DNA from: Lactococcus garvieae subsp. garvieae
GTDB lineage: Bacteria > Bacillota > Bacilli > Lactobacillales > Streptococcaceae
Assembly: GCF_029024465.1 (NCBI RefSeq)
Contig: NZ_CP118950.1
Span: 248,001 to 312,000 of the forward strand
Reading direction: 5' to 3'
Length of the DNA stretch: 64,000 nucleotides
Positions 1-64,000 of this stretch are shown in pieces. Each line of letters opens with the position of its first letter. Position 1 is the stretch's first letter. The notes under the pieces are model-generated. The model saw only the letters and a list, made by a program, of their open reading frames with translations, did no database searches and had not been told where the DNA came from. The position numbers and the translations under genes were made by a program.

Positions 1-2
1 CA

Positions 3-725
3 GATCGCCTTATCCCACTCTATGCTATTGGTGTATTTACACCATTTACGTTGGCTCAAATCGGTATGGTTGTCCATTGGCGCAAGAAGCTTGGAAGTAA
101 GTTCTTGCTACGTTCTATCCCTAACATTATTGGGGCAATCATTTCTTTTGTCGTGGTGATGATTTTGCTCATTTTCCGCACAGCTGAAATTTGGCCATTC
201 TTTATTGTTTTACCTATTTTGATTTTCTGCTTTATCCGTATTCACAGTCATTATATGAATGTGGCGGAACAATTGCGTTTGCGCAAAGAAACCGCAGAGC
301 ACAAGTTTGATGGTAACACAGTTATCGTCTTGGTCGGAAATGTAACCAATGTTGATGTTGGAGCGATTAACTATGCACGTTCTGTAGGAGACTATCTTAT
401 TGCGCTTCACGTGTCGACAAAAGAAGATACGGAAAAAGAAGCAGAGATCGAACGTGATTTCAATGAAACTTTCCCAGACATCAAGTTGACTGTTGTACAT
501 ACCAGCTATCGGAGTATCATCACGCCAGCTGTTCGCTTTATTAATCTCGCTGCAAAACAAGCAAAAGCGCACAATTATACAACCACTGTTTTGATTCCAA
601 CTTTCATTCCGTCAAAACCATGGCAAAATATCTTCCACAATCAGACTGGCTTACGCCTCCGTTACTATCTGAATGCTCATGAAGATATCATCCTTTCAAG
701 CTACAACTATCATTTAAAAAAATAA
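3..725 (+). CDS. KimA-like APC-family permease, C-terminal part
   Basis: The 5' end lies outside the window; the frame is open from base 3 and already encodes transmembrane sequence (DRLIPLYAIGVFTPFTL), so the TTG at 51 is not the start. About 240 residues remain: three hydrophobic segments, then a cytosolic tail of about 140 residues. This arrangement, with a USP-like C-terminal domain, is that of the KimA/YdaO potassium-proton symporters of the amino acid-polyamine superfamily, about 600 aa when complete. Potassium as substrate is inferred from the family; a different APC substrate is possible. A terminator follows directly. Confidence 0.7.
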   Translation, partial: DRLIPLYAIGVFTPFTLAQIGMVVHWRKKLGSKFLLRSIPNIIGAIISFVVVMILLIFRTAEIWPFFIVLPILIFCFIRIHSHYMNVAEQLRLRKETAEHKFDGNTVIVLVGNVTNVDVGAINYARSVGDYLIALHVSTKEDTEKEAEIERDFNETFPDIKLTVVHTSYRSIITPAVRFINLAAKQAKAHNYTTTVLIPTFIPSKPWQNIFHNQTGLRLRYYLNAHEDIILSSYNYHLKK

Positions 726-732
726 ATAAACC

Positions 733-777
733 AAGCGTTCAAGACAACAGAAAACTGTTGACTGGGCGCTTTTTTCT
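733..777 (+). terminator. Intrinsic terminator after the KimA-like gene
   Basis: The arms AGCG/CGCT and, inside them, CAACAG/CTGTTG form an interrupted hairpin that ends in a T6 run. Confidence 0.75.
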
Positions 778-868
778 TTCCCTTTAAATAAGAAAATAAC
801 TTCATATTAGGACGATAAATGAGACGAATAGGACATGTCAATGAATACACAAAATAATTTTTGTTTTT

Positions 869-884
869 TGCTATAATAGTTGTC
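869..884 (+). promoter_or_regulatory. Extended -10 promoter giving a probably leaderless mRNA
   Basis: TG-C-TATAAT occupies 869-877 and the ATG follows 7 nt later at 885. The predicted transcription start falls on or next to the start codon and there is no Shine-Dalgarno sequence. Confidence 0.7.
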
Positions 885-1892
885 ATGTTAAATAAGAAGA
901 TTATGCCAGGTTTGGGGCTCAGTTTTGTGGTTGCCTTAGTGAGTTACTTTTTAAATCTCTTTGTTTTTAAAGGGCTAGGTGCAGCAACTATTGCTATCTT
1001 ACTGGGAATTATTTTGGGGAATGTTTACTTCAAACAACCGGTCCTCTTTGCAGGTACGGCTTGGTCAGAAAAGAAACTTCTTGAGTTTTCAGTCATGTTT
1101 TTAGGAGCGACTGTTACCTTTCAAACGATACAAAAATTAGGCTGGAGTGGTATAAGCTTTATTCTTCTACAAATGGTCCTTACAATTGTGTTTGTCCTGT
1201 TTATTGGGAAGAAACTTGGTTTTTCCTCGAAAGTTAATGCGCTGATGGCCTCTGGGAATGCCGTTTGTGGTTCTTCAGCCATTGCAGCAGTTGAGCCAGT
1301 TATTGGAGCTGAAGATAAAGACAAGCGAACAGCGATAACAATGGTTAACCTTATGGGGACAGTCTTAATGCTTCTATTACCGCTTTTAGGGACCTGGTTT
1401 TTTGGAGCAAATGATTTCCTACGTGGAGCTCTGATTGGGGGAACCATTCAATCTGTGGGGCAGGTTGTGGCTTCAGCAACAATGGTGAATACGGAAACAA
1501 CAACAATGGCTACCTTGTTTAAAATCATGCGTATCATCATGCTTGTCTTTGTTGTCCTCTATTTTTCTTTCCAAACACGTCGCACAGAGAAAGCACCAAC
1601 TGGACAGGAAGGTCAGCTCAAGATTAAGCGTCAATCCTTTCTGCCTTGGTATGTATTAGGATTTATTATTCTGTGTAGTCTGGATACAGTTTTTCAATTT
1701 CCTAAAGTCATTACGGAAACGGCACGTTTTATCAGTAGTTGGTGCGAAATTATTGCTTTAGCCGCTATCGGTTTAAGGCTTAATCTAGTGGAATTCGTCC
1801 GCGCGGGAAGAAAGTTAGCAATCTACGGCTTAGCTGTGCTTGTTTTCCAAGTGGGAATTGCATTAGTGTTGATTCGTCTATTATTAACCTAG
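885..1892 (+). CDS. YeiH/UPF0324-family membrane transporter
   Basis: A 335-residue polytopic membrane protein with about ten hydrophobic segments. It matches the UPF0324/YeiH family (putative sulfate exporters), including the family-typical GNAVCGSSAIAAVEPVIGA stretch around residues 120-140. A TTG eight codons upstream is open in frame, but the promoter -10 box (872-877) lies within that extension, so the ATG at 885 is the start. The substrate in Gram-positives is not established. Monocistronic. Confidence 0.8.
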   Translation: MLNKKIMPGLGLSFVVALVSYFLNLFVFKGLGAATIAILLGIILGNVYFKQPVLFAGTAWSEKKLLEFSVMFLGATVTFQTIQKLGWSGISFILLQMVLTIVFVLFIGKKLGFSSKVNALMASGNAVCGSSAIAAVEPVIGAEDKDKRTAITMVNLMGTVLMLLLPLLGTWFFGANDFLRGALIGGTIQSVGQVVASATMVNTETTTMATLFKIMRIIMLVFVVLYFSFQTRRTEKAPTGQEGQLKIKRQSFLPWYVLGFIILCSLDTVFQFPKVITETARFISSWCEIIALAAIGLRLNLVEFVRAGRKLAIYGLAVLVFQVGIALVLIRLLLT

Positions 1893-1906
1893 AAAAATAG
1901 TGAATG

Positions 1907-1915
1907 TGGTATAAT
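1907..1915 (+). promoter_or_regulatory. Extended -10 promoter of thiI
   Basis: TG-G-TATAAT lies about 65 bp upstream of the thiI ATG. The leader carries a proper RBS (AAAGGAAAA), unlike several other genes here. Confidence 0.65.
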
Positions 1916-1981
1916 AGCCTGTACTGAAATTCTATCAGGAATAAAAAGATAACCTTATATTAAGTAACAAAGGAAAATAAA

Positions 1982-3202
1982 ATGACTATCGTATACGATG
2001 AAATTATGGTTCGCTATGGTGAACTTTCAACAAAAGGAAAAAACCGTGGCTTTTTTATCAATCGTTTGGCCAACAACATCAAAGAAGTGCTTGCTGATTT
2101 GACCGACTTGAAGATTACAGCGCAACGAGATCGCGCTCATATCCAGTTAAATGGTACAGATTACGAAGAAGTTTCTCAACGTTTAACTAAAGTTTTTGGG
2201 ATTCAAAATTTTTCAGCATCCATCAAAGTTGAAAAATCAATTGAAGGTCTGAAGGCAGCAGTTGTTGACTTGATGAAAGAAATTTACCATGAAGGAATGA
2301 CTTTCAAAATCGCAACACGTCGTGCGGACCATAGCTTTGAGCAGGATTCCACAGAGTTAAACATGACTTTAGGCGATGTTGTCTTTGACAATTTTGACTA
2401 TGCTAAAGTACAAATGAAAAAACCAGACATCACTCTCCGTGTCGAAATTCGACTTGAGGGTGCTTATCTTAGTTTCGAAACCCTTAAAGGTGCAGGAGGA
2501 ATGCCTGTAGGAACAGCAGGCCGCGGGCACTTGATGCTTTCAGGTGGTATTGATTCTCCAGTTGCAGGCTATTTGGCTCTTAAACGAGGTGTAGAAATTG
2601 AGGCTGTTCACTTTGCTTCGCCACCTTATACAAGCCCTGGTGCTTTGAAAAAAGCAAAAGATTTAACAGCAAAATTAACAGCTTTTGGTGGAACAATTAC
2701 TTTTATTGAAGTTCCGTTTACGGAGATTCAAGAGGAAATCAAAGCCAAAGCGCCACAATCTTATTTGATGACTTTAACGCGTCGTTTTATGATGCGTGTA
2801 GTTGACCGCATTCGTGAAGACCGTGGGGGGAAAGTGATTATTAACGGTGAAAGTTTAGGACAAGTTGCTTCACAAACATTAGGTTCAATGTCTGTGATTA
2901 ATGAAGTCACCAATACTCCTGTTATTCGTCCTGTAGTCACAATGGATAAGATCGAAATTATCGATATCGCCGAAAAGATTGATACCTTTAATCTTTCAAT
3001 TTTACCCTTTGAAGATTGCTGTACTGTATTTGCACCACCATCGCCAAAAACAAATCCTAAACTAGAAAATGTTTTAGCCTATGAAAAGCGTTTGGATGTA
3101 GAAGGTATGGTCGATCGTGCCGTTGAAGGCATCATGATTAGCCGCATCACAGGTGAAAACTGGGACAAAGCAGAAACCAATGAATTTGACGATTTACTTT
3201 GA
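1982..3202 (+). CDS. thiI: tRNA 4-thiouridine synthetase ThiI
   Basis: ThiI adenylates and thiolates U8 of tRNA in the cytosol using persulfide sulfur. The 406-residue protein shows the N-terminal ferredoxin-like/THUMP region (about 1-165) and the PP-loop ATP pyrophosphatase site [18 protein letters not shown] near residue 187. It has the Gram-positive length without the C-terminal rhodanese domain found in E. coli ThiI. Start supported by AAAGGAAA 5-6 nt upstream. A cysS/nifS-type partner is not adjacent here. Confidence 0.95.
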
Positions 3203-3206
3203 TTTT

Positions 3207-3237
3207 TGAAAACTGTATCATGAGATGCAGTTTTTAG
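3207..3237 (+). terminator. Terminator after thiI
   Basis: AAAACTG-T-ATC pairs with GAT-G-CAGTTTT around a short ATGA loop and is followed by TTTTTAG. Confidence 0.75.
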
Positions 3238-3267
3238 TCTCTTTATAGGAAAATAGAAAGGAAATGA

Positions 3268-4695
3268 ATGAAAAACAGAACAAAAGTACTGCTCACCATT
3301 GGTTTATTTACACTCATGTCAACTTTAGATGGCTCGATTGTAAATATTGCCTTACCTACAATGGCGCGTGAGCTAAATGTATCAACTTCACAGATTACGT
3401 GGGTGGTCACCATTTATTTGATTGTTATTAGTGCAATCATCCTTATTTTTGGACGACTTGCGGATTTGATTGGGAAAACAACCGTAACAAGATGGGGCTG
3501 GACGATTTTTATTGTCGGCTCGTTATTGGCTGGACTAAACATCGGCTTAGGCTTACCATTCTTACTTTTTGCACGTGTCGTGCAAGCTATCGGAGCCTCT
3601 ATGTTTATGGCAACGAGTTTTGGTATTGTGGCACAAGTTTTTCCTGTTGAGAGTCGTGCACGTGCCATGTCCATCACTTCCATGTTTGTATCTGTTGGAT
3701 CGATCGCAGGACCAGCCTTAGGCGGTTTAATTTTACAGGTTGCCTCTTGGAATTATATTTTTTGGATTAATGTGCCCATAGGGATACTGGCTTGGATTTT
3801 TGGGAGCCGAGCTTTGCCAGAAGATGAAGGGCAAGGATCTATAAAAGAAGTTGACCTGTCTGGCGGATTACAAATGACTGCCGTGATCGTCCTTTTATTC
3901 ATGGCTTTGAATTTTGGCCAAACTTTAGGATGGAACAATCCGCTCTTACTTCTCGGTGTGGCACTTGGTTTTATACTTTTTATTAGCTTTATTTTTACGG
4001 AGCGCCGAAAGGAAAAACCTTTACTTGATTTGGGGATTTTTAAAAATAGACTCTTTTCTTTGAGCCTGCTTATGTCACTTTTAAACTTCACTGTTGCGAT
4101 GTTTGCGAGCATCTTGCTTCCTTTCTACCTGCAAGATTATCGTGATTATGCGCCTGGTGCGGCTGGTTTTATCATGATGGCCTATCCTGCGGCCATGCTT
4201 ATTGTGAGTCCAATAGCGGGTGCACTTGCAGATAAAATAGATAAGGAAGTGATTACCTTTGTGGGAATCTCAGGAATCGTTCTTTCGCAGATTGGTTATC
4301 TTTTGATTCGAGCAGATTCGCCACAATGGTGGGTCGTTGCGATTCTTTTGCTCCAAGGTGCCTCAATGGGGGCTTTCCAAAGTCCGAATAATGCATTGAT
4401 CATGGAGACAGTAGAACGTAAGTATTTAGGAATAGCAGGCTCTGTGAATTCCTTGATTCGGAATATGGCCTTTGTTTTAGGGACTTCTGTAGCAACCATT
4501 ATTTTGTTCCTCTCTATGTCCAGTCAACTTGGTTATACGGTAAGGACTTATCTGCCTGAACATCCAGATACCTTTTTACAGGGGATGCATATGGCTTTCG
4601 TATGCTCTCTTGTCCTGACAAGTATTTCTTGGGTCTTGGCGGGCGTTCGTCTTTTGGGACGTAAAAAAATAAAAGAACACCTGAGCGAAGGTTAA
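3268..4695 (+). CDS. DHA2-family MFS drug exporter
   Basis: A 475-residue major facilitator with about 14 hydrophobic segments, the EmrB/QacA (DHA2) topology. It has the TM1 motif LDGSIVNIALP (residues 20-30) and motif A-like GRLADLIGKTT after TM2. Proton-driven efflux of toxic compounds is the family role; the substrate cannot be read from sequence. AGAAAGGAAATGA precedes the ATG. No regulator is adjacent. Confidence 0.85.
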   Translation: MKNRTKVLLTIGLFTLMSTLDGSIVNIALPTMARELNVSTSQITWVVTIYLIVISAIILIFGRLADLIGKTTVTRWGWTIFIVGSLLAGLNIGLGLPFLLFARVVQAIGASMFMATSFGIVAQVFPVESRARAMSITSMFVSVGSIAGPALGGLILQVASWNYIFWINVPIGILAWIFGSRALPEDEGQGSIKEVDLSGGLQMTAVIVLLFMALNFGQTLGWNNPLLLLGVALGFILFISFIFTERRKEKPLLDLGIFKNRLFSLSLLMSLLNFTVAMFASILLPFYLQDYRDYAPGAAGFIMMAYPAAMLIVSPIAGALADKIDKEVITFVGISGIVLSQIGYLLIRADSPQWWVVAILLLQGASMGAFQSPNNALIMETVERKYLGIAGSVNSLIRNMAFVLGTSVATIILFLSMSSQLGYTVRTYLPEHPDTFLQGMHMAFVCSLVLTSISWVLAGVRLLGRKKIKEHLSEG

Positions 4696-4712
4696 AGCTC
4701 GGTGTTTTTTTT
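4676..4712 (+). terminator. Terminator between convergent exporter and antiporter genes
   Basis: AACACC-T-GAGC pairs with GCTC-G-GTGTT and is followed by T8. The left arm overlaps the last codons of the exporter. Confidence 0.8.
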
Positions 4713-4720
4713 ATTTTTAT

Positions 4721-6811
4721 TTATTTGTTTGTTGAAAATTCGTTGTTTGTTGTCCTTTGAACTTTTTTACGTCTCTTTTCAATAAAGTCGTAGAGTAAGG
4801 TATGATGATTACTTGCAAGGGAATAATCCTCTAAAGTATTCACATTTTGACGTAAGACTTTTGCTTCGCCAATCGTTAACTCGCCACGGGATTCATATTC
4901 AAAGATTGTTTTACGCTCTAAGTAGTAAGCACGCATCATTTCTTTCAGGTTATTAGGTTGCGCACGATGCAAAATACCAGTAATGTATCCACCGCGGGCA
5001 ACAAACTCTGCGGAACGTAAACGTTCTGCTTGCAAGTAATGAATCAAACGCTCATCGTAAACCGATTCCAGATTGTCTAAAGCTTGAAGGACTAACTCCG
5101 TATTAGAAAAGTAAAGCTCGGTAATTTCACGATGTGCTGTAGCATTGTCAGGCCGTGTTTTGCGGAAACTGAAGTCTAGTCGAATAATTCTTGAGAAGAA
5201 AAAGTGAAGCACACGGATGGAAATGGCCGAAGCAAACTGGATACTGGAAACCAAATTATGCGCAACAGATTGTTCCATCGAATGAAGGTATCGCTGATAA
5301 GTGCGATAAGTATACATGGAAATTTCATTTTGTCTCAAGGCGTTTTCCAGTCCCTCAGCCTCAAGACGGACGATAAGCAATTGTAATTCATTGAAGTCAA
5401 TCGAAGTATTCGAACTTTCTTGCTCGATGATGAGTTTTTGAATGCGGTCTTGATAGCTGTCGATAGCGATATTATAACCAAGACGGGCTTTTTCTTTTGT
5501 TACTTGTTTGAGATCATTTTCCAACTCTCGAACGACATCAGCTAAGATAGAAATTTTTACCATGTTGTCAACTTTGACAACTTTTTTGGCGGCAATTAAA
5601 GGTAAAACAAATAGTCCGGTTAAAAAGCTGAGCGCGGTAACTGCCGCACAGAGGAAGATGATTAAGCTGTGCGGGATATCTACTGTCCGTGGCAACAAAA
5701 GGACAGTGGCAATACTGACGGTACCTTTGGAACCAGCAAAAGTGAGTAACAAGATATCGTTCCAGTAAGCAGAAAAGCTTTGATTGCGACGCAGAGATAC
5801 ATAACGATAGTAGATAGCCAACAATGAAAAACGAAGAGCAAAAAGACCAAGTGTTAAAAGCAAAACCATGAACAAAAGGGAAGTCGTAGAGTAAAGGGGA
5901 TCAGCAATAAGCGGAAAAACAAGCTGATGTAACTCTATCCCGAGGAAAAGGAAGACCGTTGAATTTAAAACAAAGGTCAACAAATTCCAGATAGTATTTT
6001 TCACTTTTGTGACTTGGGCATCAAAGAGCGTAGTCCTTTTAAGGCCATTGGCTTGCATGACCCCAGCAACAACGACAGCGATAATTCCGGAAACTTCAAG
6101 CATATCAGCGATTAAAAATGCCGATAAAGGAAGCATAAGCTCCAAAATAAGGTAACCTGTAACATCTCGCGCATCGACATCCTCCAGAATTCTGAGAATA
6201 AAGGACTTCATCCAAACGAGAATAAATCCGACCAGTGCACCACCGATTGCGGAAACCACAAGGTCAGCAGAAGCGTGAGTCAGGGAAAATTCCCCAGTGA
6301 CCAGTGCGAGAACCGCAATCTGGAAGGAGATGATACCAGAAGCATCATTAAGAAGCCCTTCGCCCGTAAGAATACTCATGACCCGCTTAGGGAAGCTGAA
6401 GCGTTCGGATAAGGCGGCAACAGCAATTGCATCTGTCGGTGCCAATGAAGCCCCCAAGGCAAAACAAGCAGCCAAAGGTACAGATAAATAAAAGAAATGC
6501 GTTAAGTAGCCTAAACCAATAGTTGTAATGAAAACTAAGGGAAAGATAAGCATTAATATCGTTCGAGTATGTTTAAAGATATGTTTGACATCTGCCTCTT
6601 CACTCTCACGGAAAAGCAAAGGAGCAATGATGAAGCCCAAGAAGAATTCTGGGTCAACCTGCAAAAGTTTTGATGCACCTAAAAAGCCCAAACATAGCCC
6701 AATCACGACTTGAATCAGCGGAAGAGCCAACTTTGGGAAAACTTTATTGATGATATTTGAAATAACTAGAGCAAGAAGAAAAATGATGACATAAAAAATA
6801 GTATGGAGCAC
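4721..6811 (-). CDS. CPA1-family Na+(K+)/H+ antiporter
   Basis: A 696-residue protein. Residues 1-410 form about 12 membrane segments of the CPA1 exchanger fold, with GASLAPTDAIAVAALS and GEGLLNDASGI (the conserved ND pair) near residues 120-160. The C-terminal 290 residues are hydrophilic and largely helical, probably a regulatory domain. It exchanges monovalent cations for protons across the membrane. YjcE/NhaP-like proteins are the nearest relatives I recognise. Monocistronic. Confidence 0.85.
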   Translation of the reverse strand: MLHTIFYVIIFLLALVISNIINKVFPKLALPLIQVVIGLCLGFLGASKLLQVDPEFFLGFIIAPLLFRESEEADVKHIFKHTRTILMLIFPLVFITTIGLGYLTHFFYLSVPLAACFALGASLAPTDAIAVAALSERFSFPKRVMSILTGEGLLNDASGIISFQIAVLALVTGEFSLTHASADLVVSAIGGALVGFILVWMKSFILRILEDVDARDVTGYLILELMLPLSAFLIADMLEVSGIIAVVVAGVMQANGLKRTTLFDAQVTKVKNTIWNLLTFVLNSTVFLFLGIELHQLVFPLIADPLYSTTSLLFMVLLLTLGLFALRFSLLAIYYRYVSLRRNQSFSAYWNDILLLTFAGSKGTVSIATVLLLPRTVDIPHSLIIFLCAAVTALSFLTGLFVLPLIAAKKVVKVDNMVKISILADVVRELENDLKQVTKEKARLGYNIAIDSYQDRIQKLIIEQESSNTSIDFNELQLLIVRLEAEGLENALRQNEISMYTYRTYQRYLHSMEQSVAHNLVSSIQFASAISIRVLHFFFSRIIRLDFSFRKTRPDNATAHREITELYFSNTELVLQALDNLESVYDERLIHYLQAERLRSAEFVARGGYITGILHRAQPNNLKEMMRAYYLERKTIFEYESRGELTIGEAKVLRQNVNTLEDYSLASNHHTLLYDFIEKRRKKVQRTTNNEFSTNK

Positions 6812-6890
6812 AAATTTTCCTTTCTTTCGTCTATTTTTAGAGCAAGAAGCTGCACTAAAAGTACAGCATATGAGTTATAAGCCTAAAAGG

Positions 6891-7358
6891 TTACTTTATT
6901 TTTTTGAAAAGTTCCTTTTTTTGATTAATCTTCTGATCGATTTTGGCACAGCTCTTTTTACTTAAGAGAGCTCGACAGCGCTTGAGCTCCAGTTCTGTTA
7001 ACTGACGTTTAAGCTTTTCTTTTTTGGTGAAGTCTGATTCACCACTGTCGATATATTCAAGTTTTTGCTGAAGAAGAGATTGTTTATACTTGAGAGCCTC
7101 AATTTGATGTTTCAGCTTCGATATTTGTTCGTAACTGGCATCTTGCTGATGGAAATCCTTGAGTTTTTGAGACAAGAAAAGTTTCTTCTCTTCAAGAAGA
7201 TGAAGTGATTCAAGTATTTTGTGTCTTTTTTCCTCTTGTGAAACGGGAGTATAAATCTCACCTTTTTCAGAATCAGAGGCTTCTTCTGTAATTTCTTCTT
7301 TTTCTAAATACTGTTCACGTAAATCTCTCAGCATTTGCTCAAAATCTTTATCAGACAT
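6891..7358 (-). CDS. Hypothetical coiled-coil protein
   Basis: A 155-residue, highly charged, Lys/Glu-rich protein with no signal peptide or membrane segment. Residues about 40-150 are predicted by eye to be nearly continuous coiled coil (regular Leu/Ile spacing). AAGGATAAT precedes the ATG. No family recognised. It lies 78 bp upstream of the antiporter on the same strand and may be co-transcribed with it. Confidence 0.65.
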   Translation of the reverse strand: MSDKDFEQMLRDLREQYLEKEEITEEASDSEKGEIYTPVSQEEKRHKILESLHLLEEKKLFLSQKLKDFHQQDASYEQISKLKHQIEALKYKQSLLQQKLEYIDSGESDFTKKEKLKRQLTELELKRCRALLSKKSCAKIDQKINQKKELFKKIK

Positions 7359-7432
7359 GCTATTATCCTTATAATCTTGTTCTTAACCTCTATTATATCA
7401 TGATTTAATTAGAAAAATAATGCGTGTGGATT

Positions 7433-7460
7433 AAAAAAACAACAGGGAGTTCCCTGTTGC
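7433..7460 (-). terminator. tyrS terminator
   Basis: CAACAGGGA (7440-7448) pairs perfectly with TCCCTGTTG (7451-7459). A T7 run follows on the minus strand. Confidence 0.85.
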
Positions 7461-7482
7461 TACTTATAGATTAGACTTGCAC

Positions 7483-8742
7483 TTAGTAAGTCAAGATGAA
7501 ATTTTTCTTTTTACCACGGCGAACAACAGTAAGTTGATTGTCGATTTTATCTGCATCGGAGAAGTTATAGTCCAAATCTTGAACACGTTCTCCATTGATA
7601 TAAATGGCACCGTTTGTGACGTCTTCACGCGCTTGACGTTTTGAATTTTCGATTCCTGCAGAAATCAAAAGTTCAACAATATTGCGGTTGTCGTCTGCTT
7701 TCACTTGATATGTAGGTACATCTTTTAAGCCAGAAAGGATGGACTTGGCATCAAGGGCTTTCAAATCACCGCCACCAAATAAAGTTTCCGTGATTTTTAC
7801 GGCTTGCTCATAAGCAGCCTGTCCATGGACAAGAGTAACAACTTCGCGTGCAAGTACTTTTTGAGCCAAGCGTTCGTGACGTGCAGCCTCAAATTTCTCA
7901 CCGATTTCAGCAATTTCTTCAAGAGATAAGAAAGTGAAAATTTTGAGCATTTTTACAGCGTCATCGTCGTTGACATTTAGCCAAAATTGGTACATTTCAA
8001 ACGGAGACGTTTTATCTGCATCGAGCCAAATGGCATTTCCTTCAGATTTACCAAATTTTTTACCTGTTGAATCGGTAATTAATGGGATAGTGATGACATG
8101 TCCTGTTTTTCCAGCTTTACGACGGAGCAGTTCTGTTCCTGCAGTCATATTGCCCCATTGGTCAGAACCACCGAGTTGCAATGTAATGCCATGACGTTGG
8201 TTGAGCTCGTAGAAATCATAACCTTGCATGATTTGGTAAGCAAACTCGGTGTAAGAGATCCCTGATTCGATACGACTTTTAACTGAATCTTTACTCATCA
8301 TGTAGTTAATTGTGTAATATTTACCGACATCACGAAGGAAATCAATAAAGGATAAGTTTTCGAACCAATTGTAGTTGTTTTCCATCTGCGCTTTATTTTC
8401 GCCATTTTCAAAGTCAAGGAAGCGTTCCAACTGAGCGCGAATTTTATCTGCCCAAGCCACAACAGTATCTTTTGTTTGTAAACCACGTTCGGCATCTTTG
8501 AAAGAGGGGTCGCCAACAAGTCCAGTAGCGCCACCAACCAATGTATAGGGTTTGTGTCCAGCCATTTGTAGACGTTTCATTGTAAGAATCAGGACCAGAT
8601 TACCAAGGTGTAAACTGTCAGCAGTAGGATCGTAACCAACATAATAACTTACCATGCCCTCAGTTAAAGCTTCGCGAAGAGCTTTTTCATCAGTGGTTTG
8701 GAAAATCAGACCACGTTCTTTTAGTTCGTCAAAAATATTCAT
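7483..8742 (-). CDS. tyrS: Tyrosyl-tRNA synthetase
   Basis: Charges tRNA-Tyr. The 419-residue class I synthetase has the HIGH-like motif as HLGN ([15 protein letters not shown]), the KMSKS-like loop as KFGKS, and a C-terminal S4 RNA-binding domain (about 350-419). AGGAGGTAAC precedes the ATG. The upstream 135 bp are too short for a T-box and I see none, although many Firmicute tyrS genes have one. Confidence 0.97.
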
Positions 8743-8861
8743 GTTACCTCCTAAATTTAGTTAATACTGACAGTTTTATTATCGTTTCTCTCAGTAATTA
8801 GATTAACGTTCTCATTATATCAAAAAAAAGGAAAAATAGGGGCGAAAAAAGAGCCTAAGTT

Positions 8862-8877
8862 TGGTATAATATGTATT
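8862..8877 (+). promoter_or_regulatory. Extended -10 promoter giving a probably leaderless mRNA (PBP gene)
   Basis: TG-G-TATAAT at 8862-8870, then 7 nt, then the ATG at 8878. No Shine-Dalgarno sequence lies between. Confidence 0.7.
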
Positions 8878-11301
8878 ATGAAAAAAGATCAAGAACAGTC
8901 GAAGGAACGTGCGCAGGCACGTTTGCAGGCTAAAATGGAGAAAAAGCGTGCGCGCAAGACGCAAGAAAGACGTGAAAATTCTCCGAAAAAGCCTCAAAAG
9001 CCGAAAAAAGTTCAAGCAGATGCAGAAGAAGGTAAAACAACACTTCAGACTATTTTTTCAGTCGTGCGTGGAGTCGTTGTCATTTTTGGTGTGCTTTTTC
9101 TTTTAGTTGGTGTGTTTGGCGCAGCAGCAGGCGTGGGATATTTTGCCCGCCTTGTTGAAAATACCAAAGTTCCAAGTAAGGAGCAACTTCTCGAGCAGGT
9201 TAATAATATTCACGGTGTATCTGTCATGAAATACAGTAACGGTGAAAATATTTCTGATGTTTCCAGTGATTTGGTAAGGATTAATGTAGCAAGTGACCAA
9301 ATTTCAGATAATGTGAAAAAAGCCCTGATTGCGACAGAAGATGAAACCTTTAAGACGAACAATGGTGTTGTGCCAAAAGCAGTAATTCGAGGCGTACTGG
9401 GTGCCGCAGGTGGTGGTACCAGCTCCGGAGGGTCAACGATTACGCAACAGCTGGTAAAACAACAATCTCTTGGAGACAGTGTCACTTTCCAACGTAAGGC
9501 CAGCGAAATTGTTTATGCACTCCAGCTTAATCAATATTTAAGTAAAGATGAAATTTTAACGGATTATCTTAATGTTTCACCATTTGGGCGAAATAATCAA
9601 GGGAAAAATATTGCGGGTGTTCAAGCTGCGGCAAAAGGAATTTTTGGTAAGTCTGCAAAAGATTTAACTGTGCCAGAAGCAGCTTTCATTGCTGGGTTGC
9701 CACAAAGCCCAATTGTTTACTCCCCTTATAACGTGGATGGCTCACTCAAATCAAAAGAGTTGCTCTCTTATGGTTTGGCACGTCAACAAAATGTCCTGTT
9801 TAATATGTATCGTGCAGGGTATTTGACTCAAAAAGATTACGAAAAATACAGTGCCGTGGATATTTCCCAAGCGTTTCTGCCTTCACAACCCCAAGATTCT
9901 GTAGCTCACGGTTACCTTTATAATGTTGTGTACAGTGAAGCCCTTAATCATGTTTATGATTACTTGATTAAGAGAGATAAGGTTTCGGCAACCGACCAAG
10001 GAAACGACAGCACTAAACAAAAATACCGTGAGTTGGCCGCGCAAGCCTTACAAACAGGCGGCTATACCATCACAACAACGATTAATCGTGGCGCCTATGA
10101 TGCCATGCAAAATGCAGTAGCGCAGTATGGCGGTATTTTACAGGATGGTACAGGTGAAGTTCAAGCCGGGAATGTACTCATGGACAATAAAACGGGAGCA
10201 GTACTTGGCTTTATTGGTGGTTTAGACTATGCAACCAATCAAAACAACCATGCCTTTGATACCAAGCGGAGTCCAGGTTCGTCGATTAAACCAATCTTAG
10301 CTTATGCGCCAGCAATTGATTTGGGACTGATCGGGTCAGCAAGTATGCTGAGTAACTACCCAGCAAGTTTCTCTGATGGTACTCCAATCTTGCACGTTGG
10401 TGAAACAGGAACCGGAATGGTAAGCCTTAATGAAGCTTTAGGTGTATCATGGAATATTCCTGCGCATTGGACCTATCAAGCTATTCTTGATTCTGGCAAT
10501 AGTGTGGAACCTTACATGAAGAAGATGGGCTATTATGTGCCAGACTACAGCGTGGAGTCTCTTCCACTCGGTGGTGGTATTGAGCCAACTGTGGTGCAAC
10601 ATACCAATGGCTACCAGGCCTTAGCGAATGGCGGGGTTTATGAGCCACACTATGTTGTCGAAAGTATTAAAGACGACTCTGGTAAAAACATCTACGAACA
10701 TAAGAGCCAGGCAGAGAGAGTCTTCTCACAAGCCACATCAACAATCACTGAGGATCTTTTACGGAATGTCTTGACCTATGATGTAAGTCGCCGTACAACG
10801 AACTTTTTACAGGATTTACAGGCCATTAATCCCACACTCGCAAGTAGTGTAGATTGGACAGGTAAGACAGGGACTTCCAATGATTATGTAGACGGTTGGC
10901 TCATGCTTTCAACACCTAAGGTGTCCCTTGGGGGGTGGATTGGTCATGATGATAATACGCCGATGGGCAGCAAGACGGCTGCGGTCAATAATGGTACATA
11001 TATGGCAAACTTGGTCAATGCTATCGCAGCAGCTGATCCAAATGTCTTTGGTCCGGGTGAAAAGTTCCCAGACCCAAGTAAAGATCCCGATGTGATTAAG
11101 AGCACTGTTCTTAAGTCGACCGGTCAAAAACCAGGTACTGTAACCGGTGGAAATCTTAAAAATGTTAAGGTTTCCGGTGAAACAACCACAAGTTATTGGG
11201 CTAAAAATGGAGCACCTGTGACACAATTCAAGTTTGGAATTGGCGGTACAGAGGCGAATTATAATGACGCGTGGAACCGAATTTTAGGAACTAGAAAATA
11301 G
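8878..11301 (+). CDS. pbp1B: Class A penicillin-binding protein (1B type)
   Basis: Bifunctional peptidoglycan synthase, 807 aa. A basic cytosolic tail (1-55) precedes one membrane anchor (about 60-90). The GT51 glycosyltransferase domain (about 130-310) has EDETFKTNNGV and GSTITQQLVKQ. The transpeptidase domain (about 420-720) has the active-site SxxK as SSIKP and the KTGTSN box. A low-complexity C-terminal tail follows. Start chosen from the -10 box spacing. It is the typical 2b/1b type of lactic cocci; the exact symbol is by analogy. Confidence 0.92.
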   Translation: MKKDQEQSKERAQARLQAKMEKKRARKTQERRENSPKKPQKPKKVQADAEEGKTTLQTIFSVVRGVVVIFGVLFLLVGVFGAAAGVGYFARLVENTKVPSKEQLLEQVNNIHGVSVMKYSNGENISDVSSDLVRINVASDQISDNVKKALIATEDETFKTNNGVVPKAVIRGVLGAAGGGTSSGGSTITQQLVKQQSLGDSVTFQRKASEIVYALQLNQYLSKDEILTDYLNVSPFGRNNQGKNIAGVQAAAKGIFGKSAKDLTVPEAAFIAGLPQSPIVYSPYNVDGSLKSKELLSYGLARQQNVLFNMYRAGYLTQKDYEKYSAVDISQAFLPSQPQDSVAHGYLYNVVYSEALNHVYDYLIKRDKVSATDQGNDSTKQKYRELAAQALQTGGYTITTTINRGAYDAMQNAVAQYGGILQDGTGEVQAGNVLMDNKTGAVLGFIGGLDYATNQNNHAFDTKRSPGSSIKPILAYAPAIDLGLIGSASMLSNYPASFSDGTPILHVGETGTGMVSLNEALGVSWNIPAHWTYQAILDSGNSVEPYMKKMGYYVPDYSVESLPLGGGIEPTVVQHTNGYQALANGGVYEPHYVVESIKDDSGKNIYEHKSQAERVFSQATSTITEDLLRNVLTYDVSRRTTNFLQDLQAINPTLASSVDWTGKTGTSNDYVDGWLMLSTPKVSLGGWIGHDDNTPMGSKTAAVNNGTYMANLVNAIAAADPNVFGPGEKFPDPSKDPDVIKSTVLKSTGQKPGTVTGGNLKNVKVSGETTTSYWAKNGAPVTQFKFGIGGTEANYNDAWNRILGTRK

Positions 11302-11303
11302 TG

Positions 11304-11331
11304 AAAAAAGAGAGGAATTCTCTCTTTTTTT
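11304..11331 (+). terminator. Terminator after the PBP gene
   Basis: AAAAAAGAGAG pairs with CTCTCTTTTTT around GAATT. Confidence 0.85.
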
Positions 11332-11364
11332 GTGGGTTGAGGTAGTTTCTGGGTGAGAGAACTA

Positions 11365-11379
11365 TGTTATAATAAGGAC
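11365..11379 (+). promoter_or_regulatory. Extended -10 promoter, near-leaderless ogt mRNA
   Basis: TG-T-TATAAT at 11365-11373 is 6 nt from the ATG at 11380. AAGGA in this gap is too close to the start to work as a normal RBS. Confidence 0.65.
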
Positions 11380-11889
11380 ATGAAGAAGCCCCTTTATAAA
11401 AACTATATCGCCACGCCCATTGGTCAAATGATGAGTATCAGTGATGCGGAGTTTCTTTACCGCTTAGATTTTACAGATCAAAAGGATTTTCAGGGGAAGA
11501 TTGCAAGCTTGGATGCTCCTCTATTGGAACATCCAACTCCGGTTTCATGTCAACTAGAGGAAGAGCTGCAAGAGTATTTTGCAAGACAAAGAAAAAGTTT
11601 TAAACTCCCTTTAGCTGTGCAAGGCACAGAGTTTCAGCAAAAAGTCTGGAAAAAAGTTGAAGAGATTCCGTTTGGCCAAACAAGAACCTATAAAGAAATC
11701 GCACAAGAGCTCGCACAGCCGCAAGCCAGTATTGCAGTAGGCGCAGCAAATGCAGCCAATCGCTTTGCCATCGTGATTCCTTGTCATCGATTGAAAAAAA
11801 GCTCTGGGCAGCTGGCAGGTTATGCCGGAGGGATATGGCGTAAAGAATGGTTGTTGGATTTTGAGGAGAATACTACTTATGATGAATGA
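11380..11889 (+). CDS. ogt: Methylated-DNA-protein cysteine methyltransferase
   Basis: Suicide repair of O6-alkylguanine. The 169-residue protein has an N-terminal ribonuclease-like domain (about 1-75), a C-terminal winged-helix DNA-binding domain (about 80-165), and the acceptor motif IPCHR with its Cys intact. The start at 11380 rather than an in-frame upstream codon is set by the -10 box. Its end overlaps the next gene, a second member of the same family. Confidence 0.9.
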   Translation: MKKPLYKNYIATPIGQMMSISDAEFLYRLDFTDQKDFQGKIASLDAPLLEHPTPVSCQLEEELQEYFARQRKSFKLPLAVQGTEFQQKVWKKVEEIPFGQTRTYKEIAQELAQPQASIAVGAANAANRFAIVIPCHRLKKSSGQLAGYAGGIWRKEWLLDFEENTTYDE

Positions 11890-12283
11890 GAATATTCCGC
11901 TTTCTGTGGAACGTAATGCTAAGGGACAGATTACACAGGTTTTTTTCGATGACCAACACGAAAAAACGACTTACGAAGACCTTAACGAGAACCAAAACTT
12001 TGTATTGACCACAGGAACACCATTTCAACAAGCTGTGTGGTTAGAACTTCCCAAAATTCCTGCGGGAACGACCATAAGTTATCAGGAAATGGCTGCGCGT
12101 GTCGGAAGTCCCAAAGCACAACAGGCTGTAGGGCAGGCTTTAGCACGTAATCCTTTGCCTGTCGTTTTACCCTGTCATCGTGTCACGCGTAAAGATGGAA
12201 GTTTGGGCGGTTTTATGGGCCAAGAAGCAGCAGTGGATATTAAACAAAGCATACTCAACTATGAAAAAAGCCTTGACATATAG
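11879..12283 (+). CDS. Second MGMT-family protein, overlapping ogt
   Basis: A 134-residue protein with a reduced N-terminal part and a full C-terminal MGMT DNA-binding domain; LPCHR keeps the acceptor Cys. It starts at ATGATG (11879/11882), preceded by GAGGAGAA inside ogt, and overlaps ogt by 11 nt, so the pair is translationally coupled. An alkyltransferase-like (ATL) protein would have Trp instead of Cys; this one should be active. It may repair O4-alkylthymine or other lesions, or be an accessory paralogue. Confidence 0.82.
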   Translation: MMNENIPLSVERNAKGQITQVFFDDQHEKTTYEDLNENQNFVLTTGTPFQQAVWLELPKIPAGTTISYQEMAARVGSPKAQQAVGQALARNPLPVVLPCHRVTRKDGSLGGFMGQEAAVDIKQSILNYEKSLDI

Positions 12284-12294
12284 TCAAAGCTTTT
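12262..12294 (+). terminator. Terminator between convergent MGMT and PAP2 genes
   Basis: AAAAAGC-C-TTGAC pairs with GTCAA-A-GCTTTTTT around ATATA. Confidence 0.8.
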
Positions 12295-12299
12295 TTGAT

Positions 12300-12983
12300 T
12301 TAGGCCGCTTCTCTCATGCTTTTAGGCACGTAGCGCTGAGGTTTTTCTGAGTTTTTATAATGAAGATAAGTTGGATAAGTGAGGCAGATGACTGAAAGTC
12401 CCCAAAGTAAGCCGCCTAAAGTATCCGAAGGATAGTGTACCCCAAGAAGTACGCGTGAAAACATTGTTAAAAAAATTAATCCCACAGCGATAAGGCCCAC
12501 CAAAGTCTTGCTCCATACAGAAGTGAGATAGTGCAAGAGGATGAAAAAGAGACAGCCGAAGAGAACTACAGCAAAGGTTGTATGTCCACTGGCAAAACTT
12601 TTTCCAGGCTCATTTGTAAAGGCGGCAATACGATGAATGTCAGGGCGGTCACGGCCAATAACTAACTTAATTAAGGTATTTCCTCCCACAGCAATTCCGG
12701 CTACAAGAGCTAACCATATTGCTGAAACCTTATCTTTGATGAAAATAATGGCAGCAATAATAAGACCAACTACAGCGCCCATCGTGTCGCCAAGAAACTT
12801 CGCAATTACACTTGAAATCTGAACCAGAACTTCATTGTTTTGAAGATGCCAAGCAACTGTTTGTAAATGCGAATCAATACTTGGAATAGGTGCGTGTGTA
12901 TAAGACAGTTTTACAATGGCAGTCAGTGTGATAAAACTCACCAGAGTAAGTAAACCAGCAGTATAGTAAAGTTTTTTATTCAT
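12300..12983 (-). CDS. PAP2-family membrane phosphatase
   Basis: A 227-residue integral membrane protein with about six hydrophobic segments. The three PAP2 motifs are present: KLVIGRDRP, PGKSFASGHTTF and SRVLLGVHYPSD, giving catalytic Arg, His and His. Family members dephosphorylate undecaprenyl pyrophosphate or phosphatidic/phosphatidylglycerol phosphate at the membrane surface; the substrate here is not determined. About 110 bp separate it from pepA upstream on the same strand. Confidence 0.85.
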   Translation of the reverse strand: MNKKLYYTAGLLTLVSFITLTAIVKLSYTHAPIPSIDSHLQTVAWHLQNNEVLVQISSVIAKFLGDTMGAVVGLIIAAIIFIKDKVSAIWLALVAGIAVGGNTLIKLVIGRDRPDIHRIAAFTNEPGKSFASGHTTFAVVLFGCLFFILLHYLTSVWSKTLVGLIAVGLIFLTMFSRVLLGVHYPSDTLGGLLWGLSVICLTYPTYLHYKNSEKPQRYVPKSMREAA

Positions 12984-13067
12984 AAATTTCCCTTAATGCA
13001 TATTTGGTGCTTTTTGATTTTACTTTTTCTTTCTGAAATAAAACTGAATGACTGAATTTTATGAATA

Positions 13068-13094
13068 TAAAAAGAGGCTTATACCCTCTTTTTA
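13068..13094 (-). terminator. pepA terminator
   Basis: AAAAAGAGG/CCCTCTTTTT hairpin at the pepA stop; T-rich on both strands. Confidence 0.75.
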
Positions 13095-13096
13095 TA

Positions 13097-14164
13097 TTAG
13101 TAATTTTTAATAGCTGCAATTTTTTCTTGGTCAAGAGTAGTAACGATAGCTCGGATAAAGTTTTGCGCTTCTGTGAAGTCATCCATGTTGAAGATGGTTT
13201 GGTGACTATGGATATAACGGGCACAAACACCAATAGTTGTTGAAGGCACGCCTTCGTTTTGCAAGTGTGCTGCACCAGCGTCTGTTCCACCTTTTGAGAT
13301 GTAAGCCTGTGTTTTGATCCCATTAACTTCTGCTGTATTGAGGAGGAAGTCTTTCATGCCAGGAAGCATGATATGACCTGGGTCGTAATAACGAAGAAGT
13401 GAGCCTTCACCAAGGCGACCGTTATCGTTTCCAAAAGTATCTGTTGCGGGAGAACAGTCAACGGCAAAGAAAACTTCAGGATTAAATTTAGTTGTTGAAA
13501 CATGGGCACCGCGAAGGCCAACTTCTTCCTGAACATTCGCACCGATAATCAAGGTTACTGGTAATTCTTTGTCTTTAAGGTAGTCCAAAAGTTCCAAGAC
13601 CATAAGACACCCATAACGATTATCCCAGGCTTTACTGATAACATTTTTACCATTAGCAGTTAAAATTGTTTCAGATTCAGGTACGATAACGTCACCTTGA
13701 CGAATCCCAAATTCTAAAACTTCTTCTTTGCTCATGAAACCACCGTCAAAGATGATATCTTCCACTTGAGGCATAGCAGGAGCGCCCGCTGCTCCACGTA
13801 AAAGATGTGGTGGCAAGCCACCAGTCACAACAGGTATTTTTTTACCTTCACGTGTGAATAGCGTAAAGCGTTGTGCACTAACGACCAACGGATTCCATCC
13901 CCCCAGTGTAACCACACGTAATGTACCATCTGCTTTAATTGAAGATACCATGAAGCCTACTTCATCCATGTGAGCCGCAATCATGACACGAGGTGCATTT
14001 TCTGTTTTGCTTTCTTTAGTGACAAAGATACCACCCAGACCATCAGTTTCAGGCGTATAGCCAAGTTCCACCATACGTGCACGAAGATAGTCACGCATTG
14101 GCGCTTCATAGCCACTTGTTGCTTGAATTTCAGTTATTTCTTTAATTTTGTTAAATAGAGTCAT
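13097..14164 (-). CDS. pepA: Glutamyl aminopeptidase, M42 family
   Basis: A cytosolic metallo-aminopeptidase that removes N-terminal acidic residues; part of lactococcal peptide utilisation. The 355-residue protein has the M42 metal and catalytic signatures AAHMDEVGFMV (about 65), SKAWDNRYGCLMVLELL (about 175), QEEVGLRGA (about 208), VDCSPA and the late H of YIHS. Full length. Start supported by AAAGGAGACGAG upstream. Confidence 0.93.
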   Translation of the reverse strand: MTLFNKIKEITEIQATSGYEAPMRDYLRARMVELGYTPETDGLGGIFVTKESKTENAPRVMIAAHMDEVGFMVSSIKADGTLRVVTLGGWNPLVVSAQRFTLFTREGKKIPVVTGGLPPHLLRGAAGAPAMPQVEDIIFDGGFMSKEEVLEFGIRQGDVIVPESETILTANGKNVISKAWDNRYGCLMVLELLDYLKDKELPVTLIIGANVQEEVGLRGAHVSTTKFNPEVFFAVDCSPATDTFGNDNGRLGEGSLLRYYDPGHIMLPGMKDFLLNTAEVNGIKTQAYISKGGTDAGAAHLQNEGVPSTTIGVCARYIHSHQTIFNMDDFTEAQNFIRAIVTTLDQEKIAAIKNY

Positions 14165-14346
14165 CTCGTCTCCTTTGATTTTTTATACTCCCTTATTGTA
14201 GCATTTAAAAGCCGTATATAGTAGTATTGGCATAATAACATGAATAAAAATAACTTTTAAAGACAGTTAAGTTTCAGGGTTTTTTAGAAAATGAGAACTT
14301 ATCTTGAGAAGAACAGTAATTATAAGTACTAATATACTCGAATTTA

Positions 14347-14362
14347 TGTTAAAATTTTTTAT
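14347..14362 (+). promoter_or_regulatory. Extended -10 promoter giving a probably leaderless mRNA (DUF4651 gene)
   Basis: TG-T-TAAAAT at 14347-14355, then 7 nt, then the ATG at 14363, with no RBS. Confidence 0.6.
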
Positions 14363-14650
14363 ATGAAAAAATATTTGAAAGTTGGTTTAGGGCTGCTGGC
14401 TGGTGTAGCTGGTGCGCATGTACTTTATCATAGTTATAAACACGTTGAAGAAAATTTGCGGGCAGAGGTTATTCAAGCAGTACGTGAAGCTTTTGCTGAC
14501 CGAGATATTCAAACAGTATGGATCTTTGAGGATGCTGATCGCGGAGCTATTTATAAAGGTGGCGTGATTGTTGGCGAAAACCAAAACATCAATTTTGAAA
14601 TTGATGGAGAAACCTTAAAAATTACAGAATTAGGAGAGGAGTATTTATGA
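14363..14650 (+). CDS. DUF4651 small membrane-anchored protein
   Basis: A 95-residue protein with an N-terminal hydrophobic segment (about 5-22) and a soluble alpha/beta remainder; it resembles DUF4651 proteins of streptococci and lactococci, function unknown. Its stop overlaps the ATG of the thioredoxin-like gene by 4 nt, and the order DUF4651-thioredoxin-ytpR suggests one operon. Confidence 0.7.
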   Translation: MKKYLKVGLGLLAGVAGAHVLYHSYKHVEENLRAEVIQAVREAFADRDIQTVWIFEDADRGAIYKGGVIVGENQNINFEIDGETLKITELGEEYL

Positions 14651-14967
14651 TTATTCCACAAAATTATGAGGAACTGGCTGAAATTGTAAAATCAGAAGGG
14701 AAACATGTCCTGTTTTTCACTGCAGGATGGTGCCCAGACTGTACTTTTATCAAACCAAAAATGCCAGAATTAGAAGCAGAATTTTCAGATTTTGATTTTG
14801 TAGAAGTTGACCGTGACGAATTCATGGACCTGGCTATTGAATGGGGAATCATGGGGATTCCTAGCTTTGTAACTCTTGAAAATGGTAAAGAAACAGGGCG
14901 CTTAGTCAATAAACTACGTAAAACTAAAGAAGAAGTAAGTGAATTTTTGAAGGGTGTAGATAAATAA
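14647..14967 (+). CDS. Thioredoxin-like protein
   Basis: A 106-residue thioredoxin fold with the active site FTAGWCPDCTF near residue 28 and the cis-Pro stretch GIPSFV. WCPDC instead of WCGPC places it among the thioredoxin-like proteins of Firmicutes rather than the main TrxA. Likely a cytosolic thiol-disulfide reductase. ATG overlaps the upstream stop (ATGA arrangement); GGAGAGGAG precedes it. Confidence 0.85.
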   Translation: MIIPQNYEELAEIVKSEGKHVLFFTAGWCPDCTFIKPKMPELEAEFSDFDFVEVDRDEFMDLAIEWGIMGIPSFVTLENGKETGRLVNKLRKTKEEVSEFLKGVDK

Positions 14968-14968
14968 A

Positions 14969-15592
14969 ATGATTGCAACGTATAATAAAAATGTTGGTGA
15001 TGTTCTCATGCTAATTGTAGCAAACAATGAGGGAGCAGAAGTAACTTATGAACGTAAAGCAGATGTTGCGCGTATCTTCCGCGAAGATACAGGGCAAACA
15101 GTGGGCTGGAATATTTTCGATATCAAAAAAGATTGGCCAGATGTGGCACAGGGACAAAATGATTTATCGGAGCATCAAGTAGCGGAACTTAATGAAAAAC
15201 TTAAGGCTGCTGGTTTTGACGAACAGCTCACATATGACGGTCAACCTAAATTTGTAGTTGCTGAGATTCTGACAATGGAAGACCATGCAGACAGCGATCA
15301 TTTGCATGTGTGCCAAGTAGAAGTTGGTTTAGACGCACCCGTTCAAATCGTTTGCGGTGCGCCAAATGCCTTTGTTGGCATGAAAACAGTAGCGGCTTTG
15401 CCTGGTGCAATGATGCCTTCGGGCTCTTTAATCTGGCCAGGCGCTTTGCGTGGCGTTCCTTCTTATGGTATGCTCTGTTCAGCACGCGAACTTGACTTGC
15501 CAAATGCACCGCAAGTTCGTGGTATCATTGAATTGAATACAGATTTAGAAGCTGGATTAGCTTTTGATGCTACAAGCATGTGGCAAGCCTAA
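14969..15592 (+). CDS. ytpR: YtpR-family tRNA-binding protein
   Basis: A 207-residue protein with an N-terminal DUF4479-like domain (about 1-85) and a C-terminal OB-fold tRNA-binding domain (about 95-205) like that of the PheT N-terminus (QIVCGAPNAFVGMKTVAALPGAM). Role in translation quality or tRNA handling is not settled. It follows the thioredoxin-like gene by one base. Confidence 0.88.
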   Translation: MIATYNKNVGDVLMLIVANNEGAEVTYERKADVARIFREDTGQTVGWNIFDIKKDWPDVAQGQNDLSEHQVAELNEKLKAAGFDEQLTYDGQPKFVVAEILTMEDHADSDHLHVCQVEVGLDAPVQIVCGAPNAFVGMKTVAALPGAMMPSGSLIWPGALRGVPSYGMLCSARELDLPNAPQVRGIIELNTDLEAGLAFDATSMWQA

Positions 15593-15602
15593 ATACAAAA
15601 TA

Positions 15603-15636
15603 ATAAAGATCTTAGTGAAAGCTGAGGTCTTTTTTC
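15603..15636 (+). terminator. ytpR operon terminator
   Basis: AAAGATCT pairs with AGGTCTTT (one G-T pair), followed by a T run. Confidence 0.75.
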
Positions 15637-15661
15637 GTACAAAGAGCAAGGAGGTGTCAAA

Positions 15662-16051
15662 ATGAATAAAACGTTATTGGTGGGTCGACTCGTTGCGGAT
15701 CCAGAACTTACTAAAACATCCAATGGGAAAAGTCTATTGAGGATAAATCTCGCTGTCAAGCGACGTTATAAAAATGCTTCAGGTGAAAAAGACACAGACT
15801 TTTTTACTTTGGTCTTTTGGGAAAAACAGGCGGAACACTGTATGTCTTATGCTAAAAAAGGAGCCTTGCTTGCTGTGGAAGGTGAGATACGAAGCAGGAG
15901 TTATGTGGACAAGAATGAACAAAAACGCTATGTGACAGAAGTACTCGTAAAAGCATTTGATCTTTTGGAAAGTCGCGCAACTGTTGCCATGCGACAAGAT
16001 TCTATAGAAAGTAGTGCGCTTAATTTAAAAGAAGACGAATTACCATTTTAA
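15662..16051 (+). CDS. ssb: Single-stranded DNA-binding protein
   Basis: A 129-residue OB-fold SSB (domain about 1-105: NKTLLVGRLVADPEL, DFFTLVFWEKQAEH) with a short tail ending in acidic-hydrophobic DELPF, the usual partner-binding tip. It is shorter than the replicative SSB of about 160-170 aa, so it may be the second, SsbB-type protein; I see no clear ComX box upstream. AAGGAGGTGTCAAA precedes the ATG. Confidence 0.88.
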   Translation: MNKTLLVGRLVADPELTKTSNGKSLLRINLAVKRRYKNASGEKDTDFFTLVFWEKQAEHCMSYAKKGALLAVEGEIRSRSYVDKNEQKRYVTEVLVKAFDLLESRATVAMRQDSIESSALNLKEDELPF

Positions 16052-16108
16052 ATTGAAAAAAGCGTTTTCTTTTGGTAGGATGAAAACAGGAAAGTGAGGT
16101 GAAGCAAA

Positions 16109-16639
16109 ATGGTAAAGGCAAAAACGAAAGAAGAGCTGATTTCCTTTTCAGAAGAAAACTGGCATAAGATGTGTCATTTAGTCGATGCATTGCCTCTAGA
16201 AGCACAAACGGCAACTTTTGTCTTTGGTCAAGAGAAGGGAAAAGAGGCCCATTGGGGGCGAGATAAGAATATCCGCGATGTATTTGCCCATCTTTATGAG
16301 TGGCAAGTACTGTTGCAAAATTTTGTAAAAAGTAATGTTTCAGGGAAGGCGCAAAGCTTTTTACCCACACCTTATACTTGGAAAAACTACGCGACAATGA
16401 ATCAAGAAATCTGGAAAAAGCATCAAGCGACTTCTTATGAAGAAATAAAGGAAAAACTTGCGGCAAGCCACCTCAGCACTATCCAATTATTGCAAGGTTT
16501 TTCAGATGAAGAGCTTTATACAAAGCAATTTTATCCTTGGACGGGGACAACATCCTTAGCACAGTATTTTCAGTCCTCTTTGGCTTCACATTACGATTGG
16601 GCCTTGAAGAAACTTAGGCTTCATAAGAAAACGATTTAA
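16109..16639 (+). CDS. ClbS/DfsB-family protein
   Basis: A 176-residue all-helical protein resembling the ClbS/DfsB (DUF1706) four-helix bundle family, related to DinB. VFAHLYEWQ and the late SHYDWALKKLR are typical segments. ClbS itself protects against colibactin, but most family members have no known substrate, so no function is assigned. AGTGAGGTGAAG precedes the ATG. Confidence 0.75.
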   Translation: MVKAKTKEELISFSEENWHKMCHLVDALPLEAQTATFVFGQEKGKEAHWGRDKNIRDVFAHLYEWQVLLQNFVKSNVSGKAQSFLPTPYTWKNYATMNQEIWKKHQATSYEEIKEKLAASHLSTIQLLQGFSDEELYTKQFYPWTGTTSLAQYFQSSLASHYDWALKKLRLHKKTI

Positions 16640-16663
16640 AAATCAAAAAAAGAAGTTTTTTTC

Positions 16664-16702
16664 TTGACTAATTTTGACCTTCGCGGTAAAATAAGATATA
16701 TA
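16664..16702 (+). promoter_or_regulatory. Two overlapping groESL promoters
   Basis: TTGACT (16664-16669) stands 17 bp from TAAAAT (16687-16692), and TTGACC (16674-16679) stands 17 bp from TATATA (16697-16702). The second -10 box abuts the CIRCE operator. Confidence 0.7.
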
Positions 16703-16704
16703 AA

Positions 16705-16731
16705 TTAGCACTCCAACTTAAAGAGTGCTAA
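16705..16731 (+). promoter_or_regulatory. CIRCE operator (HrcA binding)
   Basis: TTAGCACTC, 9 bp, GAGTGCTAA: an exact consensus CIRCE element. HrcA represses groESL here; the site would lie at the transcript 5' end. Confidence 0.98.
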
Positions 16732-16755
16732 AATAACATAAAATGGAGGAATAAC

Positions 16756-17037
16756 ATGTTGAAACCCTTAGCGGATCGCGTTGTATTGCGTATAAAAGAG
16801 GAAGAAGAAAAATCTTTAGGTGGGATCGTCTTGGCCTCAGCAGCACAAGAGAAACCACAAGTTGCAGAAGTTGTGGCAGTAGGCCCAGGTAAAACAACTC
16901 CTCACGGTACAGTTATTGCACCAACAGTACAAGTTGGTGATGCAGTTCTCTTTGAAAAGTTTGCTGGTACAAATGTGAAATTTGAAGGCGAAGATTTCTT
17001 GATTATCAAAGAATCTGATATTCTTGCGATTGTTTAA
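16756..17037 (+). CDS. groES: Co-chaperonin GroES
   Basis: The 93-residue heptameric lid of GroEL, full length, beginning MLKPLADRVVLR with the mobile-loop sequence EEKSLGGIVLAS (about 17-28). ATGGAGGAATAAC supplies the RBS. Controlled by the CIRCE element upstream and co-transcribed with groEL. Confidence 0.98.
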   Translation: MLKPLADRVVLRIKEEEEKSLGGIVLASAAQEKPQVAEVVAVGPGKTTPHGTVIAPTVQVGDAVLFEKFAGTNVKFEGEDFLIIKESDILAIV

Positions 17038-17062
17038 GGAAAATAAAGACAGGAGATAATAA

Positions 17063-18691
<1,629 letters not shown>

Positions 18692-18698
18692 AATTACA

Positions 18699-18729
18699 AA
18701 AGAACCCTTGCTATTAAAGGGTTCTTTTT
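18699..18729 (+). terminator. Phage-borne terminator replacing the groEL terminator
   Basis: AAAGAACCCTT pairs perfectly with AAGGGTTCTTT, then T-rich. Placed just inside the prophage, it ends groESL transcripts and may also end the leftward int transcript. Confidence 0.85.
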
Positions 18730-18736
18730 CTGTTTT

Positions 18737-18777
18737 TGGGCATAAAATATATAAAGTGGGCATAAGGTGGGCAAAAA
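18737..18777. promoter_or_regulatory. Left arm-type integrase sites (inferred)
   Basis: Three repeats TGGGCATAAA, TGGGCATAAG and TGGGCAAAAA begin at 18737, 18757 and 18768. The same word occurs twice beside attR, as expected for attP arm sites. Confidence 0.6.
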
Positions 18778-18778
18778 T

Positions 18779-19924
18779 TTAAAATAAATTATCAAGGGCA
18801 GCTGTTATCTGCTCTTTTGATTTCTTAGTAACGTGGTTATAGATTGATAATGTTGTATTTGCATCAGCGTGTCCCACACGTTCCATTATTGCCTTTAGTG
18901 GTATATTTGATTCTGCTAGAATAGATACGTGTGTATGTCTAAATATGTGGCTAGTGATATTTTTTTCTAAACCAATTTTATTCCCCGCTCTTTTTATGAC
19001 AGGATTAAAAGCATGGATAGAAAGAGGATTTCCAAATCGTGATAAGAATATATAATCTTCTGGTTCGGTTGTAAACTTTAATGAATTTATTTTTTGTAAC
19101 TCTAAAAGAATATCAATTGCTTTATTGGGTAAGACTATAATTCTTTCAGAACTTTCGTTTTTTGTTGAAGTTTTTATGGCTTTATCCATTGTTGTTAAAG
19201 TATAATCCAGTGTTCCTTCTACACTAATTGATTTTCCATCAAAGTTCTTCCACTGAAGTGCTTGTAATTCACCATATCTTAGACCCGTCAAAACTAGAAA
19301 CTCTGAAATCATCCCATGAAGTTTATTGGAATTTTTAGAGTATAGAGCAGCAAGTAATAAATCCACTTCATCTTTTTCTAAATATTTTTCACTTAATTTC
19401 TTTTTGTTTTTTCGTTCAATTTCTCTTTTAGGTATTACTTTGGTTTTAGATACAGGATTTTGTTCTATATATCCTTTATCGACTGCAAAATTAAACATTG
19501 CTGAAATAGTTGTTCTTGTTTGTTTTGTGTAATTTAAAGAATAGTCTCCAAACGTATACATGTTATCTATTACCTTCATGACAAGTTCAGAAGTGATGTT
19601 TTTTACTAACATATCTTTGGTGATAGTAGGAAATACATGCTTATCTAAATAGAATGGGACTTTAATCCAGCTACTTCTTTTATTTTGAACTTTATAATAA
19701 CGAAACCATTCTGTGCAAAGATCTCCAAAGTTTATATTACTTTGGTTAGGGTCCGTCTTTAATTTATTATATATCTTATCCAATAGTATTTTCTGTGACT
19801 TTTTTATAATTTGGGGAGTGTCTTTTTCAATTACTATTGAACTGGTACGTGTTTTTCCTGTGTAAGGATCTTTATATCGCTCACGAAGATTAAATTTTCC
19901 ATCTTTCCTAGCTTCTACCCACAT
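18779..19924 (-). CDS. int: Prophage integrase (tyrosine recombinase)
   Basis: A 381-residue site-specific recombinase acting on the groEL attachment site. An N-terminal arm-binding domain (KFNLRERYKDPYTGKTR) and a core-binding domain (about 60-160) precede the catalytic domain with Arg in TGLRYGEL, HIFRHTHVS, VGHADANTT and the Tyr in SIYNHV. The ATG at 19924 follows AAGGAGTAGAAATCAA; the open frame 17 codons further upstream has no RBS. Leftward, adjacent to attL as usual. Confidence 0.95.
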   Translation of the reverse strand: MWVEARKDGKFNLRERYKDPYTGKTRTSSIVIEKDTPQIIKKSQKILLDKIYNKLKTDPNQSNINFGDLCTEWFRYYKVQNKRSSWIKVPFYLDKHVFPTITKDMLVKNITSELVMKVIDNMYTFGDYSLNYTKQTRTTISAMFNFAVDKGYIEQNPVSKTKVIPKREIERKNKKKLSEKYLEKDEVDLLLAALYSKNSNKLHGMISEFLVLTGLRYGELQALQWKNFDGKSISVEGTLDYTLTTMDKAIKTSTKNESSERIIVLPNKAIDILLELQKINSLKFTTEPEDYIFLSRFGNPLSIHAFNPVIKRAGNKIGLEKNITSHIFRHTHVSILAESNIPLKAIMERVGHADANTTLSIYNHVTKKSKEQITAALDNLF

Positions 19925-20003
19925 TTGATTTCTACTCCTTTTTCTAGTAAAATAGAGTACAAGAAAACTACACATTGACTGTGTCTTTTTATACTTAGTT
20001 GTT

Positions 20004-20046
20004 TAAATCCGTCTTTGCCGTCCAAAGCTTTTGGGCGGATTTTTTT
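20004..20046 (+). terminator. Hairpin upstream of int, T-rich on the plus strand
   Basis: AAATCCG pairs with CGGATTT, with an inner GCC/GGC-containing stem and TTTTTTTG on the plus side. On the minus strand, where the genes run, the U tract is weak. It could end an antisense transcript or partially end the lysogeny operon. Confidence 0.5.
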
Positions 20047-20056
20047 GTTTTTGGAA

Positions 20057-20233
20057 TTATACTCTATGTCTACGATAGTGTTCTTTTAATACTAAGTCCT
20101 CAAGAATACTATTCTTCGTAGAATGTGCATAATCTAACTCATTGATAAGTTCGTTCAAGGAGAGTTTATGAAGATATTTAAGACACCTATTGTAGTCTAA
20201 TATTACTCCTAAACTTACTTTAATAAGTTTCAT
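20057..20233 (-). CDS. Small protein coupled to the upstream gene
   Basis: Encodes 58 residues starting MKLIKVSLGV and ending HYRRHRV. Its ATG overlaps the TAA of the preceding 111-residue gene in a TAATG junction, strong support for translation by coupling. No family recognised; basic C-terminus, no membrane segment. Confidence 0.55.
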   Translation of the reverse strand: MKLIKVSLGVILDYNRCLKYLHKLSLNELINELDYAHSTKNSILEDLVLKEHYRRHRV

Positions 20234-20568
20234 TAGTCGAACTCCATATCTGAAATTCCATCTGTAAAACCTTCAAGAAATTCTTTTTCATTTAAAAATT
20301 CAATCCAGTAGTCTATTTCATCGTCGTGAGTGTAGAAAAGAGGTTTATTTTTTTCAGCTTTTATTCCATCAGTCACGCTGTTGTAAGAATTCTTAAGTGT
20401 CATTTCCCACATTTTCTCACATTCTTGGTCAATTTTAGAAGAACTCCAGCGTGCGGAACTTTTTCTTTTATTATTTTCTTCAGTCAGATAATCAAAAGCT
20501 TTATTTAAAAAGATATCTGCAGCTCTACTGTTTTTATCAACATAATTTTTGAATTCATTAAAATACAT
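20233..20568 (-). CDS. Hypothetical lysogeny-region protein
   Basis: 111 residues, acidic overall, helical N-terminal half rich in Lys/Glu. TAGGAGGCAAT gives a strong RBS. It stands 15 bp after the ImmA-like gene in the leftward operon. Position suggests a prophage maintenance or conversion gene; no domain recognised. Confidence 0.65.
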   Translation of the reverse strand: MYFNEFKNYVDKNSRAADIFLNKAFDYLTEENNKRKSSARWSSSKIDQECEKMWEMTLKNSYNSVTDGIKAEKNKPLFYTHDDEIDYWIEFLNEKEFLEGFTDGISDMEFD

Positions 20569-20583
20569 ATTGCCTCCTAATTA

Positions 20584-21018
20584 TTAATAAACTAATAAGT
20601 GCTTATTTTTCTTTGCTATTTTTTTCATTTCCTGTTCTGCCATGTCGTAGAATAATTCAACGGAAAGTTTAAAACGCTGTAGAAATCTCTCAGGAGTGAA
20701 ATAATTAACCATATAATCAACCTCAACTAGATAATCTTCAGCTTTACGACTAATCATAAATCGATTAGCTTTAGCTTCATTGACTATATGGAGCTGTGGT
20801 GCGCTTAACTTAGATAGTGTACATCCGGTTATTTTATGGCCACATTCATGAAGTACCACTAATTCTAATCCTTCACCATCTAGCGTTCCGTCAGCAACAA
20901 GAGCACCTTCATCACCGTATTCAAATGCGTTCGGTAAATAATACCCGCCTCTTTCTAGTGGAACTGGAGACAGGAGTAAAGGAACTCCTATTTCGTCTAA
21001 TATTTCTTTGTAATTCAT
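20584..21018 (-). CDS. ImmA/IrrE-type metallopeptidase
   Basis: A 144-residue protein with the zinc-protease motif HECGH (about residue 57) and a downstream NEAKANRFMI segment that supplies the third ligand region. In ICEBs1 and many phages such proteins cleave the repressor encoded next door to trigger induction; the neighbouring repressor fits. RBS ACAGGAGAT precedes the ATG. Confidence 0.88.
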   Translation of the reverse strand: MNYKEILDEIGVPLLLSPVPLERGGYYLPNAFEYGDEGALVADGTLDGEGLELVVLHECGHKITGCTLSKLSAPQLHIVNEAKANRFMISRKAEDYLVEVDYMVNYFTPERFLQRFKLSVELFYDMAEQEMKKIAKKNKHLLVY

Positions 21019-21042
21019 AAAATCTCCTGTTATGATTTTATA

Positions 21043-21375
21043 TTATTTGTCTTCAGGTTTACTTTCCATATAACCTTTGATCATTGCTTTAATTACTTCT
21101 CTGTCATGAGCAGACATAGGCTTTCCGTCGTATGCTTCAGCACTGCTAAGCATGCGGTCAACGTCTTTTTCATTAAATGGAGAATCAGTTAATCCGATTA
21201 GATAATCTGTAGATGTCCCAAAATATTTAGCTAATTTTTCTAATGTAGCACCATTAGGTACGCTGCGTTTCCATCTATATGTTGCATTTGTTGTTAATCC
21301 GAATTTTTCTTCAAATTCAGCAACCGTCATTTTCCTTTTATCAATAAGGAATTTCACACGATCATAGACCGTCAT
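21043..21375 (-). CDS. Prophage repressor, Cro/CI-type HTH
   Basis: A 110-residue protein with an XRE-type HTH at about residues 1-65 (VAEFEEKFGLTTNATYRWKR) and a short C-terminal helical tail without a LexA-type peptidase, consistent with inactivation by the adjacent ImmA-like protease. Start at 21375 from TTTGGAGGTGCAAAA; an in-frame codon eight residues upstream is rejected. It should bind the inverted repeat at 21408-21456. Confidence 0.9.
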   Translation of the reverse strand: MTVYDRVKFLIDKRKMTVAEFEEKFGLTTNATYRWKRSVPNGATLEKLAKYFGTSTDYLIGLTDSPFNEKDVDRMLSSAEAYDGKPMSAHDREVIKAMIKGYMESKPEDK

Positions 21376-21407
21376 TTTTGCACCTCCAAAAAGATACAAA
21401 ACAATCT

Positions 21408-21461
21408 ACTATCTTTTTTGTATAGTTATGATTTGACACTATACAAAAAAGATAGTATAAT
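21408..21461. promoter_or_regulatory. Early promoter with palindromic repressor operator
   Basis: Two exact 18-bp inverted arms (21408-21425 and 21439-21456) are separated by 13 bp. TTGACA at 21433-21438, a 17-bp spacer and TATAAT at 21456-21461 make a near-consensus rightward promoter whose spacer is the right arm. A bound repressor would block it. Confidence 0.85.
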
Positions 21462-21792
21462 TAGTTTTGTAGAAATGAGTTAAGTTTCTAGTTAAGTTTT
21501 CAATCAATAAAAACACTTATCAAATACAATGAACCAAGCCGCCAAGCAAGTTTATTATGTAGTTGTTAAGGCTTTTAACTATGTTTTTATTCTAAACTAT
21601 TTGTATAGAAATGTCAATAATAAATACAAAAAAAGCAGAAAAAATACTAACTAAACTCTTAACTATTTTCTATATCAGGAATAACAGCAGAGTCAACTGC
21701 TCAAGTGGTGATAGTACGGCAGACGGAAACCTAAACTTAATGAGCGAAGCAACTTGTTATTTCTTATTTTTGAAGAAATGAAAGGAGCATAT
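21462..21792 (+). promoter_or_regulatory. Long early leader, no convincing gene
   Basis: About 330 bp between the early promoter and the first RBS. It contains several GTTAAG/CTTAAC words (for example at 21479, 21491 and 21556), another operator-like TTTGTATAG near 21600-21612, and a small AGCAG/CTGCT hairpin near 21686. Possible extra repressor or Cro sites. Confidence 0.4.
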
Positions 21793-22032
21793 ATGCCAGA
21801 ATCAAGTAATGCAGGTAAATTAATTCTGGAATGGATTGAATTAACTGGAGTACGACAGGATTCTTTAGGTTCTGAATATGGCCAAAAGAAAATCCAGTTT
21901 AATCAAATGTTGCACAATAAAAAACCAAAACCAGAGGCTAGTGTGCTTATGTCGCGTATTATGAGCGATAAAGGAATTACATTAGATAAGTTAGATGAAT
22001 TACGTAAATTGAAAGAGGTAGTCAATGGATAA
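21793..22032 (+). CDS. Small early protein, possible Cro-like regulator
   Basis: 79 residues; DSLGSEYGQKKIQFNQMLHNKKP could form a helix-turn-helix, and the position, first gene of the rightward operon, is where Cro is usual. The ATG at 21793 follows AAAGGAG; an earlier in-frame codon lacks an RBS. Overlaps the next gene by 8 nt. Family not certain. Confidence 0.6.
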   Translation: MPESSNAGKLILEWIELTGVRQDSLGSEYGQKKIQFNQMLHNKKPKPEASVLMSRIMSDKGITLDKLDELRKLKEVVNG

Positions 22033-22330
22033 ACCTATCAATTTAGTCAAAGTAAACTCCCTATACGAAATAGACAGCCCTTATGCTGATGATGAATCTA
22101 TCACACGCTATTACAATCCGTTTGTAACAGAGGGAGACTGGTCAAGAGCATATAGAGCCACGCAAGATAAACTTAGAGAATTTGAGGATTTCACTCATGG
22201 AGAATTTAATAGATTCTTGAGAGGACGTGCCACAAATTTAAAAGCATTTGATGCATGGTTAGTATGGAAAAAGCAAACTAGAGGGATTGCACGTCCACCC
22301 AAATTCGAATTTAAAGAAAGGAATTTATAA
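22025..22330 (+). CDS. Hypothetical early phage protein
   Basis: 101 residues, no membrane segment, aromatic-rich; the start overlaps the preceding gene by 8 nt, indicating coupling. The next gene begins 2 nt after its stop. No family recognised. Confidence 0.65.
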   Translation: MDKPINLVKVNSLYEIDSPYADDESITRYYNPFVTEGDWSRAYRATQDKLREFEDFTHGEFNRFLRGRATNLKAFDAWLVWKKQTRGIARPPKFEFKERNL

Positions 22331-22332
22331 GA

Positions 22333-23025
22333 ATGAATCAATTAATTAAAATCACACACAATGAGAACAATGATCAGGTAGTAAGCGCACGAGAGTTACA
22401 TAAAGTTCTCGGAGTGAAAACAAGATTCTCACTTTGGTGGGAACAAAACACCTCACTATTAGTTGAAGGTGAAGATTTTACAAGTGTAGTTTCAACTACG
22501 GTTGTAAATAATGGAGCAAATCGTAAACTCCAAGACTACGCAGTTACTGCAGATAATGCAAAACATTTAGCAATGCAAAGTCAAACTAAAAAAAGCCGTG
22601 AAATTCGTGATTACTTCATCCAAGTAGAAAAAGAATTTAAAAAACATCAACAAATACCAACAACTCAACGTGAGCTTGCTCAATTGGCTTTGGCTGCAAA
22701 TGAAGAAACAGCCCAGCGTATGGATGTTGTAGAGTCTAAACTTCATGATTTAGAGGAAAACAAACTTATCACAACTGAAGATAAGGGAACAATTGACAGT
22801 TATGTTCGTAAAAAAGTTTCAACTATCTGTCGTGATCAACATTTAGATAGTGAAGCAAGAAGTTTACTCTTCCAAGACTTGGGATCTAGCATCAAGAAAT
22901 TATTCAATGTTCCTAATCGTGGACGCATTAAAGATAAAGACTTCTTACAGGTTCTTGATTTTGTTAGTACTTGGGAGCCTTCGTCAGTAACCAAAGCAAA
23001 AATAAATCAATTGCATATTCAATAA
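22333..23025 (+). CDS. ant: Phage antirepressor (AntA/AntB + ORF6C-like)
   Basis: A 230-residue protein. Residues 1-105 match the AntA/AntB antirepressor domain (SARELHKVLGVKTRFSLWW, DYAVTADNAKHLAMQ, GREIRDYFI-like EIRDYFIQVEKEF). The C-terminal half (about 130-225) resembles the ORF6C domain common in lactococcal and streptococcal phages. Such proteins counter the lysogenic repressor by protein contact. AAAGGAATTTATAAG precedes the ATG. Confidence 0.88.
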   Translation: MNQLIKITHNENNDQVVSARELHKVLGVKTRFSLWWEQNTSLLVEGEDFTSVVSTTVVNNGANRKLQDYAVTADNAKHLAMQSQTKKSREIRDYFIQVEKEFKKHQQIPTTQRELAQLALAANEETAQRMDVVESKLHDLEENKLITTEDKGTIDSYVRKKVSTICRDQHLDSEARSLLFQDLGSSIKKLFNVPNRGRIKDKDFLQVLDFVSTWEPSSVTKAKINQLHIQ

Positions 23026-23042
23026 GATAGAAAGGGATATTC

Positions 23043-23159
23043 ATGTATCTAATCGTAGAACGAGAGACCAGCGAAATATTAGCAGATATCATCACTAAGA
23101 ATGATTGGTGGATGAATATCATAGCTAGCCGGCTGAATGCAAAAGCAGTCAAACTTTAA
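23043..23159 (+). CDS. 38-residue early protein
   Basis: Encodes MYLIVERETSEILADIITKN and 18 more residues, with AAAGGGATATTC upstream. Too short for a domain call; position between antirepressor and the next tightly packed gene supports it. Confidence 0.5.
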   Translation: MYLIVERETSEILADIITKNDWWMNIIASRLNAKAVKL

Positions 23160-23169
23160 GGAGAAAATA

Positions 23170-23457
23170 ATGCCATTTGTATCACAATGCAGAATGTATG
23201 AATTAGAAGTAAAAGAACGTGACTATGATCAATTATCACATGACTACCGTGAAAAATGTATCGAAGTTGAAGTTTTAAGACGAAATGCACAAACAAGAGA
23301 AAACTTGGTTAATAGACGTGAAAGCGTAACTGAGTATATAGATCCACAAGGGCGCCTTATTCGTGAGGAAACTCAATCAGTTAAAACTGTTGTTGAACCA
23401 CCGGTAAGGAGTTTAGGAGATTGGTTTAGTTCAGGTCCATTTTGTAAAGGTAAATAA
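23170..23457 (+). CDS. Hypothetical early protein
   Basis: 95 residues starting MPFVSQCRMYELEVKERDYD, with a central charged helix. The ATG at 23170 follows AAGGAGAAAATA; the frame is open upstream but overlaps the previous gene without an RBS. No family recognised. Confidence 0.6.
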   Translation: MPFVSQCRMYELEVKERDYDQLSHDYREKCIEVEVLRRNAQTRENLVNRRESVTEYIDPQGRLIREETQSVKTVVEPPVRSLGDWFSSGPFCKGK

Positions 23458-23458
23458 T

Positions 23459-23659
23459 ATGATTTATAAATTCTTAGATCGTCCTGTACCTTTTAATTTG
23501 ATCCAGGATGCAAACAAAATCAAAGAAGAAATGATATTAGAATTTGAAAGAAAATACTTCAAATTATCTGATGTCTACCGAAACCACCTAAAACTATTAC
23601 CTTGCAGCTGGTTGGGGAAAGAATTAGCAAAATTAATAAGAGGAGCACACAGTGGGTAA
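23459..23659 (+). CDS. Hypothetical early protein
   Basis: 66 residues, starting two bases after the preceding TAA within AAGGTAAATAATATG. Helical, basic C-terminus. Overlapped at its end by the next small gene. Function unknown. Confidence 0.55.
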   Translation: MIYKFLDRPVPFNLIQDANKIKEEMILEFERKYFKLSDVYRNHLKLLPCSWLGKELAKLIRGAHSG

Positions 23660-23765
23660 TGAATTATTAGCGATAGGAATAGAAGAACTTTTATCTAGAA
23701 CAACTGAGATATTAAAAAATCAGCAATTAATAATGGAAAAAATAGATATAAAAAAAGAAGATTGA
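23652..23765 (+). CDS. 37-residue early protein, GTG start
   Basis: Starts at GTG 23652 after AGAGGAGCACACA and overlaps the previous gene by 8 nt. Encodes a single amphipathic helix (MGNELLAIGIEELLSRTTEI onward) ending in a Lys/Glu-rich tail. Function unknown. Confidence 0.5.
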   Translation: MGNELLAIGIEELLSRTTEILKNQQLIMEKIDIKKED

Positions 23766-23781
23766 AAAATCTCCTATATTA

Positions 23782-24453
23782 TCATTTTGAAACCAATGCA
23801 AGAGCTTGGTCAGCATCATAATCAGCTGCAATAAATGTGGCGGATGCAAGTAAGAAAGCTTTCAAATCATTTAAATCTTTATCATTATGCTTTCTTACAT
23901 AATGAGTCTCATCATTTCCAATCCAAGCAGTAGCTTTAGCGAGATTTTGAATTTTTGGAAAATCGTCAAGATAATTAGAAATAACAACACTTAAAAATAT
24001 GGATTTAATATTTTCCTCTTCTTCTTTATTTTTCATTATGACATAGTCTTTAATAAGGAATTCTGCCGCTTTTCTATAAGCAACACCACAGATGTTCATA
24101 AGACCATATGCTTCAGCGGTTGCAGCTTGCTTATAAATATTGACAAACTCTTCAGAAACTTTCTCAATATTTTTTGGTAAGGACACATTTATATCCTTGG
24201 TATAAGAATAATTTATTAATTCTGTCGTTTTGAGTCCTTTATTTATGATTAGATATTCATAGACAGAATATCGTTCACAGCTAGGACATTGAAAAGTAAT
24301 AGCAATTGTTTTATCTACTCTCTCATTATAAGTTGAGGTTGAATTAACGATAAATCCAACCTCTTTATAACAATGGATACATTGAGTTGGTATTTCTAAA
24401 TCAAAATTTACTTTGTATCCATCACTTCCACTTACCTTTATAGTTTTTTCCAT
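23782..24453 (-). CDS. DUF4145 protein, reversed in the early operon
   Basis: A 223-residue protein. The N-terminal half carries a zinc-ribbon (CIHC near residue 24 and CPSC near residue 56). The C-terminal half is the helical DUF4145 region: AYGLMNICGVAYRKAAEFLIKDY and WIGNDETHYVRKHN. DUF4145 proteins recur in defence-linked loci and have a HEPN-like helical look, but no catalytic motif is certain here. It faces against all neighbours and has its own promoter and leader, as expected for a moron or lysogenic-conversion gene. ATGGAGAAAAT precedes the start. Confidence 0.75.
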   Translation of the reverse strand: MEKTIKVSGSDGYKVNFDLEIPTQCIHCYKEVGFIVNSTSTYNERVDKTIAITFQCPSCERYSVYEYLIINKGLKTTELINYSYTKDINVSLPKNIEKVSEEFVNIYKQAATAEAYGLMNICGVAYRKAAEFLIKDYVIMKNKEEEENIKSIFLSVVISNYLDDFPKIQNLAKATAWIGNDETHYVRKHNDKDLNDLKAFLLASATFIAADYDADQALALVSK

Positions 24454-24474
24454 ATTTTCTCCATTTTGTATTTA

Positions 24475-24549
24475 AATAAAAAGTTCCCAACGGCAATTGG
24501 GAACTATAAAAAGAATGTGTAATTCTCAATTTCTACTCTAATTATAGCA
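24475..24549 (-). ncRNA. Short promoter-RNA-terminator unit in the DUF4145 leader
   Basis: Read on the minus strand: TG-C-TATAAT (24549-24541), about 30 nt, then the perfect hairpin AGTTCCCAA/TTGGGAACT (24505-24482) and a T5 run. This is a complete intrinsic terminator between the promoter and the DUF4145 start. It is either an attenuator or a stand-alone RNA of about 60 nt. Confidence 0.65.
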
Positions 24550-24638
24550 TAAAAAAGTGAAAATAGACTTGTTTTAATGATTAAAATAAAGAGTACGTAA
24601 CTCCTTATATATCAATGGTTCAAGGTAGTATATTCCTT

Positions 24639-24669
24639 TTCCGATTATGTTATATATTTACCATTATTT
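24639..24669 (+). repeat. 31-bp element, copy 1
   Basis: Matches 30683-30713 at 28 of 31 positions. It lies just upstream of the RBS of the second recombinase. Weaker similarity continues for about 45 bp upstream (TCCTTATA, CAAGG). Confidence 0.75.
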
Positions 24670-24681
24670 GGAGGTGATAGA

Positions 24682-25503
24682 TTGATAGAAATTCAAGAAT
24701 ATGAGATGCATCTGATCGATAATGAGATCGCTGCAAACACACGAAAAAACTATTTGAATACTTTGCGGCAGTTGGATGCATTTTTGGAAATTAATGATTG
24801 TGCGTTAAGTAAAGCAGCATTGATTAAGTTTAAGCAATACTTGCGAGAACATGAGTACAAACCTAAAAAACACTACACCATGAAAACCATTAATCAGAAA
24901 ATCACAAGTATTAATGTATATCTCAATTGGTTAGAGCGAGAAGAATTCATAACTGATAAACTTTCTATCAAGCTTTTGAAAGCTCAAACAATGGAACACA
25001 GGGAATCTATCACAAAGAGCGACTATAAAAAGTTGTTAAAGAATTGTGATGATGAAGAATTAGAACTTTTCATTCTGACAATTGGAAATACTGGTGTACG
25101 AATAACTGAGGTTTGTTCTCTCAAGGTATCTGATCTCAACCAAAAGACTATTTTAGTTGAGAATAAAGGGAAAGAACGAGCAATTGCCATGCCACAATTT
25201 TTGAAGAAGAGATTGAAAAAATTTGTGCGGACTAATGGTATTACAGATATTATCTTTGCAAAAGACCAAAGAACGTATCGTGCGGACTTGAAAAACCTTG
25301 CAGGCAAAGCAAAAGTGAATAAGGACAAAGTTTATCCTCACTCCATCAGACATTACTTTGCAAAAGCATTCTTGGAAAATGGTGGAGATTCTACAGTTTT
25401 GCAGCAGTTGCTGGGCCATAAACAGATAGCAACAACAACTATTTATACCAAGCTCAATTCTAATGAGTTGAGCGAACAATTTAGCAACATAAAAAATATT
25501 TAA
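24682..25503 (+). CDS. Second tyrosine recombinase
   Basis: A 273-residue XerD-like protein without an arm-binding domain. Core-binding domain about 1-100; catalytic residues present: Arg in GVRITEVCSL, HSIRHYFAKAF, GHKQIATTT and Tyr in TIYTKL. TTG start at 24682 behind GGAGGTGA. The true integrase is beside attL, so this one probably has another substrate: a dimer-resolution, inversion or integration site. The inverted repeats at 25709/26146 are candidates. Confidence 0.88.
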   Translation: MIEIQEYEMHLIDNEIAANTRKNYLNTLRQLDAFLEINDCALSKAALIKFKQYLREHEYKPKKHYTMKTINQKITSINVYLNWLEREEFITDKLSIKLLKAQTMEHRESITKSDYKKLLKNCDDEELELFILTIGNTGVRITEVCSLKVSDLNQKTILVENKGKERAIAMPQFLKKRLKKFVRTNGITDIIFAKDQRTYRADLKNLAGKAKVNKDKVYPHSIRHYFAKAFLENGGDSTVLQQLLGHKQIATTTIYTKLNSNELSEQFSNIKNI

Positions 25504-25700
25504 ATTATGTGCCGGGATTCACACTAAAAGCGAACAGAAAAGTTTGTCCAGAACACGAATAATAACTGAAATCGTATTTTGTCATTGAAACCACGGAAAA
25601 GCTATAGTGTTCACCAAATGGACTGCATCCCAGTAACAAGGATTGGAGTCTTTGTTTACTGGATTTTATAGAAAATTAACTGACCATTGAAAACTGAATA
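25504..25700. other. Intergenic stretch without a recognisable gene
   Basis: About 200 bp after the recombinase stop. No ORF with an RBS and no clear promoter or terminator. It has GTGTTCACCAAATGGACTG and similar unique sequence; it may be residual DNA or a recombinase target. Confidence 0.4.
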
Positions 25701-25708
25701 GCCGTAAT

Positions 25709-25734
25709 AATTACTCTTAGAAGTGCTTCTTTTC
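25709..25734 (+). repeat. Left arm of a 26-bp inverted repeat
   Basis: The reverse complement of 26146-26171 with one mismatch. An extra GCCGTAAT (25701-25708) is matched by ATTACGGC at 26181-26188. The enclosed segment is 411 bp. Confidence 0.9.
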
Positions 25735-25757
25735 TTGTAATGATAATTTAATTTTTA

Positions 25758-25803
25758 AAGTACGTACATTTAACTTGACTAAGTACGTACATAAATGTAT
25801 AAT
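25758..25803 (+). promoter_or_regulatory. RHH-gene promoter with AAGTACGTACAT operators
   Basis: Two exact copies of AAGTACGTACAT (25758-25769 and 25781-25792), each with the palindrome GTACGTAC. TTGACT at 25775-25780 and TATAAT at 25798-25803 are 17 bp apart, and the second copy lies in the spacer, a layout for autorepression. Confidence 0.8.
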
Positions 25804-25838
25804 GAATTTATAAAAATTAGATAGAAAGGGGATACTAA

Positions 25839-25910
25839 ATGAATTTAGTTAAGATTCAAGTCCAATCCAAATACTGTCTTGAAGAGTTCAAAAGAATTTT
25901 TTGTGACTGA
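25839..25910 (+). CDS. 23-residue leader peptide
   Basis: ATG behind AGAAAGGGGATACTAA, the only good RBS on this transcript. The stop TGA (25908-25910) lies just past the GTG start of the RHH gene at 25903, so translation of the regulator is probably coupled to it. Confidence 0.45.
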   Translation: MNLVKIQVQSKYCLEEFKRIFCD

Positions 25911-26082
25911 GCAAGCAAAGAAGAAAAAGGGTCGTCCTATGGTTGGCAATAAGCCAAGAGATAGGCGCTTTGAATTACGTATAGATGAAGATTCACTTAA
26001 TCGTCTAGATGAAGAAAAAAAGCGCACAGGCAAGACCCGTGCACAAATAATTATTGAGCTTATTAAAAAGCTTGATGATTAG
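25903..26082 (+). CDS. Ribbon-helix-helix (CopG-like) regulator
   Basis: 59 residues from the GTG: a basic start (KKKKGRPMVGNKPRD), a beta strand RRFELRI and two helices, the RHH fold. It probably dimerises on the AAGTACGTACAT operators of its own promoter. A TTG at 25879 would add eight residues; the GTG is preferred because it overlaps the leader stop. Similar proteins control plasmid copy number or phage early genes. Confidence 0.75.
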   Translation: MTEQAKKKKGRPMVGNKPRDRRFELRIDEDSLNRLDEEKKRTGKTRAQIIIELIKKLDD

Positions 26083-26090
26083 CTAATTAA

Positions 26091-26129
26091 GAGTAACTCG
26101 ACTAACTTTGGTCGGTGAGCGAGTTACTC
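26091..26129. repeat. 10-bp perfect inverted repeat after the RHH gene
   Basis: GAGTAACTCG (26091-26100) and CGAGTTACTC (26120-26129) with a 19-nt loop and no T run. It could be an mRNA-stabilising hairpin or a protein-binding site. Confidence 0.7.
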
Positions 26130-26145
26130 AACAATCGAAATACTT

Positions 26146-26171
26146 GAAAAGAAGCATTTCTAAGAGTAATT
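26146..26171 (-). repeat. Right arm of the 26-bp inverted repeat
   Basis: Partner of 25709-25734 (25/26 identities in reverse complement). Confidence 0.9.
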
Positions 26172-26183
26172 ATATATTAAATT

Positions 26184-26240
26184 ACGGCTTTTTTCAAGGT
26201 GTTTTCATGCACTCAAGAAAGGAGCCGTTTTTTTGTACGG
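26184..26240 (+). promoter_or_regulatory. Mutually exclusive hairpins before the next early gene
   Basis: ACGGCT (26184-26189) can pair with AGCCGT (26221-26226), which can instead pair with ACGGCT at 26235-26240. The 26184 arm is followed by TTTTT. Such a switch upstream of the ATG at 26258 could attenuate transcription or translation. Confidence 0.4.
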
Positions 26241-26257
26241 CTAAATTAGGTAATAAC

Positions 26258-26587
26258 ATGGCAATAGTATTAGAGAAACAAACACTACACGGAAAAGTAT
26301 ATGTTTGGCAAGATGATAATCCACAAGGAACAAAGTTATCTAGAATTGAAATAAAGTGGCGCAATCCAGAAGGGAGACTTATTAAATCAGATAGTGAGGT
26401 ATTCGATCGCTTACCTCTGGTACACCTTAAAGCAAAATTTGAAAAAGCCGTAGAATTAGTTGAAAATCCCGAATGGATAGATGAACAAGAAAAAAACTAT
26501 ATCGAGCGTCTGGAGCTAGAAATAGCAGATAGACAGCGCAAGATTCAATTAGCAAAACTTACCAAAAGATTAGGAGAAGCAATATGA
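26258..26587 (+). CDS. Hypothetical early protein
   Basis: 109 residues from MAIVLEKQTLHGKVYVWQDD; C-terminal half is a charged helix, probably coiled coil. The frame is open upstream to 26108, but that part spans the inverted repeat and hairpins. Overlaps the replication initiator by 4 nt. Confidence 0.6.
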   Translation: MAIVLEKQTLHGKVYVWQDDNPQGTKLSRIEIKWRNPEGRLIKSDSEVFDRLPLVHLKAKFEKAVELVENPEWIDEQEKNYIERLELEIADRQRKIQLAKLTKRLGEAI

Positions 26588-27321
26588 CGGAGGAGAGTAA
26601 CTTCCAAGGAGCGAACTATTATGTTGTTATCCCTGAACAAGTTCTACACGATAATAGACTTACACCTTTATCAAGATTAATATATGGAGAGGTTTCAGCT
26701 CTTGCAAATATTAATGGATTTGCTTGGATAAGCAACAGTAAACTGGCAGAAAAATATGGAACATCAATAAAAACAATTAGTGTTTCCATCAGTAGTCTTC
26801 AAAAAAATGGGTATATCAGAATACAGCTGACTTATAAAGAAAATAGTAAGGAAGTGGTGAAAAGAAGTATTTATATTAACGATATTAACAAAAAAGTAAA
26901 TAGCCTATTTACAAAAACTTCTATCCCCCCTTTACAAAAAGGTAATGCCCCTATAGAAAAAAATGTAAAGGATAATAACACAATGAATAACACAATGAAT
27001 AACACAAATAATAATATAGCGGACAAGTCCGCTAAGTTAGATTTGGATAGCAGATTTGAAGCTTTGTGGAAGTTATACCCTAGAAAAGCAGGTAATAAGC
27101 AAAAAGCAAGGGCATCTTATAAAAAAGCTATAAAGTCTGGTGTTACTGATCAAATTATCCAACATGGCATTGAGAACCTTATTGCAGAAAATAGGGAATT
27201 AAAATATATTCCTCACGGTCAAACATGGTTTTGTAATGAACGGTGGAATGATGAGCCTATGAAGGTAGGTTCTGCATCTTCTGAACGTCAAGAATATTCA
27301 GATTTAGATTTACCATTTTAG
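26584..27321 (+). CDS. Replication initiator / replisome organiser
   Basis: A 245-residue protein. Residues about 15-95 are a winged helix typical of phage replication initiators (LTPLSRLIYGEVSALANINGFAWISNSKLAEKYG). An Asn/Thr-rich linker (about 130-145) is encoded by three 12-bp direct repeats. The C-terminal domain (EALWKLYPRKAGNKQKARASYKKAIK) resembles a DnaD/loader-interaction region. The next large gene is a DnaC-like loader, the usual pairing. Confidence 0.85.
   Translation: MTEESNFQGANYYVVIPEQVLHDNRLTPLSRLIYGEVSALANINGFAWISNSKLAEKYGTSIKTISVSISSLQKNGYIRIQLTYKENSKEVVKRSIYINDINKKVNSLFTKTSIPPLQKGNAPIEKNVKDNNTMNNTMNNTNNNIADKSAKLDLDSRFEALWKLYPRKAGNKQKARASYKKAIKSGVTDQIIQHGIENLIAENRELKYIPHGQTWFCNERWNDEPMKVGSASSERQEYSDLDLPF
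26974..27009 (+). repeat. Three 12-bp iterons, candidate phage origin
   Basis: AATAACACAATG twice and AATAACACAAAT once, in tandem and in an AT-rich part of the initiator gene. In lactococcal P335 phages the origin lies inside this gene; assignment here is by analogy. Confidence 0.6.
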
Positions 27322-27330
27322 GAGATTTGT

Positions 27331-27495
27331 ATGGAAGAAATTAAAACACAAATTATTGAAGAATTCGAAATACAACACTATCCTTTAGGGGCTTTATTCA
27401 AGAAAAAATTAATGCAAGCAGATATCTATTCCATACAAGGCAAATTGCGAAGTATGGAGACAATACCAGCGGTTGTAAGATTTGGAGGAAAGTAA
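27331..27495 (+). CDS. Small protein between initiator and loader
   Basis: 54 residues starting MEEIKTQIIEEFEIQHYPLG, preceded by TTTTAGGAGATTTGT. Its TAA overlaps the ATG of the loader (TAATG), indicating coupling. Function unknown. Confidence 0.65.
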   Translation: MEEIKTQIIEEFEIQHYPLGALFKKKLMQADIYSIQGKLRSMETIPAVVRFGGK

Positions 27496-28388
27496 TGCAA
27501 ACCATCGGAAGTGTGATTGGCAAGAATCCAAAAATAAAAGATAATTTCAAAAAACTGATAAAAGAAGTTTTAGATAATCAAGAAATAAAAGATTTTATTT
27601 CAGAACACAATATGTCTGAAGATGAAATTTCTCGAAGTTGCTCTAGGTTTTTTGAATATGTCAAAGAACGCGACAAATTTAATTCTGGTGAACAAACTCT
27701 TATGAAGGGTCATAAGCCAGTTCTTGTTATGTCTGATAATTTTGCGACTGTTAGTTATCAAGAGACAGAAGAGCTTATCAGAACCAGAAAGCAGCAAAAG
27801 GATTATAAAAGGCTCAATAGAGACAGCATAATCAATGACAATACTATAAGGAAAGCTACTTTTGAAAACTTTATAGCTGAAACTGAAGAAGAAAAAACAG
27901 CTTTAGATTTTATGAAAAGAATTGCTCAGTATTATAAAAAAGGTGGAACTGGGAATACAGTAATCAGTGGTCCGGCTGGTACTGGTAAGAGCCATTTGTC
28001 TATGGCCGTTTTAAAAGAGTGTTTAGAAAATGAAAATACAACAGTACTCTTCATAAGTTTTTCAGAAATGCTTGATCTCATGAAAGATTACTTTGATAAT
28101 AAAAGCAGCCCTTACAGTCCAGAATACTTTAAACGATTAATGAGTGAAGTAGATTTACTTGTTATTGATGATATTGGTGCTGAAAAAATCACGGAATACT
28201 CGCAAGATGTGCTAACTAAAGTGTTAGATTCACGAACTGAAACAATTATCACTACTAATTTAGATAGTAAAGAACTCCGCAATAAGTATCATGGAAGAAT
28301 TTACAGCCGTATTTTTAGAGGAATTGATAATAAAGCCTTTAACTTTAAGGATATTAAAGATAAGCGAGTTTCACAATTACCATTTTAA
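27495..28388 (+). CDS. DnaC/DnaI-type helicase loader
   Basis: A 297-residue AAA+ ATPase. Walker A GPAGTGKS (about 156-163), Walker B LLVIDDIGAE (about 218), sensor region TIITTNL, and Arg-finger region RIYSRIFRG. The N-terminal 130 residues should bind the helicase or initiator. Loads the host replicative helicase at the phage origin. Starts by TAATG overlap with the preceding small gene. Confidence 0.9.
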   Translation: MQTIGSVIGKNPKIKDNFKKLIKEVLDNQEIKDFISEHNMSEDEISRSCSRFFEYVKERDKFNSGEQTLMKGHKPVLVMSDNFATVSYQETEELIRTRKQQKDYKRLNRDSIINDNTIRKATFENFIAETEEEKTALDFMKRIAQYYKKGGTGNTVISGPAGTGKSHLSMAVLKECLENENTTVLFISFSEMLDLMKDYFDNKSSPYSPEYFKRLMSEVDLLVIDDIGAEKITEYSQDVLTKVLDSRTETIITTNLDSKELRNKYHGRIYSRIFRGIDNKAFNFKDIKDKRVSQLPF

Positions 28389-28399
28389 GGAGAAACAAG

Positions 28400-29113
28400 A
28401 TGAAGAAGTTTGCAGAAAAAGAAGTAAAAAGACCGACCGCTACCAGTTTAATACCAGTTACTTACAGAGAAAATGTGCTTAAGGAGTTATCTAAGGCAGT
28501 AAATGCCAATTACACCAAAAATGCACAGATATTACGAGAACATAAAGAGTATATCTATTTTCTTGAAAGTAGACTCAAAGAGTGTGAAAATTTAAGAATT
28601 GAAGCTAACAATGAAGCTGCTAAAGAGTACGCTCTGAAATGTGAAGTAGTAGAAGATCGGGCAGAACTTAAGCGTGAGATTGACAAACTCAAATCCCAGC
28701 TCGAAAATCAGCAGCCAGAGATTCCAGAAGTTCCGCAGTTTGTTGCTGATTGGCTCGAAAGTGATGATCTAGAAGACTTAATTGATGATTGGTACAACCA
28801 CACAAGTCAGCTACCCGAAAAGGTCCGAGATTATTTAGATAGCTTGGGTGAAGATGTCACGACATCCGAAGATTGTTATAAAGAAACAGTCCATCTAATC
28901 GCTCGGGCTAAGATAGATGACTACACAGTCGCTAAGGAGAAGCGGTTTTATCTTAGGAATAAGCTGACGGGGCGCTATCTTTACATAGGAATTTGTGGCG
29001 AGTATAGAGAAGAAGAAGATACCACAGGTTTTATCAAATCTTTCCAATTCACTCAGCAAGACATCAACCGCATGGAAACTGGAAGCTATGAGCAGATTGA
29101 GGTGAAAGAATGA
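28400..29113 (+). CDS. Coiled-coil early protein with DUF1642-like end
   Basis: 237 residues. About 30-110 is coiled coil; the remainder contains PEVPQFVADWLE, the start of the DUF1642-like region of lactococcal and streptococcal phages, function unknown. AAGGAGAAACAAG precedes the ATG; overlaps the next gene by 4 nt. Confidence 0.7.
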   Translation: MKKFAEKEVKRPTATSLIPVTYRENVLKELSKAVNANYTKNAQILREHKEYIYFLESRLKECENLRIEANNEAAKEYALKCEVVEDRAELKREIDKLKSQLENQQPEIPEVPQFVADWLESDDLEDLIDDWYNHTSQLPEKVRDYLDSLGEDVTTSEDCYKETVHLIARAKIDDYTVAKEKRFYLRNKLTGRYLYIGICGEYREEEDTTGFIKSFQFTQQDINRMETGSYEQIEVKE

Positions 29114-29409
29114 GTGAACAAAAATATTATGTGAAGCTAAAAAAGGAGTTTCAGGCAACTGGTGTGACTTTTGCAGATATGAGTTTGTATCTTTATAAGA
29201 ACGGTGCTTTTGATTATGGTTATAACAGTTACCCTTTCACAAAATCAGAACTTGCTGAAATCATGGGTGGGGCTTTGTATAAAAAAGCAGATTACTGTGA
29301 ATTTATGGAACTTCCTCCAGATTGGGAAATGATAAATGATAAACATAATAAATGGCAGTGTGAATGGATTAACCCACTCATTGAGCTTGTGCCTGTGGAG
29401 GAAGAATGA
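29110..29409 (+). CDS. Hypothetical early protein
   Basis: 99 residues, starting in an ATGA overlap and ending in one. Aromatic and acidic; no membrane segment. No family recognised. Confidence 0.65.
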   Translation: MSEQKYYVKLKKEFQATGVTFADMSLYLYKNGAFDYGYNSYPFTKSELAEIMGGALYKKADYCEFMELPPDWEMINDKHNKWQCEWINPLIELVPVEEE

Positions 29410-29735
29410 GCAATTGTATTATATCTGAAAAATTGTTAGAAACGTTGTTAAAACAAACAAATCAATCTATCAATAAAGAGGTTGATCGTGTACGTTCTGA
29501 GGTGTGGAAGAGTAGTCCTTTCGCTTCTTCCACCACCGACGAACTTTCTGTTGAAAAACTCCAAGAACGCTGTGACAGATATGAAAAGAATCTTGCCACG
29601 GCTGTTGAAGCTTTGAAAGATTTAGTTTCAGCACAAGAGCAACTATGGACAAGCATAAACGGAAGAGGTCTTGTAGATGATGCTATTGACAATGCTAAGC
29701 AAGCACTCGCAGAAATCGGAGGGGAAGATGACTGA
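29406..29735 (+). CDS. Hypothetical early protein
   Basis: 109 residues, mostly helical with a coiled-coil centre (SVEKLQERCDRYEKNLATAV). ATGA overlap with the gene before and an 8-nt overlap with the gene after. Confidence 0.65.
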   Translation: MSNCIISEKLLETLLKQTNQSINKEVDRVRSEVWKSSPFASSTTDELSVEKLQERCDRYEKNLATAVEALKDLVSAQEQLWTSINGRGLVDDAIDNAKQALAEIGGEDD

Positions 29736-29883
29736 TAAAGATATAGAAGATATAAAAAAAGCATTTGAACCTGTTCTTATCATGATTCTAAAATTACCAT
29801 TCTGGCTAGAAAGACATTTGAAATGGTACACAGTGGATTCAAAATATGACAAGTATAGAAATGAAGGGAGCGGCGATGAGTGA
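29728..29883 (+). CDS. 51-residue early protein
   Basis: Starts MTDKDIEDIKKAFEPVLIMI at 29728 behind GGAGGGGAAG. One hydrophobic stretch (VLIMILKLPFWL) could touch the membrane. Overlaps both neighbours. Confidence 0.55.
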   Translation: MTDKDIEDIKKAFEPVLIMILKLPFWLERHLKWYTVDSKYDKYRNEGSGDE

Positions 29884-30103
29884 ATTAGAAGATATTACAC
29901 GGCATATTGTACGACAGGAAGAAGAACGACAAGTCGAAAAAATTAAGCTTGAATCTGAAATAAAAGCTCTTGAAGAAGTGCTTGAACATGGTATCTCGAC
30001 AGAGTTTGTCGAAGATGAAGTGATTTATATCTACTCTCCAAAAACGGCGCATGATATGAGAGAGAAATTGGAAGAAAACTACAAACAGCTTCATCTCAAC
30101 TAA
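29876..30103 (+). CDS. Hypothetical coiled-coil early protein
   Basis: 75 residues from MSELEDITRHIVRQEEERQV; the ATG at 29876 follows GAAGGGAGCGGCG. Highly charged helix in the first half. No family recognised. Confidence 0.55.
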   Translation: MSELEDITRHIVRQEEERQVEKIKLESEIKALEEVLEHGISTEFVEDEVIYIYSPKTAHDMREKLEENYKQLHLN

Positions 30104-30129
30104 CGATTCCTCAAAGCATTGCGGATGAG

Positions 30130-30339
30130 TTGGATAAACGTTGGGAAGCTCAAAATAAATATTTACAACGAAAAGTTACTGTCCCACGAGACGCTTTGTA
30201 CAATGCTGTAAATCCCTATGACAACCAACTTGCAGCTACAAAAATAGGAAAATGGATTGACGAGAGTCAAAATATTTGCTTCGCCTACCTCGCAGGCAAG
30301 GCGCTCGGTGTTGAGCTTGTGGAGGTGACAGATGATTAA
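30130..30339 (+). CDS. Hypothetical early protein, start uncertain
   Basis: 69 residues if it begins at TTG 30130. The same frame reads TIPQSIADELDKRWEAQ upstream and is open back to 30055 without ATG, GTG or a good RBS. It resembles the ending of DUF1642-type phage proteins, so it may be an N-terminally truncated gene. Confidence 0.45.
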   Translation: MDKRWEAQNKYLQRKVTVPRDALYNAVNPYDNQLAATKIGKWIDESQNICFAYLAGKALGVELVEVTDD

Positions 30340-30436
30340 ATAGAGCTGTGGCTATCACGCTGACCTATTTAAACGTATATCAGATGACAAAGGAAATACA
30401 TTAAAGACTGAGAAGTTTAAGGAGTGTTGGGAATGA
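30332..30436 (+). pseudogene. Small gene with an in-frame amber stop
   Basis: ATG-ATT-AAA-TAG is followed in the same frame by 30 further sense codons (SCGYHADLFKRISDDKGNTL onward) to a TGA that overlaps the next ATG as ATGA. GTGGAGGTGACAG gives an RBS. The intact gluing to both neighbours suggests a real gene of about 34 residues hit by a nonsense change. Confidence 0.5.
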
Positions 30437-30621
30437 AATTACCTTATTTTAAAATAGATAAAGTAAGTGGTGTTTGTAGAAAATGTTCAAATATTAACTG
30501 CAATCATGAGCGGAAATATAATAAGAAAAACGTAAAACCTTATGTTTCTCGAAGTCGAATTAAGAAATATGAAAAGGACATAATAAAGGAGCAATTGGAA
30601 GATAAAAACAACGCATTTTAA
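30433..30621 (+). CDS. Small Cys-rich protein
   Basis: 62 residues from the ATG at 30433 in an ATGA overlap. A CxxC...CxH arrangement (VCRKCSNINCNH) near residues 15-27 may bind zinc; the rest is very basic. Could bind nucleic acid. No family recognised. Confidence 0.55.
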   Translation: MKLPYFKIDKVSGVCRKCSNINCNHERKYNKKNVKPYVSRSRIKKYEKDIIKEQLEDKNNAF

Positions 30622-30682
30622 CAAAAATAAAAAAATCCTTATAAAGGCAGTGATGGCAAGGGAGTACAGCTTATAAAGCCAC

Positions 30683-30713
30683 TTCCGATTATATTATATA
30701 TTTACCATAGTTT
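30683..30713 (+). repeat. 31-bp element, copy 2
   Basis: Second copy of the element at 24639-24669, again directly upstream of an RBS (TTTAAGGAG), here of the methylase gene. The two copies enclose about 6 kb including the replication genes. Confidence 0.75.
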
Positions 30714-30725
30714 AAGGAGAAAGAA

Positions 30726-31256
30726 ATGAAATTAGATAAAGTTGCAAATTCTGGTAATGATGAGTTTTATACACCAGAGTATGCAATAAAACCACTATTA
30801 AAATATATTCCGAAAAATGCTAAGGTTTGGTGTCCATTTGATACATCAGACAGCCTATTTGTGAAATTACTACTTGAACACGGCTGTGAAGTAGTGAATA
30901 CACATATTTCACGAGGAGAAGATTTCTTTGAGTTATCAAATAGTGAAATAGCGGACTGGTGTGACTACATTATTAGTAATCCTCCTTATTCTAGGAAAAC
31001 AGAAGTGTTGGAGGAGCTGTTCATGACCGAAAAACCATTTGCTATGCTATTGGGGTGTGTTGGCCTATTTGAGAGCCAAAAAAGATTTGAAATGTTTAGG
31101 GATAATAGTTTTGAGATTATGATGTTTAATCGACGTATCTCATATTTCCAAAGTTATGAAGAACAGAAACCTTCAAAAAATCCTCCGTTTTCTTCATGGT
31201 ATTTGTGCAAGGGAATTTTAAATAAACCGTTTGTGTTCGAAGAGGTAGTCAAATGA
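30726..31256 (+). CDS. Orphan DNA N6-adenine methyltransferase
   Basis: A 176-residue protein with the adenine-methylase motif NPPY (ISNPPYSRKTEVLEEL, about residue 90) and EFYTPEYAIKPLL at the N-terminus. A CPFDTSD segment stands where an FxGxG AdoMet motif would be. No restriction enzyme is nearby. Likely protects phage DNA from host restriction or marks it; target unknown. Start set by AAGGAGAAAGAA. Confidence 0.75.
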   Translation: MKLDKVANSGNDEFYTPEYAIKPLLKYIPKNAKVWCPFDTSDSLFVKLLLEHGCEVVNTHISRGEDFFELSNSEIADWCDYIISNPPYSRKTEVLEELFMTEKPFAMLLGCVGLFESQKRFEMFRDNSFEIMMFNRRISYFQSYEEQKPSKNPPFSSWYLCKGILNKPFVFEEVVK

Positions 31257-31468
31257 AATCAAGCTGGAAAAAGCAAAGGCTTGCTACTAAGAAGCGGAGT
31301 ATTAAGTTAATGAAGTGGAAGAATAACTTTATTAGGAAATATGGATATAAAAGGATAGCAGCATTTTGCGTTAGAGCTAGTGAGGCAGCACGGAGGTTTG
31401 TAAATGCTTTCTACTCTGTTCGAAAATCTATCACAAGATTACGGAAAGCAAATGAGGTAATGGAATGA
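31253..31468 (+). CDS. Small very basic protein
   Basis: 71 residues with many Lys and Arg (MKSSWKKQRLATKKRSIKLM). ATGA overlap with the methylase gene. May bind nucleic acid; no family recognised. Confidence 0.6.
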   Translation: MKSSWKKQRLATKKRSIKLMKWKNNFIRKYGYKRIAAFCVRASEAARRFVNAFYSVRKSITRLRKANEVME

Positions 31469-31572
31469 ATAAGTTTATTGAAAATGCAGTCACAGGAATT
31501 CTGTTAGGTGGATTTGCAGCTCTATTCATTGCAGTGATTTATCGCACTGTAAGATGGATTCTTGGATTTTAG
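31465..31572 (+). CDS. 35-residue single-span membrane peptide
   Basis: Starts in an ATGA overlap. GILLGGFAALFIAVIY forms one membrane segment, flanked by charged ends. Function unknown. Confidence 0.55.
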   Translation: MNKFIENAVTGILLGGFAALFIAVIYRTVRWILGF

Positions 31573-31579
31573 AAAAACA

Positions 31580-31604
31580 AAAAAGCCCGGTAGCAGCGGG
31601 CTTA
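31580..31604 (+). terminator. Hairpin ending the early operon
   Basis: AAGCCCG pairs with CGGGCTT around GTAGCAG. Only a poor T run follows, so termination may be partial. Confidence 0.5.
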
Positions 31605-31654
31605 GGTAAATGTTTTGTTCTATCTAAATTATACCATATAAGGAGGTTAAAGTT

Positions 31655-32092
31655 TTGGCTGATAAGTTAGATAGACTAATAAAAGACTACGTCACTGGTA
31701 ATCTTGATAGGCAAATTCAATCAAGGGTGAACAGTATCACTTTTAAGATGAAATATAAAAGTAAGCCAGACAATTTGGGAATCCGAACGGCATATTCTGG
31801 TGGGTCTGAACAAGAGAGTGCACTCCTATTGCAAGAAGAAATTGATAGAGCTATTGAAACGGATAGCTTAATTAATGAGATAAAGTATAAAAAATATCAA
31901 CTTGAAACATGGTTTGGCACTCCTGGTAAAAGGACTGATGACTATTTAATCTGTGAGGAACGGTGGAAAAATAAGTCACCGCAATGGTACATTGCTCAAA
32001 AGATAAAATTCAGTGAAAAAACAGTACAAAGGAACTATTTGGCATTGAAGAAATCAATAATAGATTGGGGAGAACTTGAAGAATACATTTGA
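31655..32092 (+). CDS. ArpU/RinA-like late transcription regulator
   Basis: 145 residues; the C-terminal part (WYIAQKIKFSEKTVQRNYLALKKSIIDW) looks like an HTH of the ArpU/RinA type of phage late activators. TTG start at 31655 behind ATAAGGAGGTTAAAG. It lies immediately upstream of the three 11-bp-spaced GTCC boxes and the predicted late promoter, its likely target. Confidence 0.75.
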   Translation: MADKLDRLIKDYVTGNLDRQIQSRVNSITFKMKYKSKPDNLGIRTAYSGGSEQESALLLQEEIDRAIETDSLINEIKYKKYQLETWFGTPGKRTDDYLICEERWKNKSPQWYIAQKIKFSEKTVQRNYLALKKSIIDWGELEEYI

Positions 32093-32095
32093 GCT

Positions 32096-32157
32096 GTCCG
32101 ATTTATGTCCGAAAGTTGTCCTTTTAAGCCGATGTAATCGTGCTAATATTGTATTAT
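32096..32157 (+). promoter_or_regulatory. Probable late promoter with 11-bp-spaced activator boxes
   Basis: GTCC occurs at 32096, 32107 and 32118, exactly one helical turn apart (GTCCGA twice, GTCCTT once). TATTAT at 32152-32157 follows about 30 bp later with no good -35 box. This layout suits activation by the ArpU-like protein. Confidence 0.6.
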
Positions 32158-32222
32158 GAACAATTCGGCAGAATGCTATCATGGTTAGTCTCGATGAATC
32201 AAAAAGTGCGAGATTGTTCATA
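32155..32222 (+). ncRNA. Structured RNA before the tRNA
   Basis: TATGAACAAT (32155-32164) pairs perfectly with ATTGTTCATA (32213-32222). A second stem, TCTCG/CGAGA, stacks inside next to the 3' arm. At about 65 nt it is too short for a tRNA. It ends 3 nt before the tRNA-Lys. Confidence 0.5.
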
Positions 32223-32225
32223 AGT

Positions 32226-32299
32226 AACCGACATGGTCAAGGGGTTAAGACACTACACTTTTAATGTAGAGACGTGAGTTCGAATCTCGCTGTCGGTTA
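32226..32299 (+). tRNA. tRNA-Lys (anticodon UUU)
   Basis: Acceptor AACCGAC/GTCGGTT, anticodon stem CTACA/TGTAG with loop CTTTTAA (anticodon TTT), T arm GTGAG-TTCGAAT-CTCGC, and a D arm GTC/GAC. CCA is not encoded. It lies between the early and late modules of the prophage and would supply the very common AAA codon. Confidence 0.85.
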
Positions 32300-32302
32300 T
32301 AG

Positions 32303-32325
32303 CAGGTACTTACAGGAAGTGCCTG
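32303..32325 (+). other. Hairpin directly after the tRNA
   Basis: CAGGTACTT pairs with AAGTGCCTG (nine pairs, one G-T). It may guide 3' processing. Confidence 0.55.
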
Positions 32326-32358
32326 ACTCTAGAAAATACTTATAAACACTATCCTGTT

Positions 32359-32384
32359 AAAGCTGTCAGAAATGGCGGCTTTTT
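32359..32384 (+). terminator. Terminator after the tRNA
   Basis: AAAGCTGTC pairs with GGCGGCTTT (several G-T pairs) and runs into TTTTTAT. Read-through would be needed if the late promoter is upstream. The next 200 bp (32387-32598) show no gene. Confidence 0.55.
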
Positions 32385-32598
32385 ATGTCATAATATCACA
32401 AGGAAGTTTGAATTTTTCGCAAACGTGAAAAAGGTGGAATGACTTGTTTGAGTCATTGAATAGAAAGAGTTTGATTTCCTTTGGTGATTACATTACTAAG
32501 GGTTTCGGATATAGTTTCGGTTGATATAAAGTAGAAGTGTAATTAAGGTCAATTTTGTATATATCATTAAATAAAAATATAGGAAGGAATTTAAAATT

Positions 32599-33099
32599 AT
32601 GCCAATGATTGGACGATGTCGAGAGCTTAATTGCCATGCGATGGTTTTTCGGCCAGCTGTATACTGCGCTAAACACAAGGCTATGGAACACGCCTACCAA
32701 GAGAAGCGTAAGGAATATGACCGCGTTCGTTTTCAAAATTATAACTACAAAAGAAATAATATGAACCGAATGAAGTCCGAACAAAACAAGTTCTACCATA
32801 CTAAACTTTGGAAAAGCATTAGAGCGACAGCTTTAGAACGTGACAATCATTTGTGTCAATACTGTTTGTCTCGTGGTCGCATTCGAACAGGTAACATCGG
32901 TGACCATATCGTGCCTTATGAGTTTGACTCAGAGAACAGATCAAACCTTGAGAACATTGCGACCTGTTGCGCGAAATGCCACAGTACGAAGACAAAATGG
33001 GAACAGCTCTATTATGGGACGGGTGTCAAGAATCGTTTAAAAAAAGTTGTGCCGATTAGAAACGTGAAGGATGTTCCAGATTTTCAGACTGATATTTAA
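32599..33099 (+). CDS. HNH endonuclease of the packaging module
   Basis: A 166-residue protein with N-terminal zinc-type Cys/His (CRELNCH, YCAKH) and an HNH core: CQYC, GDHIVPY, NLENIATCCAKCHSTKT. In HK97-like cos phages of Gram-positives this enzyme works with terminase to cut cos. AGGAAGGAATTTAAAATT precedes the ATG. Confidence 0.9.
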   Translation: MPMIGRCRELNCHAMVFRPAVYCAKHKAMEHAYQEKRKEYDRVRFQNYNYKRNNMNRMKSEQNKFYHTKLWKSIRATALERDNHLCQYCLSRGRIRTGNIGDHIVPYEFDSENRSNLENIATCCAKCHSTKTKWEQLYYGTGVKNRLKKVVPIRNVKDVPDFQTDI

Positions 33100-33102
33100 T
33101 AT

Positions 33103-33192
33103 CCCCCCCCACTATTACAATTTTTGGAGAGCACTCACAAGGTGTTTTCTTGCGTGAAAACCAAATTTTTAAAATTTTTAGGTAGGGGGGGG
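33103..33192. other. C8/G8 tracts between HNH and terS, candidate cos region
   Basis: C8 at 33103-33110 and G8 at 33185-33192 face each other across 74 bp between the HNH and terS starts. Cos sites of this phage group lie near here. The exact cut cannot be read. Confidence 0.35.
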
Positions 33193-33219
33193 TCAAACAA
33201 AAAAGAAAGGAGATTATTT

Positions 33220-33672
33220 TTGGCTAAAAAGTCGTATAAAGACATTAATGATGGTGGTTTAAGCTATCGTCCGCCTGACCATCTTGGTCGTACTGCGAAA
33301 CAAATTTGGCGAAAAGTAGTCGTCTTTTTAGAAACTCAAAAACCTGTAGAACGGATTGACCAAACATTAGTTGAAATGTATTGCACGCAGTATGAAATTT
33401 ATCGCAATTCATACGAACATCTAAAAAAACATGGCGAAGTGCAAGAGATTTGGAAACCTGTGCAAGATATGACCGGAGAAGTCATTGACAAAATCTTCCA
33501 AGGATATAAACGCAACCCTATGACTCAGATTTACTCTGACGCCATTAAAAATTTATCTAAAATTGGTTCTGAGTTAGGACTATCACCAAAATCAAGGTCA
33601 GAGTTAATGACACTGAACTTACAATCAAGTGATGATGAAGATGACGGAATGGGGGACTTCTTCGATGATTGA
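33220..33672 (+). CDS. terS: Terminase small subunit, P27 family
   Basis: 150 residues, P27-type (LSYRPPDHLGRTAKQIWRKV near the start), which recognises the packaging site. TTG start at 33220 behind AAAGGAGATTATT; the frame upstream to 33124 crosses the G8 tract and has no RBS. Acidic tail. Overlaps terL by 8 nt. Confidence 0.88.
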   Translation: MAKKSYKDINDGGLSYRPPDHLGRTAKQIWRKVVVFLETQKPVERIDQTLVEMYCTQYEIYRNSYEHLKKHGEVQEIWKPVQDMTGEVIDKIFQGYKRNPMTQIYSDAIKNLSKIGSELGLSPKSRSELMTLNLQSSDDEDDGMGDFFDD

Positions 33673-35578
33673 AAAAATAGATTTGACTCAAACGCATGAT
33701 GTCATAGGCGCTTATCAAGCCATCAACTACAATGATATTCGTGCGACTTACCAAGATGAAGGCACGCAGTATGCGTTTGATGTGCTCGATGGGAAGTACA
33801 CCACAGGCTACTTAATGAAGCTTGCTTGTTTTAGACACCTTCAAGACTTGAAGCGCATCAACGAAAAAGCTTTCCCTTATCAGTATTCTGTGAAGCATGT
33901 CAGTCGTTTGATGAAGTTTTCAAGAATGGCACCAAATGTGGATACGATGGAACCAACCAAGTTAATGGCTTGGCAACAATTCATGCTTGCTTCGTTAATT
34001 GGATGGAGAAACAAAGAGGGTGGTAAACGATATAGTCGTGCCATCATTTCAGTCGGACGTGGGCAAGGTAAAACCTACATGTTAGCCATTCTAATGGCTT
34101 ATTCATTTTTTGTAGAGAGTCGTGGTTTGTCTAACCAAGATTTTTTAGTTTCGTCCATCAATGCAAAACAAACAGGTAAATTATACGGCTATTTGAAATC
34201 TATGATGACTGTTCTGATGGCATTCAACCCGTGGAAAAAAATTTCAGAAGAGACAGATTTAGTCTTAAACTCTGAAAGAATCATCATGAGACACAATAAT
34301 AATGTGATTCGTCCGATTTCGCATGAATCCGGTCAATACGATTCTTACCACTTTACAACCGCCATTTTTGATGAAATCGGTGAGGTCAAGAGTCGTGACA
34401 AGATTTCTAAGATTATCTCAGGGCAAGTGAAAGTTCCTAATCGGCAGTTTATTCAGATTTCTACGGCTTATCCAGACCCTACCGTCCCCTTTCATGAAGA
34501 TGAAAAAATGCTCCAACAAGCCATGGAGCAAGATTGGAATCGAGAGGCAGATACTTATCTATGCTTGGTGTGGTCCAATGATAGCTTAGAGGAAACCTAC
34601 CAACAAGAAACATGGGTGAAGTCTAATCCTTTACTCGACTTACCAAAAGAACATGATAATTTGATGCAAGGTTTGATTGACAAACGAGACAATGACGCCT
34701 TAACAGGGGCAACTCATGACTTTCAGTGTAAAAATCTTAACATGTGGTTGACCTCAGATGTCAATAGCTATCTACATTTGGCAGATGTCTCAAAGGCGAT
34801 TGTTCCAATGTTTGATATCAGATGTAAACAATGTTATGTCGGGGTTGACTATTCCATGATGTCAGATAATACGGCCATCGCTTTTGTTTTTCCTTATCTT
34901 GATGAAGAAGGTCGACCAAAATGGCATATTACCCAACATTCCTTTGTACCCTTTCACAAAGCTGGCTCAATTGAGGCTAAAGAAAAACAAGATGGTATTA
35001 ATTATAGAGAACTTGAAAAGAAAGGACTGTGTACGATTACCAGCCACCCTCAAGGGCTCATCAATGATGATGAAGTCTATGAGTGGATTGTTAATACCAT
35101 TGAAGACAATGAATTAGATGTCCTCTTTTTCGGTTACGACGCCATGGGAATGACGAAAGTCATTCAAATGTTGCTCAATAATACAGGGATGAATCTTCAA
35201 CCGATCAGACAAAGAACAAGTGAATTGAAAGACCCGACCAAATTTTTACAAAAACTCTTTGTCGAAGGGTCTGTGAGTAGACTTGATGATAAAATTATGG
35301 AAAAAGCCTTGTTAAATGCGGTGTTACGCGAGGATTCAATCGGCATTCAAGTGGATAAGCGTAAAGCAACATTGAAAATAGACGTTGTAGACGCCATCAT
35401 CGATGCCCTTTACCAAGGGATGAACCATTTTGAGGACTATGGTATGGCAAACGATAAGAGCTGGCAAGTAGAGCACATGACGCCAGAGCAAGTGAAAGAT
35501 TGGGTAACCAACCAAGAATCTGGCTTATTAGATGTAGAAGATTTTGATGAAGATTGGGGATTTGATGATGATTTTTAA
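33665..35578 (+). CDS. terL: Terminase large subunit
   Basis: A 637-residue HK97-like packaging ATPase and nuclease. Walker A-like VGRGQGKTYML (about 130-140), Walker B TAIFDEIGE (about 230), and nuclease-domain acidic residues GVDYSMMSD (about 400) and VVDAIIDAL near the end. Start at 33665, overlapping terS. Full length. Confidence 0.95.
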   Translation: MIEKIDLTQTHDVIGAYQAINYNDIRATYQDEGTQYAFDVLDGKYTTGYLMKLACFRHLQDLKRINEKAFPYQYSVKHVSRLMKFSRMAPNVDTMEPTKLMAWQQFMLASLIGWRNKEGGKRYSRAIISVGRGQGKTYMLAILMAYSFFVESRGLSNQDFLVSSINAKQTGKLYGYLKSMMTVLMAFNPWKKISEETDLVLNSERIIMRHNNNVIRPISHESGQYDSYHFTTAIFDEIGEVKSRDKISKIISGQVKVPNRQFIQISTAYPDPTVPFHEDEKMLQQAMEQDWNREADTYLCLVWSNDSLEETYQQETWVKSNPLLDLPKEHDNLMQGLIDKRDNDALTGATHDFQCKNLNMWLTSDVNSYLHLADVSKAIVPMFDIRCKQCYVGVDYSMMSDNTAIAFVFPYLDEEGRPKWHITQHSFVPFHKAGSIEAKEKQDGINYRELEKKGLCTITSHPQGLINDDEVYEWIVNTIEDNELDVLFFGYDAMGMTKVIQMLLNNTGMNLQPIRQRTSELKDPTKFLQKLFVEGSVSRLDDKIMEKALLNAVLREDSIGIQVDKRKATLKIDVVDAIIDALYQGMNHFEDYGMANDKSWQVEHMTPEQVKDWVTNQESGLLDVEDFDEDWGFDDDF

Positions 35579-35756
35579 AAACTTGTTTACGTCAATTTGG
35601 AAAGCATTCGATGTACTTATGTTTATTGCTTTTTCAATCACGATTACAACAACGATGTTTATGTGGAATACAACAGCTGGTGGAATTACTTTATCGGTTG
35701 TTTTTGTTTTAGCAGGACTAGCTTCCGAGTTGATAGAAAAGAAGAGAGGTGATTAA
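35568..35756 (+). CDS. DUF1056-like small membrane protein
   Basis: 62 residues from MIFKNLFTSIWKAFDVLMFI, with two hydrophobic segments and a basic end; DUF1056-like, found between terL and portal in lactococcal and lactobacillus phages. Overlaps the end of terL. Confidence 0.7.
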   Translation: MIFKNLFTSIWKAFDVLMFIAFSITITTTMFMWNTTAGGITLSVVFVLAGLASELIEKKRGD

Positions 35757-35758
35757 TT

Positions 35759-36964
35759 TTGCCTGTATTTAACCTTTTCAACTCATCCCAATCACCCCCT
35801 AAATCTAAAAGGGGCATTCAAGATTATTTTCCAGATGGAAATGATGGAGCACTCCTTGAGCAGTTATTGGGTGGCGATGAACGCTGGGTGTCGGCTCAAA
35901 CTGCTCTTAGAAATTCAGATTTGTTTGCCATCATTTTACAACTCTCTAATGACTTGGCGAATATCAAAATGAGTGCTGAGAAAAAGAAAAACCAAGGCAT
36001 CATCGACCGGCCGAGTACGAATGCGAACACACATGGTTTTTGGCAATCGATGTTTGCCCAACTCTTATTGGGAGGGGAGGCGTTTGCTTATCGCTGGCGA
36101 AACGTAAACGGCTCAGACTTGAAGTGGGAATTCTTGAGACCCTCTCAAGTCAATACGTATTATGACGAATACGAAAACGGACTCTACTATAATGTGACCT
36201 TTGATGACCCTAAAATAGGGTCTATCCAACAAGCCCCTCAGAGTAATATGATTCATTTACGTTTGCTTTCCATTGATGGAGGAAAAACAGGGATAAGCCC
36301 ACTCTATGCTTTAGGACGTGAATTCAAGATTCAAAAAGCATCTGATAATTTGACCGTGAATGCCTTGAAAAACTCCATGAATATTAGCGGAGTGCTCAAT
36401 ATTGAAAAAGGTGGCTTATTGAACGACAAAGATAAAGCGGCGCGTTCAAAAGCCTTTATGAAGCGGTCACGTAGTGGTGGGCCAGTGGTCTTAGATTCTC
36501 TTGAGTCCTTTACTCCACTAGAAATTAAATCTAATGTGGCACAGTTACTTTCTCAAACGGATTGGACTTCCAAACAGTTCGCCAAAGTGTTTGGGTTACC
36601 AGATAGCTACGTCGGGGGTCAAGGTGACCAACAGTCGTCGATTGAGCAAATCAGCGGAATGTATGCAAGTGCCTTAAATCGCTATATTCGACCCGTTATT
36701 AGTGAGCTAGAGTACAAGTTGAACGACACAATCAAAGTCAATGTATGGCAAGCCATCGACCCACTGGGTGATTCTTACATGTCTACCATGAGTAAAGCGA
36801 CAAAAACAGGAATTTTAGCGCAAAATCAAGCGCTTTTTCTTTTACAGAAAATGGGTTATATCCCAGAACAACTGCCAGAAGGCAAGAATCTTAACCCTAT
36901 AACGATGAATGTTAAACCCGTCCCAACAAATGAAGAAGAAGGGAGTGAGGTTCAAAATGAATGA
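35759..36964 (+). CDS. Portal protein, HK97 family
   Basis: 401 residues forming the dodecameric DNA gate at the capsid vertex. Typical segments: FDWQSMF-like HGFWQSMFAQLLLGGEAFAY, MIHLRLLS, and TDWTSKQFAKVFGLPDSYVGG. TTG start behind AAGAGAGGTGATTAAT. Located directly after terL and before the protease. Confidence 0.95.
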   Translation: MPVFNLFNSSQSPPKSKRGIQDYFPDGNDGALLEQLLGGDERWVSAQTALRNSDLFAIILQLSNDLANIKMSAEKKKNQGIIDRPSTNANTHGFWQSMFAQLLLGGEAFAYRWRNVNGSDLKWEFLRPSQVNTYYDEYENGLYYNVTFDDPKIGSIQQAPQSNMIHLRLLSIDGGKTGISPLYALGREFKIQKASDNLTVNALKNSMNISGVLNIEKGGLLNDKDKAARSKAFMKRSRSGGPVVLDSLESFTPLEIKSNVAQLLSQTDWTSKQFAKVFGLPDSYVGGQGDQQSSIEQISGMYASALNRYIRPVISELEYKLNDTIKVNVWQAIDPLGDSYMSTMSKATKTGILAQNQALFLLQKMGYIPEQLPEGKNLNPITMNVKPVPTNEEEGSEVQNE

Positions 36965-36984
36965 ACTTAGAAAGGAGGTCAAGG

Positions 36985-37689
36985 ATGACAGAAATTGAAA
37001 TTAAAGGAGACATTGTCGATAATAGCTACGGCATGATGTATGATTGGTTTGGTCTTGACTATACGAGCCCCTCGAAAGTGAATAGTGTTCTAGCAAACGC
37101 CCAAGATGAAGAAATTGTTTTGAATGTTGCTTCTAATGGTGGAGATGTGTTTGCAGCTTCCGAAATATATACAGTGCTCAAAGCATCGGGAAAGACTATT
37201 ACCGTAAATATTCAAGGCATCGCCGCCTCGGCAGCTTCGGTCATTGCGATGGCTGGAGAAGTTGTCAATATTTCACCTACTGCTCAAATCATGATTCACA
37301 AAGCATGGACACAACTTGCTGGGAATGCGGATGATTTAGAGCACGAAACACAAGTCCTAGATGGCATTGACGAATCTATTGCCATGGCCTATGCCTTAAA
37401 AACAGGCATTCCTCAACCGGAATTATTACAGCTGATGTCTAATGAAACTTGGCTCACTGCACAAGATGCCGTGGACAAAGGATTTGCGGACAATATCATG
37501 TTTGTAGATCAAAATAAGTCAGTCTTTACAAATTCTCATAGTCATTTGCCAAGCGCTGATAAACTTAATGAATTTATGAATTTCATAAATTTTAAAAATC
37601 GGAATAACCCTCCGAAAGAAGCACTGATTAAAGAAAACAAAGCAGCCGATTTACGTTCTCGTAAGTTGGCTATTTTATTAGAAAAATAA
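36985..37689 (+). CDS. Prohead protease, ClpP/S14 type
   Basis: A 234-residue serine protease that processes the capsid scaffold region. Ser in AASAASVIAMAG, His in QIMIHKAW, and SNGGDVFAASEIY near residue 50. The ATG at 36985 follows AGAAAGGAGGTCAAGG. Overlap of the ORF upstream into the portal gene is not used. Confidence 0.93.
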   Translation: MTEIEIKGDIVDNSYGMMYDWFGLDYTSPSKVNSVLANAQDEEIVLNVASNGGDVFAASEIYTVLKASGKTITVNIQGIAASAASVIAMAGEVVNISPTAQIMIHKAWTQLAGNADDLEHETQVLDGIDESIAMAYALKTGIPQPELLQLMSNETWLTAQDAVDKGFADNIMFVDQNKSVFTNSHSHLPSADKLNEFMNFINFKNRNNPPKEALIKENKAADLRSRKLAILLEK

Positions 37690-37701
37690 AGGAGACTCAA
37701 A

Positions 37702-38955
37702 ATGGGAGTTAAATTAACAGTCAATCAATTGAACGAAGCATGGATTGCTTCTGGAGACAAAGTCACAGACTATAATGACCAACTGAACATGGCGCTTAAT
37801 GATGACAATTTCTCGGCAGAAGCGATGACAGAACTTAAAAACAAACGTGATAATGAAAAAGTTCGCCGCGATGCATTGAAAGAACAACTTATTGAGGCAC
37901 AAGCTGAACAAGTTGTGAATATGCGTGATGAGGAACGAAAACCTCTTACAAATAAAGAAAAAAATCTTAAAGACCAATTCATCTCAGATTTTAAAGCGAT
38001 GATTGTTGGAGATCCTAAGGTGGTTAATTTAGTGACTTCATCGACAGATGAGTCAGGGAACGCGATTGGATTGACTATTCCTCAAGATATCCAAACTACC
38101 ATCAACACTCTGAAGCGTCAATATGACCAGTTAGAGCAATATGTGAAAGTTGAGGGCGTCAGTACACAAACAGGTTCTCGTGTTTATGAAAAATGGTCTG
38201 ATGTGACAGAGCTTTCTGACCTCGATGATGAAACAGCAGTGATTGGTGATAATGACGATCCTAAATTGACACTCATCAAATACGCCATCCATCGCTACTC
38301 TGGAATTACAACTGCGACCAACTCTCTTTTGAAGGATAGTGCAGACAATCTCTTAGCTTGGCTTTCCAGCTGGATTGCCAAAAAAGTCGTTGTTACACGT
38401 AATAAACAAATCATTAAAGCAATGGAAGCAGTGCCTAGCAAGGTCACGCTGAAAACTTTCGATGACATCATTACGATGATTAACACAGCTGTAGACCCAG
38501 CGATCAAAGGGACGTCATTTATCATGACGAACACGTCCGGCATGAATGAGTTAGCGCTTGTGAAAAATGCCATTGGTGATTATCTTCTTCAACCAGACCC
38601 TAAACAGCCAGACCAATATTTAATCAAAGGCAAACGAATCGTGGCAATTTCAGACCGTTGGTTACCTAGTGCTGGAACTGAGAAAGCACCAGTGTACCCA
38701 CTCTATTATGGTGATTTGAAAGAAGCGGTAACCTTGTTTGACCGTGAGAATCTTTCTCTATTGTCTACAAACATCGGTGGTGGAGCATTTGAAAAAGACC
38801 AAACTAAAATCCGAGTGATTGACCGTTTTGATGTTCAAGCGACAGATTCAGAAGCTTGGGTTGCTGGTTCATTCACTAAAATTGCAGACCAAAGCGGAAA
38901 TCTCACTCCTCCAAGTGCTCCAACTACAAGCGTAGCGGAATCAAAAACTAAATAA
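37702..38955 (+). CDS. Major capsid protein, HK97 fold
   Basis: 417 residues. The first about 100 form a charged coiled-coil delta domain, expected to be removed by the protease just upstream; the rest is the HK97 shell fold (TIPQDIQTTINTLKRQYD, IYEKW-like region, FEKDQTKIRVIDRFDVQATDSEAWV). RBS AAAGGAGACTCAAA. Confidence 0.93.
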   Translation: MGVKLTVNQLNEAWIASGDKVTDYNDQLNMALNDDNFSAEAMTELKNKRDNEKVRRDALKEQLIEAQAEQVVNMRDEERKPLTNKEKNLKDQFISDFKAMIVGDPKVVNLVTSSTDESGNAIGLTIPQDIQTTINTLKRQYDQLEQYVKVEGVSTQTGSRVYEKWSDVTELSDLDDETAVIGDNDDPKLTLIKYAIHRYSGITTATNSLLKDSADNLLAWLSSWIAKKVVVTRNKQIIKAMEAVPSKVTLKTFDDIITMINTAVDPAIKGTSFIMTNTSGMNELALVKNAIGDYLLQPDPKQPDQYLIKGKRIVAISDRWLPSAGTEKAPVYPLYYGDLKEAVTLFDRENLSLLSTNIGGGAFEKDQTKIRVIDRFDVQATDSEAWVAGSFTKIADQSGNLTPPSAPTTSVAESKTK

Positions 38956-38965
38956 GGGGTGACAG

Positions 38966-39301
38966 ATGAGTGGTAATCAAGAACTTCTAGAAAGATTCAA
39001 AACGTCATTGAGGGTCGATCTGGACAATGACGATGATTTGATTTTATCTTATATTGAAGCGGCGGCGTCATTTGTAACAAATGCGATTACAGAGCATCAA
39101 GATGAGATTGATTTTTTCTCTCTTCCAACCGTCAAACCCCTTTATGAAACAGCGGTTCTTGCTTTATCCGGCGCTTATTACACCTATCGGGTGGCGCTTG
39201 TGGATGTTCAGCACTTTAACGTCGATTTAGTATTGAACAGTATTATTGGTCAACTCAGAGGGAAATTTGACTGCTACAAATACGGAGACGGTGATGAATA
39301 G
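38966..39301 (+). CDS. Head-tail connector, gp6-like
   Basis: 111 residues, helical; LRVDLDNDDDLILSYIEAAASFV is typical of phage gp6-like DNA-packaging connectors. GGGGTGACAG precedes the ATG. Overlaps the next gene by 8 nt. Confidence 0.85.
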   Translation: MSGNQELLERFKTSLRVDLDNDDDLILSYIEAAASFVTNAITEHQDEIDFFSLPTVKPLYETAVLALSGAYYTYRVALVDVQHFNVDLVLNSIIGQLRGKFDCYKYGDGDE

Positions 39302-39641
39302 AACTAAACTTTTTAGCGACTTTAATAAGCGCATTACCATTGGTACTATAGAGAGCGTCCCAAATAAAAATACGGGGGACAACGACGCCGATTTCGTCCC
39401 TCAATTTAGTTTGTGGGCGAAAGTTCAAAGACGCACGGCGAATCAGTCGAACACGATTTATGGTACGGCATTAGAAGATAGCTTAGTGCTTGCGGTACGT
39501 CATGATGACCGCCTCTCAAAAGCGCTTAAAGTGCAATATTCAGGCGATGTCTACGATATCGTCATTCATAATAAAGATGAAAGCAATAACTATTTACTCT
39601 ATGATTACCTCACCGTACGTCTCTTCAAAAAGAAAGGGTGA
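39294..39641 (+). CDS. Head closure / head-tail adaptor
   Basis: 115 residues, beta-rich, of the SPP1 gp16-like head-tail joining family (SLWAKVQRRTANQSNTIYG). Start at 39294 behind GGAGACGGTG, overlapping the connector. Confidence 0.82.
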   Translation: MNRTKLFSDFNKRITIGTIESVPNKNTGDNDADFVPQFSLWAKVQRRTANQSNTIYGTALEDSLVLAVRHDDRLSKALKVQYSGDVYDIVIHNKDESNNYLLYDYLTVRLFKKKG

Positions 39642-39643
39642 CT

Positions 39644-40054
39644 ATGGATTTCAATACACAAATCGAGTCGTGGCTGGAAGGCGTCAAGTCATTGAGTCCA
39701 TCAACTCAAGTCAGAGCTAAGATGACCAAAGCACAAGCAGAGGTTTTTAAGGAAGAGTTAACGAAGGTCACTAAAGAGAAGCACTATTCTACCCACAACG
39801 ACCAAAAGAGTGGTCATATGGCTGACAACATCGATTTTGTAAATGGAGAAATTGATGGTACGTTTACTGGGAATTCAGTGGTAGGTTGGAATAATGCCTA
39901 TCATGCGAGAAATGCCCGACGCTTGAACGATGGGACGAAAAAATATCCCGCTGACCATTTTGTGGATGAGGTCAGGGAATCCCCCGAAGTCCAAGAAAAA
40001 ATGATGCGGGCACAACAGGAGGTCTATGAAAAGCAAGTGAAAGGTGAGAATTAA
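39644..40054 (+). CDS. HK97 gp10-like tail component
   Basis: 136 residues; MADNIDFVNGEIDGTFTGNS and YHARNARRLNDGTKKYPADHF fit the HK97 gp10 family of tail-completion proteins. The ATG at 39644 is behind AGAAAGGGTGACT; the GTG six bases upstream lies in the RBS. Ends on the next ATG. Confidence 0.85.
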   Translation: MDFNTQIESWLEGVKSLSPSTQVRAKMTKAQAEVFKEELTKVTKEKHYSTHNDQKSGHMADNIDFVNGEIDGTFTGNSVVGWNNAYHARNARRLNDGTKKYPADHFVDEVRESPEVQEKMMRAQQEVYEKQVKGEN

Positions 40055-40437
40055 TGGAGATGCCTACTTATCAGGCTGTTTCCTTGCTCGAAGAACAAGG
40101 CTATACTTGGTTAGACCATATCTATCAAGGGTCTGTTCCAGCAGAGGAAGTCAACGATACCAGTCACACCGTGGCAGTCGTCACAGAAACCATCAGTCGT
40201 CCGACAGACTACGCCAACAACACTTTTAAAGGGTGGGAAATGGGTGTGGAAGTCCAAATTTTCTATGCCCAAAAGTTTCAGCACCCCCTTTGCGATGTTG
40301 AAATCGAGTTGGCAACTGTTTTTAAAAAAGAAGGATGGCTGATTTCACAATCAAAAGCACACAAAAAAGACCCAGATACAGGTCAAATAACAAAGGTCTT
40401 TTATTTCAAAAAAAAATTAATTTTAAAGGAGCATTAA
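40054..40437 (+). CDS. Tail terminator, DUF806 family
   Basis: 127 residues; matches DUF806-type minor tail proteins that cap the tail tube. Its ATG shares one base with the previous TAA (TAATG). Position before the tube gene agrees. Confidence 0.82.
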   Translation: MEMPTYQAVSLLEEQGYTWLDHIYQGSVPAEEVNDTSHTVAVVTETISRPTDYANNTFKGWEMGVEVQIFYAQKFQHPLCDVEIELATVFKKEGWLISQSKAHKKDPDTGQITKVFYFKKKLILKEH

Positions 40438-40438
40438 A

Positions 40439-41095
40439 ATGGCAGGTTCAGTAAGCTACAACGGTATTAACTATATCACCGTGGGTCTCATCGATGATGA
40501 GGGGAAAATCATTAAAGGGGCAGACGGAGTAAGCGCAGATGGAATTTTAAAAATCGACGGTGATGGTCAAGGCTCAACAACCGCGAATATTACAGGTTTA
40601 GAGGCCGAAGGGACGGCAAAATACGCCAACAATGTCGTCAAACGTATTTCTCATGGTGCTCAAAGCCCCAAGGTGGCTTTAACCATGCTCGATATGCCTT
40701 TTGACGTGGCTCAAAAATTGAAAGGGTACGAGTCTGATGGAAAAGGTGGATATGTCTTGACGAGTGGTAAAAAGCCCCACGTTGCCTTACTCATTTGTTC
40801 CACAGGTTATGACGGCGAGTTTTACTACGATTGTTTCGCCAATGGGGAACTGACAGAGCCTGGTAAAAATCACGCCACCAATACGGAGTCAGAAGCTGAG
40901 TATGATGCAACTTTCACTTATCAAGCCCTTGCGCCGATTGCGGACGGTGTTTTCTTAGACCAAAAAGGCGTTAAACGGATGTTCAAAATGTACAACTCAA
41001 GCGATGCAGGATTTTCAGAAGATGCCATGTTGGCAGAAGTCTTTGGAGGGTACACCAAGGCAGCACCGAAAAGCGCATCCCTTGCCAAAAAATAA
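40439..41095 (+). CDS. Major tail tube protein
   Basis: 218 residues, phi13-type tail tube family (AGSVSYNGINYITVGLIDDE; EYDATFTYQALAPIADG). AAAGGAGCATTAAA precedes the ATG. Forms stacked hexamer rings around the tape measure. Confidence 0.9.
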   Translation: MAGSVSYNGINYITVGLIDDEGKIIKGADGVSADGILKIDGDGQGSTTANITGLEAEGTAKYANNVVKRISHGAQSPKVALTMLDMPFDVAQKLKGYESDGKGGYVLTSGKKPHVALLICSTGYDGEFYYDCFANGELTEPGKNHATNTESEAEYDATFTYQALAPIADGVFLDQKGVKRMFKMYNSSDAGFSEDAMLAEVFGGYTKAAPKSASLAKK

Positions 41096-41119
41096 GTAGA
41101 ATAGAAGGAACTTACGACA

Positions 41120-41533
41120 ATGATTAAAATCAATACCAAACCCTTGGGACTCTCAAAAAGCATCAACCTCAAAGCGACCGTAGGCTTAAAACAAGAAGCG
41201 AACCGTCTCATGATTCAATTGATTCAACTTTCAAGCCCTTCCCAAAATGTCAGTGATGAGATCGAAGACCCGATTGAACAAATCCAAAAGGCCGATGAAG
41301 TCATTGAGGGCATCCTTCAGTTCATTCAAAAAGCCCTTCGATTAACGGATAAACAAATCGATGACATTAAATATTCCATTGACGAAGAAGAACTGGGGCA
41401 ATTCATGGCCTACCTTGTTCAACGTTTCAATGGTTACTCAGACGAACAAATTCGTTTATCTTTGTCTGTAGAGCAACAAGGGTCAATAATTGACGACCCA
41501 AAAAAAGAATTGCCCGACAAAGGGCAGAATTAA
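41120..41533 (+). CDS. Tail assembly chaperone gpG-like
   Basis: 137 residues; acidic helical protein in the lambda gpG position between tube and tape measure. Coats the tape measure during assembly. The same gene also gives a longer product by frameshifting near its 3' end. Confidence 0.85.
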   Translation: MIKINTKPLGLSKSINLKATVGLKQEANRLMIQLIQLSSPSQNVSDEIEDPIEQIQKADEVIEGILQFIQKALRLTDKQIDDIKYSIDEEELGQFMAYLVQRFNGYSDEQIRLSLSVEQQGSIIDDPKKELPDKGQN

Positions 41534-41727
41534 AAGCCCTCAAGGATGAAAATGAGGACATCGACTATTTAAAACAACAACTGCTTATTCACTCTGGCTT
41601 GACACCAAGCCAATTGGATGGGGAAGATTATTTTGAGTTGCTGGATGTGTTGAAGTCCAAAGCCCAAAAAGATAGAACCATGGATGCCTCAGAGGCACAC
41701 CGACGCTTGAGAAACATGAGTGCGTAG
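41500..41727 (+). CDS. gpGT extension by -1 ribosomal frameshift
   Basis: A7 at 41500-41506 (codons AAA AAA, then GAA) is the slip site. After a -1 shift the frame stays open to TAG at 41725-41727, giving a fusion of about 202 residues. A hairpin TGCCC/GGGCA starts a few bases downstream. There is no RBS or start for a separate gene. The region extends to 13 bp before the tape measure ATG. Confidence 0.8.
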   Translation, partial: KKRIARQRAELKALKDENEDIDYLKQQLLIHSGLTPSQLDGEDYFELLDVLKSKAQKDRTMDASEAHRRLRNMSA

Positions 41728-41739
41728 AAAGGGGAAAAC

Positions 41740-44700
41740 ATGAAAATACAAAACGAGATGGCCACCAAAATTGCCATTGATACTGTGTCAGCGAATAATA
41801 GTCTTCAAGGCTTGACTAAAGCTGTTTCCTCTGCGACACAAGCATGGAAAGCTCAAGAAATCGCTTTGAAAAACAGCGGCGACCAGTTGGGCGCTTCCAA
41901 AGCGAAGTTTGAAGGCTTGGGCAATGCCATTGAAGCTCAAAAAAAGAAAATCGATGAACTTCGAAATAGACAAGAAGGACTCAACACTCAAAATAAGAAA
42001 GATGCCGAGACCTATCTTGACCTTCAGAAAAAAATAGATACTGCGACAAAACAGTTGAATAGTTATGTCGCACAACAAGACAAAGCAAAACAATCGGTCG
42101 CCTATTACAGTAGCGGGCTTGCAGACCTAAAAAAATCTTACGAGCAAAACAAGCAATTATCAGAGAGTTTTGTGACTCGTTTGAAGGCTGAAGGCAAAGA
42201 AGTTGAAGCGAACAAGGTTCGTTTGTCTGGATTACAAGATTCGTTTTCTAACTTGTCACATCAATACAAGATTCAGGAAGAAGAACTTAACAAAATCGTT
42301 GATGTATCGGGTAAAAGTAGTGAGGCTTATCTCAAACAAAAGACGCGATTAAATGAAACCGCCACTGCTATAGCCAAGACAAACTCTGAAATGAAAGAAC
42401 TTTCAGAACAGATGTCTAGGCCTCACCCTAATTTCTTGTCGGGTATCCGAAATAAAATCGATGGGGTCAACGAGAGTGCCACAAAAACCAATCATCTTTT
42501 CGGTAAAATTCTCGGTGCTGAGTTAATTAGTCGTGCAGCAATCGCAGGAATTCAGAGTTTGACCGCACGGCTTGGGGATGCCATTCATTCAGGGGTCGAA
42601 TTTACACAGACCCAACAAGTCATGAAGGCGGCTTGGGACACTCTCACGAATGACGTGACGAAGTCTGACCAGATGGTCAAAAGTATCAATGATATTTCCA
42701 TCGCGACTGGACGTTCACGCGACATCGTTAATGAGTTAGATCAAGGCTTCTATCACCTCCATTCGAACAAGGAAGAGGCTGACAATCTGACGAAATCCAT
42801 GCTCAATATGGGGGATGCGGTCGGTTTGACAGATGACCAACTGACGACCGTGACCCAAGACATGGTTCATGGTCTTTCTCAAGGGAAACTCAACCTGAAA
42901 GAGTTGAATCAGTTGAGCATGTACTTTCCGATGTTTTCAGAGCAATTGCTTGAATATGAGCAAAAAGTCACAGGAAACAGCCAATTAACCATGTCTCAGC
43001 TTAGAGATATGGCGAGTGCGGGTAAAATTACTGGAGAGACGGTTGAGAAGTTATTCAATCAACTCGGGCAAGACAAATATGGTAAAGCGGCAGAGAATAT
43101 GCTTTCTACCATGACGGGGATGAAACGAACGATTAATGCTCAAGTTCCCGCTTTGATTAGCGCTTTTGAAAAGCCAATACTGACAGCACAGAATCCTTTC
43201 TACGGCGCTATTTCTAAGTGGGTCTCTGATAAGAAAACCCAATCGGAATTCGAAAAAGTTGGAGATGCCTCCAGTAAAGGAATTAAAACAATTACTGATG
43301 CGTTTTCAAAAGTGTTCAAAATTAAAGACGGTACGCAATTTCTAGACCAAGTCTTGGACAAATTGGCTCAAAAGGTCACGATATTTAGTGATTCAATTGC
43401 CAAACATGCGCCAGATATTGTCTCTTTTTTTAAATCTACCCAATCCATCAGCTCAACGAGTTTGAAAATCTTTGTCCAAGTGTTGAAGGATTTAGAACCT
43501 GTTTTAGCTGTGGTTGGTGGCTTTGCCAAGTCGAATCCTAAATTATTCGCTCAGTTAAGCTTAGGGATAATGGTTAGTTCCAAAGCCCTCTCTGGTTTGA
43601 GTCTTGCTTTTCGCGGGCTTGATTCGGCCGCTAAAATGGGTTCTGGTGCGATGAAAGTGTTTAGTAAAGGGATAGGAAGTTCGGGCAGTGGTTTAAAAGG
43701 GTTCTTAGGGCTCATCAAGCCAAATCCTGTCTTTCTATTTACGGCCGCCATTGTCGCAGCCGGTGTTGCTTTTGTCCTCGCTTATAACAAAATCAAGCCC
43801 TTTAGAGACATGGTCAATAAGCTGTTGGCTTCCATCAAAGCATTTGGAGAAAAAGCGTATAAGTCCTATCTTAAGCCTTGTATTGACGCTATCATGAAAA
43901 CCTTTAATTCATGGGGTAAATCCATGAATAGTTTTTGGTCAAAAAACGGTCGTCCCTTAGAACTTGCGATTGGCAATTTTTCAAAAGTGGTTAAAGTTGC
44001 CTTACTTCCAGTGACTGTTAGCCTTGGTGCATTGGGAGGCATCTTCCATTCTGTCTTTTCTGGAATGGTAAGAGAGACAAAAATTTCATTTGACACCATC
44101 AAAGGTGTTTTCTCAGGTGCTTTTAAAGTCATTGGTGGTCTGCTTGAAATATTCATTGGCGTCTTTACCGGAAACTGGCAAAAAGCAGGAAAAGGCGCAG
44201 AAGATGCCATGAGTGGCATGGGTAAAATTATTGGCAGTCTGCTTCAAGGGTTTGAAAAAACATTTGGGAACCTTGCCAAAACCATCGGAGAAGCGGTCGT
44301 CAACGGGATTATCGGTGGCATTAACGCAGGGATTGGCGCGATTGACGATGTCATCCATCTCTTTGGCGGTTCTAAAGAGGCGATTGGTAAGATAAAACCT
44401 GTTAAATTTGCGACAGGTACAAGAAGGCCGATAAAAGAAGATACCTTAGCCATGCTTAATGATGGGGGTGATAGTCCGGAAACAGGGAACAGAGAGATTG
44501 CTTTCTTGCCCAATGGACAACTCTTCATGCCTCAAAAACGAAATTGGGTGGGTGTCTTACCTCGCGGAACTGAAGTTGCCTCCGCAAGTGAAAGCAAAGC
44601 TTTACTTTCATCTGGTCTGGTGACTCCCTTTGCCAAGGGTACGGGATTTATTGAAAATATCGAATCTTTTGGTGCAAAAGCGCTTGATGGCATGAAAGAT

Positions 44701-45612
44701 AAGTTAGAGGGAATAACCTCCGCTCTCACCCATCCTCTTCGTTTTTTGAATGGCATCTTCTCGCATGTCGCACATTTTAAAGGGACGAAAGAAGTTGTTT
44801 CCATCGGAACGTCACTTGGTCAGGGGTTCTTGCAAAATATTGTCCATCCTTTTGTTTCTCTTTTCAGTTCCTTGAAAAAGAAAGAAGAAAGTTCTCAAAG
44901 CGCCCCTTCGGGTTCAGGCGTTGAACGTTGGCGTGGTCAGGTGGAACAAGCCCTCAGAATGGTTGGTCTTCCCGATACTCCAACAATGGTCAATGCTTGG
45001 CTCAAGCAGATTCAAACCGAGTCTGGCGGGAATGAAAAAGCGGTTCAAGGTGGCTATACCGATATTAACACCCTTACGGGAGATTTAGCCAAAGGGCTCT
45101 TACAAACGATTTCAGCCACTTTCAATGCCTACAAATTCCCAGGTCATGGCAACATTTTTAACGGTTTTGATAACATGTTAGCTGCGATGTCTTACGCGAA
45201 ATCACGTTATGGCTCCTCTTTGCTGGGTGTTATCGGGCACGGGCACGGCTACGAAAACGGGGGACTCATTTCACAACATGGGCTCTATGAAATCGCAGAG
45301 GGTAATAAGCGTGAAATGGTAATCCCCATGGATATGACCAAACGCTCACGAGCGCATCAACTACTCGGCGAAGTCGTCTCAGAGTTTTCATCAGACAGAG
45401 CGACTCCTTCACAAACATCGAGCGCTCACTCAAACGCAAGTGATTTAGCGGTATTAACTGAAAAGTTTGACACCGTGATAGGTCTTTTCGGTCAGTTGTT
45501 GGGCTTGAATCAAGAACAATTGAAAGCCATTGAACATTCAGGATTTGACAAAAACAAACTGTACCGGCAACAAGCGTTAGATGTTGCCATAAGAAGCCAT
45601 CAAAGTCTATGA
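41740..45612 (+). CDS. Tail tape measure with lytic transglycosylase domain
   Basis: 1290 residues, setting tail length. Coiled coil about 1-230; TMP core about 240-480 (TGRSRDIVNELDQGFYHL); hydrophobic segments about 650-900. A transglycosylase-like domain lies at about 1065-1170 (WLKQIQTESGGNEKAVQ with catalytic Glu, KGLLQTISATFNAY), probably opening the wall during injection. RBS AGAAAGGGGAAAAC. Confidence 0.93.
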   Translation: MKIQNEMATKIAIDTVSANNSLQGLTKAVSSATQAWKAQEIALKNSGDQLGASKAKFEGLGNAIEAQKKKIDELRNRQEGLNTQNKKDAETYLDLQKKIDTATKQLNSYVAQQDKAKQSVAYYSSGLADLKKSYEQNKQLSESFVTRLKAEGKEVEANKVRLSGLQDSFSNLSHQYKIQEEELNKIVDVSGKSSEAYLKQKTRLNETATAIAKTNSEMKELSEQMSRPHPNFLSGIRNKIDGVNESATKTNHLFGKILGAELISRAAIAGIQSLTARLGDAIHSGVEFTQTQQVMKAAWDTLTNDVTKSDQMVKSINDISIATGRSRDIVNELDQGFYHLHSNKEEADNLTKSMLNMGDAVGLTDDQLTTVTQDMVHGLSQGKLNLKELNQLSMYFPMFSEQLLEYEQKVTGNSQLTMSQLRDMASAGKITGETVEKLFNQLGQDKYGKAAENMLSTMTGMKRTINAQVPALISAFEKPILTAQNPFYGAISKWVSDKKTQSEFEKVGDASSKGIKTITDAFSKVFKIKDGTQFLDQVLDKLAQKVTIFSDSIAKHAPDIVSFFKSTQSISSTSLKIFVQVLKDLEPVLAVVGGFAKSNPKLFAQLSLGIMVSSKALSGLSLAFRGLDSAAKMGSGAMKVFSKGIGSSGSGLKGFLGLIKPNPVFLFTAAIVAAGVAFVLAYNKIKPFRDMVNKLLASIKAFGEKAYKSYLKPCIDAIMKTFNSWGKSMNSFWSKNGRPLELAIGNFSKVVKVALLPVTVSLGALGGIFHSVFSGMVRETKISFDTIKGVFSGAFKVIGGLLEIFIGVFTGNWQKAGKGAEDAMSGMGKIIGSLLQGFEKTFGNLAKTIGEAVVNGIIGGINAGIGAIDDVIHLFGGSKEAIGKIKPVKFATGTRRPIKEDTLAMLNDGGDSPETGNREIAFLPNGQLFMPQKRNWVGVLPRGTEVASASESKALLSSGLVTPFAKGTGFIENIESFGAKALDGMKDKLEGITSALTHPLRFLNGIFSHVAHFKGTKEVVSIGTSLGQGFLQNIVHPFVSLFSSLKKKEESSQSAPSGSGVERWRGQVEQALRMVGLPDTPTMVNAWLKQIQTESGGNEKAVQGGYTDINTLTGDLAKGLLQTISATFNAYKFPGHGNIFNGFDNMLAAMSYAKSRYGSSLLGVIGHGHGYENGGLISQHGLYEIAEGNKREMVIPMDMTKRSRAHQLLGEVVSEFSSDRATPSQTSSAHSNASDLAVLTEKFDTVIGLFGQLLGLNQEQLKAIEHSGFDKNKLYRQQALDVAIRSHQSL

Positions 45613-45632
45613 AAGACAACAAGGAGAAGAGA

Positions 45633-45863
45633 ATGAATATTATTGAAGCGACAAAAAAATCGGCAGAGACGAACAAAGCCATCTACCGAAAATCAATGCC
45701 AAACTGGCTATATTTCCCGACTGATAGTGATGGTTGTTGTATCCTTTTTGATTTAGATAAGGACAAAGAGTACTCCCAGAGTGGTATTCGTTGGAATCCT
45801 AAAAAGTCTGACCTAATCGCTGACGATTGGGAAATTAGCTCAGACCTAACTGTTTTTCAATGA
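45633..45863 (+). CDS. DUF2829 / Tad2-like protein
   Basis: 76 residues from MNIIEATKKSAETNKAIYRK to an end containing WNPKKSDLIADDWEI, the signature of DUF2829 (Tad2 family). Tad2 proteins bind signalling nucleotides and block Thoeris defence; whether this short, divergent member does so is unproven. It interrupts the tail module between tape measure and Dit, a moron position. The ATG at 45633 follows AAGGAGAAGAG. Confidence 0.68.
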   Translation: MNIIEATKKSAETNKAIYRKSMPNWLYFPTDSDGCCILFDLDKDKEYSQSGIRWNPKKSDLIADDWEISSDLTVFQ

Positions 45864-45940
45864 GTTTTTTTAGTACAGAAACTACGACGTTACTTGTGAA
45901 TGAGATTTTACGAGAGCAGAGGTTAAGCAAAATAATTTAA
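45860..45940 (+). CDS. 26-residue coupled peptide
   Basis: Starts in an ATGA overlap with the Tad2-like gene and encodes MSFFSTETTTLLVNEILREQ plus six residues. Coupling is the only support. Confidence 0.4.
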   Translation: MSFFSTETTTLLVNEILREQRLSKII

Positions 45941-45956
45941 ATATAAGGAGAATAAG

Positions 45957-46151
45957 ATGTCTGATAAAGAAGAAAAAATAAATTCTACAAAACTAGAAGA
46001 ATGCAGTAAATTGGCTAAAAGAGAGAAGGTTTAAAATGCAATTCTTGTTTTTGCTTACAACTCATTAAATGACGAAAAAATTAAAAATAATCCTTCAATG
46101 GTTTCCGCCATATCAGAGTTACTTGATTTTGTTACATGGAAATTTTATTGA
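45957..46151 (+). pseudogene. Small gene with an in-frame ochre stop
   Basis: ATG behind ATAAGGAGAATAAG; 25 codons, TAA (46032-46034), then 38 more codons in the same frame (NAILVFAYNSLNDEKIKNNP onward) to TGA. The second half reads as a normal protein, so a protein of about 64 residues seems to have been cut by one stop. Confidence 0.55.
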
Positions 46152-46235
46152 GATTTTGATTCCAAGAAACGGATTGCTCTAATTTCTTTACCAGAAATAA
46201 CTGTTACTTGAACATATACATAGAAAGGAGTCCCA

Positions 46236-47072
46236 TTGAAAGACAAGTTTTACATTAAGATTGGGGCACAGGAGGAAGTAGACATCACAAGTCTTATTCC
46301 CTCGCTTGAATACCTGGGAGAGACAACTTTCCCAGTCTTTCTCAATCAATACCAACAAAATACTGGGCAAGACGGCCAAGTTTGGCTTGAAAGTCAGTTA
46401 GACAAGCGTGTTATCAACGTCAATTTTCTATTTAACTTCGGAACATGGGAAGACTTCACGCTGATAAGCCATTCGATTTATCGCTTGTTTGCGCAAGGTC
46501 AGTTGATACGGATTCGCTCAAGTGTCGAACCAGCCCTTGTTAAGTGGGTTGTACCGACGACCTTTGAAATTAAGCCTGTGAGTGAGGGGAGTCATGACGC
46601 GACCTTTACGATTCCCTTTGACCATCCAAGTGGCTATAAAGTTTCTCTTTATCGGTCAGATGCATTTTTTACAAGCAATGATGAGAATCTGTGGCAGTTT
46701 GGCATGGGGCTTCCTCTTGATGAAAAAATCGGCTATCGTTTCACAAGCAATCGTTTCAAAGTTTATAATCCTAGTGATGTTCGAATTGACCCCTATGTCA
46801 AAAAACACGACTTGAAACTGTTGCTCAAATTTAAAGGAAGTCAAGTGAAAATCATCAATCAAACGAATCATAGTACATGGAGTTATCTTCAATCGTCCAA
46901 TGGGAAGGATGACATCATCCTTGACGGGATACAGACCAGTGTCAATGGCAGTCCCGCCAGTGAAAAAACAGACTATGGCAATATTATATTAGATCAAGGT
47001 TGGAATGATATTTCTGTCACTGGTGCAACAGAAATTGACCTGACCTTTAGTTTCCCTTTTCTCTATGTTTGA
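46236..47072 (+). CDS. Distal tail protein (Dit)
   Basis: 278 residues, the hub joining tube to baseplate; siphovirus Dit N-terminal belt (PVFLNQYQQNTGQDGQVW) and a galectin-like C-terminal part. TTG start behind AGAAAGGAGTCCCA. Overlaps the next gene by 8 nt. Confidence 0.9.
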   Translation: MKDKFYIKIGAQEEVDITSLIPSLEYLGETTFPVFLNQYQQNTGQDGQVWLESQLDKRVINVNFLFNFGTWEDFTLISHSIYRLFAQGQLIRIRSSVEPALVKWVVPTTFEIKPVSEGSHDATFTIPFDHPSGYKVSLYRSDAFFTSNDENLWQFGMGLPLDEKIGYRFTSNRFKVYNPSDVRIDPYVKKHDLKLLLKFKGSQVKIINQTNHSTWSYLQSSNGKDDIILDGIQTSVNGSPASEKTDYGNIILDQGWNDISVTGATEIDLTFSFPFLYV

Positions 47073-48567
47073 TTCTGAAAAAGTGTTAATCAAAGGTCTA
47101 CATGGCACCAATGTAGAGCCCTTGAATAGTATTTTGAATGCCAGTTTTAAACTGACATGGGAACAGAATTCCTCTTATCAACTTGAGTTTAGTGCTTATG
47201 ATGACGGTTCTGTTAGCTTTGAACTTATTGATGCAGAGAGTAGTGTTTTTTTCAAAGGACAGGAGTATATCGTTAAACAATGTATTCCTGATTTCAATGG
47301 AAGCGTTCCTTTGAAACAAATTGTCGCCACACATGTTTATAACGAAGTAGAAAGAATCCGCCAAAGAAAAATAAATACAGGAGCGCATACCTATTCTGTA
47401 GAAGATGTCCTTCAGTTCTATCTGTCTCACAACACTTTGGGCTTTACCTACCAAGTGATTGGAACATTTGACAAAATGACCATCAGTGATTTAGGCAATA
47501 GCAGTGGGAAAGACATGTTAAGTAAGTTGGTCAGTACATGGCCTTCCTGTGTTATCTACCCGGATAATCGCTGTATTCGCGTCTATGCCTCTTCGTCATG
47601 GCTAAAAGACATGGGGGGGAGGATTGATTATTTGAACAGTAGTCGTGAGATTCAGTTGACCTATGATTCGACGAATATTATCAATCAAATCATGGTCTAT
47701 GGTAAAACCAAAGATACGGGAAGCGATAAGCCGAACTACTATTTTACTCCTCACTTGGTTAAAGATGAATCCTCTATTGCAAAATGGGGGTTACGTGAAG
47801 GTGAAGACTTAAGAGACGAACGCTTCACGGATGCAAAAAGTATGGACAATTATGCAAAAACCCAATTGTCCCCTGAGCCATCATTAAGTATTTCTATCCA
47901 AAGTGAGGTTAGGGATGAACCCGTAGCTGGTGAGCAAATGAGACTCGAAGTGAGAAATAAGGGATTTGTGACTCATGTTCAAGTGGTAGGGTACGTCTGG
48001 TTTCCCTTTGATGAGAGTCAAGTGACAGAAATTACCTTGAACAACACGGCGGGCACTATTTTGGATTATCAACACTTTTCAAAAAACGAATTGAATGATA
48101 GTCTGCGACGCCAAAAAAACTTAGAATATCAATTGTCTTCAGTGAGCGAACAGGCAAATCAAGCTTTCAATTCTAGGTTCTCTGGTTTACCAATTAAAAA
48201 TACCGAAGCACCTCTTCCAAGTTTCACTTTGCTTGTCCCGGAGGACAATCCAGACATGGGTCTTACAGAAGGTCAAACTTTCTATGTTTCCACCCATGCC
48301 TCAGTGGTCGATGGTTTGGATGACTTTGTGCGAGAGAAGAGTGTTCAATCTGTCAATGGTCAAACTGGACAAGTGACGCTGAGTGCCCATGATATTGGCG
48401 CATTAGATGTTACGGAATCCGCAGAAAGTGCTAAAAAATTAGAGAATCCCGTAAAAATTAATGGGGTTCTTTTTGATGGAACAAAAGACATTACGATTCC
48501 TCTTGTCGACCAGTTTGAGAAAAGACTCAAGGTACTGGAGGAAACTTTGAATAAGGAGAAAACATGA
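47065..48567 (+). CDS. Tail-tip protein Tal (gp27/gp44-like)
   Basis: 500 residues. The first about 350 are the hub domain of prophage tail endopeptidase proteins (SVFFKGQEYIVKQ, TYDSTNIINQIMVYGKT). The short C-terminal part has VNGQTGQVTLSAHDIGALD, a tail-fibre linker, and a helical tail, but no peptidase motif. Wall opening may rely on the tape measure domain instead. Confidence 0.87.
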   Translation: MFDSEKVLIKGLHGTNVEPLNSILNASFKLTWEQNSSYQLEFSAYDDGSVSFELIDAESSVFFKGQEYIVKQCIPDFNGSVPLKQIVATHVYNEVERIRQRKINTGAHTYSVEDVLQFYLSHNTLGFTYQVIGTFDKMTISDLGNSSGKDMLSKLVSTWPSCVIYPDNRCIRVYASSSWLKDMGGRIDYLNSSREIQLTYDSTNIINQIMVYGKTKDTGSDKPNYYFTPHLVKDESSIAKWGLREGEDLRDERFTDAKSMDNYAKTQLSPEPSLSISIQSEVRDEPVAGEQMRLEVRNKGFVTHVQVVGYVWFPFDESQVTEITLNNTAGTILDYQHFSKNELNDSLRRQKNLEYQLSSVSEQANQAFNSRFSGLPIKNTEAPLPSFTLLVPEDNPDMGLTEGQTFYVSTHASVVDGLDDFVREKSVQSVNGQTGQVTLSAHDIGALDVTESAESAKKLENPVKINGVLFDGTKDITIPLVDQFEKRLKVLEETLNKEKT

Positions 48568-49601
48568 CAAAACTTAATGAATCGTTACCCAATGGCGGGA
48601 GTGCTCTGCGAGATGCGCTCAACGGTAATTTCCATATGCTTAACGAAGTGATTGATTTTAAAGATCAACAGAGTTTGAATGACTTAGTTGCACAAATTTG
48701 TGTTGCCTATTTGGAAACTTATAATGAGGAACTCCATCAAGAAATAAGAGCCATTATTACACCAGATTTGTCGCCGCTTGAGATTACGCAAGAAGTACTG
48801 GATTTTAGGAAAGATTCTCAGGGGATTGAACAATCTTCCATGTCCAAACGTTTGATGTCAGAGATCAACTATATTGTAAGCAAATACCTAGTGTCTTCTG
48901 ATATTTGGAAAAAACCAATCGCCGTAGATGATGCAGGAAGAATAACCACTAACTATTTATCGCTGTCCTCTGTAAAGACGTCTAAGAAAATCGGTATCAT
49001 TGGCGATAGTGTTGCAAGAGGTTATTTGTCTAAGTGCAACTTCGGGGATATATTCAAAAAAGAGTCTGGGGCAGAAGTTACAAACACAGCTATAAATGGT
49101 GCTTTCATGACAGATAACGAGGAGAATAGTATCTATAGTCAATCCAAAAAAATAAGTGGGTGTGACCTTTTCATTATCCAAGGTACAGATGATGACTGGT
49201 TGGGCAATATTCCAGTTGGTACAAAGTATGATGATGAAAAAACATCCTATATTGGCGCTTTTTATAAAGTGGTGGAGAATGTACGTTCCTTAAACCCCAA
49301 TGCTAAAATTTTAGTGATGACAGCGACCCTGCAAGCGCCAATCTCTAATGGCAAGATGATCCGTACTGACCAATGGAAGAACACCTTGAACAACAATTTG
49401 CACGACTATATGGATGCTCAAAAAATAGCCTGTAATGATTTAGGGCTGCCCTATGCGGATTTTATGCGTCCAGATTTAATGGAGCCCATGAATCCAGCCT
49501 TCAGAAAGAAAATGATGCCTGAAGGTTTACACCCTAACGAAATCGGGCATCAGATGATTGCTCAAGAGTTGGCAAAACAAATCTATTACTATTACGGATA
49601 A
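48564..49601 (+). CDS. Baseplate protein with SGNH/GDSL hydrolase domain
   Basis: 345 residues. N-terminal about 125 are a helical attachment region; from about 137 an SGNH fold: IGIIGDSVARG (nucleophile Ser in block I), IIQGTDDDW (block III-like, GTDD instead of GxND) and MPEGLHPNEIG (catalytic His; Glu where Asp is usual). Probably deacylates or trims host surface polysaccharide. Starts in an ATGA overlap. Confidence 0.85.
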   Translation: MTKLNESLPNGGSALRDALNGNFHMLNEVIDFKDQQSLNDLVAQICVAYLETYNEELHQEIRAIITPDLSPLEITQEVLDFRKDSQGIEQSSMSKRLMSEINYIVSKYLVSSDIWKKPIAVDDAGRITTNYLSLSSVKTSKKIGIIGDSVARGYLSKCNFGDIFKKESGAEVTNTAINGAFMTDNEENSIYSQSKKISGCDLFIIQGTDDDWLGNIPVGTKYDDEKTSYIGAFYKVVENVRSLNPNAKILVMTATLQAPISNGKMIRTDQWKNTLNNNLHDYMDAQKIACNDLGLPYADFMRPDLMEPMNPAFRKKMMPEGLHPNEIGHQMIAQELAKQIYYYYG

Positions 49602-49611
49602 GGAAAAGAAT

Positions 49612-50271
49612 ATGGCAAATCAAGAACTATGCTTTGAGATTACAAAGCAAGAACAGTTACAGCTCCCTCAACAATTTGTAACAGGACGCTTAGGGGAGGG
49701 CGGATTAAAGGCAGTCACCGTCAAGGTCTTGTCGAATCAACTCCCTTATGACTTAACCGGGCTTTCGGGTAAGTTTCTAGGGATGAAGGCAGACGGCAAT
49801 CGTATTATTGATGATTCTGGATTTTTGATTCTTGACGCTCACCAAGGTGTTTTTCGATATATCTTTCCACAAGAGGCTTTTACTTTTGAGGGGGCTTATC
49901 AAGAAGCTTTCTTCAAACTCTACCGAGGCGATCAATGCGAAACGACCTTGTCGCTTGAGATTAATGTTCTGGCGAATAAGATTGAAATGGGAATCAATAG
50001 CAGTGAGTATATCAGTGATTATGAACAACTCATCAAAGCCTTGAATGAAAAAACAGAGGAGTTTTTAGAGGCTTTAACAGCGAAGGAAAATAACTTTGAA
50101 TCTCAGGTCAAAGTCATTCAGGGACAAGTCCAAAATATACAAGACGCCATCAACAATCTAGAAGAAAAAATAAAGTCTGATGATTTGGTTACAAGTAAAA
50201 TGTTAGAGGATGCCTTGGCACCCTACGACATGATGGTTTCTTATGACCCAAATCAAAGCACCCTTGTATGA
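49612..50271 (+). CDS. Upper baseplate protein, BppU-like
   Basis: 219 residues. Residues 1-125 match the BppU N-terminal domain of lactococcal phages TP901-1/Tuc2009; then a coiled coil (about 130-200). It attaches receptor-binding proteins to Dit/Tal. Start at 49612 behind AAGGAAAAGAAT. Confidence 0.85.
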   Translation: MANQELCFEITKQEQLQLPQQFVTGRLGEGGLKAVTVKVLSNQLPYDLTGLSGKFLGMKADGNRIIDDSGFLILDAHQGVFRYIFPQEAFTFEGAYQEAFFKLYRGDQCETTLSLEINVLANKIEMGINSSEYISDYEQLIKALNEKTEEFLEALTAKENNFESQVKVIQGQVQNIQDAINNLEEKIKSDDLVTSKMLEDALAPYDMMVSYDPNQSTLV

Positions 50272-50284
50272 AAGGAAAATTACA

Positions 50285-50824
50285 ATGATTAATAACGAGT
50301 ATATCGATCAGTATACACATAAGGATGGCTGTAATAGCTTCCCTAAAACATTGGTTAAAGCCATTGTGGACGCACAAGAACAACTGGTTCTCAATGGAGG
50401 CGACCAGCTTAATTTAAGGGGACTGAAAAACTTTGCGGACGGTTTACAAGTTGGAGGTGAGGCTGTTTTAACAGACGCCTTTTTGACAGAAGACCCAAAA
50501 ATAGAGGGTACTTTAACTGTGCGTGGATTAGTGAACACAAGTGATTTACCCTGGACAACACTTGGGACTGGGGCGATGTATAAAAAAGTCGGCAATCGGG
50601 TAACTGTTGCTTTTGATTATACCCCTGCCACTAATGCTAATTTTAATATGGGAACCTTGCCTGAGGGTTTAAGGCCAACACACGATTTGATGTTTATCGT
50701 TCCTGGTTTCAGCTCTAGCGCCATAATCAATAACCATCTTCAAATCAATGCGGCAGGAACGTGTACAATTTTGTATGCGATAGCTGAACAACTCTATCGT
50801 TTTCAAGTGAGTTTTGAACTTTAA
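50285..50824 (+). CDS. Receptor-binding protein, BppL-like
   Basis: 179 residues with the layout of P335 receptor-binding proteins: N-terminal helical shoulder (about 1-45), a repetitive beta neck (FADGLQVGGEAVLTD, IEGTLTVRG) and a beta head of about 95 residues (GTLPEGLRPTHDLMFIVPGF). Binds a cell-wall polysaccharide; the head decides host range. RBS AAAGGAAAATTACA. Confidence 0.75.
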   Translation: MINNEYIDQYTHKDGCNSFPKTLVKAIVDAQEQLVLNGGDQLNLRGLKNFADGLQVGGEAVLTDAFLTEDPKIEGTLTVRGLVNTSDLPWTTLGTGAMYKKVGNRVTVAFDYTPATNANFNMGTLPEGLRPTHDLMFIVPGFSSSAIINNHLQINAAGTCTILYAIAEQLYRFQVSFEL

Positions 50825-50845
50825 TGTTGTGAAAGGGGGAGAAAT

Positions 50846-51112
50846 ATGGCTAATGAAGAAGGCGTCAATGTTACTCAATTGTTTATTGAAATTAAAGAGC
50901 AGTTAGCCAGACTTGAAACCAGTATTAAAGACTTACCCACAACCTCTCGTCGTGCGGAAGAAGCTTTGAAACTCGCTCAAGAAAATAAGGATGCTATTCA
51001 AAAGTTACAAGAAGGTCGTAAATGGCTTTTGCGTATCAGCCTGTCCTCCGTTGTTCTTCCCTTATTGCTTTATTTCTTTGAGCACTATTTTTATATCTTT
51101 TTCAAAAGATAG
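50846..51112 (+). CDS. XhlA-type holin-like protein
   Basis: 88 residues: N-terminal amphipathic coiled coil (FIEIKEQLARLETSIKDL), one C-terminal membrane segment (ISLSSVVLPLLLYFFEHYFYIFF). XhlA-like topology. Sits directly before the lysin. AAAGGGGGAGAAAT precedes the ATG. Confidence 0.8.
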   Translation: MANEEGVNVTQLFIEIKEQLARLETSIKDLPTTSRRAEEALKLAQENKDAIQKLQEGRKWLLRISLSSVVLPLLLYFFEHYFYIFFKR

Positions 51113-51131
51113 CGAAGGAGAATTTTAGAAA

Positions 51132-52187
51132 ATGAAAAAACTTATTAAAGGGGCAACGCTTGCGATTCTAGTTATAACAAGCTTTGGCGCAACGCGTCAA
51201 GCCTTTGCGGCAGTGGGTGAGCAAGGCGTGGACTGGTCGCATTACAATGGCTATCAAGGGAACTTTGGTTATGCCAGCGACCAATTCTCAATTTCTCAAA
51301 TTGGGGGGACTTACGGTGGCTACTATGTGGATCAGTTGACTTATAATAGTCAGGTTCAAAATACATTGGAACAAGGTAAGCGAGCACATAGTTATATTTA
51401 TTATGAAGTGGGTAATTCGATTCCGATTGCAAAGGGGGCGCTTGACCGTTACTTGCCAAAAATTGCCACACCTAAAGGCTCTATTGTCGCTCTTGATTAT
51501 GAAAGTGGGGCGAGTGGAAGTAAGCAGGCGAACACAGATGCTATTCTTTATGGAATGCGACGTGTGAAAGAAGCAGGATATACACCAATGTATTACAGCT
51601 ACAAGCCTTACACAATAGCAAATGTGGACTACAAACGAATTATTAAAGAGTTTCCTGGATCACTTTGGATTGCGGAATATCCAAACTATGAAGTAACTCC
51701 AACTCCAAACTGGAATTTCTTCCCAAGTATGGATGATATTGGCATTTTCCAATTTACCTCAACTTATGTTGCAGGGGGATTAGACGGTAATATTGACCTT
51801 ACAGGCATCACGGATAAGGGTTATGATGGAAAAGTACCAGACCCAGCACCGACACCAAACCCAACTCCAACACCAAGCCCAAGTAAAAAAACACACATCG
51901 TTCAATATGGCGACACATTGAGCAGCATTGCTTACAATTGGGGCACAAGCTGGCAAGAATTGGCACGTCAGAACGCTTTGAGTAATCCTAACCTTATTTA
52001 TGCTGGTCAAGCAATCAGCTACTCAGGGGGCTCAAATGCGGCAGCAGGCGGAGTTTATACCGTACAATACGGAGATAACCTCTCCGTTATTGCACAACGT
52101 TTAGGAACAACTGTGCAGCACCTTGTTTCAAGTAATGGAATTCAAAACCCTAACTTGATTTATGCAGGACAAACTCTAAATTATTAA
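51132..52187 (+). CDS. Secreted endolysin: GH25 lysozyme with two LysM
   Basis: 351 residues. Sec signal peptide (1-26, cut after AFA); GH25 muramidase (about 30-220) with VDWSHYNGY and the catalytic acidic pair in ALDYESG; Pro/Thr linker (about 236-253); LysM at about 257-300 and 309-351. A signal peptide means Sec export, so the holin would only need to activate it by depolarising the membrane. RBS GAAGGAGAATTTTAGAAA. Confidence 0.93.
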
Positions 52188-52196
52188 TATAAATTT

Positions 52197-52230
52197 ACCC
52201 CTAGCCATAACGGTTAGGGGTGTTTTTTGT
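52197..52230 (+). terminator. Late-operon terminator
   Basis: ACCCCTAGCC pairs with GGTTAGGGGT (one G-T pair), followed by TGTTTTTTG. Confidence 0.88.
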
Positions 52231-52239
52231 TGTGATCAG

Positions 52240-52325
52240 TTTACAATGTCTGAAAGAGTTGATATAATTACTTTGCCCATAAATAGGGTATTCATCTAAG
52301 GCGCCTGCTTTATGTAGGCGTTTTA
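52240..52325 (+). ncRNA. Short RNA unit 1
   Basis: TTTACA (52240-52245), 17 bp, extended -10 TGATATAAT (ends 52268). RNA of about 50 nt ending in CGCCTGC/GTAGGCG plus TTTT. No ORF. Confidence 0.7.
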
Positions 52326-52365
52326 ATATTTGTCCCTTATATTATTAGGTGCACTATATGCGATT

Positions 52366-52438
52366 TGTTATAATATGACTATAGACCTTAAGCCTCCGTG
52401 ACCCTCGCCATTGTGTTCACTTTAGGAGGTTTTTTTAT
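52366..52438 (+). ncRNA. Short RNA unit 2
   Basis: TG-T-TATAAT at 52366-52374; RNA of about 55 nt ending in a CCTCC...GGAGG hairpin with inner GTGA/TCAC pairing and T7. Confidence 0.65.
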
Positions 52439-52451
52439 TTTACATTATCGC

Positions 52452-52621
52452 TTGCCAAAGTTTAATTATTTCTGGTATACTGATGCATATAAGCGAATTT
52501 CTTTTTATTTCTTTCTAAACAAATTCTCTATTTTAAAAGATGTGGACTTATATAAATACTCATTTTAGACCAAATCATGAGTAAATACCCCTTTCGCGCC
52601 TGTGTTTGTGCAGGCGCTTTA
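52452..52621 (+). ncRNA. Short RNA unit 3
   Basis: TTGCCA (52452-52457), 18 bp, TATACT (52476-52481, TG-extended). RNA of about 130 nt: hairpin ACTCAT/ATGAGT (52558-52582) whose loop shows GACCAAATC, then terminator GCGCCTG/CAGGCGC and a weak T run. Confidence 0.65.
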
Positions 52622-52624
52622 ATG

Positions 52625-52713
52625 TGCTATAATAAATGTATCAGGCATAAACCATTTACCAGAATTACATATGCCTGAGGAGAACTCCCTTATAAGGTCT
52701 GAGGGAGTTTTAT
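52625..52713 (+). ncRNA. Short RNA unit 4
   Basis: TG-C-TATAAT at 52625-52633; RNA of about 72 nt with the perfect hairpin TCAGGCAT/ATGCCTGA (52641-52678) and the perfect terminator AACTCCCT/AGGGAGTT (52683-52709). Confidence 0.75.
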
Positions 52714-52794
52714 GCTATAATAGATATGGCAAAAATAAAACAGTTTATAGTCTTTTGATCTATTAGTCCACGTCTTGCCAACGTGGCTTTTTTT
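52713..52794 (+). ncRNA. Short RNA unit 5
   Basis: TG-C-TATAAT at 52713-52721, starting in the U tract of unit 4. RNA of about 65 nt ending in CCACGT/ACGTGG plus CTTTTTTTG. Confidence 0.7.
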
Positions 52795-52876
52795 GATATA
52801 ATAATATTAGCTTCGTTTTGACCAAATCAGAAGCCATCTTTTTCTAAACACTTGCATTAAGCAGGTGTTTTTTTGT
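52794..52876 (+). ncRNA. Short RNA unit 6
   Basis: TG-A-TATAAT at 52794-52802, starting in the U tract of unit 5. RNA of about 65 nt: hairpin GCTTC/GAAGC with GACCAAATCA in its loop, then terminator AACACTTGC/GCAGGTGTT plus T7. Confidence 0.7.
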
Positions 52877-52885
52877 TTTTCTTAG

Positions 52886-52922
52886 CTCCCGGTTCCGTGA
52901 CGGGGAGTTTTTTTGCTATAAT
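52886..52922 (+). promoter_or_regulatory. Terminator then extended -10 promoter of the Kiwa-like operon
   Basis: CTCCC/GGGAG hairpin with T7 (52886-52914), running straight into TG-C-TATAAT (52914-52922). The gene starts 25 bp later with a normal RBS. Confidence 0.75.
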
Positions 52923-52947
52923 TGAAGTACTAGAGAGGTAGGATAAA

Positions 52948-53952
52948 ATGGTAAAGCAAGAAGAAATTATTGAAGAATTAAAACCTATTAGAATGGCATT
53001 GCATGGCGATTTAAGTTATGAGGTGAATTTCTACTTTGAATATACGGATAGTGGAAAAACGATTGATGATTTCAGATATGCCTTGGCAACTACTGATGAA
53101 AAAACACGGAAATCTATGTTGGAAAGATTGAGTGCAACTTTTTCAGAAAGTGCTATTTCCCAGTATAATCTTAATGAATTTGATATTCTTCGTAATGATG
53201 AGAACACATTTTACTATATTGACAAAGATAAATTTGATAATGCTAAAAAAGTGATAGAAAATCTAGAATCAGAAGCTTTTACTCCGGAAGATGATTTATC
53301 CGTTCTTGGCTCAAATCTCTCAAAAGTAAAGGGAGCTATTGTTGAGATAAAAATAAAAGGTACACTCCCATTTTATTTATTTACAAAAGTAGAAACTTTT
53401 AACGGATTCAAAAAAGGAAAATATCCGCTTTCTTTAGGAAATATTGATAAGAATGGAGTTAGAGACTTGACAGATTCTAAAACAATATTTGGTATTAGAG
53501 ATTATATTGGTTTCTACTATCATAATGGACACTTTATCATAAATTCCAAAGTTGATGCGGAGCGAATGTTATTCTTATCAAGTGAGTATAAAAAGCGAGC
53601 ACTTGAGACAGTATCGGACCTCATCCAATTTAGATCAGTACTTGTAAATATTGAAACTTTGAAAGACAGTTTGGGTGGCAAAGGTGGTCATGTTTTGTCA
53701 AGGATGTTAATGCGAGTTTCCGTTGAAAGTCTCAAGGAAAAATTTAAGACAGCAGAAGCTAAGAAAAAGGCTCTAGATGATTTACAGGAGATTGTAAGTG
53801 ATGAACGATTTGTAGATGATTTTGGCGAGATTGAAATAAATCTTGATTCTCTAGAAATTAGATATACAGAAGAAAATAAATTCCAATTTGTATCATTGAT
53901 AACTGATAGAGCAGCAGAGACTTTATTTTTAGGGAAAAAGGTGATGGATTAA
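52948..53952 (+). CDS. KwaB-like DUF4868 protein
   Basis: 334 residues, no signal or membrane segment. The middle and end resemble DUF4868, the KwaB domain: an AIVEIKIKG...YLFTKV strand pair (about 128-150), then DYIGFYYHNGHFIINSKVDAERMLFLSSEYKKRA (about 185-220; the pattern of a self-description strand, a turn and a helix typical of the family). In Kiwa, KwaB acts with the membrane protein KwaA after phage DNA entry. Here the membrane gene follows instead of precedes. The AT-rich composition differs from the late genes. RBS AGAGGTAGGATAAA. Assignment by pattern, not search. Confidence 0.6.
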   Translation: MVKQEEIIEELKPIRMALHGDLSYEVNFYFEYTDSGKTIDDFRYALATTDEKTRKSMLERLSATFSESAISQYNLNEFDILRNDENTFYYIDKDKFDNAKKVIENLESEAFTPEDDLSVLGSNLSKVKGAIVEIKIKGTLPFYLFTKVETFNGFKKGKYPLSLGNIDKNGVRDLTDSKTIFGIRDYIGFYYHNGHFIINSKVDAERMLFLSSEYKKRALETVSDLIQFRSVLVNIETLKDSLGGKGGHVLSRMLMRVSVESLKEKFKTAEAKKKALDDLQEIVSDERFVDDFGEIEINLDSLEIRYTEENKFQFVSLITDRAAETLFLGKKVMD

Positions 53953-53953
53953 A

Positions 53954-54622
53954 ATGTGGATTTATGTGATGAGTTTGTTTGTTTTTCTATTTGCAATGAT
54001 TCAAATTTTATCTTGGAAAATTTCATTATTCTTCGTTTCATTTTCTCCACTATTTGTGATTTTATCTATTAAAGCATTTTTAGAATTATATTCAAAAAAT
54101 ATCGAGAATAAAAAGTTATCGGAAGAAATAGTCAATATTGTAATTAAATATTTTGTGGAACTTTCTCAAAATTTCTTCTGGCTTGTTGTTCTAATCCTAT
54201 CTATTATGCCTCCTGTCATATTTTTGATACGGATGGGAATATCAATTGTCAGAAAAGGGAATCAGGTTAGCCTTGAAATTAGTGAGCCTTCTCAATTGGA
54301 TGATGGAATAGTGAGTTATGTGATGACTTATATTGTTCCGCTCACTTCTTTAAGTTTTAGTGCAAGCCTTTCAGAATACATAAGCAATATACTATTATTT
54401 TTGATTATCATGGTGTTGTATGTTCGCATGAATTTGGTTTATCTGAACCCTGTTTTAATAATTCTTGGTTTTAACATCTTCAAGGCTACAATAAATGGAA
54501 GTGAGCGTTATATATTAACGAGAAATAGTTTTCCGCAATTTGGAAGTCTTTCAAAAAGAACAAGTGTGGCAATGCTAAAATTGAATAACAACTTTTACTT
54601 TATTCGAAAAATACATGAGTGA
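53954..54622 (+). CDS. Membrane partner of the KwaB-like protein
   Basis: 222 residues with about four or five hydrophobic segments (about 3-22, 24-45, 74-95, 110-140 weak, 145-178). It starts one base after the KwaB-like stop, so the two are co-translated. The segment YVRMNLVYLNPVLIILGFNI gives a distinctive membrane-edge motif. It would occupy the KwaA role; I cannot show sequence homology to KwaA. The start lacks a separate strong RBS (AAAAAGGTGATGGATTAAA). Confidence 0.6.
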   Translation: MWIYVMSLFVFLFAMIQILSWKISLFFVSFSPLFVILSIKAFLELYSKNIENKKLSEEIVNIVIKYFVELSQNFFWLVVLILSIMPPVIFLIRMGISIVRKGNQVSLEISEPSQLDDGIVSYVMTYIVPLTSLSFSASLSEYISNILLFLIIMVLYVRMNLVYLNPVLIILGFNIFKATINGSERYILTRNSFPQFGSLSKRTSVAMLKLNNNFYFIRKIHE

Positions 54623-54666
54623 ATATCTGTCAGCTCAAGGCGACTTTTTGTTAAATTATCAAAATA

Positions 54667-54724
54667 TGCTACAATAAATATCTGTTCTTAATAGGTGAAT
54701 CTCTATGATAATAGAGATTTTTGT
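54667..54724 (+). ncRNA. Short RNA unit 7 (downstream of the operon)
   Basis: TG-C-TACAAT at 54667-54675, about 20 nt, then the perfect terminator AATCTCTAT/ATAGAGATT (54698-54719) plus TTTTG. Same design as the upstream units. Confidence 0.6.
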
Positions 54725-54787
54725 GTTATACCCTAAGTACATAATCTCATAATTTCAATTTCCCCCTGCGCTCGTAGGGATTTTTTA
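54724..54787 (+). ncRNA. Short RNA unit 8 (weak)
   Basis: TG-T-TATACC in the U tract of unit 7, about 35 nt, then CCCT/AGGG with a GCGCTCGT loop and T6. Confidence 0.45.
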
Positions 54788-54788
54788 G

Positions 54789-54809
54789 TGGGCAAAAAAT
54801 GGGCAAAAA
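54789..54809. promoter_or_regulatory. Right arm-type integrase sites (inferred)
   Basis: TGGGCAAAAA at 54789-54798 and 54800-54809, identical to one of the repeats next to attL. Confidence 0.6.
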
Positions 54810-54921
54810 GTACGTAAAGTTACGAAATTGTATGTGAAATATATTTTTGATATATTACGTAAAAGCACAGTATTATCGGTTTTTGTGCATAATATGTATA
54901 CTAGTGTAACGAGGGTATTAA

Positions 54922-54938
54922 ATGGGTGGCATGATGTA
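54922..54938 (+). repeat. attR core
   Basis: 17 bp identical to 18674-18690. It restores the coding sequence for the end of GroEL, followed here by an A giving TAA. Confidence 0.92.
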
Positions 54939-54944
54939 AAAATA

Positions 54945-54970
54945 AAAAAGACACGAGCTCGTGTCTTTTT
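54945..54970 (+). terminator. Original groEL terminator, stranded beyond attR
   Basis: AAAAAGACACGAG and CTCGTGTCTTTTT form a perfect palindrome, T-rich on both strands. It now ends only walJ transcripts from the minus strand, plus any phage read-through. Confidence 0.88.
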
Positions 54971-54989
54971 TTATTGCTGTAAATACTGT

Positions 54990-55802
54990 CTAAATATCAT
55001 AGAGTTTACTTGCATGCTCGTGGCTGGTATCAATAATGTGAACGTCACGTTTAGTATCCACATCATGCTGCGCCAGAAAGCCGTCCATGGTCATATGCGC
55101 AAGCTCTTGGATATTATTATTCAGGCTAAGGTGACCCAGGAAGATACGCTTTGTTTTATTTCCTAAAACATTAAAAGCAGCTTCGGCACCGTCTTCGTTA
55201 GATAAATGGCCTTGGTCGCTGAGAATACGTTGTTTTGTTTTCCAAGGGTACCCCCCCATGCGGAGGATCTCAATATCATGATTACTTTCCATAAGGTAGC
55301 CGTCGGCATTTTCGATTGTACCGCGCATACGGTCACTTACATAGCCGGTATCTGTAAGTAATACAAAGGATTTGTTATCCTTCATAAAACGATAAAATTG
55401 GGGTGCGATAGCATCATGGCTCACACCAAAACTTTCGACATCGATATCACCAAAAGTTTTAGTTTTGCCCATTTCAAAGATATGTTTTTGTTCAGTCGCA
55501 ATTTTTCCTAGTGAGTTTTTACTCTCTAGTTCTTGCCAGGTTAACTCATTGGCGTAAAGTTGAATGCCATGTTTTCGGGCAAGAACACCAATTCCTTTGA
55601 TATGGTCGCTGTGCTCATGAGTAATCAGGAGTGCATCGACATCTTTGATGTCTCGGTCAATCTCTCCTAATAAACTCTCGATTTTTTTTCCAGATAATCC
55701 AGCATCCACAAGAATTTTCTTTTCAGGAGTTTCCAAATAAAAAGAATTTCCAGTGCTTCCGGATGCTAAAATTGAATATTTAAATGCTGATTCAGTGCTC
55801 AT
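54990..55802 (-). CDS. walJ: WalJ/YycJ metallo-hydrolase
   Basis: 270 residues of the metallo-beta-lactamase fold: THEHSDH (about 60-66), LLTDTGY and GHLSLNN. Third gene of the walRKJ operon, linked to cell-wall control and replication-related mutation rates in Firmicutes. Its ATG overlaps the walK stop by 4 nt. Confidence 0.93.
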   Translation of the reverse strand: MSTESAFKYSILASGSTGNSFYLETPEKKILVDAGLSGKKIESLLGEIDRDIKDVDALLITHEHSDHIKGIGVLARKHGIQLYANELTWQELESKNSLGKIATEQKHIFEMGKTKTFGDIDVESFGVSHDAIAPQFYRFMKDNKSFVLLTDTGYVSDRMRGTIENADGYLMESNHDIEILRMGGYPWKTKQRILSDQGHLSNEDGAEAAFNVLGNKTKRIFLGHLSLNNNIQELAHMTMDGFLAQHDVDTKRDVHIIDTSHEHASKLYDI

Positions 55803-57217
55803 TCAGCAAAATCCTCCCAGTCGTTATTTTCTTGATTAATTTCATCACTGTAAGGGAAAGACAGGGTGAAAGTTGAACCAGTTTTACCATCAGAAGTGAC
55901 TACTATATCACCTTTGTGGAGTTTCATAATATCATAGGCAATAGATAACCCTAAGCCCGTACCGCCGATTTGGCTATTTCTTGAAGCATTATCGACACGA
56001 TAAAAACGGTCAAAAACTTTGGCTAAAGCAGGTTTTGGAATTCCTATGCCTTGATCGGCAATAGAAGTAAATGCTTTGTTGTCTTCACACCAAACGCTTA
56101 CGGTAATTGTTCCTCCTTTTGGAGAGTACTTAAAGGCATTATTGATGATATTGTCAATAACCTGCGAAAGCTTATCGGTATCGATTTCAAGCCAAATCTC
56201 TTGTTGAGGTATTTGACGAATAATTCTAAAGTTAGTGTAATTTTTTTCGATGATTTGATCAAAACGATCCAGGATATAGTTGATAAAGTCGACGTAGTTG
56301 ATAATTTCAGTGTGAAGTTTAACCTTATCTTGATCCATACGAGAGAGTTCCAAAAGCTCCCCGATCATTCGAATCATTCGATCTGTTTCGTTAAGCGAAA
56401 CGTCCACGAAGTGACTGGCAACTTCGGTGTCAGCCAGTGCTCCATCATTGAGCGCTTCTAAGTAGGCTTTGACAGAAGTTAGCGGTGTACGCAACTCATG
56501 CGAGACATTGGACACAAAAAGTCGGCGATCTCTTTCTGTTTTTTCTTGTTCTGTTGTATCATGCAAGACAGCAATAATCCCAGAAATATACCCAGATTCA
56601 CTGCGGAAGAGCATAAAGTTTACGCGAAGAATAACAGCCGTGTCTTCAGAATTGATGGCATTGAGTGTGAGTTCAGGCTCTTTTTGTAGTAAATCATGAA
56701 AAGAATATTTGTCGGAGATATTTAGAACATCAATCAAATCTTTACCAATGATTGCCTCGCTTGATTGATCAAGTAGATTCAGTGCTGCGTGATTAGCAAG
56801 ATTTATCTTCCCGTGCCTATCCGTGGTGATGACCCCATCGGCAAGATAGGTCAAGATACTCTCTAGTTGGTTACGCTGGTTTTCTAAATGTTCTTGCCGA
56901 TCCTCAATTTCATGTCCAAGTAATAACAATTTATTATAAGCTACTGAAAGCTCATTATTTTCCTTAGAAATTTGGCGGTTTTCATAGTTATTATTTAAAA
57001 AATTGTCCACCTGATGAGAGATCTTATTGGCCGTTTGCGCCAAGCGACTGAGATACCAAATAAGAAGACTTAAGGTAATCAGATAAAAGATGAAAAACTG
57101 TAAGAGCGCAGTAGTGTGTGTAAGGAAGTAAGGACTATTTACTATCTCAAAAATGCCAAAAAGAAGTAGATGAATCACTACTCCTTTAAGTACTATTGAA
57201 TTAAAAAATTTATTCAT
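55799..57217 (-). CDS. walK: Sensor histidine kinase WalK
   Basis: 472 residues. Two membrane segments (about 10-30, 37-57) with only a tiny outside loop, then a HAMP-like helix, PAS domain (about 110-215), HisKA with SHELRTPL (phospho-His), and HATPase boxes NIINNAFKYSP, DQGIGIP and GGTGLGLSIAYDI. Senses the wall-synthesis state and phosphorylates WalR. Lacks the large extracellular domain of the Bacillus protein. Overlaps walR by 8 nt. Confidence 0.95.
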   Translation of the reverse strand: MNKFFNSIVLKGVVIHLLLFGIFEIVNSPYFLTHTTALLQFFIFYLITLSLLIWYLSRLAQTANKISHQVDNFLNNNYENRQISKENNELSVAYNKLLLLGHEIEDRQEHLENQRNQLESILTYLADGVITTDRHGKINLANHAALNLLDQSSEAIIGKDLIDVLNISDKYSFHDLLQKEPELTLNAINSEDTAVILRVNFMLFRSESGYISGIIAVLHDTTEQEKTERDRRLFVSNVSHELRTPLTSVKAYLEALNDGALADTEVASHFVDVSLNETDRMIRMIGELLELSRMDQDKVKLHTEIINYVDFINYILDRFDQIIEKNYTNFRIIRQIPQQEIWLEIDTDKLSQVIDNIINNAFKYSPKGGTITVSVWCEDNKAFTSIADQGIGIPKPALAKVFDRFYRVDNASRNSQIGGTGLGLSIAYDIMKLHKGDIVVTSDGKTGSTFTLSFPYSDEINQENNDWEDFAE

Positions 57218-57911
57218 GAGGTTCGCTCATATAGTATCCAACACCACGACGTGTAGATACGTATTGAGGGCGGCTTGGAGTATCTTCAACTTTTTCGCGA
57301 AGACGACGAACTGTGACGTCAACAGTACGAACATCACCGAAGTAATCGTAGCCCCAAACAGTTTCAAGCAATGTTTCACGTGTGATAACTTCACCGAGAT
57401 GTTGTGCAAGATAATAGAGCAATTCAAATTCGCGGTGTGTCAAGTCAAGCTGTGTTTCATTTTTATATGCGGCATAATGTGTCGGGTTGATACGTAAGTT
57501 ACCAATTACCAATTCTTTTTTAGAATCTTTTGGTTGTTCAACAGGAACATTTGTCATGCGGCGTAAATTTGATTTAATACGAGCAAGTAATTCACGGTTT
57601 GAAAATGGTTTTGTGATGTAATCATCTGCACCGAGTTCAAGGCCGATAACTTTATCAAACTCTGTATCTTTGGCAGAAACCATCAAAATAGGGACTTCAG
57701 AAGTTTTACGAATTTGACGTGTAACTTCAAGACCATCAATTTTTGGAAGCATCAAATCAAGATAGATAAGATCGGGTTTTTCTGATTCAAAGAGTTCAAG
57801 AGCTTCTTCACCATCAAAAGCAGTGACTACTTCATACCCTTCTTTGACGAGGTTAAATTTTACAATATCAGAAATTGGTTTTTCGTCGTCAACAACAAGA
57901 ATTTTTTTCAT
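57210..57911 (-). CDS. walR: Response regulator WalR
   Basis: 233 residues, OmpR family. Receiver (about 1-120) with VVDDE, phospho-Asp in IYLDLMLP and Lys in TKPF; winged-helix DNA-binding domain (about 130-230) ending VSTRRGVGYYM. Controls peptidoglycan hydrolase genes. RBS AAAGGATTATC. Confidence 0.97.
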   Translation of the reverse strand: MKKILVVDDEKPISDIVKFNLVKEGYEVVTAFDGEEALELFESEKPDLIYLDLMLPKIDGLEVTRQIRKTSEVPILMVSAKDTEFDKVIGLELGADDYITKPFSNRELLARIKSNLRRMTNVPVEQPKDSKKELVIGNLRINPTHYAAYKNETQLDLTHREFELLYYLAQHLGEVITRETLLETVWGYDYFGDVRTVDVTVRRLREKVEDTPSRPQYVSTRRGVGYYMSEPHE

Positions 57912-57956
57912 GATAATCCTTTCGCTTAGATGTGTATAATATTAATTGCTTTTCTC

Positions 57957-57985
57957 ATTATACAATTATTACAGTAGTATAGCAA
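57957..57985 (-). promoter_or_regulatory. walRKJ promoter
   Basis: On the minus strand TTGCTA (57985-57980), 17 bp, TATAAT (57962-57957). Confidence 0.7.
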
Positions 57986-58105
57986 GGTAAAGCCTTCCAT
58001 AATATAGAGTTTTTACAAAAGTGAAATCATTTGTAAAATAAGAAACTTATATAGTAAACAATATTTATAAAAGAACTTTTTTCCCATATTTTTTCTTTTT
58101 ATTTT

Positions 58106-58121
58106 TGCTATAATAGAAGAT
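58106..58121 (+). promoter_or_regulatory. Extended -10 promoter giving a probably leaderless tmk mRNA
   Basis: TG-C-TATAAT at 58106-58114, then 7 nt, then the ATG at 58122, with no usable RBS. Confidence 0.7.
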
Positions 58122-58751
58122 ATGAATGGAATATTAATTAGTTTGGAAGGGCCAGATGGGGCCGGTAAAACGACTGTTTTACAAAGAATTCTTCCAGAAT
58201 TAGAAAAATCGTCTTATAAAATCCTTTCGACACGTGAACCTGGTGGCGTGCGTGTTGCAGAAGAGATTCGAAATATAATTTTAAGCACAGAAAATACAGA
58301 AATTGACAGTAAGACAGAGCTGATGCTGTTTGCTGCGGCACGTCGCCTACATATGCAAACAAAAATGCTTCCCGCACTTGCTGCAGGAGAAATGGTAATT
58401 GTTGACCGTTTCATTGATTCGTCGGTGGCTTATCAAGGTTACGGACGTGAACTTGGTGTTGAACCTGTAAACTGGCTTAACGAATTTGCAACAGACGGTC
58501 TTAAACCAGATTTGACATTATATTTCGATATTGATACAGATGTTGCACTTGAACGAATTATGAAAAATAGAGCGGATGAAGTCAATAGACTTGATTTAGA
58601 ACGTGCCGAAATGCATCGTAAAGTCAGACAGGGTTACTTAGAAATAGTGAAGCAGGAGCCTGAGCGCTTTGTCACTATTGATGCCAGTCAAGAACTTGAC
58701 AAAGTTGTTGCAGACACGTTAACAGTCATCAAAAAGAAATTTTGTTTGTAA
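58122..58751 (+). CDS. tmk: Thymidylate kinase
   Basis: 209 residues. P-loop GPDGAGKTT (about 10-18), DRFIDSSVAYQG, and the lid region. Phosphorylates dTMP to dTDP. First gene of the tmk-holB-ricT-yabA-rsmI cluster. Confidence 0.97.
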   Translation: MNGILISLEGPDGAGKTTVLQRILPELEKSSYKILSTREPGGVRVAEEIRNIILSTENTEIDSKTELMLFAAARRLHMQTKMLPALAAGEMVIVDRFIDSSVAYQGYGRELGVEPVNWLNEFATDGLKPDLTLYFDIDTDVALERIMKNRADEVNRLDLERAEMHRKVRQGYLEIVKQEPERFVTIDASQELDKVVADTLTVIKKKFCL

Positions 58752-58776
58752 TAAAATTTCAAACTAAGGAGTTTTC

Positions 58777-59640
58777 ATGAAAATTGCAGATATTCAACCC
58801 GCACTTTTTGAACGCTTTAAGCATATTTTACGTGTGAATAAACTGAGCCATGCTTATCTCTTTAGTGGAGGATTTGGTAGTTTTGATATGGCTATTTGGC
58901 TTAGTCAGGCCATTTTTTGTGAAAATTTACAGGACAATTTACCTTGTGAGAATTGCCGTCACTGTCGTTTAGTTGCTAGGGATGAATTTAGCGATTTACA
59001 CATCATTCGTCCTGAAGGTCAAACGATAAAAACAGGACAAATTCGAGATTTATCGGAAGTTTTTAGTCAGTCCGGATTTGAAGGGGCTCAGAAAGTGGTC
59101 ATTATCACGGAAGCTGAAAAAATGCACAGTAATGCAGCCAATGCTTTGCTTAAATCAATTGAAGAACCTGATAATGCCACACATGTCTTTTTGCTCACAG
59201 AAAACGATAATCTCATTTTACCCACCATTAAATCACGGGCACAAGTTTTTAGCTTTCCCAAAAATAGTGCCTATATGCAAGAAATTTTGGAACAAAATGG
59301 TGTCTTAAAAACACAAGCAGAACTCCTGAGCCGAATTTGTAACTCGGTAGAAGAAGCCCAAGATTTAAGTGGCGCCACTTGGTTTAATGATACCTTGAAG
59401 AAACTCCAACAATTGCTGAAATTAGTGAAGACGGATCAACGGGAAGCTTTTCTTTACCTGACAAATGTCTCGGAAAATATTGAGGATAAGGAAAAACAAA
59501 GTTTAGTTTTTTCCCTGCTCTTAGAGCTTTTTAATCAAGAAATGATGCCCGACTGGGTTCAAAAAACCTTTCAAGCAGAAAAAATGTGGAAAAGCAATGT
59601 GCGCTTTGGCTCTTGTTTGGAATATATAGTCCTGAAATAG
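58777..59640 (+). CDS. holB: DNA polymerase III delta' subunit
   Basis: 287 residues, clamp-loader AAA+ fold without a working P-loop (AYLFSGGFGSFDMA), zinc Cys cluster CENLQDNLPCENCRHC, and LKSIEEPDNATHVFLLTEN. Somewhat short. RBS AAGGAGTTTTC. Confidence 0.93.
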   Translation: MKIADIQPALFERFKHILRVNKLSHAYLFSGGFGSFDMAIWLSQAIFCENLQDNLPCENCRHCRLVARDEFSDLHIIRPEGQTIKTGQIRDLSEVFSQSGFEGAQKVVIITEAEKMHSNAANALLKSIEEPDNATHVFLLTENDNLILPTIKSRAQVFSFPKNSAYMQEILEQNGVLKTQAELLSRICNSVEEAQDLSGATWFNDTLKKLQQLLKLVKTDQREAFLYLTNVSENIEDKEKQSLVFSLLLELFNQEMMPDWVQKTFQAEKMWKSNVRFGSCLEYIVLK

Positions 59641-59652
59641 GAAGAAGATAAT

Positions 59653-60426
59653 ATGATTTACGAAGTAGAGTTTACACATGGAGAACAAAATACCTTTGTA
59701 AGTGGTCATGAAACATTTGCACCGAGAACGCAAGTCATTATTCAAAACGAAAAGGGCAAGACCTATGGCCGGATAATGAAGCAGCTGCCACAAGATAAAA
59801 ATGTTGATACATCTGGAGAAATTGTTCGCGCAGCAACAGAAGAAGATGAAGAATTGATTCAGACAACAGAGCTGCTCTCGCAACAAGCCTGCGCGAAGAT
59901 TCGCCAGATTGTTGCGGATTGCGGGATTGACATGAAGGTTACAAATGCAGCTTATAATTTAAACCAAAGTCAGCTTTTTGTATCCTTTACATCGGAAAAT
60001 AGAGTGGATTTTCGAGCTTTGCTTAAAGAATTAGCAGCGACTTTTCGTACGCGAATCGAACTTCGTCAGATTGGAGCGCGTGATGCTGCAAAAATGTATG
60101 GTGGCGTTGGGCCTTGTGGACGACCGCTTTGTTGTTCGGAGTTTATTTACGAATTTCCTAATGTCTCGATTAAGATGGCAAAAAATCAGTCGCTCTCTTT
60201 GAAACAAAGTAAACTGAATGGCCTTTGTGGTCGTTTGATGTGTTGTCTGTCTTATGAAGATGAATTTTACAGGGAAGCGCGTAAAAATTTCCCTGATTTT
60301 GGGGAACATATTACAACTGCAGATGGTGAGGGGAAAGTTATTGGACTTAATATTTTGAATAACAAAGTTAAACTTCGCTTAGATCATACAATAAAAGAGT
60401 TTGATATTGCAGAGATAAATCTTTAA
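59653..60426 (+). CDS. ricT: RicT (YaaT) PSP1-domain protein
   Basis: 257 residues with the PSP1 domain and its Cys pattern (GPCGRPLCCSEF, GLCGRLMCCLSYE). In Bacillus, part of the Ric complex that affects RNase Y and can carry iron-sulfur clusters. Follows holB by 12 bp. Confidence 0.92.
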   Translation: MIYEVEFTHGEQNTFVSGHETFAPRTQVIIQNEKGKTYGRIMKQLPQDKNVDTSGEIVRAATEEDEELIQTTELLSQQACAKIRQIVADCGIDMKVTNAAYNLNQSQLFVSFTSENRVDFRALLKELAATFRTRIELRQIGARDAAKMYGGVGPCGRPLCCSEFIYEFPNVSIKMAKNQSLSLKQSKLNGLCGRLMCCLSYEDEFYREARKNFPDFGEHITTADGEGKVIGLNILNNKVKLRLDHTIKEFDIAEINL

Positions 60427-60450
60427 GAAGAATTGACATAGAGGTAAGTT

Positions 60451-60792
60451 ATGGGGGAAATGATGATCGATAAAAATGAGATTTATGTGCAACTTGGGCT
60501 ACTGGAGGAAAGTTTGGCTTATACACTGGGCCAAATTTCAACGGTACGCGATGCTTTGGATGAATCTTTAAAAGAAAATGCCACAATTCGCATGGAAAAT
60601 GAAAAATTACGCGAACGTTTGGCGCATATTGAGAAAAAAGAAGAAAAAGCCAGCTCAAAATCAAAAGATGAGCCTAATCCAAATTTGATTCAGATTTTTA
60701 ATGAGGGCTTTCATGTATGTCACCTCCACTACGCAGAACGTTTGCAAGATGGTGAAAACTGCTTAGACTGCTTGGAGCTTTTGTACAGATGA
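60451..60792 (+). CDS. yabA: Replication initiation control protein YabA
   Basis: 113 residues: N-terminal coiled coil (about 10-60) and C-terminal zinc site ([18 protein letters not shown]). Links DnaA and DnaN to limit initiation. GAGGTAAGTT precedes the ATG at 60451; an ATG at 60463 is also possible. Overlaps rsmI by 4 nt. Confidence 0.93.
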
Positions 60793-61655
60793 TAAATATA
60801 CAAAGCAGTTTTAAAGGTGAAAAAAGTGCAGGCACGCTTTACTTGGTACCAACGCCTATTGGTAATATGCAGGATATGACTTTACGAGCTTTAGAAACCT
60901 TGCGTAATGTGGATTTGGTAGCAAGTGAGGATACACGTAACACGCAAAAATTACTTAATCATTTTGAAATCAAGGTGGCTCAGGAATCTTTTCATGAGCA
61001 TAATTCCTTTGACAAAATTCCGAAGCTTTTAGATTTTCTTATGTCAGGGAAATCGCTAGCACAGGTCTCTGATGCGGGGATGCCTTCAATATCTGATCCA
61101 GGTCATGATTTAGTTGTGGAAGCCATTAAGCGAAATATTGATGTGATTGCTCTACCAGGGGCTTCAGCTGGAATAACAGCGCTTATCGCTTCGGGCTTAA
61201 TCCCACAACCCCATATTTTTTATGGCTTTTTACCTCGTAAAAAAGGAGAGCAAAAAAAGTTCTTGGAAACTAAGCTGGCTTATCCTGAAACGCAAATTTT
61301 TTATGAGTCTCCTTATCGTGTTGCAGATACTTTAGAAAATATGGCTCAGGTATATGGGGACCGAGAGGTTACCCTAGTCCGTGAATTAACAAAAATTTAT
61401 GAAGAATACCGTCGAGGTAAAATTTCTGAAATTTTACTTTCTTTAAAAGAGCAGCCGATTAAGGGAGAATGCTTGCTTATTGTTGCTGGCTTCGATGGTG
61501 AAGTTGAAGATACTGTGGAAGATAAAACCACACCATTAGAAGCTGTTCAGCTTCTTGTTGCATCGGGAATAAAGCCTAATGCTGCCATCAAGCAAGTGGC
61601 GAAAGAACGGGAGTTGGTACGTCAAGAGCTTTATGCCCAGTATCATGATTTATAA
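60789..61655 (+). CDS. rsmI: 16S rRNA 2'-O-methyltransferase RsmI
   Basis: 288 residues, tetrapyrrole-methylase fold: [44 protein letters not shown]. Methylates C1402 ribose. Last gene of the cluster. Confidence 0.96.
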
Positions 61656-61663
61656 AATGAAAG

Positions 61664-61687
61664 AACAACTTAAGGTTGTTTTTTTAT
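61664..61687 (+). terminator. Terminator after rsmI
   Basis: AACAAC/GTTGTT hairpin with a T7 tail. Confidence 0.75.
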
Positions 61688-61784
61688 TTTGTTCATGTAG
61701 AAGTTTTTTTATAAGCATAGAAAAAAGGAAATTGTGTAGATTATGTTAAAATCAAAGCGTAAGTAAAAAGGAAGTGGAGATATA

Positions 61785-62627
61785 ATGAAAATAAATAAAG
61801 TTATAACCTTATTGGCTTTGAGTGCAGCTGGCGTTACTCTGCTAGCAGCGTGCTCAAAATCAAATAAAAGTACAACCGCAGGCCAAGAAAAAACAACCAC
61901 AGTGAATGTGGCAATCTCTGGCTCATCAAATCCTTACGAATATACGAAGGATGGGCAGTTGACAGGTTATGAATATGATATTCTCAAAAAAGCAGATGAA
62001 AATTTGCCTCAATATAAATTTGACTTTAAGACATATGATGACAGTGCTATTCTTGCAGCTTTAGATGCAGGACGCGCAGATATTGGTGTGAATATTTATG
62101 GTAAAACTAAGGCGCGTGAGGAAAAGTATCTCTTTAGTTTTCCTACCACGCAAGGCATTAATGCGATTTTCTCTAATGATAAAGATAAAATCACAACCAT
62201 CGAAGGCCTTGTAGGAAAGAAAACTGAGATTCCAACAGGAACCAACTATGGCGATATTATGGATCAGTGGAACAGTGCGCATCCTGATAAAAAAATTACC
62301 GTCGATTATTCAAAACGTGGGCTGGCAGAACGATTACAAGCACTTTCTGATGGACAAATGGACTTTATCTTTGCTTCAAAATCTGCAGCGGAAAATCTCG
62401 TCAAAGAACATGCTGTAACAGGTGTATCCGATACAGTACCTACAGACCTTGAAAAATATCCTGAATTCAAGACTTACACTTACTATATCCTTGACAATAG
62501 TCAAACTCAGCTTCAAAAAGATCTTAACCAAGAGATTAAAAAGATGGCTGAAGATGGCTACTTGAAAGAACTTTCTCAAAAATATTTTGGGGGAGACCAA
62601 GTTCCCGGAATGGAACAATACAAATAA
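61785..62627 (+). CDS. Amino-acid ABC transporter binding lipoprotein
   Basis: 280 residues. Lipoprotein signal with LAAC (Cys about 23), Ser/Thr linker, then the type II periplasmic-binding fold of polar amino-acid receptors (NPYEYTKDGQLTGYEYDILKKA; DAGRADIG). No permease or ATPase genes adjoin it, so it is an orphan receptor here. RBS GGAAGTGGAGATATA. Confidence 0.88.
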   Translation: MKINKVITLLALSAAGVTLLAACSKSNKSTTAGQEKTTTVNVAISGSSNPYEYTKDGQLTGYEYDILKKADENLPQYKFDFKTYDDSAILAALDAGRADIGVNIYGKTKAREEKYLFSFPTTQGINAIFSNDKDKITTIEGLVGKKTEIPTGTNYGDIMDQWNSAHPDKKITVDYSKRGLAERLQALSDGQMDFIFASKSAAENLVKEHAVTGVSDTVPTDLEKYPEFKTYTYYILDNSQTQLQKDLNQEIKKMAEDGYLKELSQKYFGGDQVPGMEQYK

Positions 62628-62653
62628 AAAAGTGCGAGAAGCACTTTTTATTT
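62622..62653 (+). terminator. Bidirectional terminator
   Basis: AAATAAAAAGTGC-type arms pair over 13 bp around GAGAA; T-rich on both strands, between convergent genes. Confidence 0.8.
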
Positions 62654-62657
62654 GCAT

Positions 62658-62837
62658 TTAACAATGTCCATCAACGTTTTCATTAATCCAATACTGTTCT
62701 TGTTCATCAAAGATTCTGAGATGAGGATTTTTATGGATAAAATCTAGAATCACTTTCCTGCTTAAACCACTGTATTTAACTGCAGCATCGACAGTGACAA
62801 TATCCATTTTTTCAATTGCTTTGCGTAAATTGTCCAT
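62658..62837 (-). CDS. Small hypothetical protein with HTH-like segment
   Basis: 59 residues from MDNLRKAIEKMDIVTVDAAV; TVDAAVKYSGLSRKVILDFI could be a helix-turn-helix. TATAAT on the minus strand (62849-62844) lies 6 nt before the ATG, so the mRNA may be leaderless. Confidence 0.55.
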   Translation of the reverse strand: MDNLRKAIEKMDIVTVDAAVKYSGLSRKVILDFIHKNPHLRIFDEQEQYWINENVDGHC

Positions 62838-63001
62838 GTATTTATTATAACTTTTTTGACACAATACGAGAAAAGAAAGGACAGATTTATCCTATTTATC
62901 TAGATATTCGGGGTAAAAAAAGAATTGCTACTTGATTTTCACTCTCAAATTTTATAAAATTGTCAAGTACCTTTGCGTACTCTAATGGAGAATTTATAGT
63001 T

Positions 63002-63934
63002 ATGACTACAAATAAAATGGGCACAGGAACCGCTCATTCCAAATTAATTTTGATTGGAGAGCATTCGGTTGTTTATGGGCAGCCTGCAATTGCGTTACCT
63101 GTTACTATTCTGAAGACAACCGTTACAATTTCTTCTATCAAATACGGACAATATATTGAAAATAATGAATCACGACGCAGATTGGATGTGTTAGGAGACG
63201 AATTTGAGGGGGTCCGCCAACTCATCCTACGTCTTTTGGAAAAATTTAATTCCGTAAAACTTCCATTTTCTCTGGAAATTGATTCGAATATCCCTTTGGG
63301 ACGGGGATTGGGAGCATCAGCCGCTCTAGCAACAGCAATCACACGTGCTTTTTATGATTTTTTTGATGCAGAGCTAACAGATGAAATACTCTTATCTTTT
63401 GCTAACTTCTCGGAGAATATTACACACGGCCGCTCATCAGGAATCGATGTCGCAACCGTCAATTCGGAGTTGCCGCTTTGGTTTATTAAAGGCCAAACAG
63501 CTGAATCTTTTGATATCAATCTATCGGGTTATCTGGTTATTGGAGATTCAGGTGTACACGGCTTTACCAGTCAAGCGATTAGCATAGTCAGAGAAAAATT
63601 ATCAGAGAATAAAGCCAAAGCTCAAGGCCATATTGAAAAGTTAGGCCAACTCTCAAAAGCTTCAAAAGATTTTCTCATGACAAATAAGTTAAAAGACTTG
63701 GGGCAAGTCATGAACCAAGCGCATGAGAATCTTTCTTCACTCGGTGTTTCACACCCACGCTTAGACACCTTAGTGGATACAGCGCTGAGAAATGGTGCGC
63801 TGGGAGCCAAGCTTACAGGCTCAGGTCTAGGTGGGGTAATGGTCGCTCTAGCAGCTAATGAAAAAGATGCGATCCGCATTAGTCAAAAGCTCTTGAAAAA
63901 TGGTGCCAAGAACACGTGGATTTACTCTGTTTAA
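63002..63934 (+). CDS. mvk: Mevalonate kinase
   Basis: 310 residues, GHMP kinase fold: SKLILIGEHSVVYGQPAIALP, the ATP-binding GRGLGASAALATA (about 102-114) and late KLTGSGLGGVMVAL. Phosphorylates mevalonate for isoprenoid synthesis. The ATG at 63002 follows TGGAGAATTTATAGT; the TTG at 62960 is rejected for lack of an RBS. mvaD is expected just downstream, outside the window. Confidence 0.95.
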   Translation: MTTNKMGTGTAHSKLILIGEHSVVYGQPAIALPVTILKTTVTISSIKYGQYIENNESRRRLDVLGDEFEGVRQLILRLLEKFNSVKLPFSLEIDSNIPLGRGLGASAALATAITRAFYDFFDAELTDEILLSFANFSENITHGRSSGIDVATVNSELPLWFIKGQTAESFDINLSGYLVIGDSGVHGFTSQAISIVREKLSENKAKAQGHIEKLGQLSKASKDFLMTNKLKDLGQVMNQAHENLSSLGVSHPRLDTLVDTALRNGALGAKLTGSGLGGVMVALAANEKDAIRISQKLLKNGAKNTWIYSV

Positions 63935-63951
63935 AAATGAAACGATAACTT

Positions 63952-63990
63952 AAACCCTCGAAGTCATTGACTTTATGAGGGTTTTTGTTT
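63952..63990 (+). terminator. Terminator after mvk
   Basis: AACCCTC pairs with GAGGGTT, followed by TTTTG. Confidence 0.75.
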
Positions 63991-64000
63991 TGCCCTAAAA

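Follow-up and report, generated by a model that had tools for sequence, protein, structure and literature searches.

Putative small-RNA cassettes between the lysin gene and attR of a Lactococcus garvieae prophage, with relatives in other lactococcal phages

Prophage setting and layout of the array

The window, that is, the whole stretch of 64,000 nt analysed here (Lactococcus garvieae subsp. garvieae, contig NZ_CP118950.1, positions 248,001 to 312,000, forward strand), holds a prophage of about 36 kb inserted at the end of groEL (17066-18691, with a Cpn60 domain). The prophage has an integrase gene at one end and is bounded by a 17-bp att repeat, which is the longest exact repeat common to both prophage ends. 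Between its lysin gene and attR is an array of short putative transcription units, which adjoins the lysin gene. A second tyrosine recombinase gene is present within the prophage at 24682-25503. The features, with positions counted from the first base of the window, are as follows.

18674..18690, no strand: attL, copy of the 17-bp direct repeat, in the 3' end of groEL
18779..19975, minus strand: tyrosine integrase, left prophage end (PF00589, E 2.9e-29)
51132..52187, plus strand: endolysin (GH25 and two LysM domains, Pfam), with its own terminator at 52196-52222
52240..52330, plus strand: unit A; -35 TTTACA at 52240, -10 at 52260-52268, RNA about 52275-52330; 5' hairpin, single-stranded UAUUCAUC, terminator 52297-52325
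52366..52437, plus strand: unit U2; -10 at 52366-52374, RNA about 52381-52437, long weak terminator hairpin
52473..52622, plus strand: unit U3; -10 TGGTATACT at 52473, RNA about 52488-52622; hairpin 52557-52583 presenting GACCAAATC, terminator 52596-52617
52625..52712, plus strand: unit C; -10 at 52625, RNA about 52640-52712; 5' hairpin 52641-52678, terminator 52684-52708
52713..52795, plus strand: unit B; -10 at 52713, RNA from 52728; 5' GGCAA (52728-52732) able to pair with UUGCC (52775-52779) in the loop of terminator hairpin 52768-52786
52794..52874, plus strand: unit D; -10 at 52794, within the T tract of unit B, RNA about 52809-52874; hairpin 52810-52834 presenting GACCAAATC, terminator 52846-52870
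52871..52914, plus strand: 3' remnant (terminator) of unit J, the promoter half being absent here
52914..52922, plus strand: promoter of kwaBA; extended -10 TGCTATAAT, placed where the preceding T tract ends
52948..53952, plus strand: kwaB (Kiwa); PADLOC KwaB E 1.4e-19, Pfam KwaB 25.1 bits (cut-off 26.3)
53954..54622, plus strand: kwaA (Kiwa); PADLOC KwaA E 1.4e-30, no Pfam match
54664..54724, plus strand: unit E; -10 TACAAT at 54670-54675, RNA about 54681-54724, two hairpins
54922..54938, no strand: attR, copy of the 17-bp repeat, right prophage end

The adjacent genes, described in an earlier sequence-only reading as a two-gene module, are a Kiwa defence system as judged by these profile matches. 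KwaB is divergent here, its Pfam score falling just below the cut-off. The gene order is kwaB-kwaA (52948-54622); the usual order in Kiwa is kwaA-kwaB.

Between 52188 and 52947, the plus strand carries seven extended -10 boxes and the minus strand none, against a mean of 0.08 and a maximum of 2 in 300 dinucleotide shuffles of the same stretch. Intrinsic terminators are distributed likewise, with seven on the plus strand and none on the minus strand (shuffles: mean 0.41, maximum 4), and the density of extended -10 boxes on the plus strand of the window peaks in this 760-nt stretch. The sequence-only reading had listed six boxes, at 52260, 52366, 52473, 52625, 52713 and 52794, and all six start coordinates were borne out; a seventh, at 52914, serves kwaB. 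That reading had also placed a hairpin and T run after every box. The terminator scan, which allowed loops of up to 12, agreed for five of the six units and did not list U2, whose weaker hairpin has a long interior, eight pairs (by eye) and a fold z of -2.06; the T runs of A and U3 are short and interrupted. A looser -35/-10 scan of 51500-54000 gave 13 promoter-like sites against 9.8 +/- 3.3 in shuffles, which is hardly an excess, and the promoter signal is therefore the extended -10 box rather than a -35 box. Terminators in 51500-54000 numbered six against 1.1 expected. Most of the promoters consist of an extended -10 box alone and were called by consensus only.

The boxes at 52625, 52713, 52794 and 52914 overlap or closely trail the T tract of the preceding terminator, in agreement with what had been claimed for several units. 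Of 70 extended -10 boxes in 14 arrays, 41 follow a T run (at least three T) that ends no more than 5 nt upstream, a count that is without shuffle control and includes some runs belonging to no terminator. The stretch had been described as free of ORFs, which holds for every unit taken singly at a length of at least 40 aa; one 56-aa ORF (52398-52568, plus strand, GTG start), the only one of at least 40 aa in the stretch, reaches from the last part of U2 through the U2 terminator into the first part of U3. The array continues beyond the end first given for it, since the additional unit E (about 54664-54724) lies after Kiwa and before attR.

Folded as single strands, A (z -4.85), C (z -4.89) and D (z -4.1) were far better than shuffles, and E (z -3.2), U3 (z -2.6) and U2 (z -2.1) moderately better; B resembled its shuffles (z -0.60) when its pseudoknot was left out. 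Five short two-copy repeat families were the only repeats found, without the regular direct repeats of a CRISPR array or crRNA-like decoy. At the Rfam gathering threshold, the window and 18 related loci gave only tRNA and rRNA matches; 20 subthreshold matches over the array were judged to be chance.

Recurrence and reordering of the units

Single units recur, in altered order, downstream of the lysin gene in other L. garvieae phages, which upholds the expectation of the sequence-only reading that they would be conserved in related prophages. In the phage collection the array matched four records, all of L. garvieae phages, and the genome of the window (G000) has a second array in which single units also recur. 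Relatives of A are present in Bacchus, L020, L025, PLgT-1 and TB25, with a 29-nt partial match in L019; those of C are in PLgT-1, Bacchus and L017 and, more distantly (by eye), in TB25, L020, L012 and L025. Unit D matches both L020 and the second G000 array at 81 of 81 bases, and the J remnant is 88-93% identical to the J units of L019, L021, L023 and that second array. Unit E was matched in 10 of 16 other arrays, two of these (L019 and L023) being near copies. Among 16 other arrays compared, U2 had no relative and U3 had none as a whole unit.

Read by eye, the order in the window is A-U2-U3-C-B-D-J (3' part)-kwaBA-E, that in L020 is A-B-D-two longer units-C relative-further unit-40-aa ORF-E, and that in L025 is A-C relative-D relative-E. 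All 9,026 bases of L022, a contig from a viral collection, are identical to the window, and L022 is thus no independent case. The second array of G000 (L012 5500-9800, minus strand) lies directly before an rRNA operon and follows lysin-like and transposase-like genes (both by eye), in the manner of a prophage remnant.

A two-unit pair of PLgT-1 (L010 7676-7836) was matched, whole or in part, by 74 of 50,697 phage records, a count that includes duplicate GenBank and RefSeq entries; 43 matched over at least 80% of the query, and 62 are named Lactococcus and 12 Bacteriophage sp. Units, each taken as a terminator with a -10 box upstream, were also counted in PLgT-1, PLg-TB25, TP712, bIL286, bIL309 and phiLC3. 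The lysin-att intervals of these six phages (14,605 nt) held 32 units, using 29 distinct -10 boxes, and the remaining 216,818 nt of that strand held 10; on the opposite strand, the intervals contained four and the remainder 25. When ORFs of at least 80 aa on either strand were masked, 30 units were counted in 8,518 nt of the intervals and none in 23,640 nt of the rest of the late strand, and this masked control strengthens the grammar. Because the phages were chosen from earlier matches, the counts show where the units lie and not how frequent such phages are. The DNA is AT-rich and the loose promoter scan was hardly above its shuffles, as chance clustering of signals in AT-rich intergenic DNA would have it; the shuffles of the array, the six-phage counts, the masked control and the conservation all speak against such clustering, which is exceedingly improbable.

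Among 18 genomes of the genus, family B was found in five, E in the same five and KwaA in one; the five with both B and E appear to be the garvieae group. A search beyond the genus gave B in five of 295 Streptococcaceae genomes, again the five of the genus, under stricter filters that lose weak matches. Some B copies in chromosomes adjoin prs and a gene for a NifS-like aminotransferase, YjbR, clpP or a DUF1093 gene, and the family is thus common to phages and chromosomes. The copy beside prs is possibly an old phage remnant, because a small ORF there matches the phage family phrog_1379. Copies at L013 6544-6620 and L018 1542-1621 adjoin a gene for a sigma-region-4-like regulator, which in L013 scored below the Pfam cut-off and matched PHROG transcription regulators and in L018 was recognised by eye; these two are possibly satellite or element remnants.

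The sequence-only reading had suggested guide or trigger RNAs for the adjacent genes, and the RNAs could more generally be antitoxin, trigger or guide parts of the adjoining defence module, here Kiwa. Their position fits such a role, an Abi_2 gene directly follows a unit in the same interval of TP712, and the AbiF protein of a Clostridioides difficile phage is neutralised by a neighbouring RNA (PMC12373285, available portion). The co-occurrence counts given above argue otherwise: B and E occur in genomes without Kiwa, on which ground these two families were rejected as Kiwa guide or trigger RNAs across the 18 genomes, and this makes a defence component improbable as an explanation of the array. 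A link to Kiwa may hold for U2 and U3 alone, because neither was found in the 16 other arrays. A KwaB scan of the contigs of close relatives gave 32 stretches that fit the pattern, none of which was confirmed.

Other arrangements were observed in related phages. In TP712 (L066 1180-1290), a promoter-RNA-terminator unit lies directly before the Abi_2 gene (orf57), as in RNA-controlled AbiF systems, and its Rfam matches were subthreshold only. The lysin-att interval of TP712 also holds a tRNA-like sequence (2800-2860) whose anticodon arm is very short, as does bIL286 (L067) by eye; PLgT-1 and D6890 have a full tRNA at that place, annotated as tRNA-Met in D6890. PLgT-1 (L010 5150-5410) and phiLC3 (L076, about 30950-31200) share the core GGTGGACACTA and an extended -10 box in a long stretch before small ORFs. 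Two of these ORFs in PLgT-1 match different parts of the PBECR4 nuclease (E 8.9e-4, below the cut-off, and 3.1e-7); the phiLC3 ORF tested there gave no match. The PLgT-1 copy holds ATCACCTCCTTTC, which was found once in L012, at the 3' end of 16S rRNA.

Conservation at the RNA level

The 5' end of the B RNA, GGCAA when the start is set 7 nt after TATAAT, is complementary to UUGCC in the loop of the terminator hairpin. The 47 matches to B were reduced by eye to 30 distinct places, near-identical copies such as those of PLgT-1 (L010 and L016) being dropped. Four places (L044:684, L038:1490, L020:11256 and window:24478; 28-38 bits) have no B-type pairing and were left out of the 26 loci compared; L019:1768 (27.9 bits), which has it, was retained. 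At least five paired bases between 5' end and loop were found at 22 of the 26 loci by script and at 24 by eye, the script having chosen the wrong hairpin at L014:7637 and L042:1501, and the pairing is broken in L032 (mismatch) and L036 (only four pairs). Compensating variants are GGUAA/UUACC (L039), AGGCAGA/UCUGCCU (L014 and L042, which look like one locus in two species) and AGGCAG/CUGCCU (L019), in which both pairing sides change while the stem varies. The covariation of B comes from these four variant loci, because the paired bases do not vary in most members; all five pairs are constant in the seed alignment of 15, which by itself therefore gives no evidence for them.

The 5' hairpin of C has no T run behind it and is not a terminator. 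Its eight copies have four stem sequences, two of them related, and the loop AAACC (AAACT in L025). A loop-loop kissing interaction of C, AACCU/AGGUU, looked good by eye in PLgT-1, was not kept in L017 or L025 and was rejected. In D, GACCAAATC is found in the loops of three unrelated stems, again of non-terminator hairpins. Unit E has an invariant 5' helix and a terminator helix that changes on both sides at two pairs; its covariation shows no more than a terminator, because a terminator alone would explain those changes. The conserved features of B, C and D, as they appear in the aligned copies, are not demanded by terminator function alone, and conservation as RNA, beyond DNA signals, is apparent for these three families.

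The units might be relics or building parts, that is, promoters and terminators serving to drive the accessory genes of the interval or to insulate them, with short RNAs that have no function. Accessory genes in the interval use the same promoter type, as kwaBA does here, and terminators alone would account for conserved and covarying hairpins, E showing nothing more; depositors also annotated terminators there in TPW22 and BK5-T. However, B keeps its loops and 5' ends, C and D have non-terminator hairpins with changed stems and kept loops, the 5' part of E is conserved, and copies exist outside prophages. Functional RNAs are favoured over such relics because of the compensating variants of B and the C and D loops on differing stems, and the relic explanation is considered unlikely. 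Some units could instead encode very short peptides: the TB25 interval holds a 40-aa ORF with a family of its own (phrog_31683), and the depositors of Tuc2009 and phiLC3 annotated ORFs over a PLgT-1-like unit. That none of the window units contains an ORF at or above the 40-aa floor of the test, and that conservation sits in hairpin loops and 5' ends, makes coding a very improbable role.

A search of five genomes and of twelve further sequences (window, phages and contigs) gave no convincing target for the D loop or the A/G motif. With at most one mismatch, the D-loop complement search TTTWGACCAAATCA gave 56 places in the five genomes against 21 for the reversed control, the excess being present in all five. 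Three of the 56 are array units of G000 themselves; the surroundings of 12, none in G000, were mostly inside genes (by eye) and had no start-site pattern. The A/G motif TAGGSTATTCATC, again with at most one mismatch, gave 27 places against 15 for its control. Among the 25 that were read, three are array units of G000 and one is an A-like unit in G008, and the others had no start-site pattern. Exact complements in the twelve window, phage and contig sequences were the units themselves. Hfq was not found in G000 by a search that gave matches in 5 of 14 control genomes. Cold-shock proteins are possible among the RNA partners, because a csp gene shares the lysin-att interval of TB25; a Csp gene is also present in the matching bIL312 stretch.

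A candidate small-RNA island and its relation to known systems

It seems fairly probable that the stretch belongs to an island of small RNAs located between lysin and attP in lactococcal temperate phages, composed of exchangeable regulatory RNA cassettes that are expressed in the lysogen. The sequences themselves show the grammar, its strand and place, the reuse of units in varied orders and the conserved RNA-level features of B, C and D. Each unit would be a complete minimal gene, in which an extended -10 promoter (mostly with no clear -35) directs an RNA of about 44-135 nt that is closed by an intrinsic terminator; the T tract of this terminator often leads directly into the TG of the next -10 box. 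Units would be exchanged among phages singly or in small groups, and Kiwa, with a promoter of the same type, would be a further cassette and not the partner of the array. The battery of prophage small RNAs proposed by the sequence-only reading gains comparative support from unit sharing and RNA-level conservation. Its expression from the lysogen is a prediction: transcription of the units is expected to be constitutive there, because the promoters look constitutive and the terminators would shut out late lysin transcription. The RNAs would work in trans, their conserved loops or single-stranded segments being offered to a protein or to RNAs of the host or of a rival phage. Copies of family B also adjoin ordinary host genes, and the family would represent the phage form of a host RNA family or a competitor for it.

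DicF is a base-pairing small RNA encoded by a prophage. Prophage small RNAs that act by base pairing include the Pas RNAs of Escherichia coli; like the units described here, such RNAs are small, carried by prophages and horizontally spread, and sometimes several occur in one prophage (PMC13192938, available portion). Unlike Pas and DicF, the array strings together many unrelated short units head to tail, and bases are often common to promoter and terminator; its host is Gram-positive and gave no Hfq match, and none of the units belongs to an Rfam family at the gathering threshold. The LhrC RNAs of Listeria and the Qrr and csRNA groups are tandem multicopy loci whose copies belong to one family. 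These also comprise several short RNAs with their own promoters and terminators; in the array, by contrast, neighbours come from different families and are reshuffled between phages. Type III toxin-antitoxin systems are defence units of an RNA plus an effector. As with AbiF and RCd22 (PMC12373285, available portion), a short RNA gene would adjoin a defence gene in a prophage; unlike that pair, no constant protein neighbour was observed for the main families here.

Prophages of L. garvieae carry extra low-GC genes after the lysis module, including csp and AbiF-like genes (PMC5431838, available portion), and the array occupies the place that this accessory region has, between lysin and attP, in lactococcal P335 phages and in those of L. 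garvieae (PMC5431838, available portion; TPW22 and BK5-T records). The terms non-coding, sRNA and intergenic had no matches in the available main text of PMC5431838. The stretches compared in TPW22 are annotated with terminators and repeats and those in BK5-T with terminators, and none with RNA genes. For MG1363, 193 small RNAs are listed (PMC13109727, available portion). Tandem small-RNA copies are already known. So are single prophage small RNAs (PMC13192938, available portion). No description of the present layout was recognised in a literature search outside which most subscription papers lay, and one may be in print elsewhere.

A more specific picture is offered only tentatively, and is doubtful as a whole. 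The lysin-attP interval might be a platform for RNA cassettes, an RNA counterpart to a defence island, in which whole small-RNA genes come, go and change order at a common junction, the T tract of one unit's terminator starts the next extended -10 box, the 5' end of B is locked into its terminator loop, and the phage copies of B mimic the host copies or soak up their partners.

Lactococcal phages are well sequenced, yet the records examined annotate the lysin-attP interval, besides accessory genes, with terminators, with small unknown ORFs or with nothing. If the units are true RNA genes, such a pair is present, at least in part, in 74 public phage records, and laboratory phages and hosts (TP712, bIL286, phiLC3 and Tuc2009) could reveal the role of RNA batteries in prophages.
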